The notes beneath the pieces are model-generated. The model was given only the letters and a program-made list of their open reading frames with translations. It searched no databases and was not told the DNA's origin. Made by a program: the position numbers and the translations under genes. Below, piece after piece: positions 1 through 64,000 of a stretch of 64,000 nt of DNA (the stretch's first letter is position 1; each line of letters starts with the position of its first letter). Source of the DNA: Limisphaera sp. GTDB taxonomy: Bacteria > Verrucomicrobiota > Verrucomicrobiia > Limisphaerales > Limisphaeraceae. The DNA is taken from contig JANWVC010000025.1 of NCBI GenBank assembly GCA_025057755.1, positions 62,001 to 126,000 on the forward strand, read 5' to 3'.

Positions 1-11
1 CCTCGGCGGCA

Positions 12-1244
12 GTGGGAACGTCAAACCTGCTTGCGACGAACGGACGGCTCGATGACACATCTGCGAGCGTAGCGGTGTTACCGTTCCTCATGTTGGAGCA
101 AACGTTTCAGCCCAATTGTGACCAGGCTTCCGATCCCGCGTTTTCATGCAGATCCGATTCCGTACCGTTCGCCCCAGGGAAGGCATGTGCGTCTCAGGAG
201 ACACCGGCTCCGGCCGAACTCGAACGACAGGTGGGTAATGGACAACGATCTAGGCCTTCGGACACTCCTGCCGATGCATCCGACCGCACTCCGATCGATC
301 CGGGACAGGGAGAGGGGCAAACAGAATCCGGACTGACCGTCATCTCGACAGCGGGTTTGGCGCGGGAATTGGGCCCGGCCAGAGAGTCAGACACCGCGTG
401 GTGCGACAGAGCCTGTTTGGCCTCGAACCCGGAGGGAGGCAGGGGCAAGTCGTCCTTTGACAACCCTGCGGCCCGGGGAAGCGAAAACCCGGAATCTGTT
501 GGAAGCGAAGGGTCGGCAGGTACCCCTCTTTTGAAGTTGGACACGTCACGATCTAACGAAACTGGTGAAGAGGGCGCGATGTCTCCTGACCGAAGCCTGC
601 AGCGGCTTCTGGATCAACATGGCACATCCTGTGCTGTGTGGCGAAATGCCATGAACAACACCGCGCAATCGCCGAAAGATGCCGAGTTGAATAAGCAGAA
701 TTTGCCGGACCATGGCATGACTCAGGCACATTCCTCTCCGGCGCCGGCCTCAGCCGTGGATGCCTCAACGCAACCGCGACTCTCGTCGGCCTCGGTGCAG
801 CTGTTGTTTCATGCATTCGAACGGACCTTCGACATTGTGCATCTTCATGCCACGCGATTGCGCGAAGCCGGCCCAGAGCAACTCCACGTGGTGATTAAGC
901 CTGGCGCAGGTGTGCAACTGTCGATGACCCTGCGGCAAGAAGGCGACCGGGTGCGTGCGGAGGTCTGGATGCACCGTGGGGACTTCGAGTTTTTCCAGCG
1001 GCATTGGCGGGAGCTTCAGGAACGTTGCGACAGCCGGGGCATTCAATTGGGAGACCTGCAACGACATCCGGATTTTCAATCGAATCAGCATCGCTCCGGA
1101 TACCGGCCGCCGGCAGGCGATTGGGCCGATCCTCTCAGTGCTGGGGCTTACGCGGAGTTTGCCCTGGCTGGTTCGCTGACGGAGCCGCCTGGCCGACGCG
1201 CCTTTCGGTCGGCCCGCCATCGCGGCTGGGAAACCTGGGCATAA
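12..1244 (+). CDS. Flagellar hook-length control (FliK-like) protein; true start uncertain, may extend off the left edge
   Basis: Long low-complexity N-terminus followed by a FliK_C-like segment (LHVVIKPGAGVQLSMTLRQEGDRVRAEVWMHRGDFEFFQRHWRELQERCDSRGIQLGDL); directly upstream of flgD. Confidence 0.6.
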   Translation: MGTSNLLATNGRLDDTSASVAVLPFLMLEQTFQPNCDQASDPAFSCRSDSVPFAPGKACASQETPAPAELERQVGNGQRSRPSDTPADASDRTPIDPGQGEGQTESGLTVISTAGLARELGPARESDTAWCDRACLASNPEGGRGKSSFDNPAARGSENPESVGSEGSAGTPLLKLDTSRSNETGEEGAMSPDRSLQRLLDQHGTSCAVWRNAMNNTAQSPKDAELNKQNLPDHGMTQAHSSPAPASAVDASTQPRLSSASVQLLFHAFERTFDIVHLHATRLREAGPEQLHVVIKPGAGVQLSMTLRQEGDRVRAEVWMHRGDFEFFQRHWRELQERCDSRGIQLGDLQRHPDFQSNQHRSGYRPPAGDWADPLSAGAYAEFALAGSLTEPPGRRAFRSARHRGWETWA

Positions 1245-1261
1245 AGGAGGGCCTTGAACCG

Positions 1262-1699
1262 ATGAACCCGGTCCTCAACAATGCAGCGGTTCGGAACGAC
1301 CTGCTTGGTGCGGACGTGAACAGCCGCGTGCCGGTCAAGACGCTGTCGCAACAAGATTTTCTGAAGATTCTGGTGACCCAGATCACCAGTCAAAACCCGC
1401 TGCAACCCGATGCCGATCTGACCTCCATCACGCAAATGGCCCAGTTTACGGCATTGGAGCAGATGCGACAATTGCAGAGCGAGCTGCAGCGACTGGCCGA
1501 TGCCCAACAGCGCATGCGAGCAGCGGAACTGCTCGGGCGGAGGGTGACCTTGCAAGCGCCCGGCGCCGCCGAACCCATCAGGGGCCTGGTCGAGGCGGTT
1601 GAATTCGGCCCGACCGGACCGCTTTTGGTGGTTCAAGGTCAACGCTATTCCCTGGACCAAATCTTGTTCGTAACCCCTTCCATACAAGAGCAACCGTAG
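1262..1699 (+). CDS. flgD: Flagellar hook assembly/capping protein FlgD
   Basis: LSQQDFLKILVTQITSQNPLQPDADLTSITQMAQFTALEQM motif; start reset from ORF 1004 to ATG 1262 after a plausible RBS (aaaggagg). Confidence 0.92.
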   Translation: MNPVLNNAAVRNDLLGADVNSRVPVKTLSQQDFLKILVTQITSQNPLQPDADLTSITQMAQFTALEQMRQLQSELQRLADAQQRMRAAELLGRRVTLQAPGAAEPIRGLVEAVEFGPTGPLLVVQGQRYSLDQILFVTPSIQEQP

Positions 1700-1713
1700 C
1701 TTTTTAACGACCT

Positions 1714-2535
1714 ATGTTGCGATCTCTTAACTCCGGCATCATCGCTCTTCAGCAATTTCAAGAGCGCATGGACGTCATTGGCAACAACATTGCGAACGTA
1801 AACACGACCGGGTTCAAAAGTGCTCGCGTTGATTTTGCCGACACGTTTAGCCAAACCCTGGGCAATCAAGGCAACAGCCTGATGCAAATCGGGACCGGCG
1901 TCACCACGAGTGCCATCCGCAATCGTTTCACTCAGGGGGCCATCGCGCAAACTGGCTCCTTAACGGACCTCGCCATTTCGGGCCAGGGATTTTTCGTGGT
2001 GCGCAACAGCGCTACCGGGGCCGAGTATCTCACACGCGACGGCGCCTTCCAGTTGGACGCCAACGGATACCTGATCACGGCAGGCGGCTTGCGACTTCAA
2101 GGCTATGCCGACGCTGCATTGAGCACCATCGGCGATCTCCGCATTGACAACACCGGCGCCCCGGGCAACAGCACCGCAGCAGTGGCCTCTTTCACCATCG
2201 ACAGCAACGGGTTGATCCGGGTTCGACTGGCAGACGGCACCGAGTTCATCCGAGGCCAGGTCCTGCTGCAAAACGTGCAGAATCCACACGCCCTGGCCAA
2301 GGAAGGACAGAATCTGTATTCGAACATAGCTGCTGCGGGACCGTTGGCGCGACCTCAGCCGCCTGGCACCAGTGGGGTTGGTACTGTGGTGAGCGGGGCT
2401 TTGGAACTGTCCAATGTCGACCTGGCTCAGGAATTCTCGACGCTCATCACCACCCAGCGTGCGTTCCAAGCCGGGGCCCGCGTGGTGACCACCAGCGACG
2501 AGATTCTGGCTGAAGTCGTGAACCTCAAGCGGTGA
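1714..2535 (+). CDS. flgE: Flagellar hook/rod protein (FlgE/FlgF/FlgG family, short form)
   Basis: N-term 'MLRSLNSGIIALQQFQERMDVIGNNIANVNTTGFKSARVDF' and C-term 'VDLAQEFSTLITTQRAFQAGARVVTTSDEILAEVVNLKR'; adjacent to flgD. Confidence 0.85.
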   Translation: MLRSLNSGIIALQQFQERMDVIGNNIANVNTTGFKSARVDFADTFSQTLGNQGNSLMQIGTGVTTSAIRNRFTQGAIAQTGSLTDLAISGQGFFVVRNSATGAEYLTRDGAFQLDANGYLITAGGLRLQGYADAALSTIGDLRIDNTGAPGNSTAAVASFTIDSNGLIRVRLADGTEFIRGQVLLQNVQNPHALAKEGQNLYSNIAAAGPLARPQPPGTSGVGTVVSGALELSNVDLAQEFSTLITTQRAFQAGARVVTTSDEILAEVVNLKR

Positions 2536-2545
2536 GGAACAGCCC

Positions 2546-3088
2546 ATGCCGGAGAAAGCTGAGAACATTTCCAACACGGAAGCCGGAAATGATACTCCGG
2601 CCGAGAAGCACAGCGGCGCCGGTTGGGTGGCGTGGTTGCCCCTGCTGGTGATGGTCGTGCTCATGCCCGTGCTGGCCTATGCCATGACCACGTTTGTGCT
2701 TGTGCCCCGACTGCAACAAAGCCTCGGCACGGCTCCAGCAGCTGAACCGAGCGATTCAAAAACCGCCAAGGCGAAGAAGGAGGGACCGCGCGAAACCGTG
2801 ACCATGAATAAATTGCTGGTCAATGTGGCCGGTACGATGGGCTCGCGCTATCTGCTGGTGAGTCTGGCAGCTGTCAGTCGGCACCCGGAGTTCCGGGCCA
2901 AAATGCAGGAACATGATGCCCAATTGCGGGATGTCGCCTGCGGGATCCTGGCCACCAAAACCCTGGCCGAGCTCGAGAAGCCGGGTGCTCGCAACTTGGT
3001 GCGCACGGAATTGATCAACGCGTTTAACAACGTCCTTGGCGACGCGATGGTGGAGGAGATTTACCTCACCGAGTTTGCCATTCAGTAG
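2546..3088 (+). CDS. fliL: Flagellar basal body-associated protein FliL
   Basis: Single N-terminal TM segment followed by FliL-type domain ending 'VRTELINAFNNVLGDAMVEEIYLTEFAIQ'; operon context. Confidence 0.85.
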   Translation: MPEKAENISNTEAGNDTPAEKHSGAGWVAWLPLLVMVVLMPVLAYAMTTFVLVPRLQQSLGTAPAAEPSDSKTAKAKKEGPRETVTMNKLLVNVAGTMGSRYLLVSLAAVSRHPEFRAKMQEHDAQLRDVACGILATKTLAELEKPGARNLVRTELINAFNNVLGDAMVEEIYLTEFAIQ

Positions 3089-3116
3089 GGAGCCAAGCCT
3101 CTGGCAGGTTGGGTCG

Positions 3117-4079
3117 ATGAATGTGCTTCAGTCAGATTCTGAACATGCGCCCCAAGTCGAGGCTGTCGAAGTCTTGACGCCCCGGGGGCGCCGCCTGCGG
3201 CTGCCACGCGAGCAGGTTCGGGCTTGGGATTTTCGGCAGTCCGGATTTCTCGCGCCCAGCGAGCTGCGCCGAATCCGCCTTCGGCACGAACAGTTTTTAC
3301 GGTCTCTGGCGGCGCGTTTGGCAGTATTGCTGCGCATTGAATTCGCGCTGCATATCGATCGTGTCGGCATTGTCAGCTATCAAAAGTTTACGGAAGGCTT
3401 GCCTCAACCGACTCATATTACCCTGTTCCGCGTCGATCCGTTGAAAGGCGTGGGTCTGCTGGCCATGCCCCCGCGCTTGGGGCTGGCGCTCGTGGATCGT
3501 CTCTTGGGCGGCATGGGATTGCCACCCGAGGCTGATCGCGAACTGAGCGAGATCGAAGGGGCGTTGCTGGATCAGATTCAACAACTGATTTTGAACGAAT
3601 GGTGTTTACACTGGCCCGAGATGCGGGAATTGCGTCCCGCGATTCTGGGCCATGAGACCAACAGCCGGTTTTTGCAAACCGCGCCTCCGGATGCAGCCGT
3701 TCTGGTTTTGAGCCTCAAGGGTGGCCCCGGCGAGTACCGCGAGACGCTGCAGATGGCCTTCCCCTACATGACGCTGGAGCCCTTGACGCGGCTGCTGGCG
3801 CCTCCCTTGGGCGGCGACCGAACCCCTCCGGCCGCGCGCGCGGAAGTTCAGTGGAAGGCCGAGTTTAGTGACTTGCCGGTTCCGGTGTCCGTGGAATGGA
3901 CCGGTCTTCAAATGAACGCAGGGGACCTGGGCCGATTGCGGCCCGGCAGTTTGCTACTGCTGGATGGATCCGCTCTATCGGTCCGACTCCGGCTGAACGG
4001 GGTGCCGCGCTTCTTAGGTCGGCCAGGCATCAAAGGTGGTCGCTGGGCCGTAGAATTGAAAGCGCCTATATCCAGTTGA
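3117..4079 (+). CDS. fliM: Flagellar motor switch protein FliM
   Basis: FliM core (DFRQSGFLAPSELRRIRLRHEQFLRSLAARLAVLLRIEF...LIDQ-type body) and C-terminal SpoA domain; start reset to ATG 3117. Confidence 0.85.
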   Translation: MNVLQSDSEHAPQVEAVEVLTPRGRRLRLPREQVRAWDFRQSGFLAPSELRRIRLRHEQFLRSLAARLAVLLRIEFALHIDRVGIVSYQKFTEGLPQPTHITLFRVDPLKGVGLLAMPPRLGLALVDRLLGGMGLPPEADRELSEIEGALLDQIQQLILNEWCLHWPEMRELRPAILGHETNSRFLQTAPPDAAVLVLSLKGGPGEYRETLQMAFPYMTLEPLTRLLAPPLGGDRTPPAARAEVQWKAEFSDLPVPVSVEWTGLQMNAGDLGRLRPGSLLLLDGSALSVRLRLNGVPRFLGRPGIKGGRWAVELKAPISS

Positions 4080-4088
4080 TCAACGACC

Positions 4089-4358
4089 ATGAATGCGACC
4101 CTTCCGCTTCCGCAGAATCTCGATTTGGTGCTCGATGTGCCGGTGAATCTCAGCATTGAACTGGGCGGGTGTCAGCTACCCATGCGGGAAGTCCTGCAGC
4201 TCCAGATCGGATCGGTGGTACAGTTGGACAAACCTGCCGACGCTCCGGTGGACCTCACCGTCAATGGCAAGCTGATTGCCCGAGGCGAGGTCGTGGTCAT
4301 CGAGGATCGGTTTGGCGTCAAAATCACGGAAGTGGTGGCGGGTTCCGCATCGAGCTGA
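4089..4358 (+). CDS. fliN: Flagellar motor switch protein FliN (single SpoA domain)
   Basis: 'LDLVLDVPVNLSIELGGCQLPMREVLQLQIGSVVQLDKPADAPVDLTVNGKLIARGEVVVIEDRFGVKITEV'. Confidence 0.95.
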   Translation: MNATLPLPQNLDLVLDVPVNLSIELGGCQLPMREVLQLQIGSVVQLDKPADAPVDLTVNGKLIARGEVVVIEDRFGVKITEVVAGSASS

Positions 4359-4407
4359 ACCCTCGGTGCCGCACGGGGCGTGGCCTTCAAGATCTTCCTC
4401 ACGACGG

Positions 4408-4899
4408 ATGCGAGCCCTGATCTTGCAAATTCGGACCTGGCAAATACCTCTGCTGCTATGGGGCGCCGGCCTGGTTCCTCCAACAGCGGCTGAAACCCTG
4501 CGTGCGCCCAACGAGCTGGTCCCGCCGGCTGCACCGCTACCGGACCTTGGCGAGGCGCTGATCCGGGTCGCGGTCGCCTTGGCAATCGTGTTGACTCTCT
4601 TTGCCTTCGGTGTGTGGCTGTTTCGAAACTGGCAGCGGATGGTGGGGCCACGGCCTGGCCCTAAGCTTCGGGTATTGGAAGTGCGGCCATTAGGTGGCCG
4701 ACAGACGTTGTACGTGGTGGCTTATGAACAGGAGCGACTGCTGTTGGCTGCGTCGCCGCAGGGTGTCAGTTTGTTGACCCACTTGCCGCCGGACGGGGAC
4801 GCTTGCTCATCCGAAGCGCGGCTTGGGGCCAAATCGGCCCATCGGCACTCCGGCATCTTTTCAGCGATTTGGGGACGGGCTCAGTCCTGGAGATTATGA
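4408..4899 (+). CDS. fliO: Flagellar biosynthetic protein FliO
   Basis: Signal-like N-term, one TM, then 'LRVLEVRPLGGRQTLYVVAYEQERLLLAASPQGVSLLTHL'; between fliN and fliP; start reset to ATG 4408. Confidence 0.8.
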   Translation: MRALILQIRTWQIPLLLWGAGLVPPTAAETLRAPNELVPPAAPLPDLGEALIRVAVALAIVLTLFAFGVWLFRNWQRMVGPRPGPKLRVLEVRPLGGRQTLYVVAYEQERLLLAASPQGVSLLTHLPPDGDACSSEARLGAKSAHRHSGIFSAIWGRAQSWRL

Positions 4900-5723
4900 A
4901 CGGGGTGCACACGGCTCGGGGCCTCAGGGGAGGGGACAGGTGGCGGGCGCCCTGCATGCGGGCGCGCCCGCTGTCGCTAGGGTTGTTGGGCATTTGGATG
5001 TTCCTGGGCCTTTGCCAGAGCTTGGCCCAGAGCACCAATTTGGTCACCGGCTTTGGGCCGATTCAGATCACCGTAGGCAGCCAGAACGCACCCCAAGACA
5101 TTGATGTGGCATTAAAGGTTCTGCTGGTCATTACGCTGCTTTCGCTGGCCCCGGCGATTTTGCTGTTGATGACCTGTTTCACGCGAGTGGTTATTGTCCT
5201 TTCCTTTGTCCGCACTGCACTGCAGTTGCAGGGCACACCGGCCAACCAGATTATTATCGGATTGTCTCTATTCATTACCTGGTTTGTGATGGCCCCGGTT
5301 TGGGAACGAATCCATGAGGAGGCTCTGGCCCCATACCAGGCCCGACAAATTTCAGCCGAGGCAGCGCTCGAGCGTACCGCCGCGCATCTGCGAGCCTTCA
5401 TGTTGGCCCAGACTCGACCCAAAGACGTGGAATTGTTCATGACGATGGCACGCTTGGGGCCAACCGCGCCGGAGCAGCTGCCTCTACGAGTGGTCATACC
5501 CGCGTACGTGCTGAGCGAGTTGCGAACGGCCTTTCAGATGGGGTTCCTCATCTTTGTGCCTTTTATTTTGATTGACCTGGTTGTGGCCACGGTACTGATG
5601 AGCATGGGCATGATGATGATGCCTCCCATGATGATCTCACTGCCCCTGAAGCTGCTGTTGTTTGTTCTCGTGGACGGGTGGAGCCTCGTGGTCCAATCGC
5701 TGGTCCGCAGTCTCGGGATGTGA
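4896..5723 (+). CDS. fliP: Flagellar type III export protein FliP
   Basis: 'LLMTCFTRVVIVLSFVRTALQLQGTPANQIIIGLSLFITWFVMAPVW' and 'TAFQMGFLIFVPFILIDLVVATVLMSMGMMMMPPMMISLPLKLLLFVLVDGW'; start overlaps fliO stop (ATGA). Confidence 0.97.
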   Translation: MNGVHTARGLRGGDRWRAPCMRARPLSLGLLGIWMFLGLCQSLAQSTNLVTGFGPIQITVGSQNAPQDIDVALKVLLVITLLSLAPAILLLMTCFTRVVIVLSFVRTALQLQGTPANQIIIGLSLFITWFVMAPVWERIHEEALAPYQARQISAEAALERTAAHLRAFMLAQTRPKDVELFMTMARLGPTAPEQLPLRVVIPAYVLSELRTAFQMGFLIFVPFILIDLVVATVLMSMGMMMMPPMMISLPLKLLLFVLVDGWSLVVQSLVRSLGM

Positions 5724-5734
5724 AGCGAAGCGCC

Positions 5735-6004
5735 ATGAATCCAGAATTTGCGGTCGAACTGTTGCGGACGATGATTTTCCAAGCTTTGCTACTGGCTGCG
5801 CCTGTGTTGTTCGCCGCGATGCTGGTAGGCCTGGCAGTCAGCCTTTTTCAAGCTGTCACGACGATTCATGAACACACGCTGACGTTCGTGCCAAAAGCGC
5901 TGGCGGTGGTGGGAGTGCTGCTGTTGCTGATGCCCTGGATGGTGCGGATGTTGATAGACTTCACCGTCGCAGTCATCGAGCGGCTTCCTCAAATGACCTC
6001 TTGA
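5735..6004 (+). CDS. fliQ: Flagellar type III export protein FliQ
   Basis: 90-aa two-TM protein 'AAPVLFAAMLVGLAVSLFQAVTTIHEHTLTFVPKALAVVGVLLLLMPWMV'. Confidence 0.95.
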   Translation: MNPEFAVELLRTMIFQALLLAAPVLFAAMLVGLAVSLFQAVTTIHEHTLTFVPKALAVVGVLLLLMPWMVRMLIDFTVAVIERLPQMTS

Positions 6005-6007
6005 GGC

Positions 6008-6784
6008 ATGGCTCCGGCGCTGGAAATTCAAGCGGTCAATTGGTGTCTGGTGTTCTTACGGGTGGGGGCGTTTCTCCACGTGCTGCCGTTCTTTTCGTCC
6101 ATCCAGTTTCCCGTTGTGCTCCGCGTGGCATTGGCGGCTTTTGTAGCGTTGTTCTTGGGCCCTTTTCTGCCCCCACTTACAGTGGATCCGCTGAGCATAC
6201 TTGAGCTGGTTCAAGTGATGGCCGCAGAGGTGGCCATTGGCCTGGTGCTGGGGTTCGTCGCGCGCATGGTTTTCTACGCAGTGGATTTGGCAGGTCACGT
6301 GGTTGGTCTTGAGACCGGCCTGCAATTGGGCTCGCTGCTGGACCCGTTTCAGCGGCAAACGGTGGGTCCGCCTGGTTTAATTCTCTTCCTGCTTGCAGCC
6401 GTTGTGATGCTGACGCTGGATTTGCATCATTGGATGCTGGCAGGTTTTTGGCGTACGTACTCCGTGTTACCCGTAGGAACGGTGCATTTGACGGCCGGGT
6501 TGTTTGAAGCCATGGTGCGTCACACTGCGTTGATTTTCACGGTCGCTCTACAGATGGCCGCGCCTGTGATGGCTGTGTCTTTTGTCATCTTGTTGGTTTT
6601 CAGCCTGCTCAGCCGCGCGGTGCCGCAGATGAACGTGTTTGCCGAGAGTTTTGCCTTTCGCATTGCAGGCGGGTTGCTGGTGTTTGCGCTCACGCTGCAT
6701 CTGACGGCCCAGTACGTGTTCAATTATCTACATCGGCTGCCGGACGATCTGTTGATCATGGCCCGTTTGTTGCAGGGGCAGTGA
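6008..6784 (+). CDS. fliR: Flagellar type III export protein FliR
   Basis: FliR-type multi-TM protein following fliQ; 'EVAIGLVLGFVARMVFYAVDLAGHVVGLETGLQLGSLLDP'. Confidence 0.95.
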   Translation: MAPALEIQAVNWCLVFLRVGAFLHVLPFFSSIQFPVVLRVALAAFVALFLGPFLPPLTVDPLSILELVQVMAAEVAIGLVLGFVARMVFYAVDLAGHVVGLETGLQLGSLLDPFQRQTVGPPGLILFLLAAVVMLTLDLHHWMLAGFWRTYSVLPVGTVHLTAGLFEAMVRHTALIFTVALQMAAPVMAVSFVILLVFSLLSRAVPQMNVFAESFAFRIAGGLLVFALTLHLTAQYVFNYLHRLPDDLLIMARLLQGQ

Positions 6785-6823
6785 CCGCAACGCAGCGCAT
6801 TCCAATCAGACGATCGGGTTCTC

Positions 6824-7939
6824 ATGGCCGAGCACACGGGCGAAAAAACGGAGCAACCGACGCCGCGTCGGATGGAAGAGGCGCTCAAGCGGGGTCAGAT
6901 CGCCCGCAGCGCTGAGTTACAAACGGCATTTGTGCTGCTGGGAGGCGGCGTCGCGCTGAGCTTTGCAGGCCGTGAGGTATGGGGCCGAATGGTGTCTAGT
7001 GCTGCGGGCGTGCTGGGGCATCTACATGATACACCGTTGAATCCGGACACATTGCCGGCACAGGCGGTCGCGGCCTGTTGGATCCTGGCGCAATGCACAG
7101 CGCCATTGGTCCTGGGCGCCGTGCTCGCCGGGTTGGTAGCCGGAGCGATTCAAAACCGCTTTAACACTGCACCGGAAGCGCTCACGCCCGACTGGTCGCG
7201 GTTGAACCCGATCACGGGACTGGGCCGGATTTTTTCCTGGCGTCAGTGGCCTGTGACCGGTCTGGCGGTGGCGAAGCTTGCCGTCATTTTGGGCCTGACG
7301 ATCACGGAGCTGCGTGCGGTGGCGTCCGATCCTATCTTTGCCACCTCGGTCAGTGTCGGGCGATTGGCCGGTTTTTTGGGAGAGACTGCCTTGCGTTTCC
7401 TCATGCGGGTGGCGCTGGTGCTCCTGGCGTTGGCAGTAGTGGACTATGCCTATCAATCCTGGCGGAGGCGCCGCGACCTCATGATGACCCGCGAGGAACT
7501 CAAGGAAGAACTTAAACACACCGAGGGGAATCCGTTGATAAAGGCAGCCCGACGGCGTCGGCGAACCTTGACACGGGCACAGGCGCACGCATGGGTGCCC
7601 AAGGCAGATGTGGTGGTGACCAACCCCACTCACGTGGCGGTAGCGTTGCGATACGATCGCCGTACCATGCGAGCGCCGCGGGTGGTGGCCAAAGGGCTTC
7701 GGCTCCAAGCATTGCAGATCCGGGAGATCGCGCGGCTGCACCATGTGCCGATTGTGGAAAATCCGCCGCTGGCACGTCTGCTTTACCGCCATACGCCATT
7801 GGGCGGGGAAATCCCTGCATCCTTGTATGCCGCCGTCGCTGAGGTGCTGGCTTGGGTTTACCGCATCAATCGTTACCGATATTACCTGGAGGAACAGGAG
7901 GCCGGGGCCGTTGGCAGCTCGGGATCCGTATCCAATTGA
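6824..7939 (+). CDS. flhB: Flagellar type III export switch protein FlhB
   Basis: 'GEKTEQPTPRRMEEALKRGQIARSAEL' N-term and NPTH autocleavage motif ('VVVTNPTHVAVALRYD'). Confidence 0.97.
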   Translation: MAEHTGEKTEQPTPRRMEEALKRGQIARSAELQTAFVLLGGGVALSFAGREVWGRMVSSAAGVLGHLHDTPLNPDTLPAQAVAACWILAQCTAPLVLGAVLAGLVAGAIQNRFNTAPEALTPDWSRLNPITGLGRIFSWRQWPVTGLAVAKLAVILGLTITELRAVASDPIFATSVSVGRLAGFLGETALRFLMRVALVLLALAVVDYAYQSWRRRRDLMMTREELKEELKHTEGNPLIKAARRRRRTLTRAQAHAWVPKADVVVTNPTHVAVALRYDRRTMRAPRVVAKGLRLQALQIREIARLHHVPIVENPPLARLLYRHTPLGGEIPASLYAAVAEVLAWVYRINRYRYYLEEQEAGAVGSSGSVSN

Positions 7940-8004
7940 TCTGCCCTGTGTCTTGAAACGCCTTTCGGTTTGAGTTGCCGCGCCAACGGACCCATGTTTG
8001 GGGC

Positions 8005-8892
8005 ATGCTAAGTTTGGAACATCTGGCTGAACTGGCGGAGCGGTTCCGGGAAGCGCGTGCCGCATCGGTACGCCCCATGCGTCTTGAAGGGCGCGTCCTC
8101 CCGTTTGGCCAGCGGCCGGTGCTCATGGGTGTCATCAACCTTTCGTCGGATTCCTGGTACCGGGAGAGTGTTTGCCTGACGGCCGAGGCAGCCATCCGGC
8201 GCGGTCGTGTGCTGGCGGCTCAGGGCGCGGATTTGGTCGATGTAGGGGCCGAATCCACCTTAGCTCACGCAGCGCGCGTCGATGAAGCGCTCCAGCAAAG
8301 CCGCCTCTTACCTGTGGTCCGGGCATTGGCGGCGTCGGGCGTGTTGGTGTCGGTCGAAACCTACTCAGCGACGGTGGCGGGCGCCGCGCTGGAGGCGGGC
8401 GCCCGAATCATCAATTTGACGGGGATCAGCGAAGCGGATGCAGTGTTTGAAATGGTGGCCGCCTATGACGCAGCCGTCATTTTGTGTTATGTTCAGGGCC
8501 CGCATGTCCGTGCGGTAGGTGATTTTGAGTTTCATGACGATGTGGTGGGAGCGATGAGGGATTGGTTTGCTGCGTTAGTGGACCGGGCGCAGCAACGCGG
8601 GGTGGAAAAGATCCTTGTGGATCCCGGTTTGGGCTTTTATTACCGCAACCTCCAGGACAGTGCGATGCGAGTGCGCCATCAGATGCAGGTGTTTCTGCAG
8701 ACCTTTCGGTTGCGCACACTGGGGTATCCGATCTGTCATGCCCTGCCGCATGCCTTTGAGTATTTTGGAGAGGAAGTTCGGTGTGCGGAACCCTTCTTTG
8801 CGGTCTTGGCCGCCTTAGGCGGCACGGATTTGTTTCGCACACATGAAGTACCTCGAGTGCGAGCGGTTTTGGAAACATTGGCAGTGTATTGA
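8005..8892 (+). CDS. Dihydropteroate synthase-like (pterin-binding TIM barrel) protein, divergent active site
   Basis: DHPS-type architecture: 'VLMGVINLSSDSW', 'GADLVDVGAEST', 'VSVETYSATVAGAALEAGARIINLTG', 'LVDPGLGF', terminal 'FRTHEV'; the canonical VDT, ND and SRK-type motifs are altered. Confidence 0.8.
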   Translation: MLSLEHLAELAERFREARAASVRPMRLEGRVLPFGQRPVLMGVINLSSDSWYRESVCLTAEAAIRRGRVLAAQGADLVDVGAESTLAHAARVDEALQQSRLLPVVRALAASGVLVSVETYSATVAGAALEAGARIINLTGISEADAVFEMVAAYDAAVILCYVQGPHVRAVGDFEFHDDVVGAMRDWFAALVDRAQQRGVEKILVDPGLGFYYRNLQDSAMRVRHQMQVFLQTFRLRTLGYPICHALPHAFEYFGEEVRCAEPFFAVLAALGGTDLFRTHEVPRVRAVLETLAVY

Positions 8893-9076
8893 AGAACGTG
8901 GGGAAGGTCAGTTGCTCGGGCGGTGGAGTGGATTTGTGTTGGGGTAAAGCGCCCCATCCCGGCATTTCGGGCAGCTTTTTATGGGAGGGCAAAAGGGCGA
9001 AACAAGTTCGGAGTTGAATCGTCCTCGGCCCGAGCATCGATGGGCTGTGGTCATTTCCCGAGCATCTGAAAGTCCG

Positions 9077-9997
9077 ATGAACACAACGACACCGGGCTTG
9101 GAAAAAAGAGGGAACGGTCGGCCGGGACCCGAGGTTGTCTTGGGACCTGCTGTGGCTGGTGTGTTGGCCCAAGCCTTGCGGCAGTTGCGGCGGAGGCTGG
9201 CCAAACGGTGGCGGAAAGTGCGGTCAGAGCCGACGGTGACCCGTGTTCATGAGCTGCGGGTGGAGATCCGCCGCTTGCTGGCCATGGTCCGACTGTTGCG
9301 CGGTGTGGGGATGGCGGATGGAACCCAGAGGACCCAAAAGTTGCTCAAGCGTCAACTCGATGTGTTTGACGAATTGCGCGATTTGCACATTTGCCAACAG
9401 CAATTGGCCCATCGGGCGCGCGGGGGTGCAGATTGGAAGCCGCTGGAGGATCTGTGGTCCCGTCGCGAGGCAGATTGCGCGCGACGGATCGCCGATGAAC
9501 TGAGGCCGCGGTGGCACAAGCGAGTCGATGCCCGACTAAAGAGGCTGCAAAAGCGATTGAAACGTGCAGCAGGTGACTTGGCCTTGGCACCGACTCCGGC
9601 GACCATTGCGGCGATTTTGCGGCCGTTGTATGAACGAGTTGTAAAACGCGCGCGCCCATTGTCTACGGTGGAGGCGGTGCATCGGTTACGCGTGGCTTTC
9701 AAGCCATACCGATATGGCTGCGAAATTCTCCGACCTTTGCTACGCGGATTAACGGCTCGAACGATTGCCCAGATGCGGGCGTTTCACTTGCAAATGGGCG
9801 AGCTGCAGGACCTGACCGTGTTTCGAAACGCGCTGAAACGAGATCGGGCGAAGGCCGGGGTGATTGCGGCGACATGGAAACGAATGGACAAACGCTTACG
9901 CCAGCGCCAGCTCCGGTGCCTGGCTCAGTGCAGATCGGGGGCGTTGCGTCTGGCTGATTGGGAGCCATCCAAGCTGGCGCAGGGGCGTTTGCGTTGA
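9077..9997 (+). CDS. CHAD domain-containing protein
   Basis: Basic helical CHAD pattern: 'VTRVHELRVEIRRLLAMVRLL', 'VEAVHRLRVAFKPYRYGCEIL', 'QMGELQDLTVFRNAL'. Confidence 0.88.
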   Translation: MNTTTPGLEKRGNGRPGPEVVLGPAVAGVLAQALRQLRRRLAKRWRKVRSEPTVTRVHELRVEIRRLLAMVRLLRGVGMADGTQRTQKLLKRQLDVFDELRDLHICQQQLAHRARGGADWKPLEDLWSRREADCARRIADELRPRWHKRVDARLKRLQKRLKRAAGDLALAPTPATIAAILRPLYERVVKRARPLSTVEAVHRLRVAFKPYRYGCEILRPLLRGLTARTIAQMRAFHLQMGELQDLTVFRNALKRDRAKAGVIAATWKRMDKRLRQRQLRCLAQCRSGALRLADWEPSKLAQGRLR

Positions 9998-10011
9998 CAT
10001 CCTAATGCCTT

Positions 10012-10515
10012 GTGAAGCTGTATTTATTGCGTCATGCCGAGGCCGAAGAGGCTAAAGACGCTTCGCCACGGGCGGAGGCGTCGCGAGCCCTGACTTCGAG
10101 GGGCCGACGGAAGGTCCGGTCGCTGGCTCATGCCTTGCGGGAGCTGGACATTCGGGTGGAGTTTGTCTGGACAAGTCCGTTGACGCGGGCGCGGCAGACG
10201 GCCGAGATTGTGGTGCGCGGCTTGCGGTTGGCGCGGCCACCGTTGGCTGTGGAGGCACTTTTGCCAGATCGAAAGCCTGAGGAGGTGGTGGCGGAACTGG
10301 AGCGGTTACGGCCCCTACCAGAAACGATGCTGTGGGTTGGGCATGAACCGCATTTAAGTCGGTTGATTGCATTTCTGGTCACCGGGCATTCGGACGGAGC
10401 CGAGATCGTCGTGAAAAAATGCGGTCTGTGCCGGCTTGAGTTGGATACGATTCGGTCCGGTCGTTGCGCGCGTTTGGAATGGTTGATCCCGCCTCGTTGG
10501 TTCGCCGGCGACTGA
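10012..10515 (+). CDS. SixA-like phosphohistidine phosphatase (histidine phosphatase superfamily), GTG start
   Basis: 'LYLLRHAEAEEAKDASPRAEASRALTSRGRRKVRSLAHALRELDIRVEFVWTSPLTRARQTAEI' and 'MLWVGHEPHLSRLIAFL'. Confidence 0.92.
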   Translation: MKLYLLRHAEAEEAKDASPRAEASRALTSRGRRKVRSLAHALRELDIRVEFVWTSPLTRARQTAEIVVRGLRLARPPLAVEALLPDRKPEEVVAELERLRPLPETMLWVGHEPHLSRLIAFLVTGHSDGAEIVVKKCGLCRLELDTIRSGRCARLEWLIPPRWFAGD

Positions 10516-10544
10516 GTCCTTTGGCAAATCTTGGGTTGCGGCGG

Positions 10545-13500
10545 CTCGGACCTCCGCCCATCAGGGGGGGCACTGGTCAAGACTCGATAGAACCGCGCAG
10601 AATCCAGATGCAGATGAAAGCTCAATCTCTTCAATTCGCACACGGCTATGATGGGCAAAGCTGCGAATGGCATGCCGGCGACGCGTTCGGAATCTTCGCG
10701 TCCAAGCAGGACATGTAAACGATGAGGCTGTGCGGTGAATTGGACGATCCAAGCATGAGTCGTGGCAGAAAGGCCGTGCCCGCATTCCAATCGGTTGGCC
10801 GCATCATTTGGGTTGGTGTCAGCCTTAAATTCGCCGCCGTTAGTGGCTTCACTCCGAGTGCATTGAGCAAAGTCTCTGTGCAGTCCGTGAGTAGGCGACT
10901 CTGTTTCCATTTGAACCAGCTGGCATCCCAGCATGGTCGGTGTCAGAGGCTTGAGTCTGGTTGATTCATTCCTGAAAAGGCGGTCCTGCCGACCAATGGA
11001 AAGTTGTATTGACATAAAACCATGGGCAGACCCGTTGGCAGGATTGTCCCTAACCGTCCGCGGAGTCTGGGCAGCGAAACTCGTCGTCGTATTGTACACG
11101 TTCCGGCATCACATAGGGCACGCCTACTGGATGGCCGCCATTTGGCCTTTCCGGCCGATCTAGCGCTTGTAGCTTTAGGTTCTTGCCAGCGTTGTCCAAA
11201 GGGCTGCGAAGTGGCCCTGTTAAAGGTGTGTCTTCCGGAACACCGAACTGCGCTTGAAAAAAGATGACTCGAACCAGGTCATCACACGAGATCAACGCTG
11301 AGCACCAGTACGTGCTCCCTGGAGAGTCACCATGCCGCGGAGAACACTAAAGAAACCGCACTGTTGCATCGCCAGCGATGGGTGGGATGAGCTGGGTCAC
11401 TTAGCGGCAATAGATGGTCGGCCCTATGACAGGGTTCAATTCCGTCATCGCGATCGTTCGGTGGCCCGATCGGGTGATAGTGGATTTTGTGAATGACGAT
11501 TGGCCAGATTCGCGGCGGCGCATTCGGAGTGTCCTGGTCTGTGCGGAGTTCAACGAAAGTGGCAGGCTGCGGGCCACTGCAGATCGGCGTATCCAGGGTT
11601 GGGTCGTCGGAACCAATACTGTTCTCATGCCTTCCAAAGGGCCACTGCTCGGACGAAGCGCCCAGACGACGCAGGCGCGATCACACCTGTTTTCTGACCA
11701 TCCCATGTTTCCGTGAACCGTAACTCTGCCCTCCCACGAGGACTTTGGACAAAGGCACGATTGTCGGCAAATGGATTCTCAAAATTGCGCTTGATGCGTG
11801 ACGGCGAAACCGTCCGCAGGCAAAATCGTTCCGGGAGGAAAATCAAATGTCCGTCGCTGGACTGCGTCGTCGCTGAGGCTCCGGCCTCTGAAACCAAATG
11901 GAGCTGCCACTGCGGTTGTGCAGTTCGACTGCGTGTTCCCAAGGTCGATTCGCGCGGGCTGGCACTTCGCGAATTACAGCCAAGTGGAATGGTTGATCGT
12001 TGCTCGCTTCAGGCGACGGGGAGCTTGCCAACGCCACTTTGTTGCAATCGGCATCCGGGAACCAGCCCCGGGTGACTCCCCGCTGGGTTGGTCCGGAAAA
12101 GAGCTGGTCAAACACGCGCCACCGGTCTTGGACGACCCGGTACAGGATCAACGCTTATTCGGTTTCTTCGAGTGCAAATGATCCATGGGATGGCCCCCAT
12201 TGGCGACCCTCTCGGCTATTAAATGAACTTAAGCACCGGCTTCGGTGAAGCGCAGGGCAGCAGGGCGGTGCGCTGGCGACCGGCTGAGGAAAGATCGTCC
12301 ATTACCGCTAGGCCCCCAAGGTCCCAAGCAATGGTACGGGACCGAAATTTCCAAACCAGTTTGGTCCATCCTTTGGGGGCCGCCATCCACGCTTTTAGTT
12401 TTAATCCACTGGGGAACTTCAAGGCGCAGGCTCGCCCTTCGGCACACTCGGGCTCCGCCGCTCCAGCAGCGTAAACTCTGCTTCGTTGCAACCAATCAAT
12501 TGCTCCCAAATCTGGGGTCCAGAATCCCCTTGGTCCTCCTACGACCAGCCTCAACCAACATGGCGATGGAGCCGCCTTCGGCTGGTAGGCGACGAACCAA
12601 GTCCAGCGCGCCTGAACCGATGAGGACAGCTTGGTTCGAATCGCACCATGTAGGCAGCGCGGCAATCGGCAACAAGAAGGCTCCATTTGGAAATGCTCAC
12701 ACCAAAGCAGTTGGCTGCGCAAATACTGCATCGTTAACGGAGAGGTTGAGCGACAAGATGCTCAGATTATAAAGTCTGATGAACTCAGAGGATGGGGCTT
12801 GGGTCTCTGCCGATCGATACCGAGCCCGGATCTCATGAGTTAAGCAGCCAGGCAACTGCTTGCCATTGATCGCTTGTGCCCCGGGGTAATCATGCCCGGC
12901 CAGGGCATTACGAGCGGAGCGCCGTCTGGCATTAGGGCCTGCGGATCGCCGACCCTTGGAGCTGGGTATTCCCCTTGGACGATCGCGTTTCCGCTTGACT
13001 CAATTAGGGATAAAGACCCTGCCGCAGGTAAAGACAAGGCCAAGGAATCGGCGCCAGTTAACGTTCCGAGCCAAAGCACAAGATCACCCGGTGAGAGGAC
13101 AAATCCTCGCCGCCACAACTGGCTATATGGATATCGCATTTTAAGTAAAGGCCCTCCAAACGGACTGAAAGCTCTGGCATCGGTTAAACAAATCCACTCT
13201 AGGTGATGGGCCGGTGAGAGGCCGGGGCAATCCATGCATTGAGGGCTCGTTCAGCAGGGTGAGCCAACGGAGCGGGTTGATTTGACCCGCCCGGCGTGTG
13301 CAAAAGTTAAAGCCCATGGGCCGTTGCAACGACCCATGCTGTGACTCCTAAGCTGGGCTCGCAATACCACTCGGTATGTCCAGACATCATAGAGGAACAC
13401 AGCCTCACCTTCTCGTTCCAACCTTAAGGCTGAAGACAAGATCCCTCTCAATGGTGCGGTTGGGTGGCATCACTCCACCAAAAACGGGCTCACCAGGATC

Positions 13501-15235
13501 TGCGTTTTTGCTGGCAGGATAAACTCCGTCGGTCAGGCTCCAATTAGATAGGTCCACGGCGTCCTTGCCAGAGTTGTAGGGCTCGATCACTTCGCTAATT
13601 GTGGCGCCATGAGGAACATCCGTTTGATTGTCGATTGTGTTTTCATCATCGTGAACCGTTGAGGCAACCAGCAAGTCAGGGGTGGCTCCAAGAGAGCCCC
13701 CGGCTGAGTACTTGCCCGCCGGTTCATCAGGTCCCAAGGGTTACCTTAAGAATCAACCGTTTCCAGCGAAGACCAAACTCCATGAGGTTCGGTGGACCAG
13801 CCCTTCTCGTTGTCGTACTCGGTAGCGGCAACAATGGGCCCGCCGGGATCAGGTAAAAAATGTGCTCTCCGCCATGGGCCAGGTTGCTCCGTAATAGCTT
13901 GAGGGCCGAACGCTTGGATAACGTTCTTGCCATGCATTGACCCAGGCATTGGCTACCAGGACCAATCGTTACCCAGCCGCAACTACGCTCCCAGCGGGGA
14001 ACCGAAACGTCATTCCTTTAAATCAGAGACCCGTTAGGTCAAGAGATGTTTGCTTGAGAATTGCCAGCTTGAGAAACTCTTCGTGCCCGCTGCCGACCGA
14101 GTTAAGATGAATCTCGACGATCCTCAATGGCAATCCCAGGCTTCCAGTGCGGAACTTGGCTTCAGGGATTGCACTCGAGGTGGTTTCTGTGAAGGAACGC
14201 GCGTGAACGGTTACGTCGGCGGTGATGTGACCAAGTCGCTCAATGTCACTGCCACTTGTTCAAACCTGTCCACGTTGAGACCTGAAGATAGATGCACACA
14301 GTCGGAGCAGTCCTCGTGATCTACTGATAAGAATCAGCCGTTCCTGGAGACCTGAAAAGTAAGAGACGGCTCAGCCAAATGGGCAATTCCGGGATGGCCT
14401 GGCCATTTACCATGGATGCTGCTGTAAGTCGGTTGAGGCCAGCGAAACGTGCACACCGCACATTGACCCTGCGTTTCGGATGGCGGAACGCCATTTGCGG
14501 ACAGGCCCTCTGCTCCTAGGCCCCGTGAGGGCGTTGGGAAAGGTCACCCGGCCCCACTCACATGCGACGACGTCACCCGGTGAAGGTTCCACGTTGACGA
14601 TGACTGGCAGATTGGGGTTTAGCTGCAGTGGTTCGGATTATGCGATGATTCCGAGGTAGGAACGGGTCAGCGACGTGTTGAAGCGCTGCGCCGCGAGAAT
14701 ATTGGTACTTATTCGCAATAACCCTGGAGGAAAACTCGGCCAGTAGGTTTGCCGAGCTGCCAGTTCTGGAGCCTTATGAGCCAAGCTCTGAATGCTGAGT
14801 TCACCTTCCGGCACTCGCGCGCGTCAGGCCGCATGGACGTTGAGTGGTGCCATCGGCCCGGTGTCCGCGACCGCATGCAATCGCACGAGCCGAAGCGGGG
14901 CAATTCTATGAATGCAAGACCGCGCCGGAGGAAGAGGCAACGGCACTGCCCTTGCGCATGTCCGCCGTCTGTGTGCTGCCGACCAGGGGATGGCCATCCC
15001 AGAACGAAGCGGGTGCATTTTGGAATCCGGCAGTGACCTGGTGGGAGGTTAAGACCCTCAAGCTAACAGGTTGAGACGCCTTGTGATTGACGGCCCGAAA
15101 CGTTCAGGTGGAAGCTTCCGGGGCCCAAACCTCGGCGGCTTGCAACCCGGCACCCGGTAGCCTCAGCGCCAACCACCCCGCAGCTGCGGCCCCGTTAGAT
15201 CCAAAAAGGAGCACCCGGTCGAGTCCTCCTAAAGG
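10545..15235 (-). pseudogene. Decayed lamin-tail-domain (LTD) multi-domain extracellular/surface protein gene; N-terminal boundary uncertain
   Basis: Hand translation of the minus strand gives several colinear LTD-like segments broken by stops and frameshifts: ~14.22-13.93 kb 'VTVHARSFTETTSSAIPEAKFRTGSLGLPLRIVEIHLNSVGSGHEEFLKLAILKQTSLDLTGL*FKGMTFRFPAGSVVAAG*RLVLVANAWVNAW'; ~13.7-13.4 kb 'TDVPHGATISEVIEPYNSGKDAVDLSNWSLTDGVYPASK'; ~13.2-12.87 kb 'GFVLSPGDLVLWLG...GSLSLIESSGNAIVQGEYPAPRVGDPQALMPDGAPLVMPWPGMITPGHK'; ~12.0-11.9 kb 'VIREVPARANRPWEHAVELHNRSG'; ~11.54-11.3 kb 'TPNAPPRIWPIVIHKIHYHPIGPPNDRDDGIE...DPAHPTHRWR'; C-terminal ~10.76-10.56 kb 'IVQFTAQPHRLHVLLGRED...SARFYRVLTSAPP'. Confidence 0.82.
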
Positions 15236-15240
15236 CAGTT

Positions 15241-16644
15241 TTATCGGAAGAGTAACGGGACGAACTCCACCAGATAATCACGCCAGTTGTTCCAGGTATG
15301 ACCTCCGTCGGTTTCCTTATACACCACAGGCCAGCCATGTTGTCGGAATAGATCCACCGTGGCTCGGCTGGTCTCTACCACGAAATCGTCTCTGCCTGTT
15401 GCGAACCACAATTGGTGGAAGCCCTCGCGTACTGCAGGGTTGGTCAGAACAGCCCGATGCTGTTCGTCCCACCGGCTGCCAGGAGTTGTAGGACCAGGAC
15501 GACCACCGAGTCCAAAGATCCCTGAACTAAAGACGCCAACTTGAACAAACGCCAGCGGTCGGTGCATGAGCACGTTTAACGCCTGCATACCTCCCATGGA
15601 CAAGCCCGCCATTGCCCGGTCTCGGCGCTCTGTTCGAACCCGGTAGCGCCTTTCAACCTCCGGCAAAAGGTCCGTGAGAAAATCTCGCTCGAATTCTTCA
15701 CTGAATCGCATTCCAAACCGAAAAGGTCCAGTGTGTCCGTGGGGCATCACCACGATCATGGGTCGCGCCCGGCCCGCAGCAATGAGGTTGTCAAGGATCA
15801 ATCCCGCCCGACCCACACTGGTCCATGAGTGATCGGAATCTGTTGCTCCGTGCAACAAGTACAAAACAGGGTAATGCTTCGTTCCGATTTCATAGCCCGG
15901 CGGCGTGTATACATGCATACGGCGATGCCGTTGCAAAGTGGTGGACCAATACCAAACCTCAGCTACCGCGCCGTGAGGAACAGGTTTCATGTCAAACCAT
16001 TCCGAGCCCGGCACCAACACCAGACTCCAAACTGTATCGTTCGATTCACTGACGGTAGGATTGCCCGGGTCCGTGACCGAAAGGCCGTCCACGAGGAAAC
16101 GATAGCGATACGCCCCCGCCGGTACGGGACCAACTGTGCACGACCAGACGCCCTGACTGTCCCGCTGGAGTTCCGGGAGTTCCCGTATCCCGGTGCCTTG
16201 TAGATCACTGCTTTGTAATCGGACGGACCTGGCATCCGGGGCGCGTAAATGGAATCGCACCGTACGGTCTTCCTTGACCTCGGGCGCGAATGTCGGAACC
16301 GACGCACCAGCCTGCGCGCTTGAGGGAGGCGCAGCTATTTGTCCCAGCGCCTTGTCTGGAGCCACGGGTATGCCAAAGGCCAATCCATGCAACAGAGCCC
16401 ATAAGGCCGGGCAGTGATTTTTTCCGAACATGCGCAGACCACTGAGCCTCATCACCCCATGCCCAGCCGGTCCAAGCCATGCCTTGGTGGCGTCCTTGTA
16501 GCCCGTATCAGATCCGCCAGCCGGTGAACGCTTCATGAGATTCCCTTTGATCGATCGGTTCGTTGCATGCGCTGCAAGTGGGCTGCTCCATGCGGGGCAA
16601 GCTTTCAGGATGGATTCCCTGCCGGAGCCTTCCCCGGGTGCCAA
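15241..16644 (-). CDS. Esterase-D/enterochelin-esterase family alpha/beta hydrolase with N-terminal E-set (CBM48-like) domain; start may be the ATG near 16536
   Basis: 'VRFHLRAPDARSVRLQSSDLQGTGIRELPELQRDSQGVWSCTVGPVPAGAYRYRFLVDG' E-set domain; 'YPVLYLLHGATDSDHSWTSVGRAG', 'RAMAGLSMGGMQAL' nucleophile elbow, catalytic His region 'GGHTWNNWRDYL'. Confidence 0.9.
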   Translation of the reverse strand: MAPGEGSGRESILKACPAWSSPLAAHATNRSIKGNLMKRSPAGGSDTGYKDATKAWLGPAGHGVMRLSGLRMFGKNHCPALWALLHGLAFGIPVAPDKALGQIAAPPSSAQAGASVPTFAPEVKEDRTVRFHLRAPDARSVRLQSSDLQGTGIRELPELQRDSQGVWSCTVGPVPAGAYRYRFLVDGLSVTDPGNPTVSESNDTVWSLVLVPGSEWFDMKPVPHGAVAEVWYWSTTLQRHRRMHVYTPPGYEIGTKHYPVLYLLHGATDSDHSWTSVGRAGLILDNLIAAGRARPMIVVMPHGHTGPFRFGMRFSEEFERDFLTDLLPEVERRYRVRTERRDRAMAGLSMGGMQALNVLMHRPLAFVQVGVFSSGIFGLGGRPGPTTPGSRWDEQHRAVLTNPAVREGFHQLWFATGRDDFVVETSRATVDLFRQHGWPVVYKETDGGHTWNNWRDYLVEFVPLLFR

Positions 16645-16836
16645 CCTATCTCGGGCGATTTTACGACCGACGCCCTCTAGGTGACGAGCTGATTTGGCTC
16701 TCTACGAGGCGTGGACGGTCCAGCCCGAGGAAGGATAGGCCCCCGCTCCTGATCGTTTCCCCCTTACTCGATCTGATCCGACCGACTCGGAAGCGGGTTT
16801 GGTGAAACTCAAAACGCATCGGCTGCGAGGCAATCG

Positions 16837-17547
16837 TTAATCCTGCGTGATGCTGCGCAAGCGTTGCTCCAGGGCTTTGCGGAGTTCTTCTCGCTGGTTT
16901 TCATTTGCCTCCCGGGGTACGTGCAGGGGCGGTGCCAGAATCACAACCCAACGCGCGAAAGGCAGCGGGACAAGGAAACCGTCCCAGCTTTTCAACCGCA
17001 CGCACCGGCTTAAAGAGTAAGAAGCCGGCACAATAGGCAGGCCGGTGAGCTGGGCCAAAGCGATCACACCCTCTTGCACCACGTAACGAGGTCCGCGGGG
17101 GCCGTCTGGGGTAATGGCCAGGTCGTAGCCGCGTCCGGCCCAGGAGGTCAGCTCTAGCAAGGCTTGGGGACCGCGTCGGCTGGATGAACCTCGAACCGGT
17201 TGGACTCCGTAACATTGAAGCACACTGGCCAACAATCCGCCGTCCCGACTCGCACTCACCAACGCAGCCAATCCGCGGGCTTTAGAGTGCGGTCGCGCGA
17301 AAACAAAGTATGCCTCCAGGCACAGGGCGAGTCGATTGTGCCACATTACATAAATGGCTTGAGGCGGAAACACGGAAGCAGTGCCCTCGAACAACACATG
17401 GGAACGCAAGCTTCGGGCCACCATACGAGTCATTGTGTAGATGGCGCGAGCCGCCCACTGCTGCAGCTGCGTGGGTTGATGGGGGACAACCAGGCCCCCG
17501 CGGGCGCGTCCGGACGCATGCCCGCGTTGTGAAAGCGTTCCATTCAT
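16837..17547 (-). CDS. DUF374-type lysophospholipid acyltransferase family protein
   Basis: 'IYVMWHNRLALCLEAYF', 'LVSASRDGGLLASVLQCYGVQPVRGSSSRRGPQALLEL', 'LAITPDGPRGPRYVVQEGVIALAQLTGLPIVPASYS'; ATG overlaps the ruvA stop. Confidence 0.9.
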   Translation of the reverse strand: MNGTLSQRGHASGRARGGLVVPHQPTQLQQWAARAIYTMTRMVARSLRSHVLFEGTASVFPPQAIYVMWHNRLALCLEAYFVFARPHSKARGLAALVSASRDGGLLASVLQCYGVQPVRGSSSRRGPQALLELTSWAGRGYDLAITPDGPRGPRYVVQEGVIALAQLTGLPIVPASYSLSRCVRLKSWDGFLVPLPFARWVVILAPPLHVPREANENQREELRKALEQRLRSITQD

Positions 17548-18158
17548 GTTCCCGACGCACTGCGCTTGAGCGCCGCGCGGACCAGGGTCTCCACAGTCGC
17601 TTGCGGTCCCAATAAAGCGGCCGCCTCTTGGATTCGTTGCTGAGCGTCCGCAGCCTTGCAACCCAGTGCCATCAACGCCAGCACTGCGTCCTGAAGCGTT
17701 GCATCCAACCCAGTTCCCACTGAGCCTGCGCGGGCGCCTTCTGCAACTGCGGCACGAGCCATTTTGTCCTTCAGTTCGACAATGATGCGCTCTGCTGTTT
17801 TCCGGCCTACGCCAGCGATACTGGATAACGTGCGCAAATCCCCGCGAGCCACGGCCGCGCGAAACTCTGTTACGCTCAACCTACTGAGGATATTCAACGC
17901 AATTTTCGGGCCTATCCCGCTGACAGTGTGAATCAGCAAGCGGAACGTGTCCCGCTCGGCCTGGGTGAGAAAGCCATACAGTCGATGTGCGTCTTCGCGT
18001 ACCACCAACTCCGTGAGCAACCGAACCGGTTGCCCCACAGGAGACAATTTCTCATAGGTGGAGAGGGGAATGAACACTTCATAGCCCACGCCCTGTACGT
18101 CCACCACCACCTGCGTGGGCAGCGCCTCTACCAAGGTTCCGTGCAAAGATGCGATCAT
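17544..18158 (-). CDS. ruvA: Holliday junction branch migration protein RuvA
   Basis: 'MIASLHGTLVEALPTQVVVDVQGVGYEVFIPLSTYEKL', HhH motifs 'VSGIGPKIALNILS' and 'IAGVGRKTAERIIVELKDKM'. Confidence 0.96.
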   Translation of the reverse strand: MIASLHGTLVEALPTQVVVDVQGVGYEVFIPLSTYEKLSPVGQPVRLLTELVVREDAHRLYGFLTQAERDTFRLLIHTVSGIGPKIALNILSRLSVTEFRAAVARGDLRTLSSIAGVGRKTAERIIVELKDKMARAAVAEGARAGSVGTGLDATLQDAVLALMALGCKAADAQQRIQEAAALLGPQATVETLVRAALKRSASGT

Positions 18159-18229
18159 GTTCTGATCAAACTCCGTCCACTGATTTGAGTTGCGTTGGTG
18201 TGCCAGAGGCCGGAAGGGCAGATGCGCGT

Positions 18230-18829
18230 TCAAATGCGTCGGCTGACCGTGGCCCACGGGTGGCAGCACGATTGCCAATGCGCCACCGCCAAAGCCAGGG
18301 CGTCCGCTTCATCAGGTCCCGGAATCGTTGTCAAGTCGAGCAGCCGGGTAACCATCCGCGCTACAGCTTGCTTGCCGGCTGCACCATGTCCTGTGATGGC
18401 CAATTTGACTCTCCGGGGCGGGATTTCGTAAATTTCCAAGCCCGCCCCGGCCAGCACCCCGAGCGCAGCACCGCGCGCTTCTCCCATGACCAAAGCTGTG
18501 CGGACATTCCGCGCATGGAATAGGCCTTCCAGCACCGCCACTTGGGGGCGATGTTGAGCAACGAGCTCGTGCAAGGTCCTGACGAGGGTGGCCAAACAGG
18601 CCGTGCGCGACCAGTCCCTGGGACACCGGACCACACCAAAGGCGACAGCATGCAGGTGGTCTGCCTTTCGTTCCACCAGGCCATAACCGGTGCCGCGCAG
18701 GGAAGGGTCCAAACCCAACACCACGCCTTCCGGCGTGCCGTGGCTTGAAACCGCTTGCGGCGCCGACCGTTCTTTTTGCCGACGCAATCGTGCCTCCAGC
18801 TCGGCATATGCTCGTGACGAAATGCCCAC
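18230..18829 (-). CDS. ruvC: Crossover junction endodeoxyribonuclease RuvC (GTG start inferred)
   Basis: 'VVLGLDPSLRGTGYGLVE', 'VAVLEGLFHARNVRTALVMGEARGAAL', 'IPPRRVKLAITGHGAAGKQAVARMV', 'PDEADALALAVAHW'; the 442-aa ORF is mostly an upstream extension. Confidence 0.93.
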   Translation of the reverse strand: MGISSRAYAELEARLRRQKERSAPQAVSSHGTPEGVVLGLDPSLRGTGYGLVERKADHLHAVAFGVVRCPRDWSRTACLATLVRTLHELVAQHRPQVAVLEGLFHARNVRTALVMGEARGAALGVLAGAGLEIYEIPPRRVKLAITGHGAAGKQAVARMVTRLLDLTTIPGPDEADALALAVAHWQSCCHPWATVSRRI

Positions 18830-18918
18830 GGACGACAGTTTGCCACTGGGTGGCTTATTCTCCAATGGGAAATCCACGCATAGCCCGCCGAATGCGAAGA
18901 AGCCGGACGCCCCGTCTA

Positions 18919-20250
18919 TCAAGTGAACATCCAGCGGCACAACCAAACCGAGGTGAACATCGCCACAAGGTCCGTGATCATACCGGCCCACAACGCATGC
19001 CGGATTCGGTTTACTCCCACGGCGCCGAAGTAAACCGCCAACACATAGAAGGTTGTTTCTGTACTGCCGTACAGGGTGCCTGCCATCCGCGCTAGGAGAC
19101 TGTCCGGCCCGTGCGTTTGCACCAGCTCCGTAAACACGCCCAGCGCTCCACTCCCGCTTAGGGGTCGGACCAGCGCCAACGGCAAAAGTTCCGGAGGAAA
19201 ACCTAGCCAGGCCAGTATCGGCCCCAAAATCCGCGTCAGCCATTCCACGCCCCCTGCGGCGCGAAACATGCCAACCGCAACGAGCATGGCCACAAGGTAG
19301 GGCAGAATCCGAACGGCAACTCGCAGGCCTTGTCGGGCACCTCGCACAAACTCTTCGTACACGCGCACTCCCCGCAATGCGGCATAAAGCGGGAAAAACG
19401 CCAGCAGAAACGGCACGCTCAGCAGGGACACTGCGCGCAATCCCCGAACGGCCCAAGGATGCTCCGCATGGGAGATCGGACCTGCTCCTCCCCACAGGTG
19501 AGCCAGGAAAAGACCTAGGAAGAATAACGCCAGCAGAGTTAAGGCGCCACGTGCCCACCTCGTTAGCGGACGCAGCTCAGGGACCGGACCTTGCGCCGAT
19601 GGTATCTCCACGGCTGCAATCGGTGCTCCTTTCAGCCGGGATTGCGGAGAAGACTCCGTAGGGATGCGGAACCAGGGTAGTCGTTCGAGCAGGCGGGCCG
19701 CGGTCACGGCCGTGAGTGCACTGCAAAAGGTTGCCACCAGCGCTGTTCCCACGATCGCCGTGGGCTCGCGGGCCTGATGCGCGGCCAACACCGAAATGGC
19801 CGTCACGGGAATGAGCTGAAGAGAACCCGTGTTTATTGCCAGAAACGTGCACATCGCATTGCTGGCCGTCCCTGGATTCGGATTGAGCCGCGCCAGTTCC
19901 TGCATGGCGCGCAATCCGAGCGGTGTGGCGGCGTTGCCCAATCCCAGCATATTCGCGGCCATGTTCATAATCATGGCACCCAAAGCAGGATCCCCCGCCG
20001 GCACGTCCGGGAAGAGCCGTCGCATCAACGGTTGAAGCAGAGCGGCCAGTGCGCGAATGAGGCCGGCCCGTTCCGCAAGACGTAAGATGCCCAACCACAA
20101 TGCCAACAGCCCGACCAATGGCAGCGCCACTTCCATGACGGCGACTCGGGCCAATTCCAGTGCTCGTGCGGTCAACACCTCCAATCGACCGGTGCATCCC
20201 GCCAACAACACCGACCCGAGAAGCATTCCTAGCCAGATCCAGTTCAACAT
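18919..20250 (-). CDS. Nucleoside-recognition (spore maturation protein A + B fused) membrane protein
   Basis: 'MNMAANMLGLGNAATPLGLRAMQELARLNP...ASNAMCTFLAINTGSLQLIP' (SpmA-like) followed by 'RILPYLVAMLVAVGMFRAAGG...ALVRPLSGSGALGVFTELVQTHGPDSLLARMAGTLYGSTETTFYVLAVYFGAVGV' (SpmB-like) in one ORF. Confidence 0.88.
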   Translation of the reverse strand: MLNWIWLGMLLGSVLLAGCTGRLEVLTARALELARVAVMEVALPLVGLLALWLGILRLAERAGLIRALAALLQPLMRRLFPDVPAGDPALGAMIMNMAANMLGLGNAATPLGLRAMQELARLNPNPGTASNAMCTFLAINTGSLQLIPVTAISVLAAHQAREPTAIVGTALVATFCSALTAVTAARLLERLPWFRIPTESSPQSRLKGAPIAAVEIPSAQGPVPELRPLTRWARGALTLLALFFLGLFLAHLWGGAGPISHAEHPWAVRGLRAVSLLSVPFLLAFFPLYAALRGVRVYEEFVRGARQGLRVAVRILPYLVAMLVAVGMFRAAGGVEWLTRILGPILAWLGFPPELLPLALVRPLSGSGALGVFTELVQTHGPDSLLARMAGTLYGSTETTFYVLAVYFGAVGVNRIRHALWAGMITDLVAMFTSVWLCRWMFT

Positions 20251-20297
20251 ACAAATTGCTCCACGCGCGTTCGCTTGCTGGGCTGTTCGTCTCGAAG

Positions 20298-21254
20298 TCA
20301 GTTCGGTGCCAGTCCGAGCCAATTCAGCCCCCACTGAATCCACCAGGGGATGGTCACCAGACTGACCAGCGATGTGCTGAGTACAACTTGCATCGCTGTG
20401 GGGACGTGTCCCCCGTAGTGCCGGGCCATGACAATAGGGAAAACCGCCGCCGGCATGGCGGATTCCAACACAAGCACGCGTTGCAATTCAGGGCTGATTG
20501 GCAACCAACGGGCCATGGCCAGGAACAACCAGGGCAAAAGTCCCAGTCGTATGCAAACCGCTACTGCCATGACCCTCCAGCCAACTCTGACGCGGCATTC
20601 GCCGAGTTCGTCTGCGATGACTGCTCCAATCAACAAGAGCGCCGTCGGCACGGCGCATTGGCCCAACCAGTGAAGGCCCGTGCGGAAAGGTCCGGGGATC
20701 CATGCATGGCCCTGCCACACGTTCACGAGCAGAGCCGCGACCACCGCGATCAACGGGGGATTGAGCACTCGACGCCACGGCAGCCGGCAGGTCCTGCCAG
20801 ACAGCCCTGCGACTCCCAACGTCCACAGAGCGACCTCCACACCGGTCATGTACAAGAACAACACCCCGGCTGTGGAGGTGTCGAAGAGCAACAAACAGAG
20901 GGGCAGAGGGATGTACCCGTAGTTGTGCAGAGCAACTGAAACCCGAAATGTACGTGCAGCCACTGGATCTTTCAGCCCGTGCCAACGGCACGCCAGATGT
21001 GCGACGAAAAGGCTCAGGCCCACTGTCAGAAAACCGCTCGCCGGCGCCCACCATACGTTTTGCCACCGATGCAGCGCGGCATTGCCCAAGGCTGAATCGA
21101 GGATCAGGCAGGGCACGAAAATTGAAAGCGTCAGACGCAACAAACTGGCATCTGCATCCCGGCTCAACCATTCGCGCTGCCGCAACCAGAACCCGCAACC
21201 GATCAGCCCAAACACGGGCAGGACGGCTTCCACAATCGTTCGGTATGTGTTCAT
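20298..21254 (-). CDS. AEC (auxin efflux carrier) family transporter
   Basis: 10-TM-like protein 'VEAVLPVFGLIGCGFWLRQREWLSRDADASLLRLTLSIFVPCLI' ... 'VLESAMPAAVFPIVMARHYGG'. Confidence 0.85.
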   Translation of the reverse strand: MNTYRTIVEAVLPVFGLIGCGFWLRQREWLSRDADASLLRLTLSIFVPCLILDSALGNAALHRWQNVWWAPASGFLTVGLSLFVAHLACRWHGLKDPVAARTFRVSVALHNYGYIPLPLCLLLFDTSTAGVLFLYMTGVEVALWTLGVAGLSGRTCRLPWRRVLNPPLIAVVAALLVNVWQGHAWIPGPFRTGLHWLGQCAVPTALLLIGAVIADELGECRVRVGWRVMAVAVCIRLGLLPWLFLAMARWLPISPELQRVLVLESAMPAAVFPIVMARHYGGHVPTAMQVVLSTSLVSLVTIPWWIQWGLNWLGLAPN

Positions 21255-21262
21255 GAAGCCCT

Positions 21263-21850
21263 TTAGACAGAGTCGGCCGAAATGCGAAAGCCATCCGCCC
21301 CGAGGAAAACCAACAACACCGTTTCAAATTCGATTTGTTGCAGTGCCCGGGCATGTCGAATTAGAGCCGGGTCGCCCGCTGCAAGCACCGCTCCAATCAA
21401 GTCCACAAACTCAAATGGATTCCATACACCTTCACGAATCAAACGCTCGCTCCATGATTCCAAGCCGGATTGACGAAACCATGGCCGGGTTCGCTGAGAC
21501 AGTGTCCTCAAGGCGCGGTGCGAGCCGGTCCGGCGCCACCAGTACTTGGCATTCCAAGGATCCGGCTCGCGTCGGTGCACGAAGGCGTGCACCAGCCATC
21601 CATCCGGGGTTTGACTCTCCTGCACCCGTTCATGGGCCGCTTCCCAGTGATCATGCCACAGCAGGATGAGAGCTTGAAGGGCACGATAATCCACCGCTGA
21701 GGCCGGGAGTGCCTGCTGCAATGGTATCCAGCGGGCTTCCAATGCTGCCAAAGATTCTGTCCCCGTGCGGGGCCGTACAATCAGCTCAGCCGGCTCTGGC
21801 GTGGCCAGCAATGACAGCCAAGCCTCCACTCCCATGGATTGGTCTTTCAT
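21263..21850 (-). CDS. Conserved hypothetical protein
   Basis: Good coding ORF between nnr and the AEC transporter; start ATG 21850 overlaps the nnr stop; no family recognised. Confidence 0.65.
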   Translation of the reverse strand: MKDQSMGVEAWLSLLATPEPAELIVRPRTGTESLAALEARWIPLQQALPASAVDYRALQALILLWHDHWEAAHERVQESQTPDGWLVHAFVHRREPDPWNAKYWWRRTGSHRALRTLSQRTRPWFRQSGLESWSERLIREGVWNPFEFVDLIGAVLAAGDPALIRHARALQQIEFETVLLVFLGADGFRISADSV

Positions 21851-23298
21851 GCGTGTAGGAAATGAGTCGCGTCGTTTTTCTCGAAGGGGGAAACCTGTCC
21901 CAAACGGGCGACCAGGTCCTCGACGATCCACGATGGATGAACGGCACCGAGATGGTCTGCCACAGCGCCGTGCTGCCAGACAGCATAGCGAACGAGTTGG
22001 CAAAGATCCTGTTGCAAGAGGGGCTGGGCCAGGAACCCAGCCAAGTACCCCGCCAGCACGTCCCCACTCCCACCCTGTGCCAGACCGGGGTTACCACTGC
22101 AGTTCACATACACGGGTCCGGTGCTGCGGCCGATCAGAGTCTGGTGCCCCTTTAATACTACCCAGGCATGTCCGTACTGTTCCGACAGCTTGCGCAGCGC
22201 GCTGACGCGATCTGCTTGAACCTCTGCCGGGCTGCAGCGGAGCAAACGCGCTGCTTCCCCTGGATGCGGCGTTAACACGCGAATCCGACAAGCAGGTACA
22301 GCACCGGCTGGCAACCAGTCCAACGCACTGGCGTCCACCACAACGGGCTCAGTAGCTTCTTGCCAGATTTGAACCACAGTTTCTATTAACTCGCGAGACA
22401 CGTCGGTCCCGGCCAGCCCAGGACCGATCAACCACGCCGTGAGTCGTTCCGGAGGACGAGAATCCGGTAACCACGGTCGAACCATGACCGCCTGCAATTG
22501 ACCGGCTACAGCCGCATACGCCTGCGGAGTGGTGCAAAGTGTGATCAGTCCCGGACGTGCCCGTTGAGCCGCGCGGGCTGTCAGTACAGCAGCCCCATGG
22601 TACCCCAGACTACCGGCTAGGATGGCTAGGTGCCCAAACGTGCCTTTGTGAGCCCCAACGGGACGCAGGGGGGGCCATGCTTCGAAGTCCCCGGGCAACG
22701 TCCATTGCAAATCCTCTCCGATCGGGCAGGGGATCAGTCCAATATCCGGAATCACCTCCAACCGGCCCGTATGCACGGCTGCGGCAGGGTGTAAAAGCCC
22801 GCGCTTGGGGGCGCCCAAGGTGAGTGTAACGGCGGCGGATACGGCCGCTCCGCGGACCTCACCTGAATCTGCATCCAAACCAGAAGGGACATCCACGGAG
22901 ACCACTCGTCTGGAGGCCACGTTAATTCGTTCGATGAAGTGGCGCCACGCCTCATTTAAGGGACGATTCAGCCCGATGCCAAACAGTCCATCCAAGATCC
23001 AGCGCGGTTGTTGAGCTAGCGCCGCCTCCAACGCGGCCAGCGCCTGAGCGGGATCCTGGACTTCCAATAAGGTGACTGTTCGGCCTTGCAAATGCGGGAC
23101 GGTGGCCCGGGCATCATCGCCATTATGACCCTTGCCTGCGAGGACAAGAATCGAATCCCCGAGCCGCGAGTGCCGCAGCAGCCACGATGCAAGTTTTTCG
23201 CCCACCCGGGCAATGACCTCTGCTTGTGTGCGGCCGGCGGCCCAACTGGCCTCCTCCCACTGGCGCATCTGTGCCACACTTAAGACCGGTACTGGCAT
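21847..23298 (-). CDS. nnr: Bifunctional NAD(P)H-hydrate epimerase / ADP-dependent NAD(P)H-hydrate dehydratase
   Basis: YjeF_N 'ILVLAGKGHNGDDARATV', 'ILDGLFGIGLNRPL', 'VVSVDVPSGLDADSGEV'; YjeF_C carbohydrate kinase-like 'HKGTFGHLAILAGSLGYHGAAVLTARAAQR', 'VLTPHPGEAARLL', 'NPGLAQGGSGDVLAGYLAGFLAQ'. Confidence 0.95.
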   Translation of the reverse strand: MPVPVLSVAQMRQWEEASWAAGRTQAEVIARVGEKLASWLLRHSRLGDSILVLAGKGHNGDDARATVPHLQGRTVTLLEVQDPAQALAALEAALAQQPRWILDGLFGIGLNRPLNEAWRHFIERINVASRRVVSVDVPSGLDADSGEVRGAAVSAAVTLTLGAPKRGLLHPAAAVHTGRLEVIPDIGLIPCPIGEDLQWTLPGDFEAWPPLRPVGAHKGTFGHLAILAGSLGYHGAAVLTARAAQRARPGLITLCTTPQAYAAVAGQLQAVMVRPWLPDSRPPERLTAWLIGPGLAGTDVSRELIETVVQIWQEATEPVVVDASALDWLPAGAVPACRIRVLTPHPGEAARLLRCSPAEVQADRVSALRKLSEQYGHAWVVLKGHQTLIGRSTGPVYVNCSGNPGLAQGGSGDVLAGYLAGFLAQPLLQQDLCQLVRYAVWQHGAVADHLGAVHPSWIVEDLVARLGQVSPFEKNDATHFLHA

Positions 23299-23564
23299 AG
23301 GCTTGCTCGATGGGGCACTTGGTTCCTTCCTATTCCGTCGGTTCGCATCATTCCATCTCGATGGAGTGACTGATGAGCCGCATGGTCCGCAGAGACCGTA
23401 TGCGATCCGTTTGCTGGCTTTGTAGCGGGGTCCACTCGCGGACACAAGGCTGGTGAGACGGCCGGGGAAAAGGGCGCGGATGTGGCATCTGGGTTGGGCG
23501 CGTTCGGCCCGCTGGTCGGAGGCAGCTTGTTCTATGGCAAATCGGCCGGGGCCGCTGCTGCGGC

Positions 23565-25802
23565 TCAAGCGCACGCAGGCATAATAGCTGTTGAGGTCGG
23601 CCCTGACGAATTATTTGGATGGCCGGTCTCCCTCAAGCACCGATCGATCGCTTCAAACAGCGCTCGCGGATGATACGGTTTGGAGAGAAAAATCGTACCG
23701 GGCTGGCGTTCCAATGTCTCACGCACAATGTCCGGGCTGTAGCCGCTGGTGTAAATGACCTTCAGCTCGGGGTTCAAACATTGCAGGGTCTGGGCCAGGT
23801 CATAGCCGTTCATGCGACCGGGCATCACCACATCCGTCAGCAGCAGGTCCGGAACCGCGCCGGATGTTTCCCACAGCCGCATGGCTTCGTCCGCGTCGGT
23901 GGCTTTGAGCACACGATAGCCCCGGCGTTTCAACAACTCGGCTGTCAGATCGCGAACCGGGATTTCGTCTTCCACGAGAAGGATAATCGGCCCTTGGCCT
24001 TGTGCGACGCCACAGCCCAGATTTGCGGAAGCCGCACAAGAAAGCTGAGGCGCAGCCGGGGATGACCCGTCCTGGCCCGCCGTTGCCTCGACCGGAGCTA
24101 CCGGCAAGTACACGCGGAACGTGCTGCCTTCGCCAGGTCGGGTGCGCACTTCCACCCAGCCTTCATGCTGTTTAACGATGCCATGCACTGTGGACAGTCC
24201 CAACCCCGTGGCCCGGCCGAGCCCTTTGGTGGTAAAAAACGGGTCAAAAATGCGTGGCAAAACCTCGGGCGCAATCCCGCAACCGTGATCGGTGACTTCA
24301 AACCAGACGAAGGAACCGGGTCGGGCATCCGGGGTCTTGGCGGCGGTTTCAGGTGTCACGTCCGCGCAACCGGTAGTTATCTCAATCGTATCGCCATTGG
24401 GTGCGGCGTCGCGGGCATTTAACAAGAGTTGCAACAGCACTTGTTCGAGGCCATGCGGGTCGGCCAGAACAGGGGGCAGCGCTGCAGCCGTCCGAAAACG
24501 CACGTTGTGGCGGTCGCCCAGGCTACCGGCCAATAATGGAACCATTCGCTGAAGCGTTTCGGCCAAATCCAACGGCCGGGGCTGCAGCCACTGGCGACGG
24601 CTAAAAGCCAGTAACTGTTGAGTCAGCCGCGCAGCTCGCTGAGCATACTCCGTGGTTCGCTCTAGCAGCGCTGCCTGCAGGGCCGGATTTACGTCGCCGC
24701 TTTGGAGCAAGGAAATGTTGCCAAGGATTACCGTGAGAATGTTGTTGAACTCATGTGCAATGCCGGCAGTGAGTTGTCCGACTGCCTCAAGCTTTTGCGT
24801 TTGCCGCAGTTGTTCCTCCAGCCGGACCTGAGCGGTAATGTCTTCGGCTGCCAGTAACAGACAGGTTTCTTGGCCCAGCGAGACCGGTTGGGAACTGAGT
24901 AACACACGCCGCTCTTGACCATCAGGACGCTTGCACAAACAGGATTCCTGCCGGAGTGGCCTTTGCAGATCGAGGGTCACCGGGGCGGGTGCCGGTCCTT
25001 GGGTTACCCATTCTACCGGGGATGCCGACGCTGCCAGTAGTTCCGTGCGCGACACGCCGCACAGCTCCACAAATGCCGGGTTCGCGTCCACAAACCGGAA
25101 AGGTTCGAGCCGCAACAATGCCAGCGGAACGGGACTGAACTCAAAAGCACGACTGAAACGGGCTTCACTCTCGCGCAGGGCGACCTCCGCACGCAACCGC
25201 TGTGCAACCTCGCGCTGCAATTCTGCATTTGCTGCCACCAACTCGGCAGTGCGTTGTTGGACCAGACGGTCAAGGTCTGCAATGCAGAGTCGCGCTTGCT
25301 TTGCCAGCTCCCATTTCCGGGTCAGGGCGTGCGCCAGTTGCAGCACCTCGATGGTTTCGAACGGTTTTTTCAGAATGAGTAGACTGTCGGTCTGGCCCAA
25401 TCGCCGTACAAAATCATCCCAAGCATAATCTGAATGTGCTGTGCAAATGACCGCTTGTAAATCCGGTGCCACTTGCCATAGGTGCTCCAAAGTTTCGACT
25501 CCATCCCAACCGGGAGGCATGCGCACATCCACGAATGCCAGTTGGTACGGATCCCCCTCCTGCAGCGCTCGTTCGACCATCGCCAGGGCCTCCTGACCCT
25601 GGTGAGCCGATTCAACGCGGAACGTCACTTGGAGCGAGCTCTCTTCCGGTTCCCCAAACAGGGCAGCTTCGGCTGCTTCCAGTTCCACGGAGCGAGCGGT
25701 GCCAACTTGACCGCAGAGGATCTTGCGAAAATCGGCGTGGATCGCCGGATTATCGTCCACCACTAAGATCCGCGGGGCCTTGGCTGAAGGGGAGGCGCTC
25801 AT
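23565..25802 (-). CDS. Hybrid sensor histidine kinase (REC-PAS-HisKA-HATPase-REC)
   Basis: N-terminal REC 'RILVVDDNPAIHADF'; PAS; 'GQLTAGIAHEFNNILTVILGN' H-box; 'HGCGIAPEVLPRIFDPFFTTKGLGRATGLGLSTVHGIVKQHEG'; C-terminal REC 'ILLVEDEIPVRDLTAELL...LLTDVVMPGRMNGYDLA'. Confidence 0.95.
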   Translation of the reverse strand: MSASPSAKAPRILVVDDNPAIHADFRKILCGQVGTARSVELEAAEAALFGEPEESSLQVTFRVESAHQGQEALAMVERALQEGDPYQLAFVDVRMPPGWDGVETLEHLWQVAPDLQAVICTAHSDYAWDDFVRRLGQTDSLLILKKPFETIEVLQLAHALTRKWELAKQARLCIADLDRLVQQRTAELVAANAELQREVAQRLRAEVALRESEARFSRAFEFSPVPLALLRLEPFRFVDANPAFVELCGVSRTELLAASASPVEWVTQGPAPAPVTLDLQRPLRQESCLCKRPDGQERRVLLSSQPVSLGQETCLLLAAEDITAQVRLEEQLRQTQKLEAVGQLTAGIAHEFNNILTVILGNISLLQSGDVNPALQAALLERTTEYAQRAARLTQQLLAFSRRQWLQPRPLDLAETLQRMVPLLAGSLGDRHNVRFRTAAALPPVLADPHGLEQVLLQLLLNARDAAPNGDTIEITTGCADVTPETAAKTPDARPGSFVWFEVTDHGCGIAPEVLPRIFDPFFTTKGLGRATGLGLSTVHGIVKQHEGWVEVRTRPGEGSTFRVYLPVAPVEATAGQDGSSPAAPQLSCAASANLGCGVAQGQGPIILLVEDEIPVRDLTAELLKRRGYRVLKATDADEAMRLWETSGAVPDLLLTDVVMPGRMNGYDLAQTLQCLNPELKVIYTSGYSPDIVRETLERQPGTIFLSKPYHPRALFEAIDRCLRETGHPNNSSGPTSTAIMPACA

Positions 25803-28564
25803 GAAGATGTGGGGAGATTCTTGTAAGGGATGCGCACGGTGAACCGCGCGCCTTTGCCGGGACCGTCGCTATGCACGTGAATGGAGCCGCCCAATGCCTT
25901 CGCCGCCAGGGCGCTGCTGTGCAAGCCGAAACCGTGGCCATTGGGCCGTGTGGTAAAACCGTGTGTGAAAATGCGGGTAAGATTTTCTGCTGGGATTCCT
26001 ACTCCGTTGTCCTCTACCTCCATGACCAACCAGGCCTCGCCCTCGCGTCGAATGCGCGCCACCACGCGCTTATCGGGTCGGCCTGAATCACTGACGGCGT
26101 ATTTGGCGTTGCGGATCAAATTGACCAAAATCTGCAGCACCTTGTGGCGATCCACGAGAATGGGCGGCGCCGGCTCAAATTCCCGGACCAGCGTGATGGT
26201 GTGCCGGTCTAGGGCGGCTGCATTAATGCGCAACGCGTCTTCCATCAATTGGACAGGCTCGATGGTTTCTTCCACACCGGCCAGCCGGGCATAGTTTTGT
26301 TGCATAGCCACCACCTGCTTGATGTGCTCTACATGATCCCGCACCTGTCCCAACTCAGTCAGCAGAAGCTCCTGTTGTTCGCTCAGTGCCTGACTCACGC
26401 CTTCAAGATAAGCAAGCAGATGCTTGCCGCGCGGATCTTGTGTCAGGAATTCGTCCATGTGCCCGATATGTTCTCGCAGCAATTGCGGGACTTTGGCAAG
26501 GTTGGCAAACCGGTTCTGCCGGATCCGATCTAGCAGGACGGAGCAGGAAACGTTGATACTGGTAAGCACGTTGCCCACATTGTGTAATACGTCACTGGCT
26601 ACTTCCGCCATGCCGGCCAATCGGGATGCATCGACCAGCCGCCGATGAGTTGCTTCGAGTTCCGCTTCCGCCTTTTTTAGCTCTGTGATGTCTTTGGAGA
26701 TGCCAAATGTGCCGATGATTTCACCCCAGGCGTTGCGCCAGGGCATCTTGGTCGTCAGGCACCACGTGACGCGACCATCTTTATGCGTCTCTTTCTCTAC
26801 CTTGCCGATGACGGGTTCACCCGTGGCGATGATGCGTTGTTCATCCTCAAATGCCGGTCGCGCATGTTCCTCGGTGAAGATGTCGAAGTCGGTCTTGCCT
26901 ACCAGATCCTGCGCGCCTCCAACCTGGGGCAACTTTTCCAAAAGCGCGCGGCTGAAGCGTACGAACCGTGACTGGCGGTCCTTGAAGTAAATGGCGTCGG
27001 GAATGTTGTCGAGCAGCGTTTGGAACAGCTCGCGTTCGTAATTGAGCTGATCTTCAGCTTGCTTGAGCTGGGTAATGTCCTTCGAGATTCCGAAGGTGCC
27101 GACGATCTCACCTTGTGCGTTGCGCCAAGGCACCTTTGTGGTCAGGGCCCATGTCACGCGGCCATCGGCATGGGTCTCTTTTTCAAGCTTGCCCACAATG
27201 GGTTGGCCCGTGCGCATGATGGTTTGCTCGTCTTCAAAGGCCGGACGCGCATGCTCCTCCGTGAAGATGTCAAAATCCGTTTTGCCCACCAAGGCTTTGG
27301 GATCTTGCAAGTTGTAACGCTCTACGAAGGCTCGACTGTAGTGGACAAACCGGGACTGGCGGTCCTTGAAATAGATCATGTCCGGGCAATGCTCCAGCAT
27401 GGTTTGGAAGAGGCTGCTGGCTTGGGCCAGAGCTTCTTGAGCCTGTCGAATGGCTGTCACATCCTCATAGGTGCCAAGCACGCCAATGATCTCGCCCTGG
27501 GCATCGCGAATGGGAACCTTGCTGGTTCGCAACCAAGCCAAGGAACCGTCGGGCCGAACTTGGGGCTCTTCATAATCCAGCTTCGGCTGGCCCGTCGTCA
27601 TGACCTCCTGATCATCCGCACAGTACTGGTCAGCATTGATGCGCCAGGGAAGATCGTGATCCGTTTTGCCGACGATGGCTTCTGGGCTGGACAATCCGCA
27701 ATCCGCTGCGAAAGCGCGATTGCAGCCCAGGTACACCGAATTGCGATCTTTCCAAAAAATCCGTTGCGGTGTCGTATCCAAAATCATCCGCAACATTTGC
27801 GTAGATCGGAACAACTCGGCCTCCATTCGTTTGCGAGTTGTGATGTCACGCCCGATGCATTCCACCACAGGCGCCCCCTCCAAACCCAGCGTACGGCGCA
27901 AGGACAGTTCCAAGTGCAACTCTCGGCCCGACGAACTACGCAACTGGGTCTCAATACGGAGAGGAGCCTCCGACGCGTCTTCGGCTTGAAGCAGACGTTG
28001 GATGGTCTCCCAGCACTCGGGGGAAACCACGCTGTGTACGGGCACTTGCTGGAGATCCGCGGCGTTTACGCTCAGCGCGCGGCGCAGCGCCGCATTGCCG
28101 GAGGCGAACCGGCCCTCTACGTCTACGGTGAAGATCAGGTCATGAGCCTGTTCGATCAGCTCGCGAAACGATCGTTCCAATGCTGCTTCTCGTTCCAATC
28201 GTTGTTGCAATTGCTCCGTTTGGATTTGAACCTGGCGACGGAGATACAGGCCCCAGACGCCCATGCCTGCCGTCAAGGCGGATAATAAACTGATCAGCGC
28301 AGCAGAATGACTGGCAGTCCATCCAGTTGGGATTGCGACCTGCCCCATGGCGCTGCCGGGGTAAGCCGATGCGCTGAAAGATTCATTTGGGGACGTTTTT
28401 TGCGGCAGTCCTGCTGCACCTGCAGCAGTAGCCAGTCCCGGGGCCTGGGTAAGCGCCGTGATACATGCCCCCGCAAGCGTGGCCAAGCCCACAATCCACC
28501 AGAACGACCCTGGCTGATGGCGCATCCGCGCCTCTGGCTCTAGCGCTGGCTTTTTGAGGTTCAT
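25799..28564 (-). CDS. Membrane PAS multi-sensor histidine kinase (LHNVGN-type H-box)
   Basis: Two TM segments, multiple PAS/PAC modules, 'ASDVLHNVGNVLTSINV' H-box, 'ILVNLIRNAKYAV', 'DNGVGIPAENLTRIFTHGFTTRPNGHGFGLHSSALAAKALGG'. Stop overlaps the start of the next kinase (ATGA). Confidence 0.93.
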   Translation of the reverse strand: MNLKKPALEPEARMRHQPGSFWWIVGLATLAGACITALTQAPGLATAAGAAGLPQKTSPNESFSASAYPGSAMGQVAIPTGWTASHSAALISLLSALTAGMGVWGLYLRRQVQIQTEQLQQRLEREAALERSFRELIEQAHDLIFTVDVEGRFASGNAALRRALSVNAADLQQVPVHSVVSPECWETIQRLLQAEDASEAPLRIETQLRSSSGRELHLELSLRRTLGLEGAPVVECIGRDITTRKRMEAELFRSTQMLRMILDTTPQRIFWKDRNSVYLGCNRAFAADCGLSSPEAIVGKTDHDLPWRINADQYCADDQEVMTTGQPKLDYEEPQVRPDGSLAWLRTSKVPIRDAQGEIIGVLGTYEDVTAIRQAQEALAQASSLFQTMLEHCPDMIYFKDRQSRFVHYSRAFVERYNLQDPKALVGKTDFDIFTEEHARPAFEDEQTIMRTGQPIVGKLEKETHADGRVTWALTTKVPWRNAQGEIVGTFGISKDITQLKQAEDQLNYERELFQTLLDNIPDAIYFKDRQSRFVRFSRALLEKLPQVGGAQDLVGKTDFDIFTEEHARPAFEDEQRIIATGEPVIGKVEKETHKDGRVTWCLTTKMPWRNAWGEIIGTFGISKDITELKKAEAELEATHRRLVDASRLAGMAEVASDVLHNVGNVLTSINVSCSVLLDRIRQNRFANLAKVPQLLREHIGHMDEFLTQDPRGKHLLAYLEGVSQALSEQQELLLTELGQVRDHVEHIKQVVAMQQNYARLAGVEETIEPVQLMEDALRINAAALDRHTITLVREFEPAPPILVDRHKVLQILVNLIRNAKYAVSDSGRPDKRVVARIRREGEAWLVMEVEDNGVGIPAENLTRIFTHGFTTRPNGHGFGLHSSALAAKALGGSIHVHSDGPGKGARFTVRIPYKNLPTSS

Positions 28565-29024
28565 GGCGAACAAGCTATTTCCAGTGTTTGCCGACGGTTG
28601 TTCTCTGCCACCATCGGTCAAAGCCGGACATCCGTCAGGACGCCGGAAAGGGTGATCCAGCGTCCTGCCATCATCGTCGAGTGGCCGCTGGGACGACACC
28701 ATGGCCGGCCCACATGTTCGCCCTTGTGCAGGCGGCGCTGTGTCTCGCGACCGGCCTTAACTCGACACGACTTTCCAAGCCCTCGTTGACCTACGGTTCG
28801 ATGGTCCTAGCTCGACATCGGCGGGTGTTGGCCCCGACTTTAGCCAAGAGTGGGTAACACTCGGCGCACCCCAGGGTGGCAACCGGGCGATCGCAGGTGC
28901 ATGCAGGGATCGGTTGAACGCTTGAAGCCAGCAATTCGAAGGAGACTCCCCAAGGCGTACCCTGAATTATTTCGGTTTCCTCGACGGTAGCAGCCGCCTC
29001 ATGAATGCCTGGCTGGAGGCTGCT

Positions 29025-29963
29025 TTAGGGGAAGGCGCGCACCGTGGCCTCCAATGATGGGAGGTCGGCGACGTTCCAGATCTGAACATCCTTCTGAATG
29101 CGCTTCAGAAAACCGGTCAACACCGTGCCGGGCCCCAGCTCAATAAACCGGGTGAAGCCTTCAGCTAAGAGGCGCCGCATGCTGGCTTCCCATCGTACGG
29201 GTGCCGTCACCTGCTCTACCAGCCGAGCTCGGATGGAATCTGGGCCATCGTGCGGAGCCGCGGTGACATTGGAAAGGACTGGGACCGCCGGAGACCTCAT
29301 GGGAACTGCTCCCAGCGCAGCCTCCAGACCTGGTTGGGCTGGGGCCATCCAGGGAGAGTGGTAGGCCCCGGCCACGTTCAGAAGTACCGCCTTACGCGCT
29401 CCTCGTGCCCGAGCCAGTTCCACGGCCCGTTCTAATGCCGCGCGCGGTCCGGAGATCACTATTTGACCGGGACAGTTCAGATTGGCGACGGCTACGCCCG
29501 TTGTTTCACAGACCTCCCGCGTGACAGGTTCGTCCAAACCGAGGATTGCTGCCATGGCACCATTGCTTCCTTCGCAGGCGGTTTGCATCAGACATCCCCG
29601 GGTCCGTACCAATCTCAACCCGTCATCGAACGACCAAACGCCTGCTGCGGTGAGTGCTGTAAATTCGCCCAGCGACAATCCCGCAACCGCTTGGAATTCC
29701 AACCCGGGACAGCGTGTGCGCAACAACTCCCATGCCACCCAGCTCACCAAGAAAATGCCCGGTTGAGCATGTTCGGTCTGCGTCAAAACTTCTGCGGGCC
29801 CCTCGAAACAGATGCGGGTCAACTCATAGCCAAGAACTTCATTGGCGCGGTCGAACCACAGGCGCGCCTCCGGGAGCGTTGCCAGGTCGCGCCCCATCCC
29901 CACGTACTGGGCTCCTTGTCCTGCGAACAACAATGCTGTTTTCTGATTCATGCGCGGAATCAC
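29025..29963 (-). CDS. fabD: Malonyl-CoA:ACP S-malonyltransferase FabD
   Basis: 'ALLFAGQGAQYVGMGRDL', 'AVAGLSLGEFTALTAAGVWSFDDGLRLVRTRG', 'FIELGPGTVLTGFLKRI'. Confidence 0.95.
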   Translation of the reverse strand: MIPRMNQKTALLFAGQGAQYVGMGRDLATLPEARLWFDRANEVLGYELTRICFEGPAEVLTQTEHAQPGIFLVSWVAWELLRTRCPGLEFQAVAGLSLGEFTALTAAGVWSFDDGLRLVRTRGCLMQTACEGSNGAMAAILGLDEPVTREVCETTGVAVANLNCPGQIVISGPRAALERAVELARARGARKAVLLNVAGAYHSPWMAPAQPGLEAALGAVPMRSPAVPVLSNVTAAPHDGPDSIRARLVEQVTAPVRWEASMRRLLAEGFTRFIELGPGTVLTGFLKRIQKDVQIWNVADLPSLEATVRAFP

Positions 29964-30136
29964 TGAATCCGAAACTCACGACCGGGAAAAGTCCAGATTC
30001 GCGAGCCTCGACGGGTGTCCACCCCGCCGTTAGGGGGCCCAGCCCAGAGAAGTTGGTTCCCGACCATATGCTGTCGTTGAGCGAAGCCTGGACCCGAGTT
30101 AGCAGACTTCAATGGACCGCCCTTGCTGGCTCGACA

Positions 30137-30793
30137 ATGGTTAGGCTAGTGCCCAAGCTGTGTTCGATGGGGAACGAAAGCAGCGAACGATCGCCCGTAG
30201 ATGCCTTGTGGGACGAGTACGCCCAAGCGTTTCGGTCGTTTGACGATCTGACCTTGGCTCGCTGGTTGGCTCAAACCTTGGGTCAACTCCAGGGGCACGC
30301 CTGGCGAATGTCGCATCCCTTGGTGGCGTCCTACCGACTGGCTGCGCAGGAAGCACACCGACGCGGCGTCTGGCTCAAGCGGCTAGCGACTCCCCCGGCT
30401 GCCTATTTGGAGGCCGCTTGCTGCCGCGCGCCGGCCTTGCCTGTGCTCACGCGGGACGTACGGGATGCTGGACTGCTTTGTCAGCATTGCAACGAAACCC
30501 TGGTACCGTTTGAGGAGCTCCCGGAAGAAGTCCGGCCGGAGCTCGAGCTTTGGGCGGCTCAATATGCACCCGTCCACGGGGTGGCACATTGGGACGATCG
30601 CCAGCGTAAAGCAGTCGGCCACTACGAGCGTGCCCTGGAGCAGGCGGCGGAGGAAGCGGAGCGTCTTTTGGTCCGGGCAGGATTTGAGTTGGCTCCCAGA
30701 TTGTTAGAGTTCTACCCAGCGGTAATTTGGGAGGATCAAGATGAGTGTCTGGATGTGCGGCCTGAAGACGTACTGCTTCAGCCCTCGGAATGA
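30137..30793 (+). CDS. Conserved hypothetical protein with a single CxxC (LCQHC) motif
   Basis: Good coding-like ORF; 29714 start overlaps fabD antisense, so an internal ATG is chosen; no family recognised. Confidence 0.6.
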   Translation: MVRLVPKLCSMGNESSERSPVDALWDEYAQAFRSFDDLTLARWLAQTLGQLQGHAWRMSHPLVASYRLAAQEAHRRGVWLKRLATPPAAYLEAACCRAPALPVLTRDVRDAGLLCQHCNETLVPFEELPEEVRPELELWAAQYAPVHGVAHWDDRQRKAVGHYERALEQAAEEAERLLVRAGFELAPRLLEFYPAVIWEDQDECLDVRPEDVLLQPSE

Positions 30794-30977
30794 AACCTGG
30801 TGCATCCACTCGTGCTGTTGGAGGTCCCACCTTGCGCGGTGCGCCTTAACGCGGATTCATTCAGATTGCCGACGCCCTCTTCAGCTCCCTGAGGCTGAGG
30901 AATTTGTTCACCGCAACGCGCCGGCCCGGGGTCGTCCGGGCATGAAAGGGCCCTGGCTCTTGACCGGCCGGTCAGGA

Positions 30978-31490
30978 TCAGGGCGGTTGCACGCTCCGAT
31001 CGGAGTCTGACCGTCCACCGGACTTGGGCAATGGCACGCTCGGCAACGGTTCGGGGCAGAAAGGGCCTTCCCAAAGCGAACGTGCCCGCACTAATTGCTG
31101 CAACAATTGTGCGTCTGCGGGAGGAAATTTGTGACGCCGCAGATTCTGACGCGCTACCCACTTAAAGCGTGAGCACCCGAGTGGACGCGGTTGGCCGCCT
31201 GTCCAGCGGCTCAAAAAGAAGCGGATTTCGACGCCGATTTCGGGGTAGTCATGTCGAACCAGGGCCCATAACGGCCCCACTTCTACCTCAATGTCCAGCT
31301 CTTCCTTCAACTCACGGCGCAAGCAGGCTTCGAAACTCTCACCCGGCTCCCGTTTGCCTCCCGGAAACTCCCAGAAGCCTGCTAAGTGCGTTCCTTGAGC
31401 CCGACGAGTAATTAAAACTCGCCCTTGATGGAAGACCAGGGCGGCCGCGACTTCCACGATGGGCCTCGGATCGTTGGCAGAATGGGCCAT
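30978..31490 (-). CDS. MutT-type NUDIX hydrolase (8-oxo-dGTP diphosphatase-like)
   Basis: 'VEVAAALVFHQGRVLITRRAQGTHLAGFWEFPGGKREPGESFEACLRRELKEELDIEVEVG' Nudix box. Confidence 0.93.
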   Translation of the reverse strand: MAHSANDPRPIVEVAAALVFHQGRVLITRRAQGTHLAGFWEFPGGKREPGESFEACLRRELKEELDIEVEVGPLWALVRHDYPEIGVEIRFFLSRWTGGQPRPLGCSRFKWVARQNLRRHKFPPADAQLLQQLVRARSLWEGPFCPEPLPSVPLPKSGGRSDSDRSVQPP

Positions 31491-31520
31491 AGCCCAGTGA
31501 GCCTTCGGGCTTGCTGCCGC

Positions 31521-32819
31521 TCAGCGGCCGATGCTCTTGTAAATCCAGCCCAGCCTCTCCATTTCCCGGGGATCGAAGAGATTGCGACCGTCAAAGAGAA
31601 TCGGATGGGTCATGACCTTTCGGGCCCGCTCCAGATCGAGCTTCTTGAAAACGTCCCATTCGGTGGCTACTACCAAGGCATCGCAACCCTCCGGCACCGC
31701 GTTCATGTCGTCCACGTACGTTACGTTCGGCCCCTCCGGGAGCACTGCACGCGCCTTGCTCATGGCTTTGGGATCGTGCACACGTAGCCGTGCGCCTTCA
31801 CGCAAGAGCCGTTGGCACAGTTCAATGGCCGGCGACATCCGCACATCGTCCGTGTTCTGTTTGAAGGCTAGACCCAGCACCCCGAGGGTCTTCTCTTTTA
31901 ACACCCACAACGTGTCGGCGATCTTTTTGACGAACCGGTCCATCTGTTCGGCATTGATCCGTTGGACCTCCTTCAGCAAACGAAAATCATAGCCCAGCTG
32001 TTCTGCAATCTTGATAAACGCACTGAGGTCTTTGGGAAAACAACTGCCGCCGAACCCAATGCCGGCTTGCAGAAACTCCTGGCCGATACGGTGGTCCATT
32101 CCCATGCCCAGGGCCACTTCTTGCACGTTGGCACCGGTGGCTTCGCAAAGGACCGAGATGGCATTGATGTAGGATATCTTTAGAGCCAGGAAAGAATTGG
32201 AGGCGTGTTTGATCAATTCAGCCGAGTTCAAATCCGTCACGATGATGGGCGCGCCGAAGGGTTCGTAAATCTCTCGCATGACCGGAACCGGCCGCGGGGA
32301 TTGGACCCCAATGACAATCCGGTCCGGATGCATCAGGTCTTCCACGGCGTACCCTTCTCGTAAGAACTCCGGATTGCTCACCACATCGAAATCCACGCGC
32401 GCCCGGCAATAGCGGCGGATGGTTTCCGCCACTTTCTCACCCGTTCGCACGGGAACCGTGCTTTTGTCCACTACCACTTTGTAGCTGGTCATGCAGCCGG
32501 CTATTTCCCGGGCCACTTTCTCAATGAAACTCAAATCCACCGAGCCATCCGGCAAGGGCGGCGTAGGCACGGCAATGAAGATAACCAACGCACGTTCGAC
32601 TCCTTCCGCGATACTCGTGGTAAATCGGAGCCTGCCAGCTGCCACGTTTTTGTGAACCAGCTCTTCCAACCCGGGCTCGTAAATTGGCATGCCCCCCGAT
32701 TTCAGCAGGCCCACTTTCGCCTCGTCGCTGTCCACGCAGGTTACGTCGTGCCCGACCTCGGCAAAGCAAGCGCCTGTGGTAAGCCCCACGTACCCTGTGC
32801 CTATGATGCTTAACCTCAT
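31521..32819 (-). CDS. ugd: UDP-glucose 6-dehydrogenase
   Basis: 'MRLSIIGTGYVGLTTGACFAEVGHDVTCVDSDEAKV', 'VVDKSTVPVRTGEKV', 'GIGFGGSCFPKDLSAFIKIAEQLGYDF'. Confidence 0.96.
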   Translation of the reverse strand: MRLSIIGTGYVGLTTGACFAEVGHDVTCVDSDEAKVGLLKSGGMPIYEPGLEELVHKNVAAGRLRFTTSIAEGVERALVIFIAVPTPPLPDGSVDLSFIEKVAREIAGCMTSYKVVVDKSTVPVRTGEKVAETIRRYCRARVDFDVVSNPEFLREGYAVEDLMHPDRIVIGVQSPRPVPVMREIYEPFGAPIIVTDLNSAELIKHASNSFLALKISYINAISVLCEATGANVQEVALGMGMDHRIGQEFLQAGIGFGGSCFPKDLSAFIKIAEQLGYDFRLLKEVQRINAEQMDRFVKKIADTLWVLKEKTLGVLGLAFKQNTDDVRMSPAIELCQRLLREGARLRVHDPKAMSKARAVLPEGPNVTYVDDMNAVPEGCDALVVATEWDVFKKLDLERARKVMTHPILFDGRNLFDPREMERLGWIYKSIGR

Positions 32820-32862
32820 GGAGTGCCAACCGTGAAGAGGAGGCGAAGGCGTCTGTCCCGTA

Positions 32863-33603
32863 CTAAGGGGTCGTCATCGCGGGAGATACTGCCGCGTTGG
32901 TTAAAACCGGTTGTGGATTTGGCCCGCCGCTTGCAGGTGCCTCTGCCAGTTCAGGATGAGTCTCCAACAAACTTTGCAAGGCTAACCGGGCTTCCCCGCC
33001 GATCGAGGACATGGGTACAGCTCGCGCGACCTCTTCATAATGACGACGAGCGCGTTCCCACTCACCCCGGGCTTCGGACAAGCGACCCAAGCGCAGCCGT
33101 GCCACCAATGCCACAGGATCCATCTCCACGCGGCGTTCCGCCAAGGATTCATATCGTTCCATGGCCTCATTGGTCCGACCTTGCAACTCCAAGAGGGTTG
33201 CCAGGCCAAAAATGGCCTGCGGAAACAATGGACTGCCGCGATGTTCCCGCAAAAACTGCTCAAACCGGACCTGGGCGCCCGCCAGATCACCCTCCTGCTG
33301 CAGTGCGGTTGCAGCCAACAATAATGCGTGACCACCGGCTTGGGTTCTAGGAAAGCGCTCGGCCACAGCCAAGTAAGCCGAGGCGCGCGGCGCTTGATCC
33401 CGGGCCGTCAAAGCCGGCGCCGCGGCTTCCGATAAGGCCCAAGCAGCTTCAATTCTCCGTTGCCCGCGCCAATAGAGGTAGTACGATACCCCTAGACCCA
33501 GCACGAGCAACCCAATCAATCCCCACAGCAACTGTCGTTTCCGCGTCTCTGCCCATGCATAGGCCTCGATCCACCATGTCGGTTCCGTAGCGGTTGATGC
33601 CAT
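32863..33603 (-). CDS. Membrane-anchored tetratricopeptide-repeat protein
   Basis: One N-terminal TM ('LLWGLIGLLVLGLGVSYYLYW') and TPR-like repeats; start ATG 33603. Confidence 0.75.
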   Translation of the reverse strand: MASTATEPTWWIEAYAWAETRKRQLLWGLIGLLVLGLGVSYYLYWRGQRRIEAAWALSEAAAPALTARDQAPRASAYLAVAERFPRTQAGGHALLLAATALQQEGDLAGAQVRFEQFLREHRGSPLFPQAIFGLATLLELQGRTNEAMERYESLAERRVEMDPVALVARLRLGRLSEARGEWERARRHYEEVARAVPMSSIGGEARLALQSLLETHPELAEAPASGGPNPQPVLTNAAVSPAMTTP

Positions 33604-34115
33604 AGTAATCGCGCAATCTCCGAACGTGATTGCCTCATGGCAAGTCAGAAATCCAACCCGGCCAACTTGTGGCAGTCCGGCCCCCTTAGGGACCACACGG
33701 TTCTTGATTGGTCCCTGCTCCGAATCCTTCATCCCTCCTCTAGAAAGAACCATGTACTTGCGCCAAAAAGTCCCTGGAACCGGTATGTAGGATGACGCCC
33801 CCGGTTATCTCCCCTGTGACCTCCCTTCCCATGGGTAGCAAAACCTTGCATCAGGCCCGACACAGGCCGCAGTTTAAGCGTGTTGGTTGTCCAAACCTGC
33901 CCGGAAGGGCGATGCCTCCCACGCAGAGTTGCACGATTTAAGGAAGGTGGCCTGAATCCACAATCGAACCTCGAGCCTTGACTTCTCAGTCGCGCCAGGT
34001 CGGCTCTTCACAGAACCTTGGAGGCCGCGCCGGCAGCCGTGCGGACCGGGTCCTTAAAAGCAATTGGCTTTCATCAAATCGAGATGCTCCTGCGTGGATC
34101 CTGCCGCTGCTGGGC

Positions 34116-34886
34116 TTAAAACCACCAGCGAACGTCGCGATCTTGCGGGTTGTACCGTTCCCGGATCATCTTGAAAGGTCGCCAAGCTCCATGCCCATCT
34201 AAAAAGAACGCGTTGCCGCCACCCGGAAATGCACCCTTCCGGTGCGGATTCTTGTGCAGGCCATCCTTCGTTAGGCCGCTAGGCACACCCACAAAGTCAC
34301 TCGGCCCCCGCGATAGAAGGGCATCAGCTATCAGCTCGGCCATCGCCGGGTTTGTATTCCCCGTAATACGCAAATGAAACTGTTTGCCGGGGTACATCCG
34401 GCTGGCCATCTCTGGATCCGGTTGACCGGCGGCGTTCAAACGGGCACCCATCCAGGCAAAACCGATGATCCGACGGTTGCCCGGGCTAATCTCCCACCAA
34501 TTGACCTCAACGTCGAACTCTTTCACCGACGCGCGCACACTCGGACAATAAAAAACCGACCGGGTTGCGCCATAATTGGTCAGCGCATTAGCGGTGTCCC
34601 ATGGTACGTCCCATAGCCAGAAACCGTTTCGCAGATGAGCGGGGACATAGTCCCGGTTCTCATTAGCGTACATCATCACGGCCATGCCAAATTGACGAAT
34701 GTTACTCATACAACGGGCACGCACGGCCTTTTCCTTCGCCTCAGCCAGGGCCGGCAGCAACATCCCCGCCAGAATGGCAATAATGGCGATTACGACCAAC
34801 AACTCGATCAAGGTAAAGGCGACGGGTCGGGTCCTCTCGCACATCCATCGCCGGACCTCGTACTGGTTTGGGACTGACTGTCGCAT
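34116..34886 (-). CDS. Prepilin-type N-terminal cleavage/methylation domain protein (pseudopilin, verrucomicrobial type)
   Basis: '[63 protein letters not shown]' and C-terminal '[17 protein letters not shown]'. Confidence 0.93.
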
Positions 34887-35429
34887 ATCGGGATTTTTGT
34901 GCCTCGGAGCCGCTTGGGCCGGCTCCGAGTTTCTGCAGCTCTTTCTCGTAAGCTTACTGCTGACCCCAGGGGCTAGCCCAGTCTCCAACCTTGCATCTTA
35001 CTGTGAAATTTTTGCACCCGCCCCGTTGGTGAATCGCAGCACAGCGCTCCTAGCTCGCCTGGTTCAGGTCGGGTTTGCATTATCCATGGCTTCCAATGAG
35101 AACGCCCTGAATCAAACCTGAGACACACACCAGGCCTCGCAGGCAATCTCCGGAGGCAAGAGGCTCGCACAAAGGAGGGTGGCCCTGAAGTTGGGATTGG
35201 TGGAGGTGCCTTGGAGGGACCAGAGCGGAGCATGGCCGTTGCCTTATGCTATCGCCAGGGCCCCAAAGGACCCCGACTGCATCGTTCGAAGCAGGAAATC
35301 GGCCTCAGGGTTTATAATAAGTAGGCGCGCCGTAAAGGCTGAGCCGAGGCCCTGCATGCAAAAGCGCGCCATGGCCTTAGCTTTGGAACGCCGTTGCGTC
35401 CGCCCAGCCTCGCGCTACTATTCGAGGGA

Positions 35430-36572
35430 ATGACGCAGGCGGCGATTTCGGATGATCTGCTGCAACGAGTTTGGGATGGCGCAAGGGTTTCGCCTCAGGA
35501 AGCCCGCGCGCTGTATGAACTCCCTCTGCATGAATTGGGACTTCTGGCCGACCGGCGCCGACAACTGGCCAAAGCCCACGCTTACAACGGACGCGGCGCC
35601 AAGATCGTTACTTACATCATCGACCGGAACATCAACTACACCAACATCTGCAATGTCTATTGCAAGTTTTGTGCGTTTTATCGGACGGAGCGGGCTCCAG
35701 ACGCTTATGTCATTAGCCTGGAGGAGTTGGATCGAAAGATTGAAGAAACCGTGGCTTTGGGCGGCACACAGATCCTGCTTCAAGGAGGCCATCATCCCGG
35801 GCTGCCCAAGCAATGGTACTTGGACCTGCTGCATCATATTCACGACCGGTTTCCTCAGGTTAACATTCATGGGTTTAGCCCCCCTGAGTTCATCCACTTT
35901 CAGAAGGTCTTCGATGAACCAGTGGAAGAGATCATTCGGGATTTCCGAGCCGCTGGCTTGGGCTCGATCCCCGGGGGGGGTGCAGAAATCTTGGTAGATC
36001 GGGTACGACAACGGATTGCGCCGCTGAAGGCTAGCACCGAGGAATGGCTGTATGTCATGGAAACAGCCCATCGTCTGGGCTTATGTTCGACGGCTACCAT
36101 GATGTTTGGCCATGTGGAGACGGTCGAGGATCGAATCGAGCACTGGGATCGCTTGCGACAACTCCAAGATCGTTCTTTATCCAGCGCCGGTCAGGAGCGG
36201 GCGGCCGGACCTGAGGCCGCGTCGGGCGGATATTTTACAGCTTTTATCGGTTGGACGTTTCAGCCGGACAATACACGTCTGCGCCTGCCTCGTGCCAGTG
36301 CGCTGGAGTATCTGCGGACCCAGGCGTTGGCTCGAATCTACCTGGACAATTTCGAAAATGTGCAAAGCTCCTGGGTAACCCAGGGCCCGGAGATCGGCCA
36401 ATTGGCGTTGTGTTACGGCGCCAATGACCTGGGCAGCATCATGATCGAAGAAAACGTGGTGCGCCAAGCGGGAGCCTGCTTCCGAATGAATGTGGCAGAC
36501 ATGCATCGTTTGATTCGGGATCTGGGCTTCGAGCCGCACCAGCGAGATAATTGGTACCGTTTGGTCCATTAA
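35430..36572 (+). CDS. mqnC: Cyclic dehypoxanthinyl futalosine synthase MqnC (radical SAM, menaquinone futalosine pathway)
   Basis: 'INYTNICNVYCKFCAFYR', 'GGTQILLQGGHHP', 'HGFSPPEFIHF', 'LGSIPGGGAEILVDRVR', 'STATMMFGHVET', 'FTAFIGWTFQPDNT'. Confidence 0.94.
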   Translation: MTQAAISDDLLQRVWDGARVSPQEARALYELPLHELGLLADRRRQLAKAHAYNGRGAKIVTYIIDRNINYTNICNVYCKFCAFYRTERAPDAYVISLEELDRKIEETVALGGTQILLQGGHHPGLPKQWYLDLLHHIHDRFPQVNIHGFSPPEFIHFQKVFDEPVEEIIRDFRAAGLGSIPGGGAEILVDRVRQRIAPLKASTEEWLYVMETAHRLGLCSTATMMFGHVETVEDRIEHWDRLRQLQDRSLSSAGQERAAGPEAASGGYFTAFIGWTFQPDNTRLRLPRASALEYLRTQALARIYLDNFENVQSSWVTQGPEIGQLALCYGANDLGSIMIEENVVRQAGACFRMNVADMHRLIRDLGFEPHQRDNWYRLVH

Positions 36573-36625
36573 GGAGGGCCCAACACGATCTGGAACAAAT
36601 TCCTGCTTTTTGTCGACCGCCTTCC

Positions 36626-37129
36626 ATGAGCGAGATTCCCTACCCGGAGCGCCACCGGATCACGGCTGCCTTGGGGTGGATGGAGCTGGGCCGCCCGGAC
36701 GAGGCAGAGCAGGAGCTGGAACCGTTGGTTAAGCAGGCCGATCCACATCCAGATGTTTTAGAAGTTCAGTGGGCCATTCTGGCGGCTCAGCAGCGGTGGC
36801 AAGAAGCTGTTGACGTCGCCGATCGGCTGATTCGATGCGCCCCAAGTCGACCCTCTGGCTGGTTGCATCGAGCTTATGCTCTGCGCAGAGCAGAGGTGGG
36901 TGGTCTAGAACGCGCATGGGAGGCTCTTTTACCGGCTGCGGCGCATTTTCCGCGCGACGTGTTAGTTGCCTACAATCTTTCGTGTTACGCGTGCCGGATG
37001 GGCCGGTTGGACGAGGCGCGGATGTGGTTACGGCGTGCGTTTGACATGGGAGACCCTGAGACGGTCAAGCGGATGGCGCTGCAGGATCCCGACCTCCAGG
37101 AATTGCACGGCGAGCTTCAGGACTGGTGA
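36626..37129 (+). CDS. Tetratricopeptide-repeat protein
   Basis: TPR-like helices ('ALGWMELGRPDEAEQELEPL', 'YNLSCYACRMGRLDEARMWLRRAFD'). Confidence 0.8.
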   Translation: MSEIPYPERHRITAALGWMELGRPDEAEQELEPLVKQADPHPDVLEVQWAILAAQQRWQEAVDVADRLIRCAPSRPSGWLHRAYALRRAEVGGLERAWEALLPAAAHFPRDVLVAYNLSCYACRMGRLDEARMWLRRAFDMGDPETVKRMALQDPDLQELHGELQDW

Positions 37130-37817
37130 GGGGCGGCGTCTGACCAAACCCCCGCTGACTGGCCCGAGGATAACCATTGCTGAAGGCCCAGACCGAAATC
37201 ACCGCCATGAGTGCCATCAGCCAAGCCAATACACCGTCCGGCACGGAACCAAGCCCAGCGATCCACAGGCCTCCATTCCATCCAATCCATAGTAGATAAC
37301 CACGAGTGGGTGGGATGCGGCGATACGGGTATTTATCCACCAGTGCAGGCGCAACCAACAGCAGTGTCAACACATTGGCCAACCAAAATCCGGGTAGCCA
37401 ATCCAGAACCAGGCCCTCCACGGACCAAACTGGATCCGTCCACCTGTACCAACTGCGATACCGCGCGCACGTGTCCAAACTGATTTGAGGCAAGAGTGCC
37501 AGGGTGGCGGTCACGACAAGGTTGCGCAGGCCGGGCGCCTGGCCTTCTGATCGGCGAGCCGTCAGCCATTGCGCGGCAAACCGGGCCGTCAAAAGATGGA
37601 TTGGGAAAGCCAGGGCCCCGAGCCAGAGCCAACAGGGGATCGCGTCTTGCGCCGGTGCGGAACCGGGAATCCAATGACCCAGTGGCCACCCTGAACGGTG
37701 GTTTACCCACCATAGCAAGACCCCCACGCCTGCGCTGCCTGTGGCCGCCAGCACCAGGTTTTGCCAGGGCAGCATGCCAGGGATACAGTGACGATGCCCG
37801 TTTTCGTTTTCCATCAC
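37065..37817 (-). CDS. Hypothetical integral membrane protein
   Basis: Several hydrophobic stretches ('LVLAATGSAGVGVLLWWV', 'GFWLANVLTLLLVAPALV', 'GVLAWLMALMAVISVWAFSNG'); 3' end overlaps the convergent TPR gene. Confidence 0.65.
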   Translation of the reverse strand: MMENENGHRHCIPGMLPWQNLVLAATGSAGVGVLLWWVNHRSGWPLGHWIPGSAPAQDAIPCWLWLGALAFPIHLLTARFAAQWLTARRSEGQAPGLRNLVVTATLALLPQISLDTCARYRSWYRWTDPVWSVEGLVLDWLPGFWLANVLTLLLVAPALVDKYPYRRIPPTRGYLLWIGWNGGLWIAGLGSVPDGVLAWLMALMAVISVWAFSNGYPRASQRGFGQTPPLTSPEARRAIPGGRDPAAPSA

Positions 37818-38036
37818 GGTTCAGATTCGGCACGCCGTATTGCTGAACGAAGCGCGGCAATCGATTGCGCGGCGATCCTAACTGGGCAAAATCCGGAGCA
37901 CATTTCAAACTTGAAAGTTGCCTGGCGGGCAAGTCCCTGTCTGAAAGAAAAAAATACCCCGGTGATACTCGTAGCCGTCGGTTCTGTCGTGGCGGAAGGT
38001 TGTGTCCGAACGGTCACGGCGATTACATTGCGAACC

Positions 38037-39134
38037 GTGATTCAGAACGTGATTTTGGATTGGTCCGGCACGTTGGTGGATGATCTGTCGGCAGTGTGGC
38101 ATGCCACGAATCAAGTTTTGCGACGCGCGGGACGGCCGCCGATGAGTCTGGAAACGTTCCGTAGCGAGTTTTGCCTGCCATTTGCACGATTCTACGACCG
38201 GCACGTTCCGGGGGTGCCTTTACGCCAGCTGGAGGCATGGTTCCATGAGGCGTTCGCTGAGGTGCAGCATCCAGTCGAGGCGTTACCACATGCACGCGGG
38301 TTTTTGGAGTTTTGTCAGAGGCATGGACTCCGGACATTTGTGCTGAGCACGGTCAAAAGAGAGTATTTCGAGCGGCAATCTGTGCAGACTGGTCTGGCCC
38401 CTCTATTGGGCCCGGCGTATTTGGAGGCGTGGGACAAACGCGAGTGGATTGGACGATTGTTGAGCGAGCAGGATCTGAATCCTCCCGAGACAATCTTCGT
38501 GGGGGACATGCAGCATGACGTGGAGACCGCGCAGCACGGAGGCATTGGCTCTTGCGCAGTTTTGACCGGCTACAACACACTTGATCAATTGCGGATGGCA
38601 GGTCCGGACCTTATCGTCGAACACTTGGGCGAACTGCAGTATTGGTTGGAATCCGAACATTGGTCCTGGCCGCCTGCGGTCGAGAAATCGAAAAATCAGA
38701 GCCCCGTCGTCACGGTCGGGGCTTTGATCCTGAACGACCGCAATGAAGTCTTGCTTGTGCGTACGGCCAAATGGTCGCATCGATGGGGTATCCCGGGCGG
38801 AAAAGTGCGAACCGGCGAGCCATCCGAAGCAGCATTGCGCCGTGAATTGCACGAGGAGACCGGATTGGAAGTGACTGACGTGCAGTTGGTCGAGGTCCGC
38901 GATTGGATCAACCCTCCGGAGTTTTACCGGCCGGTGCATTTTGTCTTGTTCACGTACCTCTGTCGGGTGAGGGGGGCTCCTGATGTTCGGATCAACCACG
39001 AGAGCTGTGCCTGGCGATGGGTGCCACTAGCTGACGCGTTGTCAGTGGAGCTGAACGAGCCGACCCGCCGCTTGGTCGAAAGGGTCCTCGGCTCAGCGTC
39101 CGCGCGTCTGCCGACCGCCCCGGCGGAGTCGTGA
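38037..39134 (+). CDS. HAD-superfamily phosphatase - NUDIX hydrolase fusion (candidate dihydroneopterin triphosphate processing enzyme); GTG start
   Basis: HAD: 'VILDWSGTLVDDL', 'VLSTVKREYFE', 'IFVGDMQHDVETAQHGGIGSCAVLTGY'. NUDIX: 'VTVGALILNDRNEVLLVRTAKWSHRWGIPGGKVRTGEPSEAALRRELHEETGLEV'. folB begins 18 bp downstream. Confidence 0.9.
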   Translation: MIQNVILDWSGTLVDDLSAVWHATNQVLRRAGRPPMSLETFRSEFCLPFARFYDRHVPGVPLRQLEAWFHEAFAEVQHPVEALPHARGFLEFCQRHGLRTFVLSTVKREYFERQSVQTGLAPLLGPAYLEAWDKREWIGRLLSEQDLNPPETIFVGDMQHDVETAQHGGIGSCAVLTGYNTLDQLRMAGPDLIVEHLGELQYWLESEHWSWPPAVEKSKNQSPVVTVGALILNDRNEVLLVRTAKWSHRWGIPGGKVRTGEPSEAALRRELHEETGLEVTDVQLVEVRDWINPPEFYRPVHFVLFTYLCRVRGAPDVRINHESCAWRWVPLADALSVELNEPTRRLVERVLGSASARLPTAPAES

Positions 39135-39152
39135 GTTTGAGGAGAATGAGGA

Positions 39153-39500
39153 ATGCTCATCATTATCGCAGATTTGGAGGTGTTTTACCGGGTCGGGGTG
39201 AGCGATACGGAGCGCGCCCGACCGCAACGGCTCTTGCTGACTGTGGAATTAGAACCCGGGGAAAATCGTTCGACGATGACCGACGACTTGTCAGATACTG
39301 TAGATTACTACGAAGTTTCCCGCGACTTATTGCAATTCGGCGAACACCGAAGTTGGCGGTTGTTGGAGAAACTGGCTTCTGATCTGGCCGACGAGCTGCT
39401 GGCACGTTACCGCCTGAAAGCCGTGACCGTGGAGGTTAAAAAATTCGTTTTGCCAGAGGCGCGACACGTGGCCGTTCGCCTTTGTCGTACTGCAGCCTGA
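39153..39500 (+). CDS. folB: Dihydroneopterin aldolase
   Basis: 'ADLEVFYRVGVSDTERARPQRLLLTVELE', 'DDLSDTVDYYEVS', 'RSWRLLEKLASDLADELLARY', 'VEVKKFVLPEARHVAVRLCR'. Confidence 0.92.
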   Translation: MLIIIADLEVFYRVGVSDTERARPQRLLLTVELEPGENRSTMTDDLSDTVDYYEVSRDLLQFGEHRSWRLLEKLASDLADELLARYRLKAVTVEVKKFVLPEARHVAVRLCRTAA

Positions 39501-39507
39501 GATGCAC

Positions 39508-39960
39508 TCAACCAGGGTAGCCTCCCGCGATGTAGGTCTCAAGTTGCCGGATGGTTTGACTCTGCTGGTGAATGACCCAGTTGACCAGGTCCCCGATGGA
39601 GACAATCCCCACAACCTTATCGTTTTCCAGCACAGGAAGATGACGAATGCGATGCTCAGTCATGAGACGCAGTCCGTCTTCCACCGAGTGTTGGGGCGAT
39701 ATGCAAATCACGCGTTCCGAGAGAATCTCGCGGACTCGCGTGTCCTTTGAGGAGCGCCCCCGAAGGGCCACTTTCCGCGTGTAATCCCGCTCGGAGAACA
39801 TTCCGACCAACCGGTCTCCTTCCATGACAGGAAGGGCCCCTACATTCTTCTCTGCCAGTTTTTGAATGGCTTCGAACACCGTGGCATCCGGATGGATGGT
39901 CCATACCTGGTTGCCCTTATGCTGGAGGATGTCGCGAATGGTGCCGGTGCACTGGATCAT
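39508..39960 (-). CDS. Tandem CBS-domain protein
   Basis: Two CBS modules: 'VWTIHPDATVFEAIQKLAEKNVGALPVMEGDRLVGMFSERDYTRKVALRGRSS' and 'VICISPQHSVEDGLRLMTEHRIRHLPVLENDKVVGIVSIGDLVNWVI'. Confidence 0.95.
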   Translation of the reverse strand: MIQCTGTIRDILQHKGNQVWTIHPDATVFEAIQKLAEKNVGALPVMEGDRLVGMFSERDYTRKVALRGRSSKDTRVREILSERVICISPQHSVEDGLRLMTEHRIRHLPVLENDKVVGIVSIGDLVNWVIHQQSQTIRQLETYIAGGYPG

Positions 39961-40343
39961 GGCCTGTCCTCGTGAGTGTGCATATGGTTTTACGGGCCGC
40001 TGGATCCGGCCGGTGCTCCGACGACCCTGGACGTAATCTAATCACGACGAGTGTCCTTGCCTACACAAATTTCTGCTTTCTATGGTCAGGAGACGGGAAT
40101 CCAGAGTCCATGGCTGGCCAACCTCCCTCAAGCAGAGGGTGCCGCTTTTCATGCAGCCACAGTTCGCATGGAATGCCGCCCGTGTAGGAGCGGCCTTTTC
40201 CCGAGGTTGACGCGAAAGTGCTTCGCGTCGGACTGGGAGTGCCTGCCGCTGCGATTGTCCCCGCCGGCGGCGGGTGAGATTGCTGCGTCCTTTTGCCCCT
40301 TATACCGACCCTGGGGTAGGCATTGGCGGACGATGACGGCGGC

Positions 40344-42320
40344 CTACGTAGCTTGCATAGGCTTGATATGCGCCAGTTCCTCGTTGGTCAGTGCATTGAA
40401 GACACGAAACTCTTCGACGTGAAGCGCCGGATCTGCCCGAAATGTAAGTTTGCCGAAATAGCGTTTCTCGAGCTCGATAAGGAGTTTTTCGTCCTCGGTG
40501 CGCAAGCGTTCCAGCACTTGGGGATGCACTAGGATGCGCAACTGGAAATCCGACTCGTCGCGAGGACGACGCCGCAACAGCTCGGTCAGTTTGCGCTGAA
40601 TTTCCACGCTCATGCTCAGGGCGCTCTTGACCTTGCCGCGACCTCGGCAGTAGGGACAGTCATCATAGATCGAGGCCTGCACACTTTCGGTGTGCCGCTG
40701 GCGCGTCATTTCCATCAGCCCCAGTTGGGAGATGGGCAGGACGTGGGTCTTGGCCCGGTCACGTTTCAAGCCTTCTTTAACGCGTTGGTACACGGCCTGT
40801 TGATCGCGACGGGACTTCATGTCGATGAAATCCAGCACAATCAACCCCCCCATGTTGCGCAGGCGCAGTTGCCGTACGATTTCATCCGCGGCCTCCAAAT
40901 TCGTACGAAGGATAGTGGATTCCTGATCCTTGCCGGAGGCTTTATGCCGACCTGTGTTCACGTCGATGGCCACTAGGGCTTCGGTCTCATCCACGACGAT
41001 GTAGCCGCCACTCTTGAGGTGCACCACTCTGGCGAAGGCGGATTCCAATTGTTTGGTGATGCCAAACCGGTCAAAAATGGGTACGGGATCGGTGTAGAGT
41101 TTTACCTTACTGACCGAACGCCGCGAAATGCGGCCGATCAACTCCCGGATGCGTTGTTCAGCTTTGGGGCAGTCTACAACAATGCGCTCCACGTCGTCGG
41201 TCAAAAAGTCCCGCACAGTTCGTTCGATCAAATCCGGCTCGCGGAACACACACGATGGGGTGGGCTGAGTGCGGCATCGGTCCTCGATTTGGCGCCATTC
41301 CTCTAACAACCAGGCGAGGTCGCGCACGAAGTAACGCTTCTGTTGACCTTCGCCTGCTGTACGCATGATGACCCCCATCCCCTCCGGGATATTCAGTTCC
41401 CGCAGGATTTTTTTCAACCGCTGTCGCTCCTGAGGATTTTCGATTTTGCGCGAAATACCGCTTTGATCGGCATGCGGTAGAAGGACGAGGAACCGGCCGG
41501 GCAGAACCAGGTTAGTGGTAACCCGCGGGCCTTTGTTCCCGATCGGGCCTTTGGTCACCTGAACGATGATCTCGCTTCCTGGCGGGTACAGACGGGGTAC
41601 ATCCTTTTGCGTAATGCGCGGCCGTTCTCGCCGGCGCCCCTCCCGTTCCACGATTTCTACACCACTGTCGAACGGGTTGGGAATGATATCCCAATAATGA
41701 AGGAAGGCGTTTTTTTCGAATCCGATGTCCACAAAGGCCGCTTTCAAACCGTCCTCGAGATTGCGCACCCGCCCCTTAAAGATGCTCCCGACCAACCGAT
41801 CCTCGGTGTTTCGCTCGATGTTGAACTCTTCCAACTGTCCGTTTTCGAGCAAAGCCACGCGGGTTTCCAATGCCTCCACGTTGATGATAATCTCCTTGTG
41901 AACCTTCGGGGTGGGCTTAAGCAGGCGCTGCACTTTCTGCACGATGCGGCCTGCCATGGCCCGGAGCGTTTCCACAAACCCCTGAGGCGGCGCTTCTACA
42001 GGGATAGGTTCGTACTCCTTTTCCTCCTCCACACGTTCGGGGACTTCCGGATGTGGTCGCCGGAATCCTCCGGACGATTCCGCAGTCGGCGCTGCCCCTT
42101 CCTCGCCTTCTGGAGGCAGTCCGTAAGCCAGATTTTGAGCCTGTTCAATTTCGGACTCATGACGTTTGTCAAATACTTGCTCTGGCTCGGACGGCGGAGT
42201 CGTTGCAGCCGCTCGAGCTTCCTGGGCCTCGGCCTGTGCCTTGGGCGACACCGCTCCCAAGCCTCCTGCCGGGCGGAAACGTAAACTTCGGCGCCTTCGC
42301 GAAAAACTACGTTCGCTCAT
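40344..42320 (-). CDS. rne: Ribonuclease E/G family endoribonuclease with ~140-aa N-terminal extension
   Basis: S1-like 'VGSIFKGRVRNLEDGLKAAFVDIGFEKNAFLHYWDI', 'ALVAIDVNTGRHK', 'IVLDFIDMKSRRDQQAVYQRVKEGLKRDRAKTHVLPISQLGLMEMTRQRHTESV', Zn-link 'CPYCRGRG'. Confidence 0.95.
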   Translation of the reverse strand: MSERSFSRRRRSLRFRPAGGLGAVSPKAQAEAQEARAAATTPPSEPEQVFDKRHESEIEQAQNLAYGLPPEGEEGAAPTAESSGGFRRPHPEVPERVEEEKEYEPIPVEAPPQGFVETLRAMAGRIVQKVQRLLKPTPKVHKEIIINVEALETRVALLENGQLEEFNIERNTEDRLVGSIFKGRVRNLEDGLKAAFVDIGFEKNAFLHYWDIIPNPFDSGVEIVEREGRRRERPRITQKDVPRLYPPGSEIIVQVTKGPIGNKGPRVTTNLVLPGRFLVLLPHADQSGISRKIENPQERQRLKKILRELNIPEGMGVIMRTAGEGQQKRYFVRDLAWLLEEWRQIEDRCRTQPTPSCVFREPDLIERTVRDFLTDDVERIVVDCPKAEQRIRELIGRISRRSVSKVKLYTDPVPIFDRFGITKQLESAFARVVHLKSGGYIVVDETEALVAIDVNTGRHKASGKDQESTILRTNLEAADEIVRQLRLRNMGGLIVLDFIDMKSRRDQQAVYQRVKEGLKRDRAKTHVLPISQLGLMEMTRQRHTESVQASIYDDCPYCRGRGKVKSALSMSVEIQRKLTELLRRRPRDESDFQLRILVHPQVLERLRTEDEKLLIELEKRYFGKLTFRADPALHVEEFRVFNALTNEELAHIKPMQAT

Positions 42321-43534
42321 GGTCGGTTCCCTCGTGCATGCATGTGGATGTTTTGCATCAAGCCCGCGGCGATCAACGAAGCGACCACCGACGACCCGCC
42401 ATAGGACAACAGCGGCAGTGGCACACCCGTCACGGGCATGAGCCGGATATTCATGCCGATATTGATGAAAACCTGGCTGAACAGGAGTGTGACCAAACCC
42501 ACCATGATCAGCCGGCCCAGGCGATCGCGTGCCTGGCGGGCGATCTGCAGACCTCGCAGCAGAATCACCCCGTACAACGTGAGGACCATCACGCTGCCGA
42601 CAAAACCCTTCTCCTCGGCGATCACGGAGAAGATGAAATCATTGTGCGCAGCTGCCCGAGGCAAGAACCCCAGGGCAATCTGTGTACCTTGGCCCCAGCC
42701 TTTACCCCATACGCCGCCCGATCCGACGGCGATGAGCGCCTGCCGGACTTGGTAGGAGCGTGCTTCTTGCAAGGCGCGGGCGCGGGCTTTTTCTTCCGGG
42801 CTTGCACCCGGAGCAGCAAAGTCGCGTCCAAAATACACCAGCAGACGCTGGCGCTGATACTCTTCCAAGGGCACCTGCCATCGGGGCGGCGCATATAATA
42901 AATTGGCTACCAGCAAGACGCCTCCCACCAACGACCCGACCACCAATCGGCGCAAATACACATGCGGCACGCCCGCAGTCCACAACATGGCCAGGGTCGC
43001 CGGACACAACAACAAAGCCGTCCCTAAATCCGGCTCTTTCAAGATCAGCACCCAGGGCACAGCCAACAGACCCAACGCGGACCAAAAGATCCGTGGCTGC
43101 CGCAACTCTTCCCGTGGGCGGCTCAAGAAGTGGGCGAGCATCAACACCAGAGCCAGCTTGGCAAATTCGGAGGGTTGGATTTGCACAGGCCCTAGGTCAA
43201 TCCAACGGCGCGCCCCAAAGCGCACGGCCCCAATCCCGGGGATCAGAACCAAACCCAGCACCAAGACCGTACCCCAGTAAATCACGGGCGACCAGCGAGC
43301 CAAGACGCGATAATCTACCGAACACACCCCAATGGCCATCATCCCGCCCAAGAAGTACCACAAACCCTGTCGAACCCAGCTGCGATCCCAGAACGGAACA
43401 CGATTCAACTCCTCTGTGGCCAGGGTGGAGCTGGCCACAAAGGCCAGTCCCAGTGTCGACAGGGCTAGCACCGGCACCCAGATCAACCAGTCCAGGCGCT
43501 GATGGAGCCGGGTTTCAACGGTCGCGCTCATCAT
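42317..43534 (-). CDS. rodA: Rod shape-determining protein RodA (SEDS family)
   Basis: 'WIDLGPVQIQPSEFAKLALVLMLAHFLSRP', 'LKEPDLGTALLL', 'HNDFIFSVIAEEKGFVGS', 'VTGVPLPLLSYGGSSVVASLIAAGLMQNI'. Confidence 0.95.
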   Translation of the reverse strand: MMSATVETRLHQRLDWLIWVPVLALSTLGLAFVASSTLATEELNRVPFWDRSWVRQGLWYFLGGMMAIGVCSVDYRVLARWSPVIYWGTVLVLGLVLIPGIGAVRFGARRWIDLGPVQIQPSEFAKLALVLMLAHFLSRPREELRQPRIFWSALGLLAVPWVLILKEPDLGTALLLCPATLAMLWTAGVPHVYLRRLVVGSLVGGVLLVANLLYAPPRWQVPLEEYQRQRLLVYFGRDFAAPGASPEEKARARALQEARSYQVRQALIAVGSGGVWGKGWGQGTQIALGFLPRAAAHNDFIFSVIAEEKGFVGSVMVLTLYGVILLRGLQIARQARDRLGRLIMVGLVTLLFSQVFINIGMNIRLMPVTGVPLPLLSYGGSSVVASLIAAGLMQNIHMHARGNRP

Positions 43535-43538
43535 AACC

Positions 43539-45548
43539 TCAACCGCGCTTAGCCCATCCAGTCGCGTTCCGCTGCCCATACTCTTGCAACGCCCGGAAGA
43601 CCTCCCGCGCCACCGGTGCACAGGTGGCTCCACCGCTGCCGCCGTCCTCGACCATGACCGCGACGACAAAACTGGGAGATTCATAGGGCGCGAATCCTAC
43701 AAACCATGTGGTGTATCCTCGCAAACGGCCCTGCGCGTCCATGACCTGCGCCGTGCCTGTCTTGCCGCACACGCGAAAGCCTGGCAGCGCTGCCTCCCGA
43801 CCCGTGCCCTCCGGATCTTCAGTGTCTGCCAACATCGCCTCATGCAAAATCCGCAGATGATTCATCGGCAGAGCCACCGTCCGGCGCACCAAGCCGGCAG
43901 GGAACTGCTGGACGCTTGAGCTCGTCCGAGGAAACGGTGCCTCTAAACGGTCCACTAAGCGCGGCTGCAGCAAACGGCCTCCATTGGCCAGGGCGGCATA
44001 GACCAGAGCCATCTGCAAGGGCGTCACGGCCACCGGGCCCTGTCCCATGCAAAGGTTGGCAGTATCCCCGTCCCGCCAAGAAGCGGAGCGCACCTGCGCC
44101 GGCGAAGGGAAAACGCCGGCTGCTTCCTGGCGCGTAGGCAGCCCGATTTTTTGACCCAAACCCAACCGGACTCCCAGTTCTGCCAAACGTTCCACCACGC
44201 CCGGCTGCAAGCCATGATGCACAAAATAACTGTTGCTGGAACGCAGCAAAGCTCGGCGCAGGTTGTACTCACCGGGCGGCGCCGTGTCCCGGATCTTGCG
44301 TCGCCCCACGTAAATGCAACCGCGGTCGGGCCGTGCGGGGTCCGACTGCACCATGTAAGGTGCCGACGGATTCAGTCCGCGGTCCAAAGCAGCCAGGGCC
44401 ACCAGCGGCTTCAAAATGGAACCCGGGACGTATTGCTCTTGGGTGGCCCGATTTACCTGCGCCCGTAGCAACGGGTCGCGAAGCCGATCATACTCGCCAG
44501 CAGGAAATCCCGTGACAAAGTGGTTGGGATTCAGCCCCGGCACCGATACCAGGGCCAACACATCTCCCGTATTCACGTCCAAGGCCACGACGGCCCCGCG
44601 GACGTTGGCACCCACGCGTAATAAGGCCTGTTCCGCCGCGAGTTGAATCCGCCAGTCCAGCGTCAGAACCACATCCAGGCCGGGCTCTGCCGGACTCCAA
44701 ATCTGCTCGGCCTGCTTGTAGCCAAGATGATTGACCCAGACGGACTTCACGCCGGCGCGGCCGCGCAAAAATGAGTCATAAGCCGCTTCAATTCCGACCA
44801 CCCCGCGATAATCCGGCAAACGATATGAGTAATCTGCTTCCTCACCTTCGGCGGAGCGGTCATCGCGAATCAGATAACCCAACAAATGTCCGGCTGTGGC
44901 TTGGAACGGATATACCCGCAAAGGCAACACGTCGATGTCAGCTCCCTGCGGCAATGCGGGCGCTTCCGCCACGCGCGCCGCCTGCTCCACCTTAAGATTC
45001 ACCAAGACCGGATAGGGCAGCGCCAGTTGGCTCAAATAATGCCGACGAAATCGCTCAGCGTCGAACGCAATGGGATTGCCCAAAACTTCGCTCAACTGCC
45101 GCACGGCATTGCTTACCACGCGCAGGCGCGCCGTCCATTGAAGCTCCTCAAGCTGAGATCGGCTCAACCGCACTGCTTGTGTCACCACCTGCGCCGACCC
45201 ACGCCCAAAGGTCCACAGCGACGCACGGTGCACGACCTCCACAGGACGAATCCGCCCGTACTCTTGACGAAACTCCCGACTCAGTTCCTCGAGATAAAGT
45301 CCCAAATTGAACGACGGTTGAGTATCAGCTAACACCACTCCGGTACGATCCAGAATACGACCGCGGGCAGCTGGTACGCGAACAGTTCGCACGGCTTGAA
45401 TCTCCAGTTGACCTTGGTAGGTGTGGCGCGAGGCCACTTGGATCCACCACAACCCGACCAATAGAACGACCAAACCGGCCAGGACCAAGACGGCTAAGCC
45501 GTTGACCGCTCGGTTGTCGTGCTCGGCTGGATCCAAGAGGGACATCAT
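43539..45548 (-). CDS. mrdA: Penicillin-binding protein 2 (MrdA)
   Basis: 'VRVPAARGRILDRTGVVLADTQPSFNLGLY', 'YVPGSILKPLVALAALD', 'SNSYF', 'KTGTAQV' transpeptidase motifs; adjacent to rodA. Confidence 0.95.
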   Translation of the reverse strand: MMSLLDPAEHDNRAVNGLAVLVLAGLVVLLVGLWWIQVASRHTYQGQLEIQAVRTVRVPAARGRILDRTGVVLADTQPSFNLGLYLEELSREFRQEYGRIRPVEVVHRASLWTFGRGSAQVVTQAVRLSRSQLEELQWTARLRVVSNAVRQLSEVLGNPIAFDAERFRRHYLSQLALPYPVLVNLKVEQAARVAEAPALPQGADIDVLPLRVYPFQATAGHLLGYLIRDDRSAEGEEADYSYRLPDYRGVVGIEAAYDSFLRGRAGVKSVWVNHLGYKQAEQIWSPAEPGLDVVLTLDWRIQLAAEQALLRVGANVRGAVVALDVNTGDVLALVSVPGLNPNHFVTGFPAGEYDRLRDPLLRAQVNRATQEQYVPGSILKPLVALAALDRGLNPSAPYMVQSDPARPDRGCIYVGRRKIRDTAPPGEYNLRRALLRSSNSYFVHHGLQPGVVERLAELGVRLGLGQKIGLPTRQEAAGVFPSPAQVRSASWRDGDTANLCMGQGPVAVTPLQMALVYAALANGGRLLQPRLVDRLEAPFPRTSSSVQQFPAGLVRRTVALPMNHLRILHEAMLADTEDPEGTGREAALPGFRVCGKTGTAQVMDAQGRLRGYTTWFVGFAPYESPSFVVAVMVEDGGSGGATCAPVAREVFRALQEYGQRNATGWAKRG

Positions 45549-45564
45549 CCCACCTTCGGTCACT

Positions 45565-46119
45565 TCATTGCCGGCCTCGGCGAATTTCGCGATCCGGCCG
45601 AAATGTGCCCGGCTCCGGCTTGCGGAAGGCAAACCAGCGTTCCACCTGGCGAAACAGCCGAAACATGAGCGGCGTGGCCAGTCCGCTGCTCAATGCCAGC
45701 ACCGTCCAAGGGACTACACTGTTCCATCCTACCAATGGTTGGCGCCCCAGGCTTAACAACAGTACTCCAGTCAAAAAAGGCACTGCAGCCCCCGCACCGA
45801 AGCCCAGGATGAACTGAGCAAATGTCTGTTCCCGTAAAATGAAGTCTCGTCGCCCGTGCAGCAACCACCCCACAAGGCCGAGCGGCAGACAACTGACACC
45901 GACCGGATTGCCCGAAACGCTGTCTAGCATGAAGCCCCCCAGCAGACCCAACAAAACGACGTTCCATACCGATGTGCGCAACGCCGTGTGCACCATCAGG
46001 GCGGGAAGGAAGTCCGGCTGTGTTCCTACCCATGGTTGCAGACTGGGCGCAGCGGTTTGCACAAACACGCTGAGCCATGCCAGGCAAACGGTCGCCACCG
46101 TATGGAAGCTGGTCAGCAT
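45565..46119 (-). CDS. mreD: Rod shape-determining protein MreD
   Basis: Multi-TM protein 'PDFLPALMVHTALRTSVWNVVLLGLLGGFMLDSVSGNPVGVSCLPLGLVGWLLH' between mreC and mrdA. Confidence 0.85.
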   Translation of the reverse strand: MLTSFHTVATVCLAWLSVFVQTAAPSLQPWVGTQPDFLPALMVHTALRTSVWNVVLLGLLGGFMLDSVSGNPVGVSCLPLGLVGWLLHGRRDFILREQTFAQFILGFGAGAAVPFLTGVLLLSLGRQPLVGWNSVVPWTVLALSSGLATPLMFRLFRQVERWFAFRKPEPGTFRPDREIRRGRQ

Positions 46120-46219
46120 GGCCTGACATCCTCGAGCTGAGGCCTCCGATTGCCGTTTAGGATCTTTTGATAGGCCCGGCGGAGAGGACTTATGCCAGCT
46201 GATTGTCGCTTTTGGATCT

Positions 46220-47029
46220 TCATGGCCATAACACCCACACTTCTTCCAAGGAATTTACCGGTGCAGCCAACTGAACCGTGGCCTCGATGTAGAGCCCATG
46301 CTCCATGGGATGAACGTCCAAAATGCTCCCGATAGGAATGCCCGAAGGGAAAACCCCGCCCAGTCCGCTAGTGACCACCGCTTGGCCTGGGTGCACTCGG
46401 GCGCCTCGCGGCAGATAACGCAACAAAACCAGGTCTCGGGGCAGAGGGTCCGCCGGCACAATGAGGCCCACGTCTCGCGTTTCGTTGAGAACACGAGCCG
46501 AGACACGGCAGTTAGGGTCGCCCACAAGCACCACGCGTGCGTGGAATGGGCCCACCTCCGCAATGCGGCCCACCAGTCCTTCAGGGACTAACACCGGCAA
46601 TGCGGGGGTCACCCCGTCACGAGCACCCAGATTGATCTGCAATGTCCGCCACCATGGGGTCGGTTCCCGAAGTGTCACACGGGCCAGACGCAAACGGTCG
46701 CGCCAGGGCGACTGTTCCCGCCAACCCAAGAGGCGGCGAAGTCGCGCGTTTTCTCGGCCCCATTCGGCCGCTTGCAGGGCCTCCAGCCGGAGTCGCTCGT
46801 TTTCCCGCCGCAGCCACTCATTCTGCTGGAGCAAATCCCGTCGGGACAACACGACCTCGCCGGCTTGCTGCCAGACCTGCTGGACGGTGCCCGCCAGTCC
46901 CAACAAGGGCAAGTAGCACGCACCCACGGTTACCTTGACCTTGGTCGCCCATTCATCCGGCAGGCTTAACAGCAGCAGACTGATTCCAGCCAGCAAACCC
47001 AGGGCGACCGAATGCGATCGCTTCCACAT
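46220..47029 (-). CDS. mreC: Rod shape-determining protein MreC
   Basis: N-terminal TM, coiled coil 'LLQQNEWLRRENERLRLEALQAAEWGRENARLRRLLGW', 'INLGARDGVTPALPVLVPEGLVGRIAEVGPFHARVVLVGDPNCRVSARV'. Confidence 0.94.
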   Translation of the reverse strand: MWKRSHSVALGLLAGISLLLLSLPDEWATKVKVTVGACYLPLLGLAGTVQQVWQQAGEVVLSRRDLLQQNEWLRRENERLRLEALQAAEWGRENARLRRLLGWREQSPWRDRLRLARVTLREPTPWWRTLQINLGARDGVTPALPVLVPEGLVGRIAEVGPFHARVVLVGDPNCRVSARVLNETRDVGLIVPADPLPRDLVLLRYLPRGARVHPGQAVVTSGLGGVFPSGIPIGSILDVHPMEHGLYIEATVQLAAPVNSLEEVWVLWP

Positions 47030-47071
47030 GCCGTTCTCTCCACGCACGGTGCCAATGCCGAGCGCGGGGAA

Positions 47072-48094
47072 CTAACCAGAATGCGTGACGCGTTTGAGGA
47101 ATTCCAAATGTTGCAACACCCGGCCGGTCCCCTCGGCCACGGCGCTGAGGGGATCCTCAGCAATATGCACCGGCAGGCCCGTCTCTTCTGCGACCAACCG
47201 GTCAATGCCGCGTATCAAAGAGCCGCCGCCAGCCATCACAATACCACGATCCACCAAATCGCCTGCCAGTTCAGGTGGACAACGTTCCAAAGTCAGGCGG
47301 ATGGACTCCAAGATGGCGGACAATGGCTCACGCAGCGCTTCCCGGATTTCTTCCGACCGGATGGTCAGGGTCTTGGGCAGCCCTGTGCTCAAATCGCGTC
47401 CCTTGACCTCCATGGTCAGTTCCTGCTCCAGCGGATAGGCTGAGCCGATCCGAATCTTGATCTCTTCCGCTGTGCGCTCGCCAATCAACAAGTTGTAGGC
47501 GCGCTTCATGTGCGCAATGATGGCCTCGTCCATTTCGTCGCCGCCCACCCGCAGGCTCCGGCTGAAGACAATGCCGGCCAAGGAGATGATGGCAATTTCA
47601 CAGGTACCTCCACCGATGTCCACGATCATGTTGCCGGCCGGCTCGTCTACCGGCAGACCCACACCGATGGCAGAAGCCATCGGCTGCTCGATTAGGTACA
47701 CCTCACGGGCACCGGCATGCATGGCCGAGTCCTTCACCGCCCGTCTCTCCACTTCCGTGATGCCCGAGGGCACCGCCACCACCACGCGCGGCGCGATCAA
47801 TTTGCGATGATGCACTTGCTGGATGAAATGCCGCAACATCGCCTCGGTGATCTCGAAATCAGCAATGACGCCGTCTTTCATGGGGCGGATGGCCACAATG
47901 TTGCCCGGCGTCCGCCCGAGCATCCGCTTGGCCTTTTCACCCACCGCCAACACGTTGGTTGTTCCGGCTTCGATCGCGACCACCGAGGGCTCCCGCAAGA
48001 CGATCCCGCGGTCCCGCACGTACACCAGCGAGTTGGCTGTGCCCAGGTCGATCCCGATGTCGTTGGAGAACAGACTTTTCAGTTGCGCAAACAT
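47072..48094 (-). CDS. mreB: Rod shape-determining protein MreB
   Basis: '[30 protein letters not shown]', '[46 protein letters not shown]', '[21 protein letters not shown]'. Confidence 0.97.
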
Positions 48095-48347
48095 GAAATG
48101 TCGCCTGTCCGACCCAACCTAGGTGGCAGAATCCCGCATGGTCAAGAGCATTAACGTTCAACTCGACCAGCCGGAGCGGCTCCTCGTAGGAGCATATCCA
48201 ATCCCAGTCTGAACCGGGATCCTCTGCCACAAGATCGTCCGGTTTTGGTGCCGCGCTTCAGCCAGAAAAGATGCGGGAATTAATCCCTACGGAGCTTCCG
48301 ATTGGATCCCATAGTTCGCACTTTTCCTTGGGGGGAAATCCCTTACT

Positions 48348-49781
48348 GTGGCGGGTCGTATGTGGCGTGAGATTCGATCGGTGCATTTTGTGGGGATTTG
48401 CGGCACGGCTATGGCCTCAACTGCGGTTGCGCTGAAGGAACGTGGCTTCCACGTGACAGGTTCGGATCAGAATTGGTATCCCCCCATGTCCACATTTTTG
48501 GCCCGGCACGGCATCCAGGTCATGCCCGGATACGCTGAATCAAATCTTGCACATCGCCCGGACCTGGTGGTCATTGGGAATGCAATCTCACGGGGCAACC
48601 CCGAGGCGGAGTACTGTCTGGAGCACAAGCTGCGTTACTGTTCGCTGCCCGAACTGTTGCGGGAGTGCTTCCTCCGGGGCAAACGATGCATCGTGGTGGC
48701 GGGTACTCATGGCAAGACCACTACCGCCGCACTGTTGGCATGGGTCCTGGATCAAAACGGGTTCAACCCAGGGTTTTTGATCGGAGGCCTGCCGGTCAAT
48801 TTCGAACGAGGCGCCCGATTCACCGACAGCGAGTGGTTTGTCATTGAAGGTGATGAATATGACTCGGCCTTTTTCGACAAACGGAGCAAGTTCCTGCATT
48901 ACCTGCCTGAATGCGTCATTTTAAATAATCTGGAATTTGATCATGCGGATATTTTTCCAGATCTGGCTGCCATCCAACGATCTTTTGCGCAATTGGTGCG
49001 GCTTATCCCACGCAATGGCTTGTTACTGGCCAACGGTGACGACCCAAATTTGGCGCCACTGCTGGATGTCCGATTCTGCCCAGTTCGGCAATTTGGCCTG
49101 GGTGAACACAATGCAATCCGGGCATTCAATATCCAGCTCGGCGCGGGTGCCAGCGTGTTTGAAATCCCCAGTTACCGGTTTCACCTCAACTTACCCGGCG
49201 AATTCAACGTGCGGAATGCCTTGGCCGTCATTGCTTGTGCCAAGCATTACGGACTGTCCAACCGCCAGATCCAGACGGCCTTTGACACCTTTCGAGGTGT
49301 CCGACGCCGCTTAGAAGTGCTCGGCGTGCCTGATGGCGTGACCCTGGTTGACGATTTTGCCCATCATCCAACGGCCATCCGGGTAACGCTGGACGCTTTG
49401 CGCCTGAAATATCCGAACCAACGCCTTTGGGCCGTTTTCGAACCTCGCAGCAACACCACCCGCCGCAATATATTCCAAAAATCCCTGGTCGCGGCTTTTG
49501 CACCGGCGGATCGGGTTGTCATCGCCCCGGTCGCACGCTTGGAACAACTGGCGCCGCACGAACGGCTCGATCCAGAACAGCTTGTGGCTGACCTCAAAGA
49601 GACCGGCAAGCTGGCATGGTATTTCCCCGACGTGGACGCTATTGTGACACATCTGGCCCGCGAAACCAATGGCGGGGATGTAGTGGTCTTGTTCAGCAAC
49701 GGCGGCTTCGGTGGTATTCATGAGAAACTGCTTGATCGCCTGCACCGACGCAGTTTGGTCGCAGCCGTCCGCAAAAGTTAA
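48348..49781 (+). CDS. mpl: UDP-N-acetylmuramate:L-alanyl-gamma-D-glutamyl-meso-diaminopimelate ligase
   Basis: 'VHFVGICGTAMASTAVALKERGFHVTGSDQNWYPPMSTFL', 'VVAGTHGKTTTAALLAWVL', 'VIEGDEYDSAFFDKRSKFLHYLPECVILNNLEFDHADIFPD'. Confidence 0.93.
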   Translation: MAGRMWREIRSVHFVGICGTAMASTAVALKERGFHVTGSDQNWYPPMSTFLARHGIQVMPGYAESNLAHRPDLVVIGNAISRGNPEAEYCLEHKLRYCSLPELLRECFLRGKRCIVVAGTHGKTTTAALLAWVLDQNGFNPGFLIGGLPVNFERGARFTDSEWFVIEGDEYDSAFFDKRSKFLHYLPECVILNNLEFDHADIFPDLAAIQRSFAQLVRLIPRNGLLLANGDDPNLAPLLDVRFCPVRQFGLGEHNAIRAFNIQLGAGASVFEIPSYRFHLNLPGEFNVRNALAVIACAKHYGLSNRQIQTAFDTFRGVRRRLEVLGVPDGVTLVDDFAHHPTAIRVTLDALRLKYPNQRLWAVFEPRSNTTRRNIFQKSLVAAFAPADRVVIAPVARLEQLAPHERLDPEQLVADLKETGKLAWYFPDVDAIVTHLARETNGGDVVVLFSNGGFGGIHEKLLDRLHRRSLVAAVRKS

Positions 49782-49820
49782 TCCGGATGTACCGAGGAGC
49801 GCCGGAGGGGTTCCGGATTA
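49779..49820. terminator. Inverted repeat at/after the mpl stop codon (possible transcription end structure)
   Basis: TAATCCGGA ... 24 nt ... TCCGGATTA, 9-bp perfect arms; no clear U-tract. Confidence 0.35.
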
Positions 49821-50452
49821 TGCCCGGCTACTTCCGTGAGGCCGCTGGCTTAAGACCCACCTGCTTCGAACAAGAGGTGTGAACGTGTTTGTTTTTAACC
49901 AGATTTGGAGGGGGAGTCGTCTCCGGGAGAAGGGATTCCATCCTCCTCTCTGAGCCCAGACTACGGGGGTCGCGCGTGCTCCTTGGTCCGGAAGGTTGTG
50001 CTCTTGCTCCGGAAAGTCTGCAGTGTCTAATAGTTCGGCCTCTTGGTCAGTCAAGCTTCTGCAAACTCTATCTGAGGAACGCAGTCCACGTGGGGGGTTG
50101 AGCCCATGGATCGCTCAAAAAAGTTGTCTTGAGGGCTTAGAGGTAAATTCGGGGCTGTTTGCCGTGCTTTTACGCGCAAATGAAATGCCTGAGCAGGCAC
50201 GGTCAGGCGCGCTGCGTGCGATGGGTCTCCACACTGAGTAGCAGCCCGATGGCCCGCCTCAACCTGGGGTGCGCAGTCGCGCCAGGGCGGTGGGGGCATA
50301 GCGAAAAGGTTTGATCTCAGCCAGAGTCATCCATGCAATCAGGAGACTCCCTACCTGTGTTCAGCTTCTGAATCTGGCATCGCTCAACAAACCGGTCAGA
50401 GCCTAAGCGCCTGCTCCTAGGGTCTAAGTCCCGACGCGATTCCTCGACCCAA

Positions 50453-52171
50453 TCAGGGAGACCGCGTCGATCCGGATGGGGACACACCACCAGCCACCCA
50501 GCGAATGGCCTGCTCGACGAGTTTGCGATAGATTGGATGTTCCCAAGCATTACGGTCGTGGCCGCCCTGGATGTAAACCCAACGAGAAAGTTGGTTGGTC
50601 TTGGCCCAGCCGACAATGGGCGTGCTGGACGGCTCATCGGTCAGCAGCAAAGGCTTGACGTCGGGTGCGACCCAGTAGTCTTGGTATGTTTCATCCAGGA
50701 TCTCGTAATCGGTTAGCCCACGGGTAACCGGGTGTTCCGGATCCGCGATTCGGATGCGGAACCGCACGTCATGGCGATAACGAGACGCAGGAAGTTGCTG
50801 CCCGTCACGAGTGATCGAATGGAAAAGGTATTGCCCGCCTAACAGCCTGGCGTACTCCTCCCAATTTGGGTAAGCCGCAAGAGCGTGGTGCAAAGCCACG
50901 ACGCCTGTGCCACGGGTTGTGACCCGAACAAAATGCTCTCGATCGACCGGGTCAATCGTTCGCCACATGTCATACAAAACCACCACGTCATACTGGCCAT
51001 TGCGCTCGGGCCGAAACCAAAGATGCGCTCGGGGATGTTCCACCACCCGAAAACTGACATTTGTCATGCCGGTGAACAGGGCCAAAAACGGAAGACGATC
51101 ATAGTCGTGACCTCCAGTTACAACCAGCACCCGCAGCCGGCCGGTTTTGCCTGCCGTCCGTTCTTGCAGACGCCTCTCCCAAAATGTGTCTCTCGGAGCT
51201 TGTGCCCACGCTGTGGTCCAGAGATCGGCCAACATCTGGGCGGCCGCCACCACTTGCGTTTCGAGGAAAAGCCGGCCTTCTATGCCCTCAACCCCCAGCC
51301 CACTGAACTTGCCCTGCTTCTGCAACGCGTACAGAGGTTCCACCTGGCGATGTTGCTCTTCCAACCATCCGGTCAGCATCCGGAACAATCCATCTGGGGT
51401 AACAGCTTCTTCGCGAACTTGGGCGACTCGAAGCCTTTTCCGCAGTGTCTCAACTTGGATCCCGCCCGTTTGTTCGAAATAACCGCCGTCAATCCATGCG
51501 TGGATGCCCCGGTTGGTGGTGTACGCATGCGGATTGTCGCCCACCCAGCCATGATGATGCCGCGTGGTATGCAGCGGTTGGGTCGCATCTCCCACAAAAT
51601 GACTTAAGATTCCCATCGCATACAGGACATTCTCACGGGCATTGATCGTCTCCTCTGGATAAGCCCCATAGGACTCGCAGGCGTGTAGAAAAGCGAACGC
51701 CGACTTCACTCGGCTCACGCATTCGCTCAGAGTCCATGGAAGAAAGCCGGGGAAAGCCTGGCTACGGTCCCGATCACGTTGCGGAGGAATGGGGTCAAAC
51801 CTTTCCGGATTCCGTGCGCGCGCATCGAGAACTCGGAAGGCGAACTCATAGCGGAACAGAGGCAGCTCATGAAGGCGCAAGCCAATGGGGGCAAGATCCT
51901 CAACATCTAAATAGTGATCCGGAGCGGTCGCGTGGCTAAAGGTAATATCGGCACTCGTGTTTCGCCATCGGTCTGGTTCGCCAGACAGAAACAGCAGCCG
52001 CTCCCGCGCCATGGGCTCATGCACGAATGCCGGGAAATTGGTGGGCAAGGCTCCCAGGGCCAGATCCACAATCGACCGATGCACTTCATAATCCCAAGCC
52101 CGAGCGAGATGCAGCCCGATTGCAAGCCAGATCCATGCGAGACTCTTTCTCATGAAACGTATCGCGCTCAT
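50453..52171 (-). CDS. Fusion protein: S1/P1-nuclease / zinc-dependent phospholipase C-like domain (N) + ThuA-like domain (C); N-terminus of the 793-aa ORF is spurious
   Basis: N-part 'AWDYEVHRSIVDLALGALPTNFPAFV' and 'AMGILSHFVGDATQPLHTTRHHHGWVGDNPHAYTTNRGIHAWID'; C-part 'LRVLVVTGGHDYDRLPFLALF...YDVVVLYDMW...GTGVVALHHALAAYPNWEEYARLLGGQY...DPEHPVTRGLTDYEILDETYQDYWV...WVYIQGGHDRNAWEHPIYRKLVEQAIRWVAG'. Start ATG 52171 or 52153. Confidence 0.82.
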   Translation of the reverse strand: MSAIRFMRKSLAWIWLAIGLHLARAWDYEVHRSIVDLALGALPTNFPAFVHEPMARERLLFLSGEPDRWRNTSADITFSHATAPDHYLDVEDLAPIGLRLHELPLFRYEFAFRVLDARARNPERFDPIPPQRDRDRSQAFPGFLPWTLSECVSRVKSAFAFLHACESYGAYPEETINARENVLYAMGILSHFVGDATQPLHTTRHHHGWVGDNPHAYTTNRGIHAWIDGGYFEQTGGIQVETLRKRLRVAQVREEAVTPDGLFRMLTGWLEEQHRQVEPLYALQKQGKFSGLGVEGIEGRLFLETQVVAAAQMLADLWTTAWAQAPRDTFWERRLQERTAGKTGRLRVLVVTGGHDYDRLPFLALFTGMTNVSFRVVEHPRAHLWFRPERNGQYDVVVLYDMWRTIDPVDREHFVRVTTRGTGVVALHHALAAYPNWEEYARLLGGQYLFHSITRDGQQLPASRYRHDVRFRIRIADPEHPVTRGLTDYEILDETYQDYWVAPDVKPLLLTDEPSSTPIVGWAKTNQLSRWVYIQGGHDRNAWEHPIYRKLVEQAIRWVAGGVSPSGSTRSP

Positions 52172-52468
52172 GCCTGGTTGTAGACTAGCCGAGAGTGCAT
52201 GCGAATGGCAAAAAGCAACCCATCGGAAGCATCGGTCCCATCTGTGGTTGTATCTTTCCGCGAGCAACCTGTGGCGACGGCGGGCAAAGACGTACGCTAG
52301 AAAGTGCGGTTTTGGCTCCGAATGGCGTCCTTGCTGGGATCTCGTCTGCCCGCTCGGGCAATTTTGGACCTTCTTTGGCCCTGTGTAATGCCCCTGGCGC
52401 CGCGAGCGTTCGTTACGGCTCGAGGGCTGGACGCAGCGTGAAGGTTGGCATATGCTGAGACAAACGTT

Positions 52469-52768
52469 ATGGCCAAGTCGGCTCAGCAGGAAGCCAGTTC
52501 GACATCGGAAGACCTCTCGTTCGAGCAGGTCCTCGAACGATTGGAGGCCATCGTAGAGGCGATGGAAAGCGGGGAGCTCCCGCTGGAGCGCATGCTGGCC
52601 GAGTACGAACAGGGCATGAAACTGGCGGCCATCTGCGCCCAGAAACTGGCCGAAGCCGAATTGAAAGTACAGGAATTGGAAAAGACCGCCGAAGGGCGGT
52701 TCCGGTTGAAACCTTTTGGTACGGATCAACCGCCCGCCGAAGGCTCCCCGGCCACTGAGCCGTCTTGA
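52469..52768 (+). CDS. xseB: Exodeoxyribonuclease VII small subunit
   Basis: 'LSFEQVLERLEAIVEAMESGELPLERMLAEYEQGMKLAAICAQKLAEAELKVQEL'. Confidence 0.95.
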   Translation: MAKSAQQEASSTSEDLSFEQVLERLEAIVEAMESGELPLERMLAEYEQGMKLAAICAQKLAEAELKVQELEKTAEGRFRLKPFGTDQPPAEGSPATEPS

Positions 52769-52795
52769 AGCATCAACTTGGAATTGTTCCGCCTC

Positions 52796-54820
52796 ATGAG
52801 CCGTTACCTTGACATGGTGGACAGCCCGCAACACGTGAAGAATCTCAATTTAGACCAGCTCGCAGTGCTGGCTCAAGAGATTCGGGAAGAGCTCATTCGT
52901 GTTCTATCAGTCAACGGTGGACATGTGGGCCCGAACCTGGGGGTGGTGGAATTGACTTTAGCCCTGCACAAGGTGTTTGAGACTCCTCGTGACAAATTTG
53001 TATGGGACGTCAGCCACCAGTGCTACGTGCACAAGATGCTGACCGGGCGCAAAAGCCGCTTTCACACCATTCGCACGACAGACGGCCTGAGCGGATTTGC
53101 CAGCCGGGCTGAAAGCCCGCACGATTGTTACGGTGCCGGTCATGCCGGCACGGCACTTTCCGCAGCGTTGGGCATGTGCGCGGCCCGGGACCGGTTGGGT
53201 ACGGGGGAACACATCGTCTGCATTTTTGGCGACGCTGCGTTGACCAACGGCATTTCTTACGAAGCGTTGAACAATGTTGCGCAGACTACTCGACGGTTCA
53301 TCGGGATCCTGAATGATAATGCGTACAGCATTGCCCGAAACGTGGGTGCCATTGCCAACTATCTCAATCGACTGATTACGCATCCGCGTTACAACGCGCT
53401 GTCTCGGGAGTTCCAACGTTTTTTGTTGAAGCTGCCCAAAGGAGACCTGGCCCTTAAGTTGGCTCATAAGGCCGAAGAGGGATTTAAAGGCGCCTTAGCC
53501 GGCATGGGACTGCGTCCAGCGTGCGAGGGCAGCGCAGATTCCGGTTCGGGTTCAGACGGACGGGGTGGCTTCGGCAATCCGGTGTTGTTTGAGGAGATGG
53601 GCTTGCGGTATTTGGGCCCCATTGACGGCCATGATCTGGCGATGCTGATCAGCACGCTGGAGTTTGCCAAGACCTGCGAAGAGCCCCTCGTGATTCACGT
53701 TTTGACTCAAAAGGGGCGCGGCTTCGAAGCTGCGTTGAAAAACCCGGAAAAGTTTCATGGATCCGGGCCTTACGACATCCGGACCGGGGATTCACCGCCT
53801 GTCAAGCCTGGGACACCGCCCAACTGGCAGGATGTTTTCGGTCAGGTTTTGGTCAAGTTGTGTCGTCAAAACAATTACTTGGTGGGCATTACCGCTGCCA
53901 TGCCCAGCGGTACAGGCCTTAAACTGTTGGAAAAGACATTTCCGGACCGTTATTTCGATGTGGGCATTGCGGAGGAACATGCCGTGATTTTTGCAGCGGG
54001 CATGGCCACCATGGGGATGCGACCCGTGTGCGCCATTTACTCGACTTTTCTTCAACGGGCCTACGATTGCATTCATCATGACGTTTGTTTGCAGGATTTG
54101 CCCGTGATCTTTTGCATGGACCGGGCAGGTCTTTCCGCCAACGACGGCCCTACACATCACGGCTTGTTCGACATCGCCTACCTCCGCTGCCTGCCGAACG
54201 TGATCGGGATGGCGCCCAAAGACGAGGATGAGTTGCAGGACATGCTCTTTACCGCCACCCTGCAGCCGCATCCCTGCTTCATTCGGTATCCGCGTGGACC
54301 GGCCCAGGGTGTCCCGTTGAAAGAGCAACCGCAGCCTTTGCCCATTGGACAGGCTGAGGTTGTGGAATCTTTCCGCGGCCAGGGCCATCCTCGAGCCGCC
54401 TTATTTGCGTTGGGCAACATGCAGTCGGTGGCCCGCCAAACGGCCGCTTTATTGCGGGATGCCGGATGGGACGTGGCTCTCATTAATCCGCGCTTTTTCA
54501 AACCGCTGGATGTCGGCACGCATGAATTCTTCGGGCGCGCCGCCCATGTAGTTGCCACGTTGGAGGATCACGTGTTAATGGGAGGATATGGATCGGCCGT
54601 GCTTGAATTCTTTAGTGATCGCGGGATCTCGACTCCCGTGGTGCGATTAGGTTGGCCCGACCAGTTCATCGAGCATGCAAGTACCGTGGATTATCTGCGG
54701 CGCAAATATGGTCTCACGGCCGAACGCCTGGCGGAACAGATCCAAGCGGCCTTTGAGCGTGGGCAGCAAGCTCACGGGTTCGCGGTGGGAGCTCCAATAG
54801 AGACAGCTTTGGTTCGCTAG
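52796..54820 (+). CDS. dxs: 1-deoxy-D-xylulose-5-phosphate synthase
   Basis: '[25 protein letters not shown]'-type TPP region, '[18 protein letters not shown]', '[38 protein letters not shown]', '[23 protein letters not shown]'. Confidence 0.95.
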   Translation: [674 protein letters not shown]

Positions 54821-54890
54821 ATAATCCACGCTCGCTATTTCAAGGAACTGCCGGCACGGGCCGACCGGCGATCCATGAGCAGAGGATCGG

Positions 54891-57800
54891 CTATTTTTCA
54901 AAGACCTCCAAGTAAACCCTCCGAATCGCCTGCCGCCATTGCGCCAAGGCTTCCCGGAAGGCTTCGGGCGAGGCAAACCCGCATCGAATGGAAACCCGGC
55001 GATAGGCAGCCGGATCCACTGGCAGGATGGATTCTCCCTCGTAGCTCCACCGACGCAGCACGCCTTCGACGCGACGCAGGCGGCGATAATTTTCCAAGAG
55101 GACCGTTCCCAGGGGCAGGCGCCCTGCTTGCACGGCGCGGTTTAAGGCGCTGACCGTGTTGGGTTCATGCCAACCTTCTTGCAGACAAAACATCTGCGCA
55201 ACAAACTCGGCATCCATCAGGCCGCCCCTGCCTGTTTTGATGGCAAGGTCATCCTGCCCTGGGGGCGTGCGCTCCTGCTGAATGCGTAGGCGCATGTGGT
55301 GCATTTGCCGCCGCCAGTCCGGATTCCAAGCGGCTAGACCTGTGGCGACCACGACCGATCGTTTGCGTCCGATGCATGAAGACCTCTGAGGCCAAGGGAA
55401 CCCCGCCGCAACTTGACCGGGTTGGAAGTTGGTGAGCGCTCGGGCCAAAGACTCAAATGCACGGCCGACCGTCTCGTCTCCGGCCACTGCGCGAGCCCGG
55501 CTCAGCGCTTGAATCTCCCAAAGCTGCGCGCGCCGTCGGTAGTAGTCTTCGTGCGCTTCCAATGAGTTAACCAATAGGCCCTTTGGTCCGTCCGGCCGTA
55601 GTCGGGTGTCCACGATGAAAACCAGTCCTGACTCCGTGCGCAGGTTCAACAGTTCCATCCATTCGCTGGCCCATCGTTGACAGTGATCCAGACGGTGGTC
55701 GTGCGACGTTGCCACCAAGAGGACGTCCAGGTCGGAACCGTAATCGATCTCACCACCGCCCAGTTTGCCCAGGCCAATAACTGCGAAAGGTGGTCGCCGG
55801 AGCCGGTGCTTCCGCATCACCACTTCCAGCGCGTACTGGACGCAAGCCTCGGCCAGAGCGGTCAGTTCTTCGAGATATTGCTCGGGATCGGCTAATCCCA
55901 AAATATCACGCAAACCGATGCGCATTTGCTCCGCGTGATGATAAGTACGCAGCCAGGCAAATTGATCCGGCTCGTCCCGCCCCAGCCGCAAGTCCGTCAG
56001 GATCTCTTGAGCTGTTCGGCGTCGTCGCAGTCGACCGCTCAAGACCTGGTCTTCAACCAGATCTGGCGTTCGGATGGCTGCCTCGGCCAAAAACTCGGAC
56101 CGGTCAAAGAGCAACAGCAGGAGATCAAACAAACCCGGGTTCGCGTGCCAAGTCTCGAAGAGTGTGGCTCGGGCACCATAGGCCTGAGTGTAGCTTATCA
56201 GGCGCGTCAAAACGCGATCCGGATCAGACAAAACCTTGCGCTCAGTCAAAAGGCCGTTTTCAGGTCGCAAGGGTTCAGGTGCTTGCTGCGCAGCATGCGG
56301 ACACCAATCTAGAAAACGCACGAGCAAACGGCGAGCCAGGTCGATGGTTCGGGCGGACACATGGCCGAAGCCGGGACCTTCAACAAACTCCTGGCAGTGT
56401 CGCAAGGCTCCAGCGGGATCCCGAAATCCCCGCTCTCCGAGCAAAGACGTCCACTGGGCTTCGGAGCCTTGGAAACGTTCGGGTAAGGGCGGAGGAGTGC
56501 AAATCAACACGTTCTCTACAGGTAAAATCGTCTCGTACAGGGCGCGCACCCGCCGGGTGTGGCGTTGCAACGCTTCGTGGAAGGCGTCCGGATTGGAGAA
56601 GCCCATGAGCCGAGCCAACCTCAAGAGATCTTCGGCGGCTGTGGGCAATCGATGGGTTTGTTGATGAGCCTCCATCTGCAAGCGGTGTTCCAACTTGCGG
56701 AGAAAGCGATAGGCGTCGGCAAGGTCACGGGCTGCATCAAGGGGCAAGAGCTCGTATTGGGCCAGCTTTTCCAGCGCTGCCAAGGTGCTGGGCGTCTGCA
56801 GAAATGGCTGGCGCCCGGCATGCAGCAACTGAAGAGCTTGCACAATGAACTCGATTTCTCGAATGCCTCCTCGCCCGAGCTTCACATTTCGATCCAGTTC
56901 ATCCGGACGGAGCACCTCACGCTCGATTCGGGCCTTAAGCGCCGCGATTTCTTCCAGCACGGAGGGGCCGACCGAACGTGGATGACGGAACGCCTGAATG
57001 GTCTCTACGAATTCTGCAGCTACTTCCGGATCACCGGCAACGCTGCGTGCCTTCATCAGCATCATGCGTTCCCAAGTCTGTCCCCATTGGGCGTAATAAT
57101 TCTCGTAGCTGGGAATGGAGCGGGCCAACGGACCGCTGTCACCTTCCGGGCGCAACCGCATGTCCACCCGGTAGATGTCACCTTCGGGGGTCATCCGGGT
57201 CACCTCGCCGATGAAGACCTCGGCCAGACGCTGGAAAAATTGGTGAGCCGTCCAGGCGGCCGGTTTTGGCCGGCGCGTTCGAGGAGGCGACGACCAGACC
57301 AAGCCCTCATCACTGTACACGAACATGAGGTCAACATCGGAGCAATAATTCAGCTCGCGACCGCCGAGCTTGCCCATGCCCAGCACACAGGCCCGGATGG
57401 GGCGCCATCGGCCGTCAGTGTCCTGTTGCCAGGGTGTACCATGGCGGACCAATAGCTCCTGACAACAGGCATCCCAAACTGCACTGAGGCAGACATCTGC
57501 CAGGTCAGAGAGTTCGCGGACCACTTCTTCGACCGTTGCCAGACCGCCCAAATCGCGCATGGCAATGCGCAATTGCTCGCGCTGTTTGAAACGGCGGACG
57601 ACCACCGACAGCCCATTATCGACTGAACGCGCGGCCGCGAGGCATTTTCGGAGATCGCGTTCCAAGCCCTGCCGGTGACGAGGATAACGCAAATGGTCCC
57701 ATTGGAGGTTTTCGAGCCATTCGGGGTGCTGGATCAACCATCCTGGTAGAACTTGGGAACCGGCCAGAACAGCAGACCACACGTGCATCAGTTCGGTACT

Positions 57801-57917
57801 GGCCTGTTCCAGCCAGGTCCGTGCCGGTCCTTCCCAGAGCATTTGCCAGTGGTGCTGCGCTCGCTCCGGATCCGCAGACTGTCGCAGGACCTCACGCCAC
57901 TGCCGCAAGGCACTCAT
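54891..57917 (-). CDS. glnE: Bifunctional glutamine-synthetase adenylyltransferase/deadenylyltransferase GlnE
   Basis: Two nucleotidyltransferase cores: 'VLGMGKLGGRELNYCSDVDLMFVYSDEG' and 'VIGLGKLGGGEIDYGSDLDVLLVATSHD'; start reset to ATG 57917. Confidence 0.94.
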   Translation of the reverse strand: MSALRQWREVLRQSADPERAQHHWQMLWEGPARTWLEQASTELMHVWSAVLAGSQVLPGWLIQHPEWLENLQWDHLRYPRHRQGLERDLRKCLAAARSVDNGLSVVVRRFKQREQLRIAMRDLGGLATVEEVVRELSDLADVCLSAVWDACCQELLVRHGTPWQQDTDGRWRPIRACVLGMGKLGGRELNYCSDVDLMFVYSDEGLVWSSPPRTRRPKPAAWTAHQFFQRLAEVFIGEVTRMTPEGDIYRVDMRLRPEGDSGPLARSIPSYENYYAQWGQTWERMMLMKARSVAGDPEVAAEFVETIQAFRHPRSVGPSVLEEIAALKARIEREVLRPDELDRNVKLGRGGIREIEFIVQALQLLHAGRQPFLQTPSTLAALEKLAQYELLPLDAARDLADAYRFLRKLEHRLQMEAHQQTHRLPTAAEDLLRLARLMGFSNPDAFHEALQRHTRRVRALYETILPVENVLICTPPPLPERFQGSEAQWTSLLGERGFRDPAGALRHCQEFVEGPGFGHVSARTIDLARRLLVRFLDWCPHAAQQAPEPLRPENGLLTERKVLSDPDRVLTRLISYTQAYGARATLFETWHANPGLFDLLLLLFDRSEFLAEAAIRTPDLVEDQVLSGRLRRRRTAQEILTDLRLGRDEPDQFAWLRTYHHAEQMRIGLRDILGLADPEQYLEELTALAEACVQYALEVVMRKHRLRRPPFAVIGLGKLGGGEIDYGSDLDVLLVATSHDHRLDHCQRWASEWMELLNLRTESGLVFIVDTRLRPDGPKGLLVNSLEAHEDYYRRRAQLWEIQALSRARAVAGDETVGRAFESLARALTNFQPGQVAAGFPWPQRSSCIGRKRSVVVATGLAAWNPDWRRQMHHMRLRIQQERTPPGQDDLAIKTGRGGLMDAEFVAQMFCLQEGWHEPNTVSALNRAVQAGRLPLGTVLLENYRRLRRVEGVLRRWSYEGESILPVDPAAYRRVSIRCGFASPEAFREALAQWRQAIRRVYLEVFEK

Positions 57918-58969
57918 GACTTCCCCTGAGGATTCGCCGACCGCACGATTTCCACGCGAATCTCGCGGGCTGTTTCCGCAAGGGGCGGACGCAGTCGGGT
58001 GAGACAACCGTACCAAAAGCCGGCTCCATACGCTCCATGCGCCAGCATGGTAAGCAGAGCCACGCGCCAGACGCGGCGCCACGGCTGCCACGCGGCCAGT
58101 TGCATCGTCTGCAGCGTGAGCAGTAGCGCGTATGCTCCCAACGGCAACCAGCCCAGCCCCTTCCACGCGCCACCAGGCCATCCTCCCCACGGAGCGCTCA
58201 TTGCCAAGGCCCCAAGATACACAAGGAAAAGAGGCGGAACGAAGTTTAAAGCAGATCCCCAAGTGGGCAATCGACGGAACTGCTCGGCTCGGCCGCGACC
58301 GTAGGTCAGCAACATGCGCGTAAACGCCCGTACATCCGGTCGCGGCCGACGGTAAACCACAAGTTCAGGGTCGTACCACAATCGGCCGCCTCGACGCTGA
58401 ATCGCGTCCAAGAGGGCGTTTTCTTCATTGGGATAAAGTCGCTCATCGAATCCACCCAGTTCTAATAACGTCTGGCGTCGGGCTGCCAGGTTGCACAGGA
58501 TGAGAGCCTTTTCCGAGGTCAATCGAGGGGGACCGATGGGGGCGTAGCGAGCCCGACTTGGGCCGAATGCCAACCAACTCCTTAGCACGAGGGCAAACAC
58601 CTGCTCTAGTTCGGGCGCATCAGTCGGGCAGAGATTCGGGCCGCCCACCGCCTCGAGCTTTGGATCCTTAAAAAACCAGGCTGCAGCCCGTTGCAAATTG
58701 GTGGGTAAGGGTTCGGCATCGTCATCCAGAAAATACACGAGTTCGCCCGAGGCTTGGCGGAGCGCCGTGTTGCGTTGCATGGATGGGTGTCGCCCCCGCA
58801 CCACCAAAACCTCGAGACGGTCTCGTGGGTATTCCAACTGCTCCACTGCTTGGAGCGATCGGATGATGGCCTGCTCAGGCCGCGCCGCAATGATGACCGA
58901 GAATGTGGGCCACGTCGTGCTCACGCGGCACACAAACCTACGGCCGCGGCCACAAACAGCAAAGTCCAT
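57914..58969 (-). CDS. Glycosyltransferase family 2 protein
   Basis: 'FSVIIAARPEQAIIRSLQAVEQLEYPRDRLEVLVVRG', 'YFLDDDAEPLP', 'GFDERLYPNEENALLDAIQRRGGRLWYDPELVVYRRPR'; C-terminal TMs; ATGA overlap with glnE. Confidence 0.9.
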   Translation of the reverse strand: MDFAVCGRGRRFVCRVSTTWPTFSVIIAARPEQAIIRSLQAVEQLEYPRDRLEVLVVRGRHPSMQRNTALRQASGELVYFLDDDAEPLPTNLQRAAAWFFKDPKLEAVGGPNLCPTDAPELEQVFALVLRSWLAFGPSRARYAPIGPPRLTSEKALILCNLAARRQTLLELGGFDERLYPNEENALLDAIQRRGGRLWYDPELVVYRRPRPDVRAFTRMLLTYGRGRAEQFRRLPTWGSALNFVPPLFLVYLGALAMSAPWGGWPGGAWKGLGWLPLGAYALLLTLQTMQLAAWQPWRRVWRVALLTMLAHGAYGAGFWYGCLTRLRPPLAETAREIRVEIVRSANPQGKS

Positions 58970-59270
58970 TTCAACGTCTTCATTAGGGGGAAGACGGGAC
59001 TTTTCCTGGCGGCGCCGACCTGGTTGCAAACATCAATTGATCCGTGCTCCCGATTGACTGGCCCCAAGACACGACTGAATGGAGGTCGACAGCTCCGTTG
59101 CCACTTTACATTCGGCGCGGGCGAAACTTCTTCAGGTTGGTGTGGCGATGGCGAAACCCAGGCGGTGGGTCGACTCTCTTGGCGGTTGGGGAGACCTCTT
59201 TTCCACAGATATGGCCAGAATGGATGCTCCTCCCGTTACCCGGCAAGGGGCGGTTCTGTCCTTATAGGGC

Positions 59271-59300
59271 AGCCGGGACCTTACCCGACGGGTCCCGGCT
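59271..59300 (-). terminator. Strong hairpin just downstream of sodA, likely terminator-like
   Basis: AGCCGGGACC / ttacccgacg / GGTCCCGGCT: perfect 10-bp GC-rich stem and 10-nt loop, 26 nt past the sodA stop; no clear T-tract on the minus strand. Confidence 0.55.
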
Positions 59301-59325
59301 GGTTCACTGCCTTTTGATGGGGATC

Positions 59326-59952
59326 TTAGCGAGCCGCGGCAAACCGGCGCTCCACCTCACGCCAATTCACCACATTCCACCAGGCTTTCAAGTAGTCGCC
59401 TCGACGGTTCTGGTACTTCAGATAGTAGGCATGTTCCCACACATCCACGCCTAGGATCGGTACCCCATCGCAACCGGCTACGGCTCGCCCCATGAGCGGG
59501 TTGTCTTGATTGGCTGTGGACACAATTTCCAGTTTGCCGGCATTGACAACCAACCATGCCCAACCACTGCCGAACCGGGCGAGCCCGGCCGCTTCAAACT
59601 TTGATTTGAACTCGTCGAAGCTGCCGAACGTACGCTGAAGGGCATCGGCTAACGGGCCAGTCGGCGCACCGCCGGCCTGCGGCGCCATGATCTGCCAAAA
59701 GAAAGTATGGTTCCAATGACCACCGCCGTTATTCCGTACTGTGGTTCGGATCTCTTCTGGAATCGCGGCCAGGTTTTTCAAGAGGTCTTCAAGAGGTTTA
59801 GTTTCCAGATCTGGACGGCCGGCCAGAGCCTTGTTGAGGTTGTCAACGTATGCCTTGTGATGCCGCCCATGGTGAATCTCCATGGTTTGCCGGTCAATGT
59901 GGGGCTCCAACGCATCTGCCGGATAAGGTAGGGGAGGAAGTTCGTGTGCCAT
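59326..59952 (-). CDS. sodA: Superoxide dismutase (Fe/Mn family)
   Basis: '[41 protein letters not shown]', '[18 protein letters not shown]', '[35 protein letters not shown]'. Confidence 0.95.
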
Positions 59953-60113
59953 AGCTCGGTGTGGTTTTCCCTTGTATGGTTTAATGTTTTTGCTCTCGTC
60001 CGTCCCTTGCCGTCCGCGTGCAGTTGCCAACAAACGCACGGTACCCAACCGCAAGGGTGCCACCAAAGAAAGCACAATCCAAGACACGGTCAAGAACCGC
60101 AAAAGGATCCCAT

Positions 60114-60734
60114 TTATCGCTGGGCCAACTCCACAAAGTTCCGCAGCAACCGCAGGCCCACCCGCTGACTCTTTTCCGGATGAAACTGCGTGGCGAAGAC
60201 ATGATCCCGCCAGATGGAGGACGCAAAAACGTCGCCATATTCCGTGCGCGTGGCGATGATCGACGCGTCCTCAGGGCGAGGAAAGTAACTGTGGACAAAA
60301 TACACGTGGCAGCCCGTCGGGATGCCCCGGTACAAGGGACAATCTGGACGTACGATCTCGATCCGATTCCAACCAATTTGCGGTACCTTGAGTCCCGGCC
60401 GGTCAGGTAACCGGACCACGCGGCCGCGAAACAGCCCTAAACCAAGGGCGCAACTGTTGAATTCATCGCTCCGCTCAAACAGTGCTTGATAGCCAACACA
60501 AATGCCGAGGAACGGCCGTCCCTGCGCAATGAAAGCGCCCAACCCTTCAAGCAACTCCTGTCGTTGCAACGCCAGGATACAATCATCAAACGCGCCAACG
60601 CCTGGCAGGACCGCTGCTCGGGCTTCCCTGAGTTCTTGCGGCCGTTGGACAATGCGTACTTCGGCGCCTACGTAGCGCAAGGCTTTGTAGACGCTGCGCA
60701 AGTTGCCGCTACCATAATCCACCAAGGCAATCAC
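60114..60734 (-). CDS. hisH: Imidazole glycerol phosphate synthase subunit HisH (GTG start)
   Basis: '[25 protein letters not shown]', '[10 protein letters not shown]', '[18 protein letters not shown]', '[21 protein letters not shown]'. Confidence 0.95.
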
Positions 60735-61686
60735 GAGGCCCAACCATACTCTTGGGATGGCCTTTCCCTCAAGACCACACACCCGAGCTCACCTCGAGCC
60801 GGAATCATTACCCCAGCGTAATTTCCGGACAGCCATGGGTGGAAGCCCAGCTTGGCGAGGGGGAACGAGATGACTTTCCCAACTGGACCTTGTCTTGGGA
60901 CCAGACCCAGTTCGGAGAAGACGCGGAAAATTAAATGACTTTCAGGCGGACTCGGTGGGCCCTGCTTCAGACCGGGCAGCCGTTGCGGAAGGTAAAGACG
61001 CCACTCGGCCACTGCAATACGCGTGGCGGGGGCGACAACGAGTTCGGTCAGGCACGTCGGGCTTTTCTCTCGCTGCTTGCCTTGCGCACCGCTGGCAGAG
61101 TTCTGAGTGCCTGTTGAACGGCTCATACGTCGAATCCTCTGCGAGTCCGGCGATCGAAGGCGCGGCCGTCAGACTTGAAAATGGTCGCAATTCCAAACGG
61201 TGTGTCGCCAGGTTGACCTCTCCGCAGCCACTCGCTGTTCCCTTTGGATCGGTCCATGACCGAGCTGCGCATGGAGCCGGCTTGGAGAAGGGCGACGGTA
61301 AAGGGAGATGCCCATTTACGATCTGACCGGGGCCGACCCAAACGAGGGCGGATCGGCCCGTGACAAGAATGCTCTGGAGCCGTGGGATTTGACTGCTTGG
61401 GCAAGGGCGCCGTCTGTGGTTTGCAAAGAACCAAGGCATTTCAATTTGCTGGGGTGAAAGCGGTGCGCCTCTTGGAAAGCACCGTGGCGGAGCCGGGTCC
61501 ATGTTCACGATGGCCGGGCATCAGACGCGGATAAGGCAGCGCACGGCTGGCGGTAGTGGGGGCGGCGCCTTTCCATGTTCACCGAAATCCGTCGCTGCCA
61601 GGGGATGTCCAGATTCAAGACGGCCCCTTAGCCCTGGCCGGTTTTTCAGATTGCGTGGCGGAAGGGACGCAATATTTTGCCGGCCG

Positions 61687-62565
61687 ATGAAAGGTATCAT
61701 CCTGGCTGGTGGTGCCGGTTCCCGTTTGTACCCGTTGACTTTGGTGGCGAGCAAACAATTGCAGCCGGTGTATGACAAGCCGATGGTCTACTACCCTTTG
61801 ACCACGTTGATCGAAGGCGGCATAAGGGAAATGTGCTTGATTTCTACCCCTTGGGATTTGCCCCGCTTCCAGCAATTGTTCGGAGACGGTAGCCAATGGG
61901 GCCTCCGGATTGAATATCGAGAGCAGCCGCGACCGGAGGGGATCGCCCAGGCGTTTCTGATTGCTGAGAGTTTTATTGGAACTGATTCCGTGGCCTTGAT
62001 CTTGGGGGACAATATTTTCTACGGTGCAGACAGCTTTCAGCGTGCGTTTGAGGAATTTGCCGGCGGAGCCGTGATCTTCGGTTACCATGTGCAGGATCCA
62101 CGGCGTTACGGCGTGGTCGAATTTGATGAAAAAGGTCGGGCCATCTCCATTGAGGAGAAACCACAACAGCCTCGTAGCAATTATGCAGTGCCGGGGTTAT
62201 ACATTTATGACAATCAGGTGGTGACAATCGCGCGGGGGTTGAAACCGTCGGCAAGAGGCGAGCTCGAGATTACGGATGTAAATGTGGAATATCTACGACG
62301 CGGACAGTTGCGTGTGTACCGTCTGAGCCGTGGCTTTGCCTGGCTGGACGCGGGGACTAGTAGCAGCTTGCATGAGGCATCGGCCTATGTACAGACCATT
62401 GAAAAGCGACAGGGAATCAAAATTGGTTGCCCGGAAGAGGCCGCGTTCCGGCGTGGCTTCATATCCCTGGAGCAATTGGCGGCCTTAGTGCAACGTATGC
62501 CAAAATGCGAGTATCGGGACTACTTGGAGCAGGAAGTAATTGCAGAGGCGCGACGTTTGGCATGA
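61687..62565 (+). CDS. rmlA: Glucose-1-phosphate thymidylyltransferase
   Basis: '[41 protein letters not shown]', '[11 protein letters not shown]', '[36 protein letters not shown]'. Confidence 0.96.
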
Positions 62566-63110
62566 CGGTGATTCCTTGTGATTTGGAAGGTGTGCTGGTG
62601 ATTGAACCCCGAGTATTTGGGGATGCCCGCGGATATTTTCTTGAGACCTGGAATGAGCGTCGTTACCGAGAAGCAGGGATTCCGGGACCGTTTGTGCAGG
62701 ACAACCTCTCTTTCTCGCGTCGCAGCACGCTGCGGGGATTGCATTTCCAGAATCCTGCAGCTCAAGGCAAGCTCGTGTATGTGCTGGCGGGTGAAGTCTT
62801 CGATGTCGTTGTGGATTTGCGGCGCCGTTCGCCGACGTTTGGACGATGGTACGGCGCGCGGCTTTCCTCTGAAAACAAGCGACAAATGTATATCCCGCCG
62901 GGTTTCGCCCATGGTTTTGCCGTGATGAGTGACACAGCCTTGTTTGCTTACAAATGCACTGAGTTCTATGCACCCGAGCATGAGGTGACCTTGCTTTGGA
63001 ATGACCCTGATCTGGCGATTGACTGGCCGGTTCAGGAGCCCGTCTTGTCCGAGAAAGATCGCCGCGGTTTGCGGTTGCGGGATTTGCCCCTGGAAAAGTT
63101 GTTCCCATGA
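62562..63110 (+). CDS. rmlC: dTDP-4-dehydrorhamnose 3,5-epimerase
   Basis: '[25 protein letters not shown]', '[49 protein letters not shown]', '[26 protein letters not shown]'. Confidence 0.95.
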
Positions 63111-64000
63111 GTCAGGTCGTGCCTTCCATGCGCCGCATTTTGTTGCTCGGCTGCCGGGGGCAGGTCGGGTGGGAACTACAGCGCGCTTTGGCTCCGCTGG
63201 GCATGGTCGTGGCGCGGGATTACCCGGAGGTGGATCTTGCCCAAGTGGACCAGTTAGTGACACTGGTCCGGGAGACGAATCCGGATGTGATCGTGAACGC
63301 GGCCGCTTACACGGCGGTCGATCGTGCTGAACAGGAGCCGGAAAAAGCACGCCTGATCAATGCAGTGGCACCTGCTCGATTGGCGGCGTTGGCACGCGAG
63401 CGGCGCAGCTGGCTTGTGCACTACTCCACTGACTACGTATACGATGGTTCGAAGCGCACACCGTATGAAGAGTCGGATCCACCCTGTCCCTTGAACGTGT
63501 ATGGACAAACCAAATTGGAGGGAGACCTGGCCATTACCACTTCCGGATGCCCCTTTCTCATTTTTCGATTGTGTTGGGTTTATGGCACGCGAGGGCACAA
63601 TTTCTTGCTGACCATTCAACGATTGGCCCGGGAGCGGGAAACCCTCCGGGTAGTGGCCGATCAAATTGGGAGCCCGACGTGGAGTCGTTGGATTGCCGAA
63701 ACCACAGCGCAGGCACTGGGTCAGGTCCTGGCCCAGCCGGATCCGGGTCGCTGGAGTGGCATTTATCACTTGCGGGCGGCGGGCCAGACCTCTTGGCACG
63801 GCTTTGCGCGGCGGATTGTCGACTTGATGCCGGTAGCGGAACGGCGTTGTCGAGAAGTGGTGCCTATTCGGAGCGAGGAATATCCGAGTCCGGCCCGTCG
63901 GCCGGCTTGGTCTGTCATGTCATGCGAAAAGTTGTGGCGAACATTTCGATTAGCCCTCCCGGATTGGGAAACGGGCCTGCTGCAGGCCCTCGACATGAGT
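63107..64000 (+). CDS. rmlD: dTDP-4-dehydrorhamnose reductase RmlD, truncated by the right edge of the window
   Basis: Hand translation from ATG 63107 (absent from the ORF track because no stop is reached): '[32 protein letters not shown]...VIVNAAAYTAVDRAEQEPEKARLINAVAPARLA...LVHYSTDYVYDGSKRTPYEESDPPCPLNVYGQTKLEGD'. Confidence 0.93.
   Translation, partial: MSQVVPSMRRILLLGCRGQVGWELQRALAPLGMVVARDYPEVDLAQVDQLVTLVRETNPDVIVNAAAYTAVDRAEQEPEKARLINAVAPARLAALARERRSWLVHYSTDYVYDGSKRTPYEESDPPCPLNVYGQTKLEGDLAITTSGCPFLIFRLCWVYGTRGHNFLLTIQRLARERETLRVVADQIGSPTWSRWIAETTAQALGQVLAQPDPGRWSGIYHLRAAGQTSWHGFARRIVDLMPVAERRCREVVPIRSEEYPSPARRPAWSVMSCEKLWRTFRLALPDWETGLLQALDMS

Follow-up and report, generated by a model that had tools for sequence, protein, structure and literature searches.

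A HAD-Nudix fusion coupled to folB as a candidate dihydroneopterin-monophosphate phosphatase in Verrucomicrobiota

Which enzyme takes the last phosphate from dihydroneopterin monophosphate (DHNMP) in folate synthesis, and could it be encoded beside the gene for dihydroneopterin aldolase (FolB)? A comparative genomics study of folate genes assigns this dephosphorylation to a 'non-specific phosphatase' (PMC1971073), and the accessible parts of later papers on folate synthesis name no gene for it. The open-access papers searched yielded no HAD-type or DHNMP-specific phosphatase and no HAD-Nudix-folB fusion. The question is raised by one locus in the window, the 64,000-nucleotide stretch of a Limisphaera sp. 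contig analysed here (genome of 3.63 Mb in 34 contigs). An open reading frame running from a GTG at 38037 to a stop at 39134 joins a HAD domain to a complete Nudix domain on one chain. The ATG of folB, read from the same strand, lies 18 nt past that stop and is preceded by GAGGAG as its own ribosome-binding sequence. The frame stays open back to 37761, and the start was placed at 38037 because the relatives begin there. The features of the locus are as follows.

38037..39134, plus strand: HAD-Nudix fusion gene, 365 aa, GTG start; orthologues share the start site.
38037..38651, plus strand: HAD domain with class C1 cap, residues 1-205 (Pfam HAD_2, AlphaFold2, Foldseek); candidate dihydroneopterin-monophosphate phosphatase.
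38058..38072, plus strand: HAD motif I, D8-W-S-G-T12; nucleophile D8, Ser10 at the usual Asp site; invariant.
38346..38348, plus strand: HAD motif II, Ser104, positioned by sequence; the 41-sequence alignment has Ser or Thr here.
38436..38438, plus strand: HAD motif III, Lys134; invariant.
38502..38519, plus strand: HAD motif IV, G156-D-M-Q-H-D161, metal ligands; GDMxHD in 151/151 entries.
38652..38702, plus strand: interdomain linker, residues 206-222; low model confidence (pLDDT about 53-77).
38703..39086, plus strand: Nudix domain, residues 223-350 (Pfam NUDIX; closest solved structures NudI); candidate dihydroneopterin-triphosphate pyrophosphatase.
38799..38867, plus strand: Nudix box, G255-L277, by sequence; R269, E270, E273 and E274 invariant in 16 orthologues.
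39153..39500, plus strand: folB, dihydroneopterin aldolase, 115 aa (Pfam FolB 3e-23); aligns to solved DHNA enzymes.

The folB product matched Pfam FolB with 82.9 bits against a gathering threshold of 31.8, and aligned to 3o1k and 3r2e through conserved E, Y, E and K positions. Its score against the folB equivalog TIGR00525 was 71.6 bits, 0.6 below the cut-off of 72.15, which the fused FolB of one relative passed with 75.1 bits. Elsewhere in the window, mqnC (cyclic dehypoxanthinyl futalosine synthase, 35394-36572, plus strand) scored above its cut-off, and futalosine-type menaquinone synthesis is thus likely in this organism.

The HAD domain was recognized by Pfam HAD_2 over residues 5-175 (5.8e-13, 49.8 bits vs a gathering threshold of 23.8). 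Its AlphaFold2 model (pLDDT 93.8, pTM 0.90) resembled the HAD phosphatases 2ah5, 3d6j and 3mc1 in Foldseek searches (TM 0.83-0.87), including the alpha-helical cap; the full-length model (pLDDT 88.7, pTM 0.64) consists of two domains with a low-confidence linker between them. The motif I nucleophile and motifs II, III and IV of C1 phosphatases are all present, and D8, K134, D157 and D161 are invariant in the HAD subfamily, as are the family-specific cap residues N25, F41, F45, L47-P48, Y53 and P58. Motif I has the DWSGT form in every sequence of the 41-sequence alignment and in each of the 151 entries tallied, a tally that includes some loci twice.

The sequence-only reading had described one open reading frame with a complete HAD core and a complete Nudix box, followed 18 bp later by folB on the same strand. 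The position of folB, both domains and the completeness of the Nudix box stand, but the HAD core lacks one element: where the phosphatase motif DxDx[TV] has its second Asp, every copy has Ser10, giving a motif I of the DxSGT type. In phosphomonoesterases the Asp at this +2 position is the general acid/base that protonates the leaving group. HADs without it include the P-type ATPases (Thr), LHPP/HDHD2 (Ser) and PhnX (a small residue of the Ser/Thr/Ala class), and a Ser-type residue at +2 in known HADs is accompanied by unusual chemistry (anhydride, P-N or other) or calls for another acid. Phosphomonoesterase chemistry is likely rather than assured for a HAD domain with Ser at +2, and D16, which is invariant too, might stand in for the missing general acid. 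Ser10 therefore keeps alive two rival readings, in which the domain would hydrolyse pyrophosphate or glycolaldehyde phosphate.

The Nudix domain matched Pfam NUDIX over residues 224-348 (2e-27, 96 bits vs a gathering threshold of 21.1), and its box is intact (G255-x5-E-x7-REL-x-EE-x-GL). NudI was the best profile match, and NudI structures were the top-ranked Nudix matches by fold; against the NudB equivalog NF006961 the domain scored 24.7 bits, below the cut-off of 103. No stand-alone protein above the NF006961 cut-off was found in any of 51 genomes. The window's genome has seven Nudix matches, the HAD-fused one included; another lies within the window itself and is MutT-like (30978-31490, minus strand; TIGR00586 98.1 bits vs a cut-off of 97.9).

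Membership of the HAD subfamily (E ≤4e-40) is set off by a sharp gap from the next match at 2e-21. The subfamily was detected in 54 of 388 genomes of the phylum, all within the window's class, and the match spans HAD and Nudix in 16 of them. Fifteen orthologous HAD-Nudix proteins occur elsewhere in the class at 41-55% identity; the 16 HAD-Nudix proteins can be aligned over their full length, and both active sites fall in invariant columns. Among the matches listed from named genome records, a listing filled by Limisphaerales-type loci, 80 additional loci were read, of which 76 encode HAD-Nudix; in 71 of these 76, folB follows downstream on the same strand. With the 15 orthologues and these 76 loci, the architecture is far beyond chance. 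Among named genomes, the closest relatives are MAGs that carry the labels Limisphaerales, Pedosphaera or Verrucomicrobia subdivision 3. Limisphaerales-like versions of the locus also occur under record titles that name Akkermansia muciniphila or Klebsiella pneumoniae (L113, L114, L118, L146, L149, L167, L170 and L176); these titles look wrong.

The gene neighborhoods of 41 HAD carriers comprise 16 with HAD-Nudix, 8 with HAD only at folB, 11 with HAD-FolB fusions and 6 with HAD separated from folB. Twelve of the 16 HAD-Nudix genes directly abut or overlap folB and two lie within 0.7 kb on the same strand (14 at or within 0.7 kb), the other two being elsewhere; the eight HAD-only genes likewise abut or overlap folB. 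In 11 genomes HAD and FolB are on one polypeptide, three of which were confirmed by Pfam. All six cases of separation belong to family f5. FolB in f5 is usually fused instead to a C-terminal circularly permuted YpsA domain (cpYpsA/SLOG, PF12694), as in the following genes.

L087 5210-6121, minus strand: FolB-cpYpsA fusion, family f5.
L089 5173-6084, minus strand: FolB-cpYpsA fusion, family f5.
L086 5090-6046, minus strand: FolB-cpYpsA fusion, family f5.

Among the 145 genomes of family f4, HAD and FolB were both detected in 138, neither in 4, FolB only in 1 and HAD only in 2 (81-82% complete), a co-occurrence with a Fisher p of 4e-6 without correction for relatedness. The two matches fall in one open frame in about 49 of these genomes (count from tables) and, with about a dozen exceptions among the 138, lie within roughly 1.5 kb of each other. 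Co-absence is weak evidence here, because the two are sometimes one gene and contigs may be missing. In genus g4, two genomes (G113 and G197) have neither FolB nor HAD and keep FolE2 and FolK; this co-loss gives weak support, since both are one gene there. Several FolB-bearing genomes of the class are without HAD (G235 and families f17, f8 and f7), and thus HAD is not universally required.

In the HAD-domain tree six changes are needed to account for the HAD-Nudix architecture, and well-supported branches force at least four of them; the HAD-FolB fusion needs two, which leaves room for a single origin of that fusion. HAD-Nudix occurs in both halves of the tree, whose root is not known, and the natural reading is therefore an ancestral HAD-Nudix fusion followed by repeated loss of Nudix. 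Since Nudix was lost repeatedly and HAD-FolB was kept, HAD plus FolB forms the stable unit and Nudix the variable part; the distribution suggests that the Nudix step is replaceable. No free-standing orthologue of the lost domain was detected in the Nudix-less lineages (best score 56 bits vs 194-229 for fused copies). In genus g37, which has lost the HAD-fused Nudix, an RppH-type Nudix gene adjoins folK in 3/3 genomes and is missing from the folK neighborhoods of two HAD-Nudix relatives in the same family.

L179 4175-4675, minus strand: RppH-type Nudix gene beside folK, genus g37.
L180 5173-5712, plus strand: RppH-type Nudix gene beside folK, genus g37.
L181 3992-4534, minus strand: RppH-type Nudix gene beside folK, genus g37.

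It is possible that this gene replaces the lost domain there; as a replacement in general it was set aside, being an RNA pyrophosphohydrolase above its cut-off and confined to one genus. Nudix genes near FolE2 were also rejected: two MutT-like genes at a distance of about 5 kb were all that turned up.

FolB is single-copy in all 69 FolB-bearing genomes of the 79 tested, and FolK was detected in 44 of 48 genomes tested, all four negatives also being without FolB. FolE2 was found in 74/79 genomes and FolE in 5/79. FolE was not found in the window's own genome, where a broken pathway was considered and dismissed because FolE2 is present. PTPS-III as a bypass of FolB was likewise rejected: the PTPS copies examined are of the C...HGH type, PTPS-III was not found, and the PTPS of G113 is not of that type. 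As a separate observation, G167 and G013 of family f7, which have FolE and no FolE2, encode an unusual array of three tandem PTPS domains (PF01242) in one open reading frame of about 400 aa directly beside folE, the first repeat being without the HGH motif.

L075 296-1483, minus strand: PTPS triple open reading frame, family f7.
L076 269-1483, minus strand: PTPS triple open reading frame, family f7.

These results strongly support the link to folate that the sequence-only reading had proposed, through conserved adjacency, HAD-FolB fusions, co-occurrence, a single-copy FolB and the presence of FolE2 and FolK; absence of stand-alone nudB, which it had named as a point to score, agrees with the 51 genomes, none of which reached the NudB cut-off. 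It had named two observations that would speak against it. Homologues never linked to folate genes are contradicted by the conserved folB linkage, and dedicated folQ-type enzymes were not encountered in the form of any NudB-type enzyme, though other Nudix genes exist. Its proposal that both steps reside in one protein survives for the HAD-Nudix lineages only, with the predicted activities on dihydroneopterin triphosphate (DHNTP) and DHNMP; given the repeated loss of Nudix, the general finding is the HAD-FolB pair.

The constant coupling of HAD with FolB (adjacent, overlapping or fused) therefore makes the HAD domain the best candidate for the missing DHNMP phosphatase. Judged from sequence, this is probably its role, and the assignment is better supported than that of the Nudix domain, for which DHNTP pyrophosphatase activity is plausible and narrowly favored. 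Read as a whole, the window protein is reasonably likely to be a bifunctional enzyme dedicated to the pterin branch of folate synthesis, with Nudix acting before HAD. FolE2, encoded elsewhere in the genome, would make 7,8-dihydroneopterin triphosphate, which the Nudix domain would convert to DHNMP and PPi. The HAD domain would then form a phospho-Asp8 intermediate and release dihydroneopterin and Pi, with D8, D157 and D161 holding Mg2+, and FolB, translated from the adjacent gene, would cleave dihydroneopterin to 6-hydroxymethyldihydropterin for FolK. We infer the substrates, the order of the steps and any channelling from the domains and their context. More broadly, we lean towards a clade-specific dedicated DHNMP phosphatase with the HAD signature DWSGT...GDMxHD and Ser at +2, which would work in phosphatase-aldolase chains in some Verrucomicrobiota and in pyrophosphatase-phosphatase chains in others.

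The alternative that survives best, although unlikely, is that FolB cleaves dihydroneopterin monophosphate directly and that the HAD domain acts just after it, dephosphorylating the resulting glycolaldehyde phosphate. This would explain the HAD-FolB fusion equally well, with the upstream Nudix step still needed, and an archaeal protein is annotated 'dihydroneopterin monophosphate aldolase' (PMC5041015). The best named matches of the HAD domain are phosphoglycolate phosphatases, whose substrate is similar to glycolaldehyde phosphate, but it scored only 44 bits against the phosphoglycolate-phosphatase equivalog cut-off of 180, and the FolB domain aligns with ordinary DHNA enzymes. We know of no bacterial FolB that prefers the monophosphate.

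It is quite unlikely that the HAD domain instead hydrolyses inorganic pyrophosphate (or acts as an anhydride hydrolase), drawing the Nudix reaction forward by removing its product PPi, with another enzyme taking the last phosphate. Ser at +2 fits a leaving group that can depart unprotonated, and the fold and profile neighbors of the domain include the BT2127 pyrophosphatase; however, that B. thetaiotaomicron enzyme has Asp at +2 (Asp11 and Asp13 mutants are among the structure entries), and HAD is kept with FolB, also as a fusion, in lineages without Nudix. The same fusions, with adjacency and overlap across several families, would be unexpected for a general sanitation enzyme, which makes it improbable that the Nudix domain converts (oxidised) nucleoside triphosphates to NMP and the HAD domain NMP to nucleoside, the folB link being historical, even though NudI, a nucleoside triphosphatase, is the nearest match of the Nudix domain and shares with it a C-terminal Asn...Thr-Arg stretch. 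Supply of another pterin product (tetrahydromonapterin or a pterin of unknown use) can be largely discounted: FolB-like proteins include the DHNTP epimerase FolX, and the window FolB falls just under its equivalog cut-off, but it scored 38.7 bits against the FolX cut-off of 152, so that FolX was rejected for this gene, and it is the only copy in a genome that also has FolK.

If the preferred reading, in which HAD acts on DHNMP, is true, a pterin-branch step usually put down to unspecific phosphatases would have a dedicated protein, and a function would be predicted for a gene present in many Verrucomicrobiota. With HAD and FolB adjacent in most carriers and fused in many, a single purified protein is enough to put the unassigned step to the test; the coupling also raises the mechanistic question of how a phosphomonoester would be cleaved by a HAD that has Ser at +2.

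We rate the assignment and the fusions as new, and the folds and the pathway as known. The window Nudix domain shares with NudB of E. coli and FolQ of L. lactis and plants the Nudix fold and box, the folate gene context and the predicted reaction, and differs in its score far below the NudB cut-off, its closest structures (NudI) and its fusion to a HAD domain; FolQ was identified by the same kind of gene-coupling evidence. The HAD domain resembles the HAD-IA (C1-cap) phosphoglycolate phosphatase group (2ah5, 3d6j, 3mc1) in fold, nucleophile Asp, motifs II-IV and alpha-helical cap, and departs from it in the invariant Ser at +2, its own cap residues and its linkage or fusion to FolB. It also resembles PhnX, whose motif I is of the DW(A/S)GT type with a small residue at +2, but it has no cap-domain Schiff-base lysine, the only invariant Lys being K134 in the core; the PhnX model TIGR01422 was not among the 25 matches listed for the window protein and gave 21-23 bits vs a cut-off of 220 on two fused relatives. 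Like the HAD subfamily, the HDIG phosphohydrolases FolQ2 are predicted non-orthologous phosphohydrolases found by folate-gene clustering, although they belong to a different superfamily and their fusion to FolB is not reported in the accessible parts of PMC1971073. The same study describes a FolB-FolK fusion in Bifidobacterium longum, which, like HAD-FolB, joins neighboring folate steps; in HAD-FolB the partner is instead a HAD domain, that is, the preceding step.
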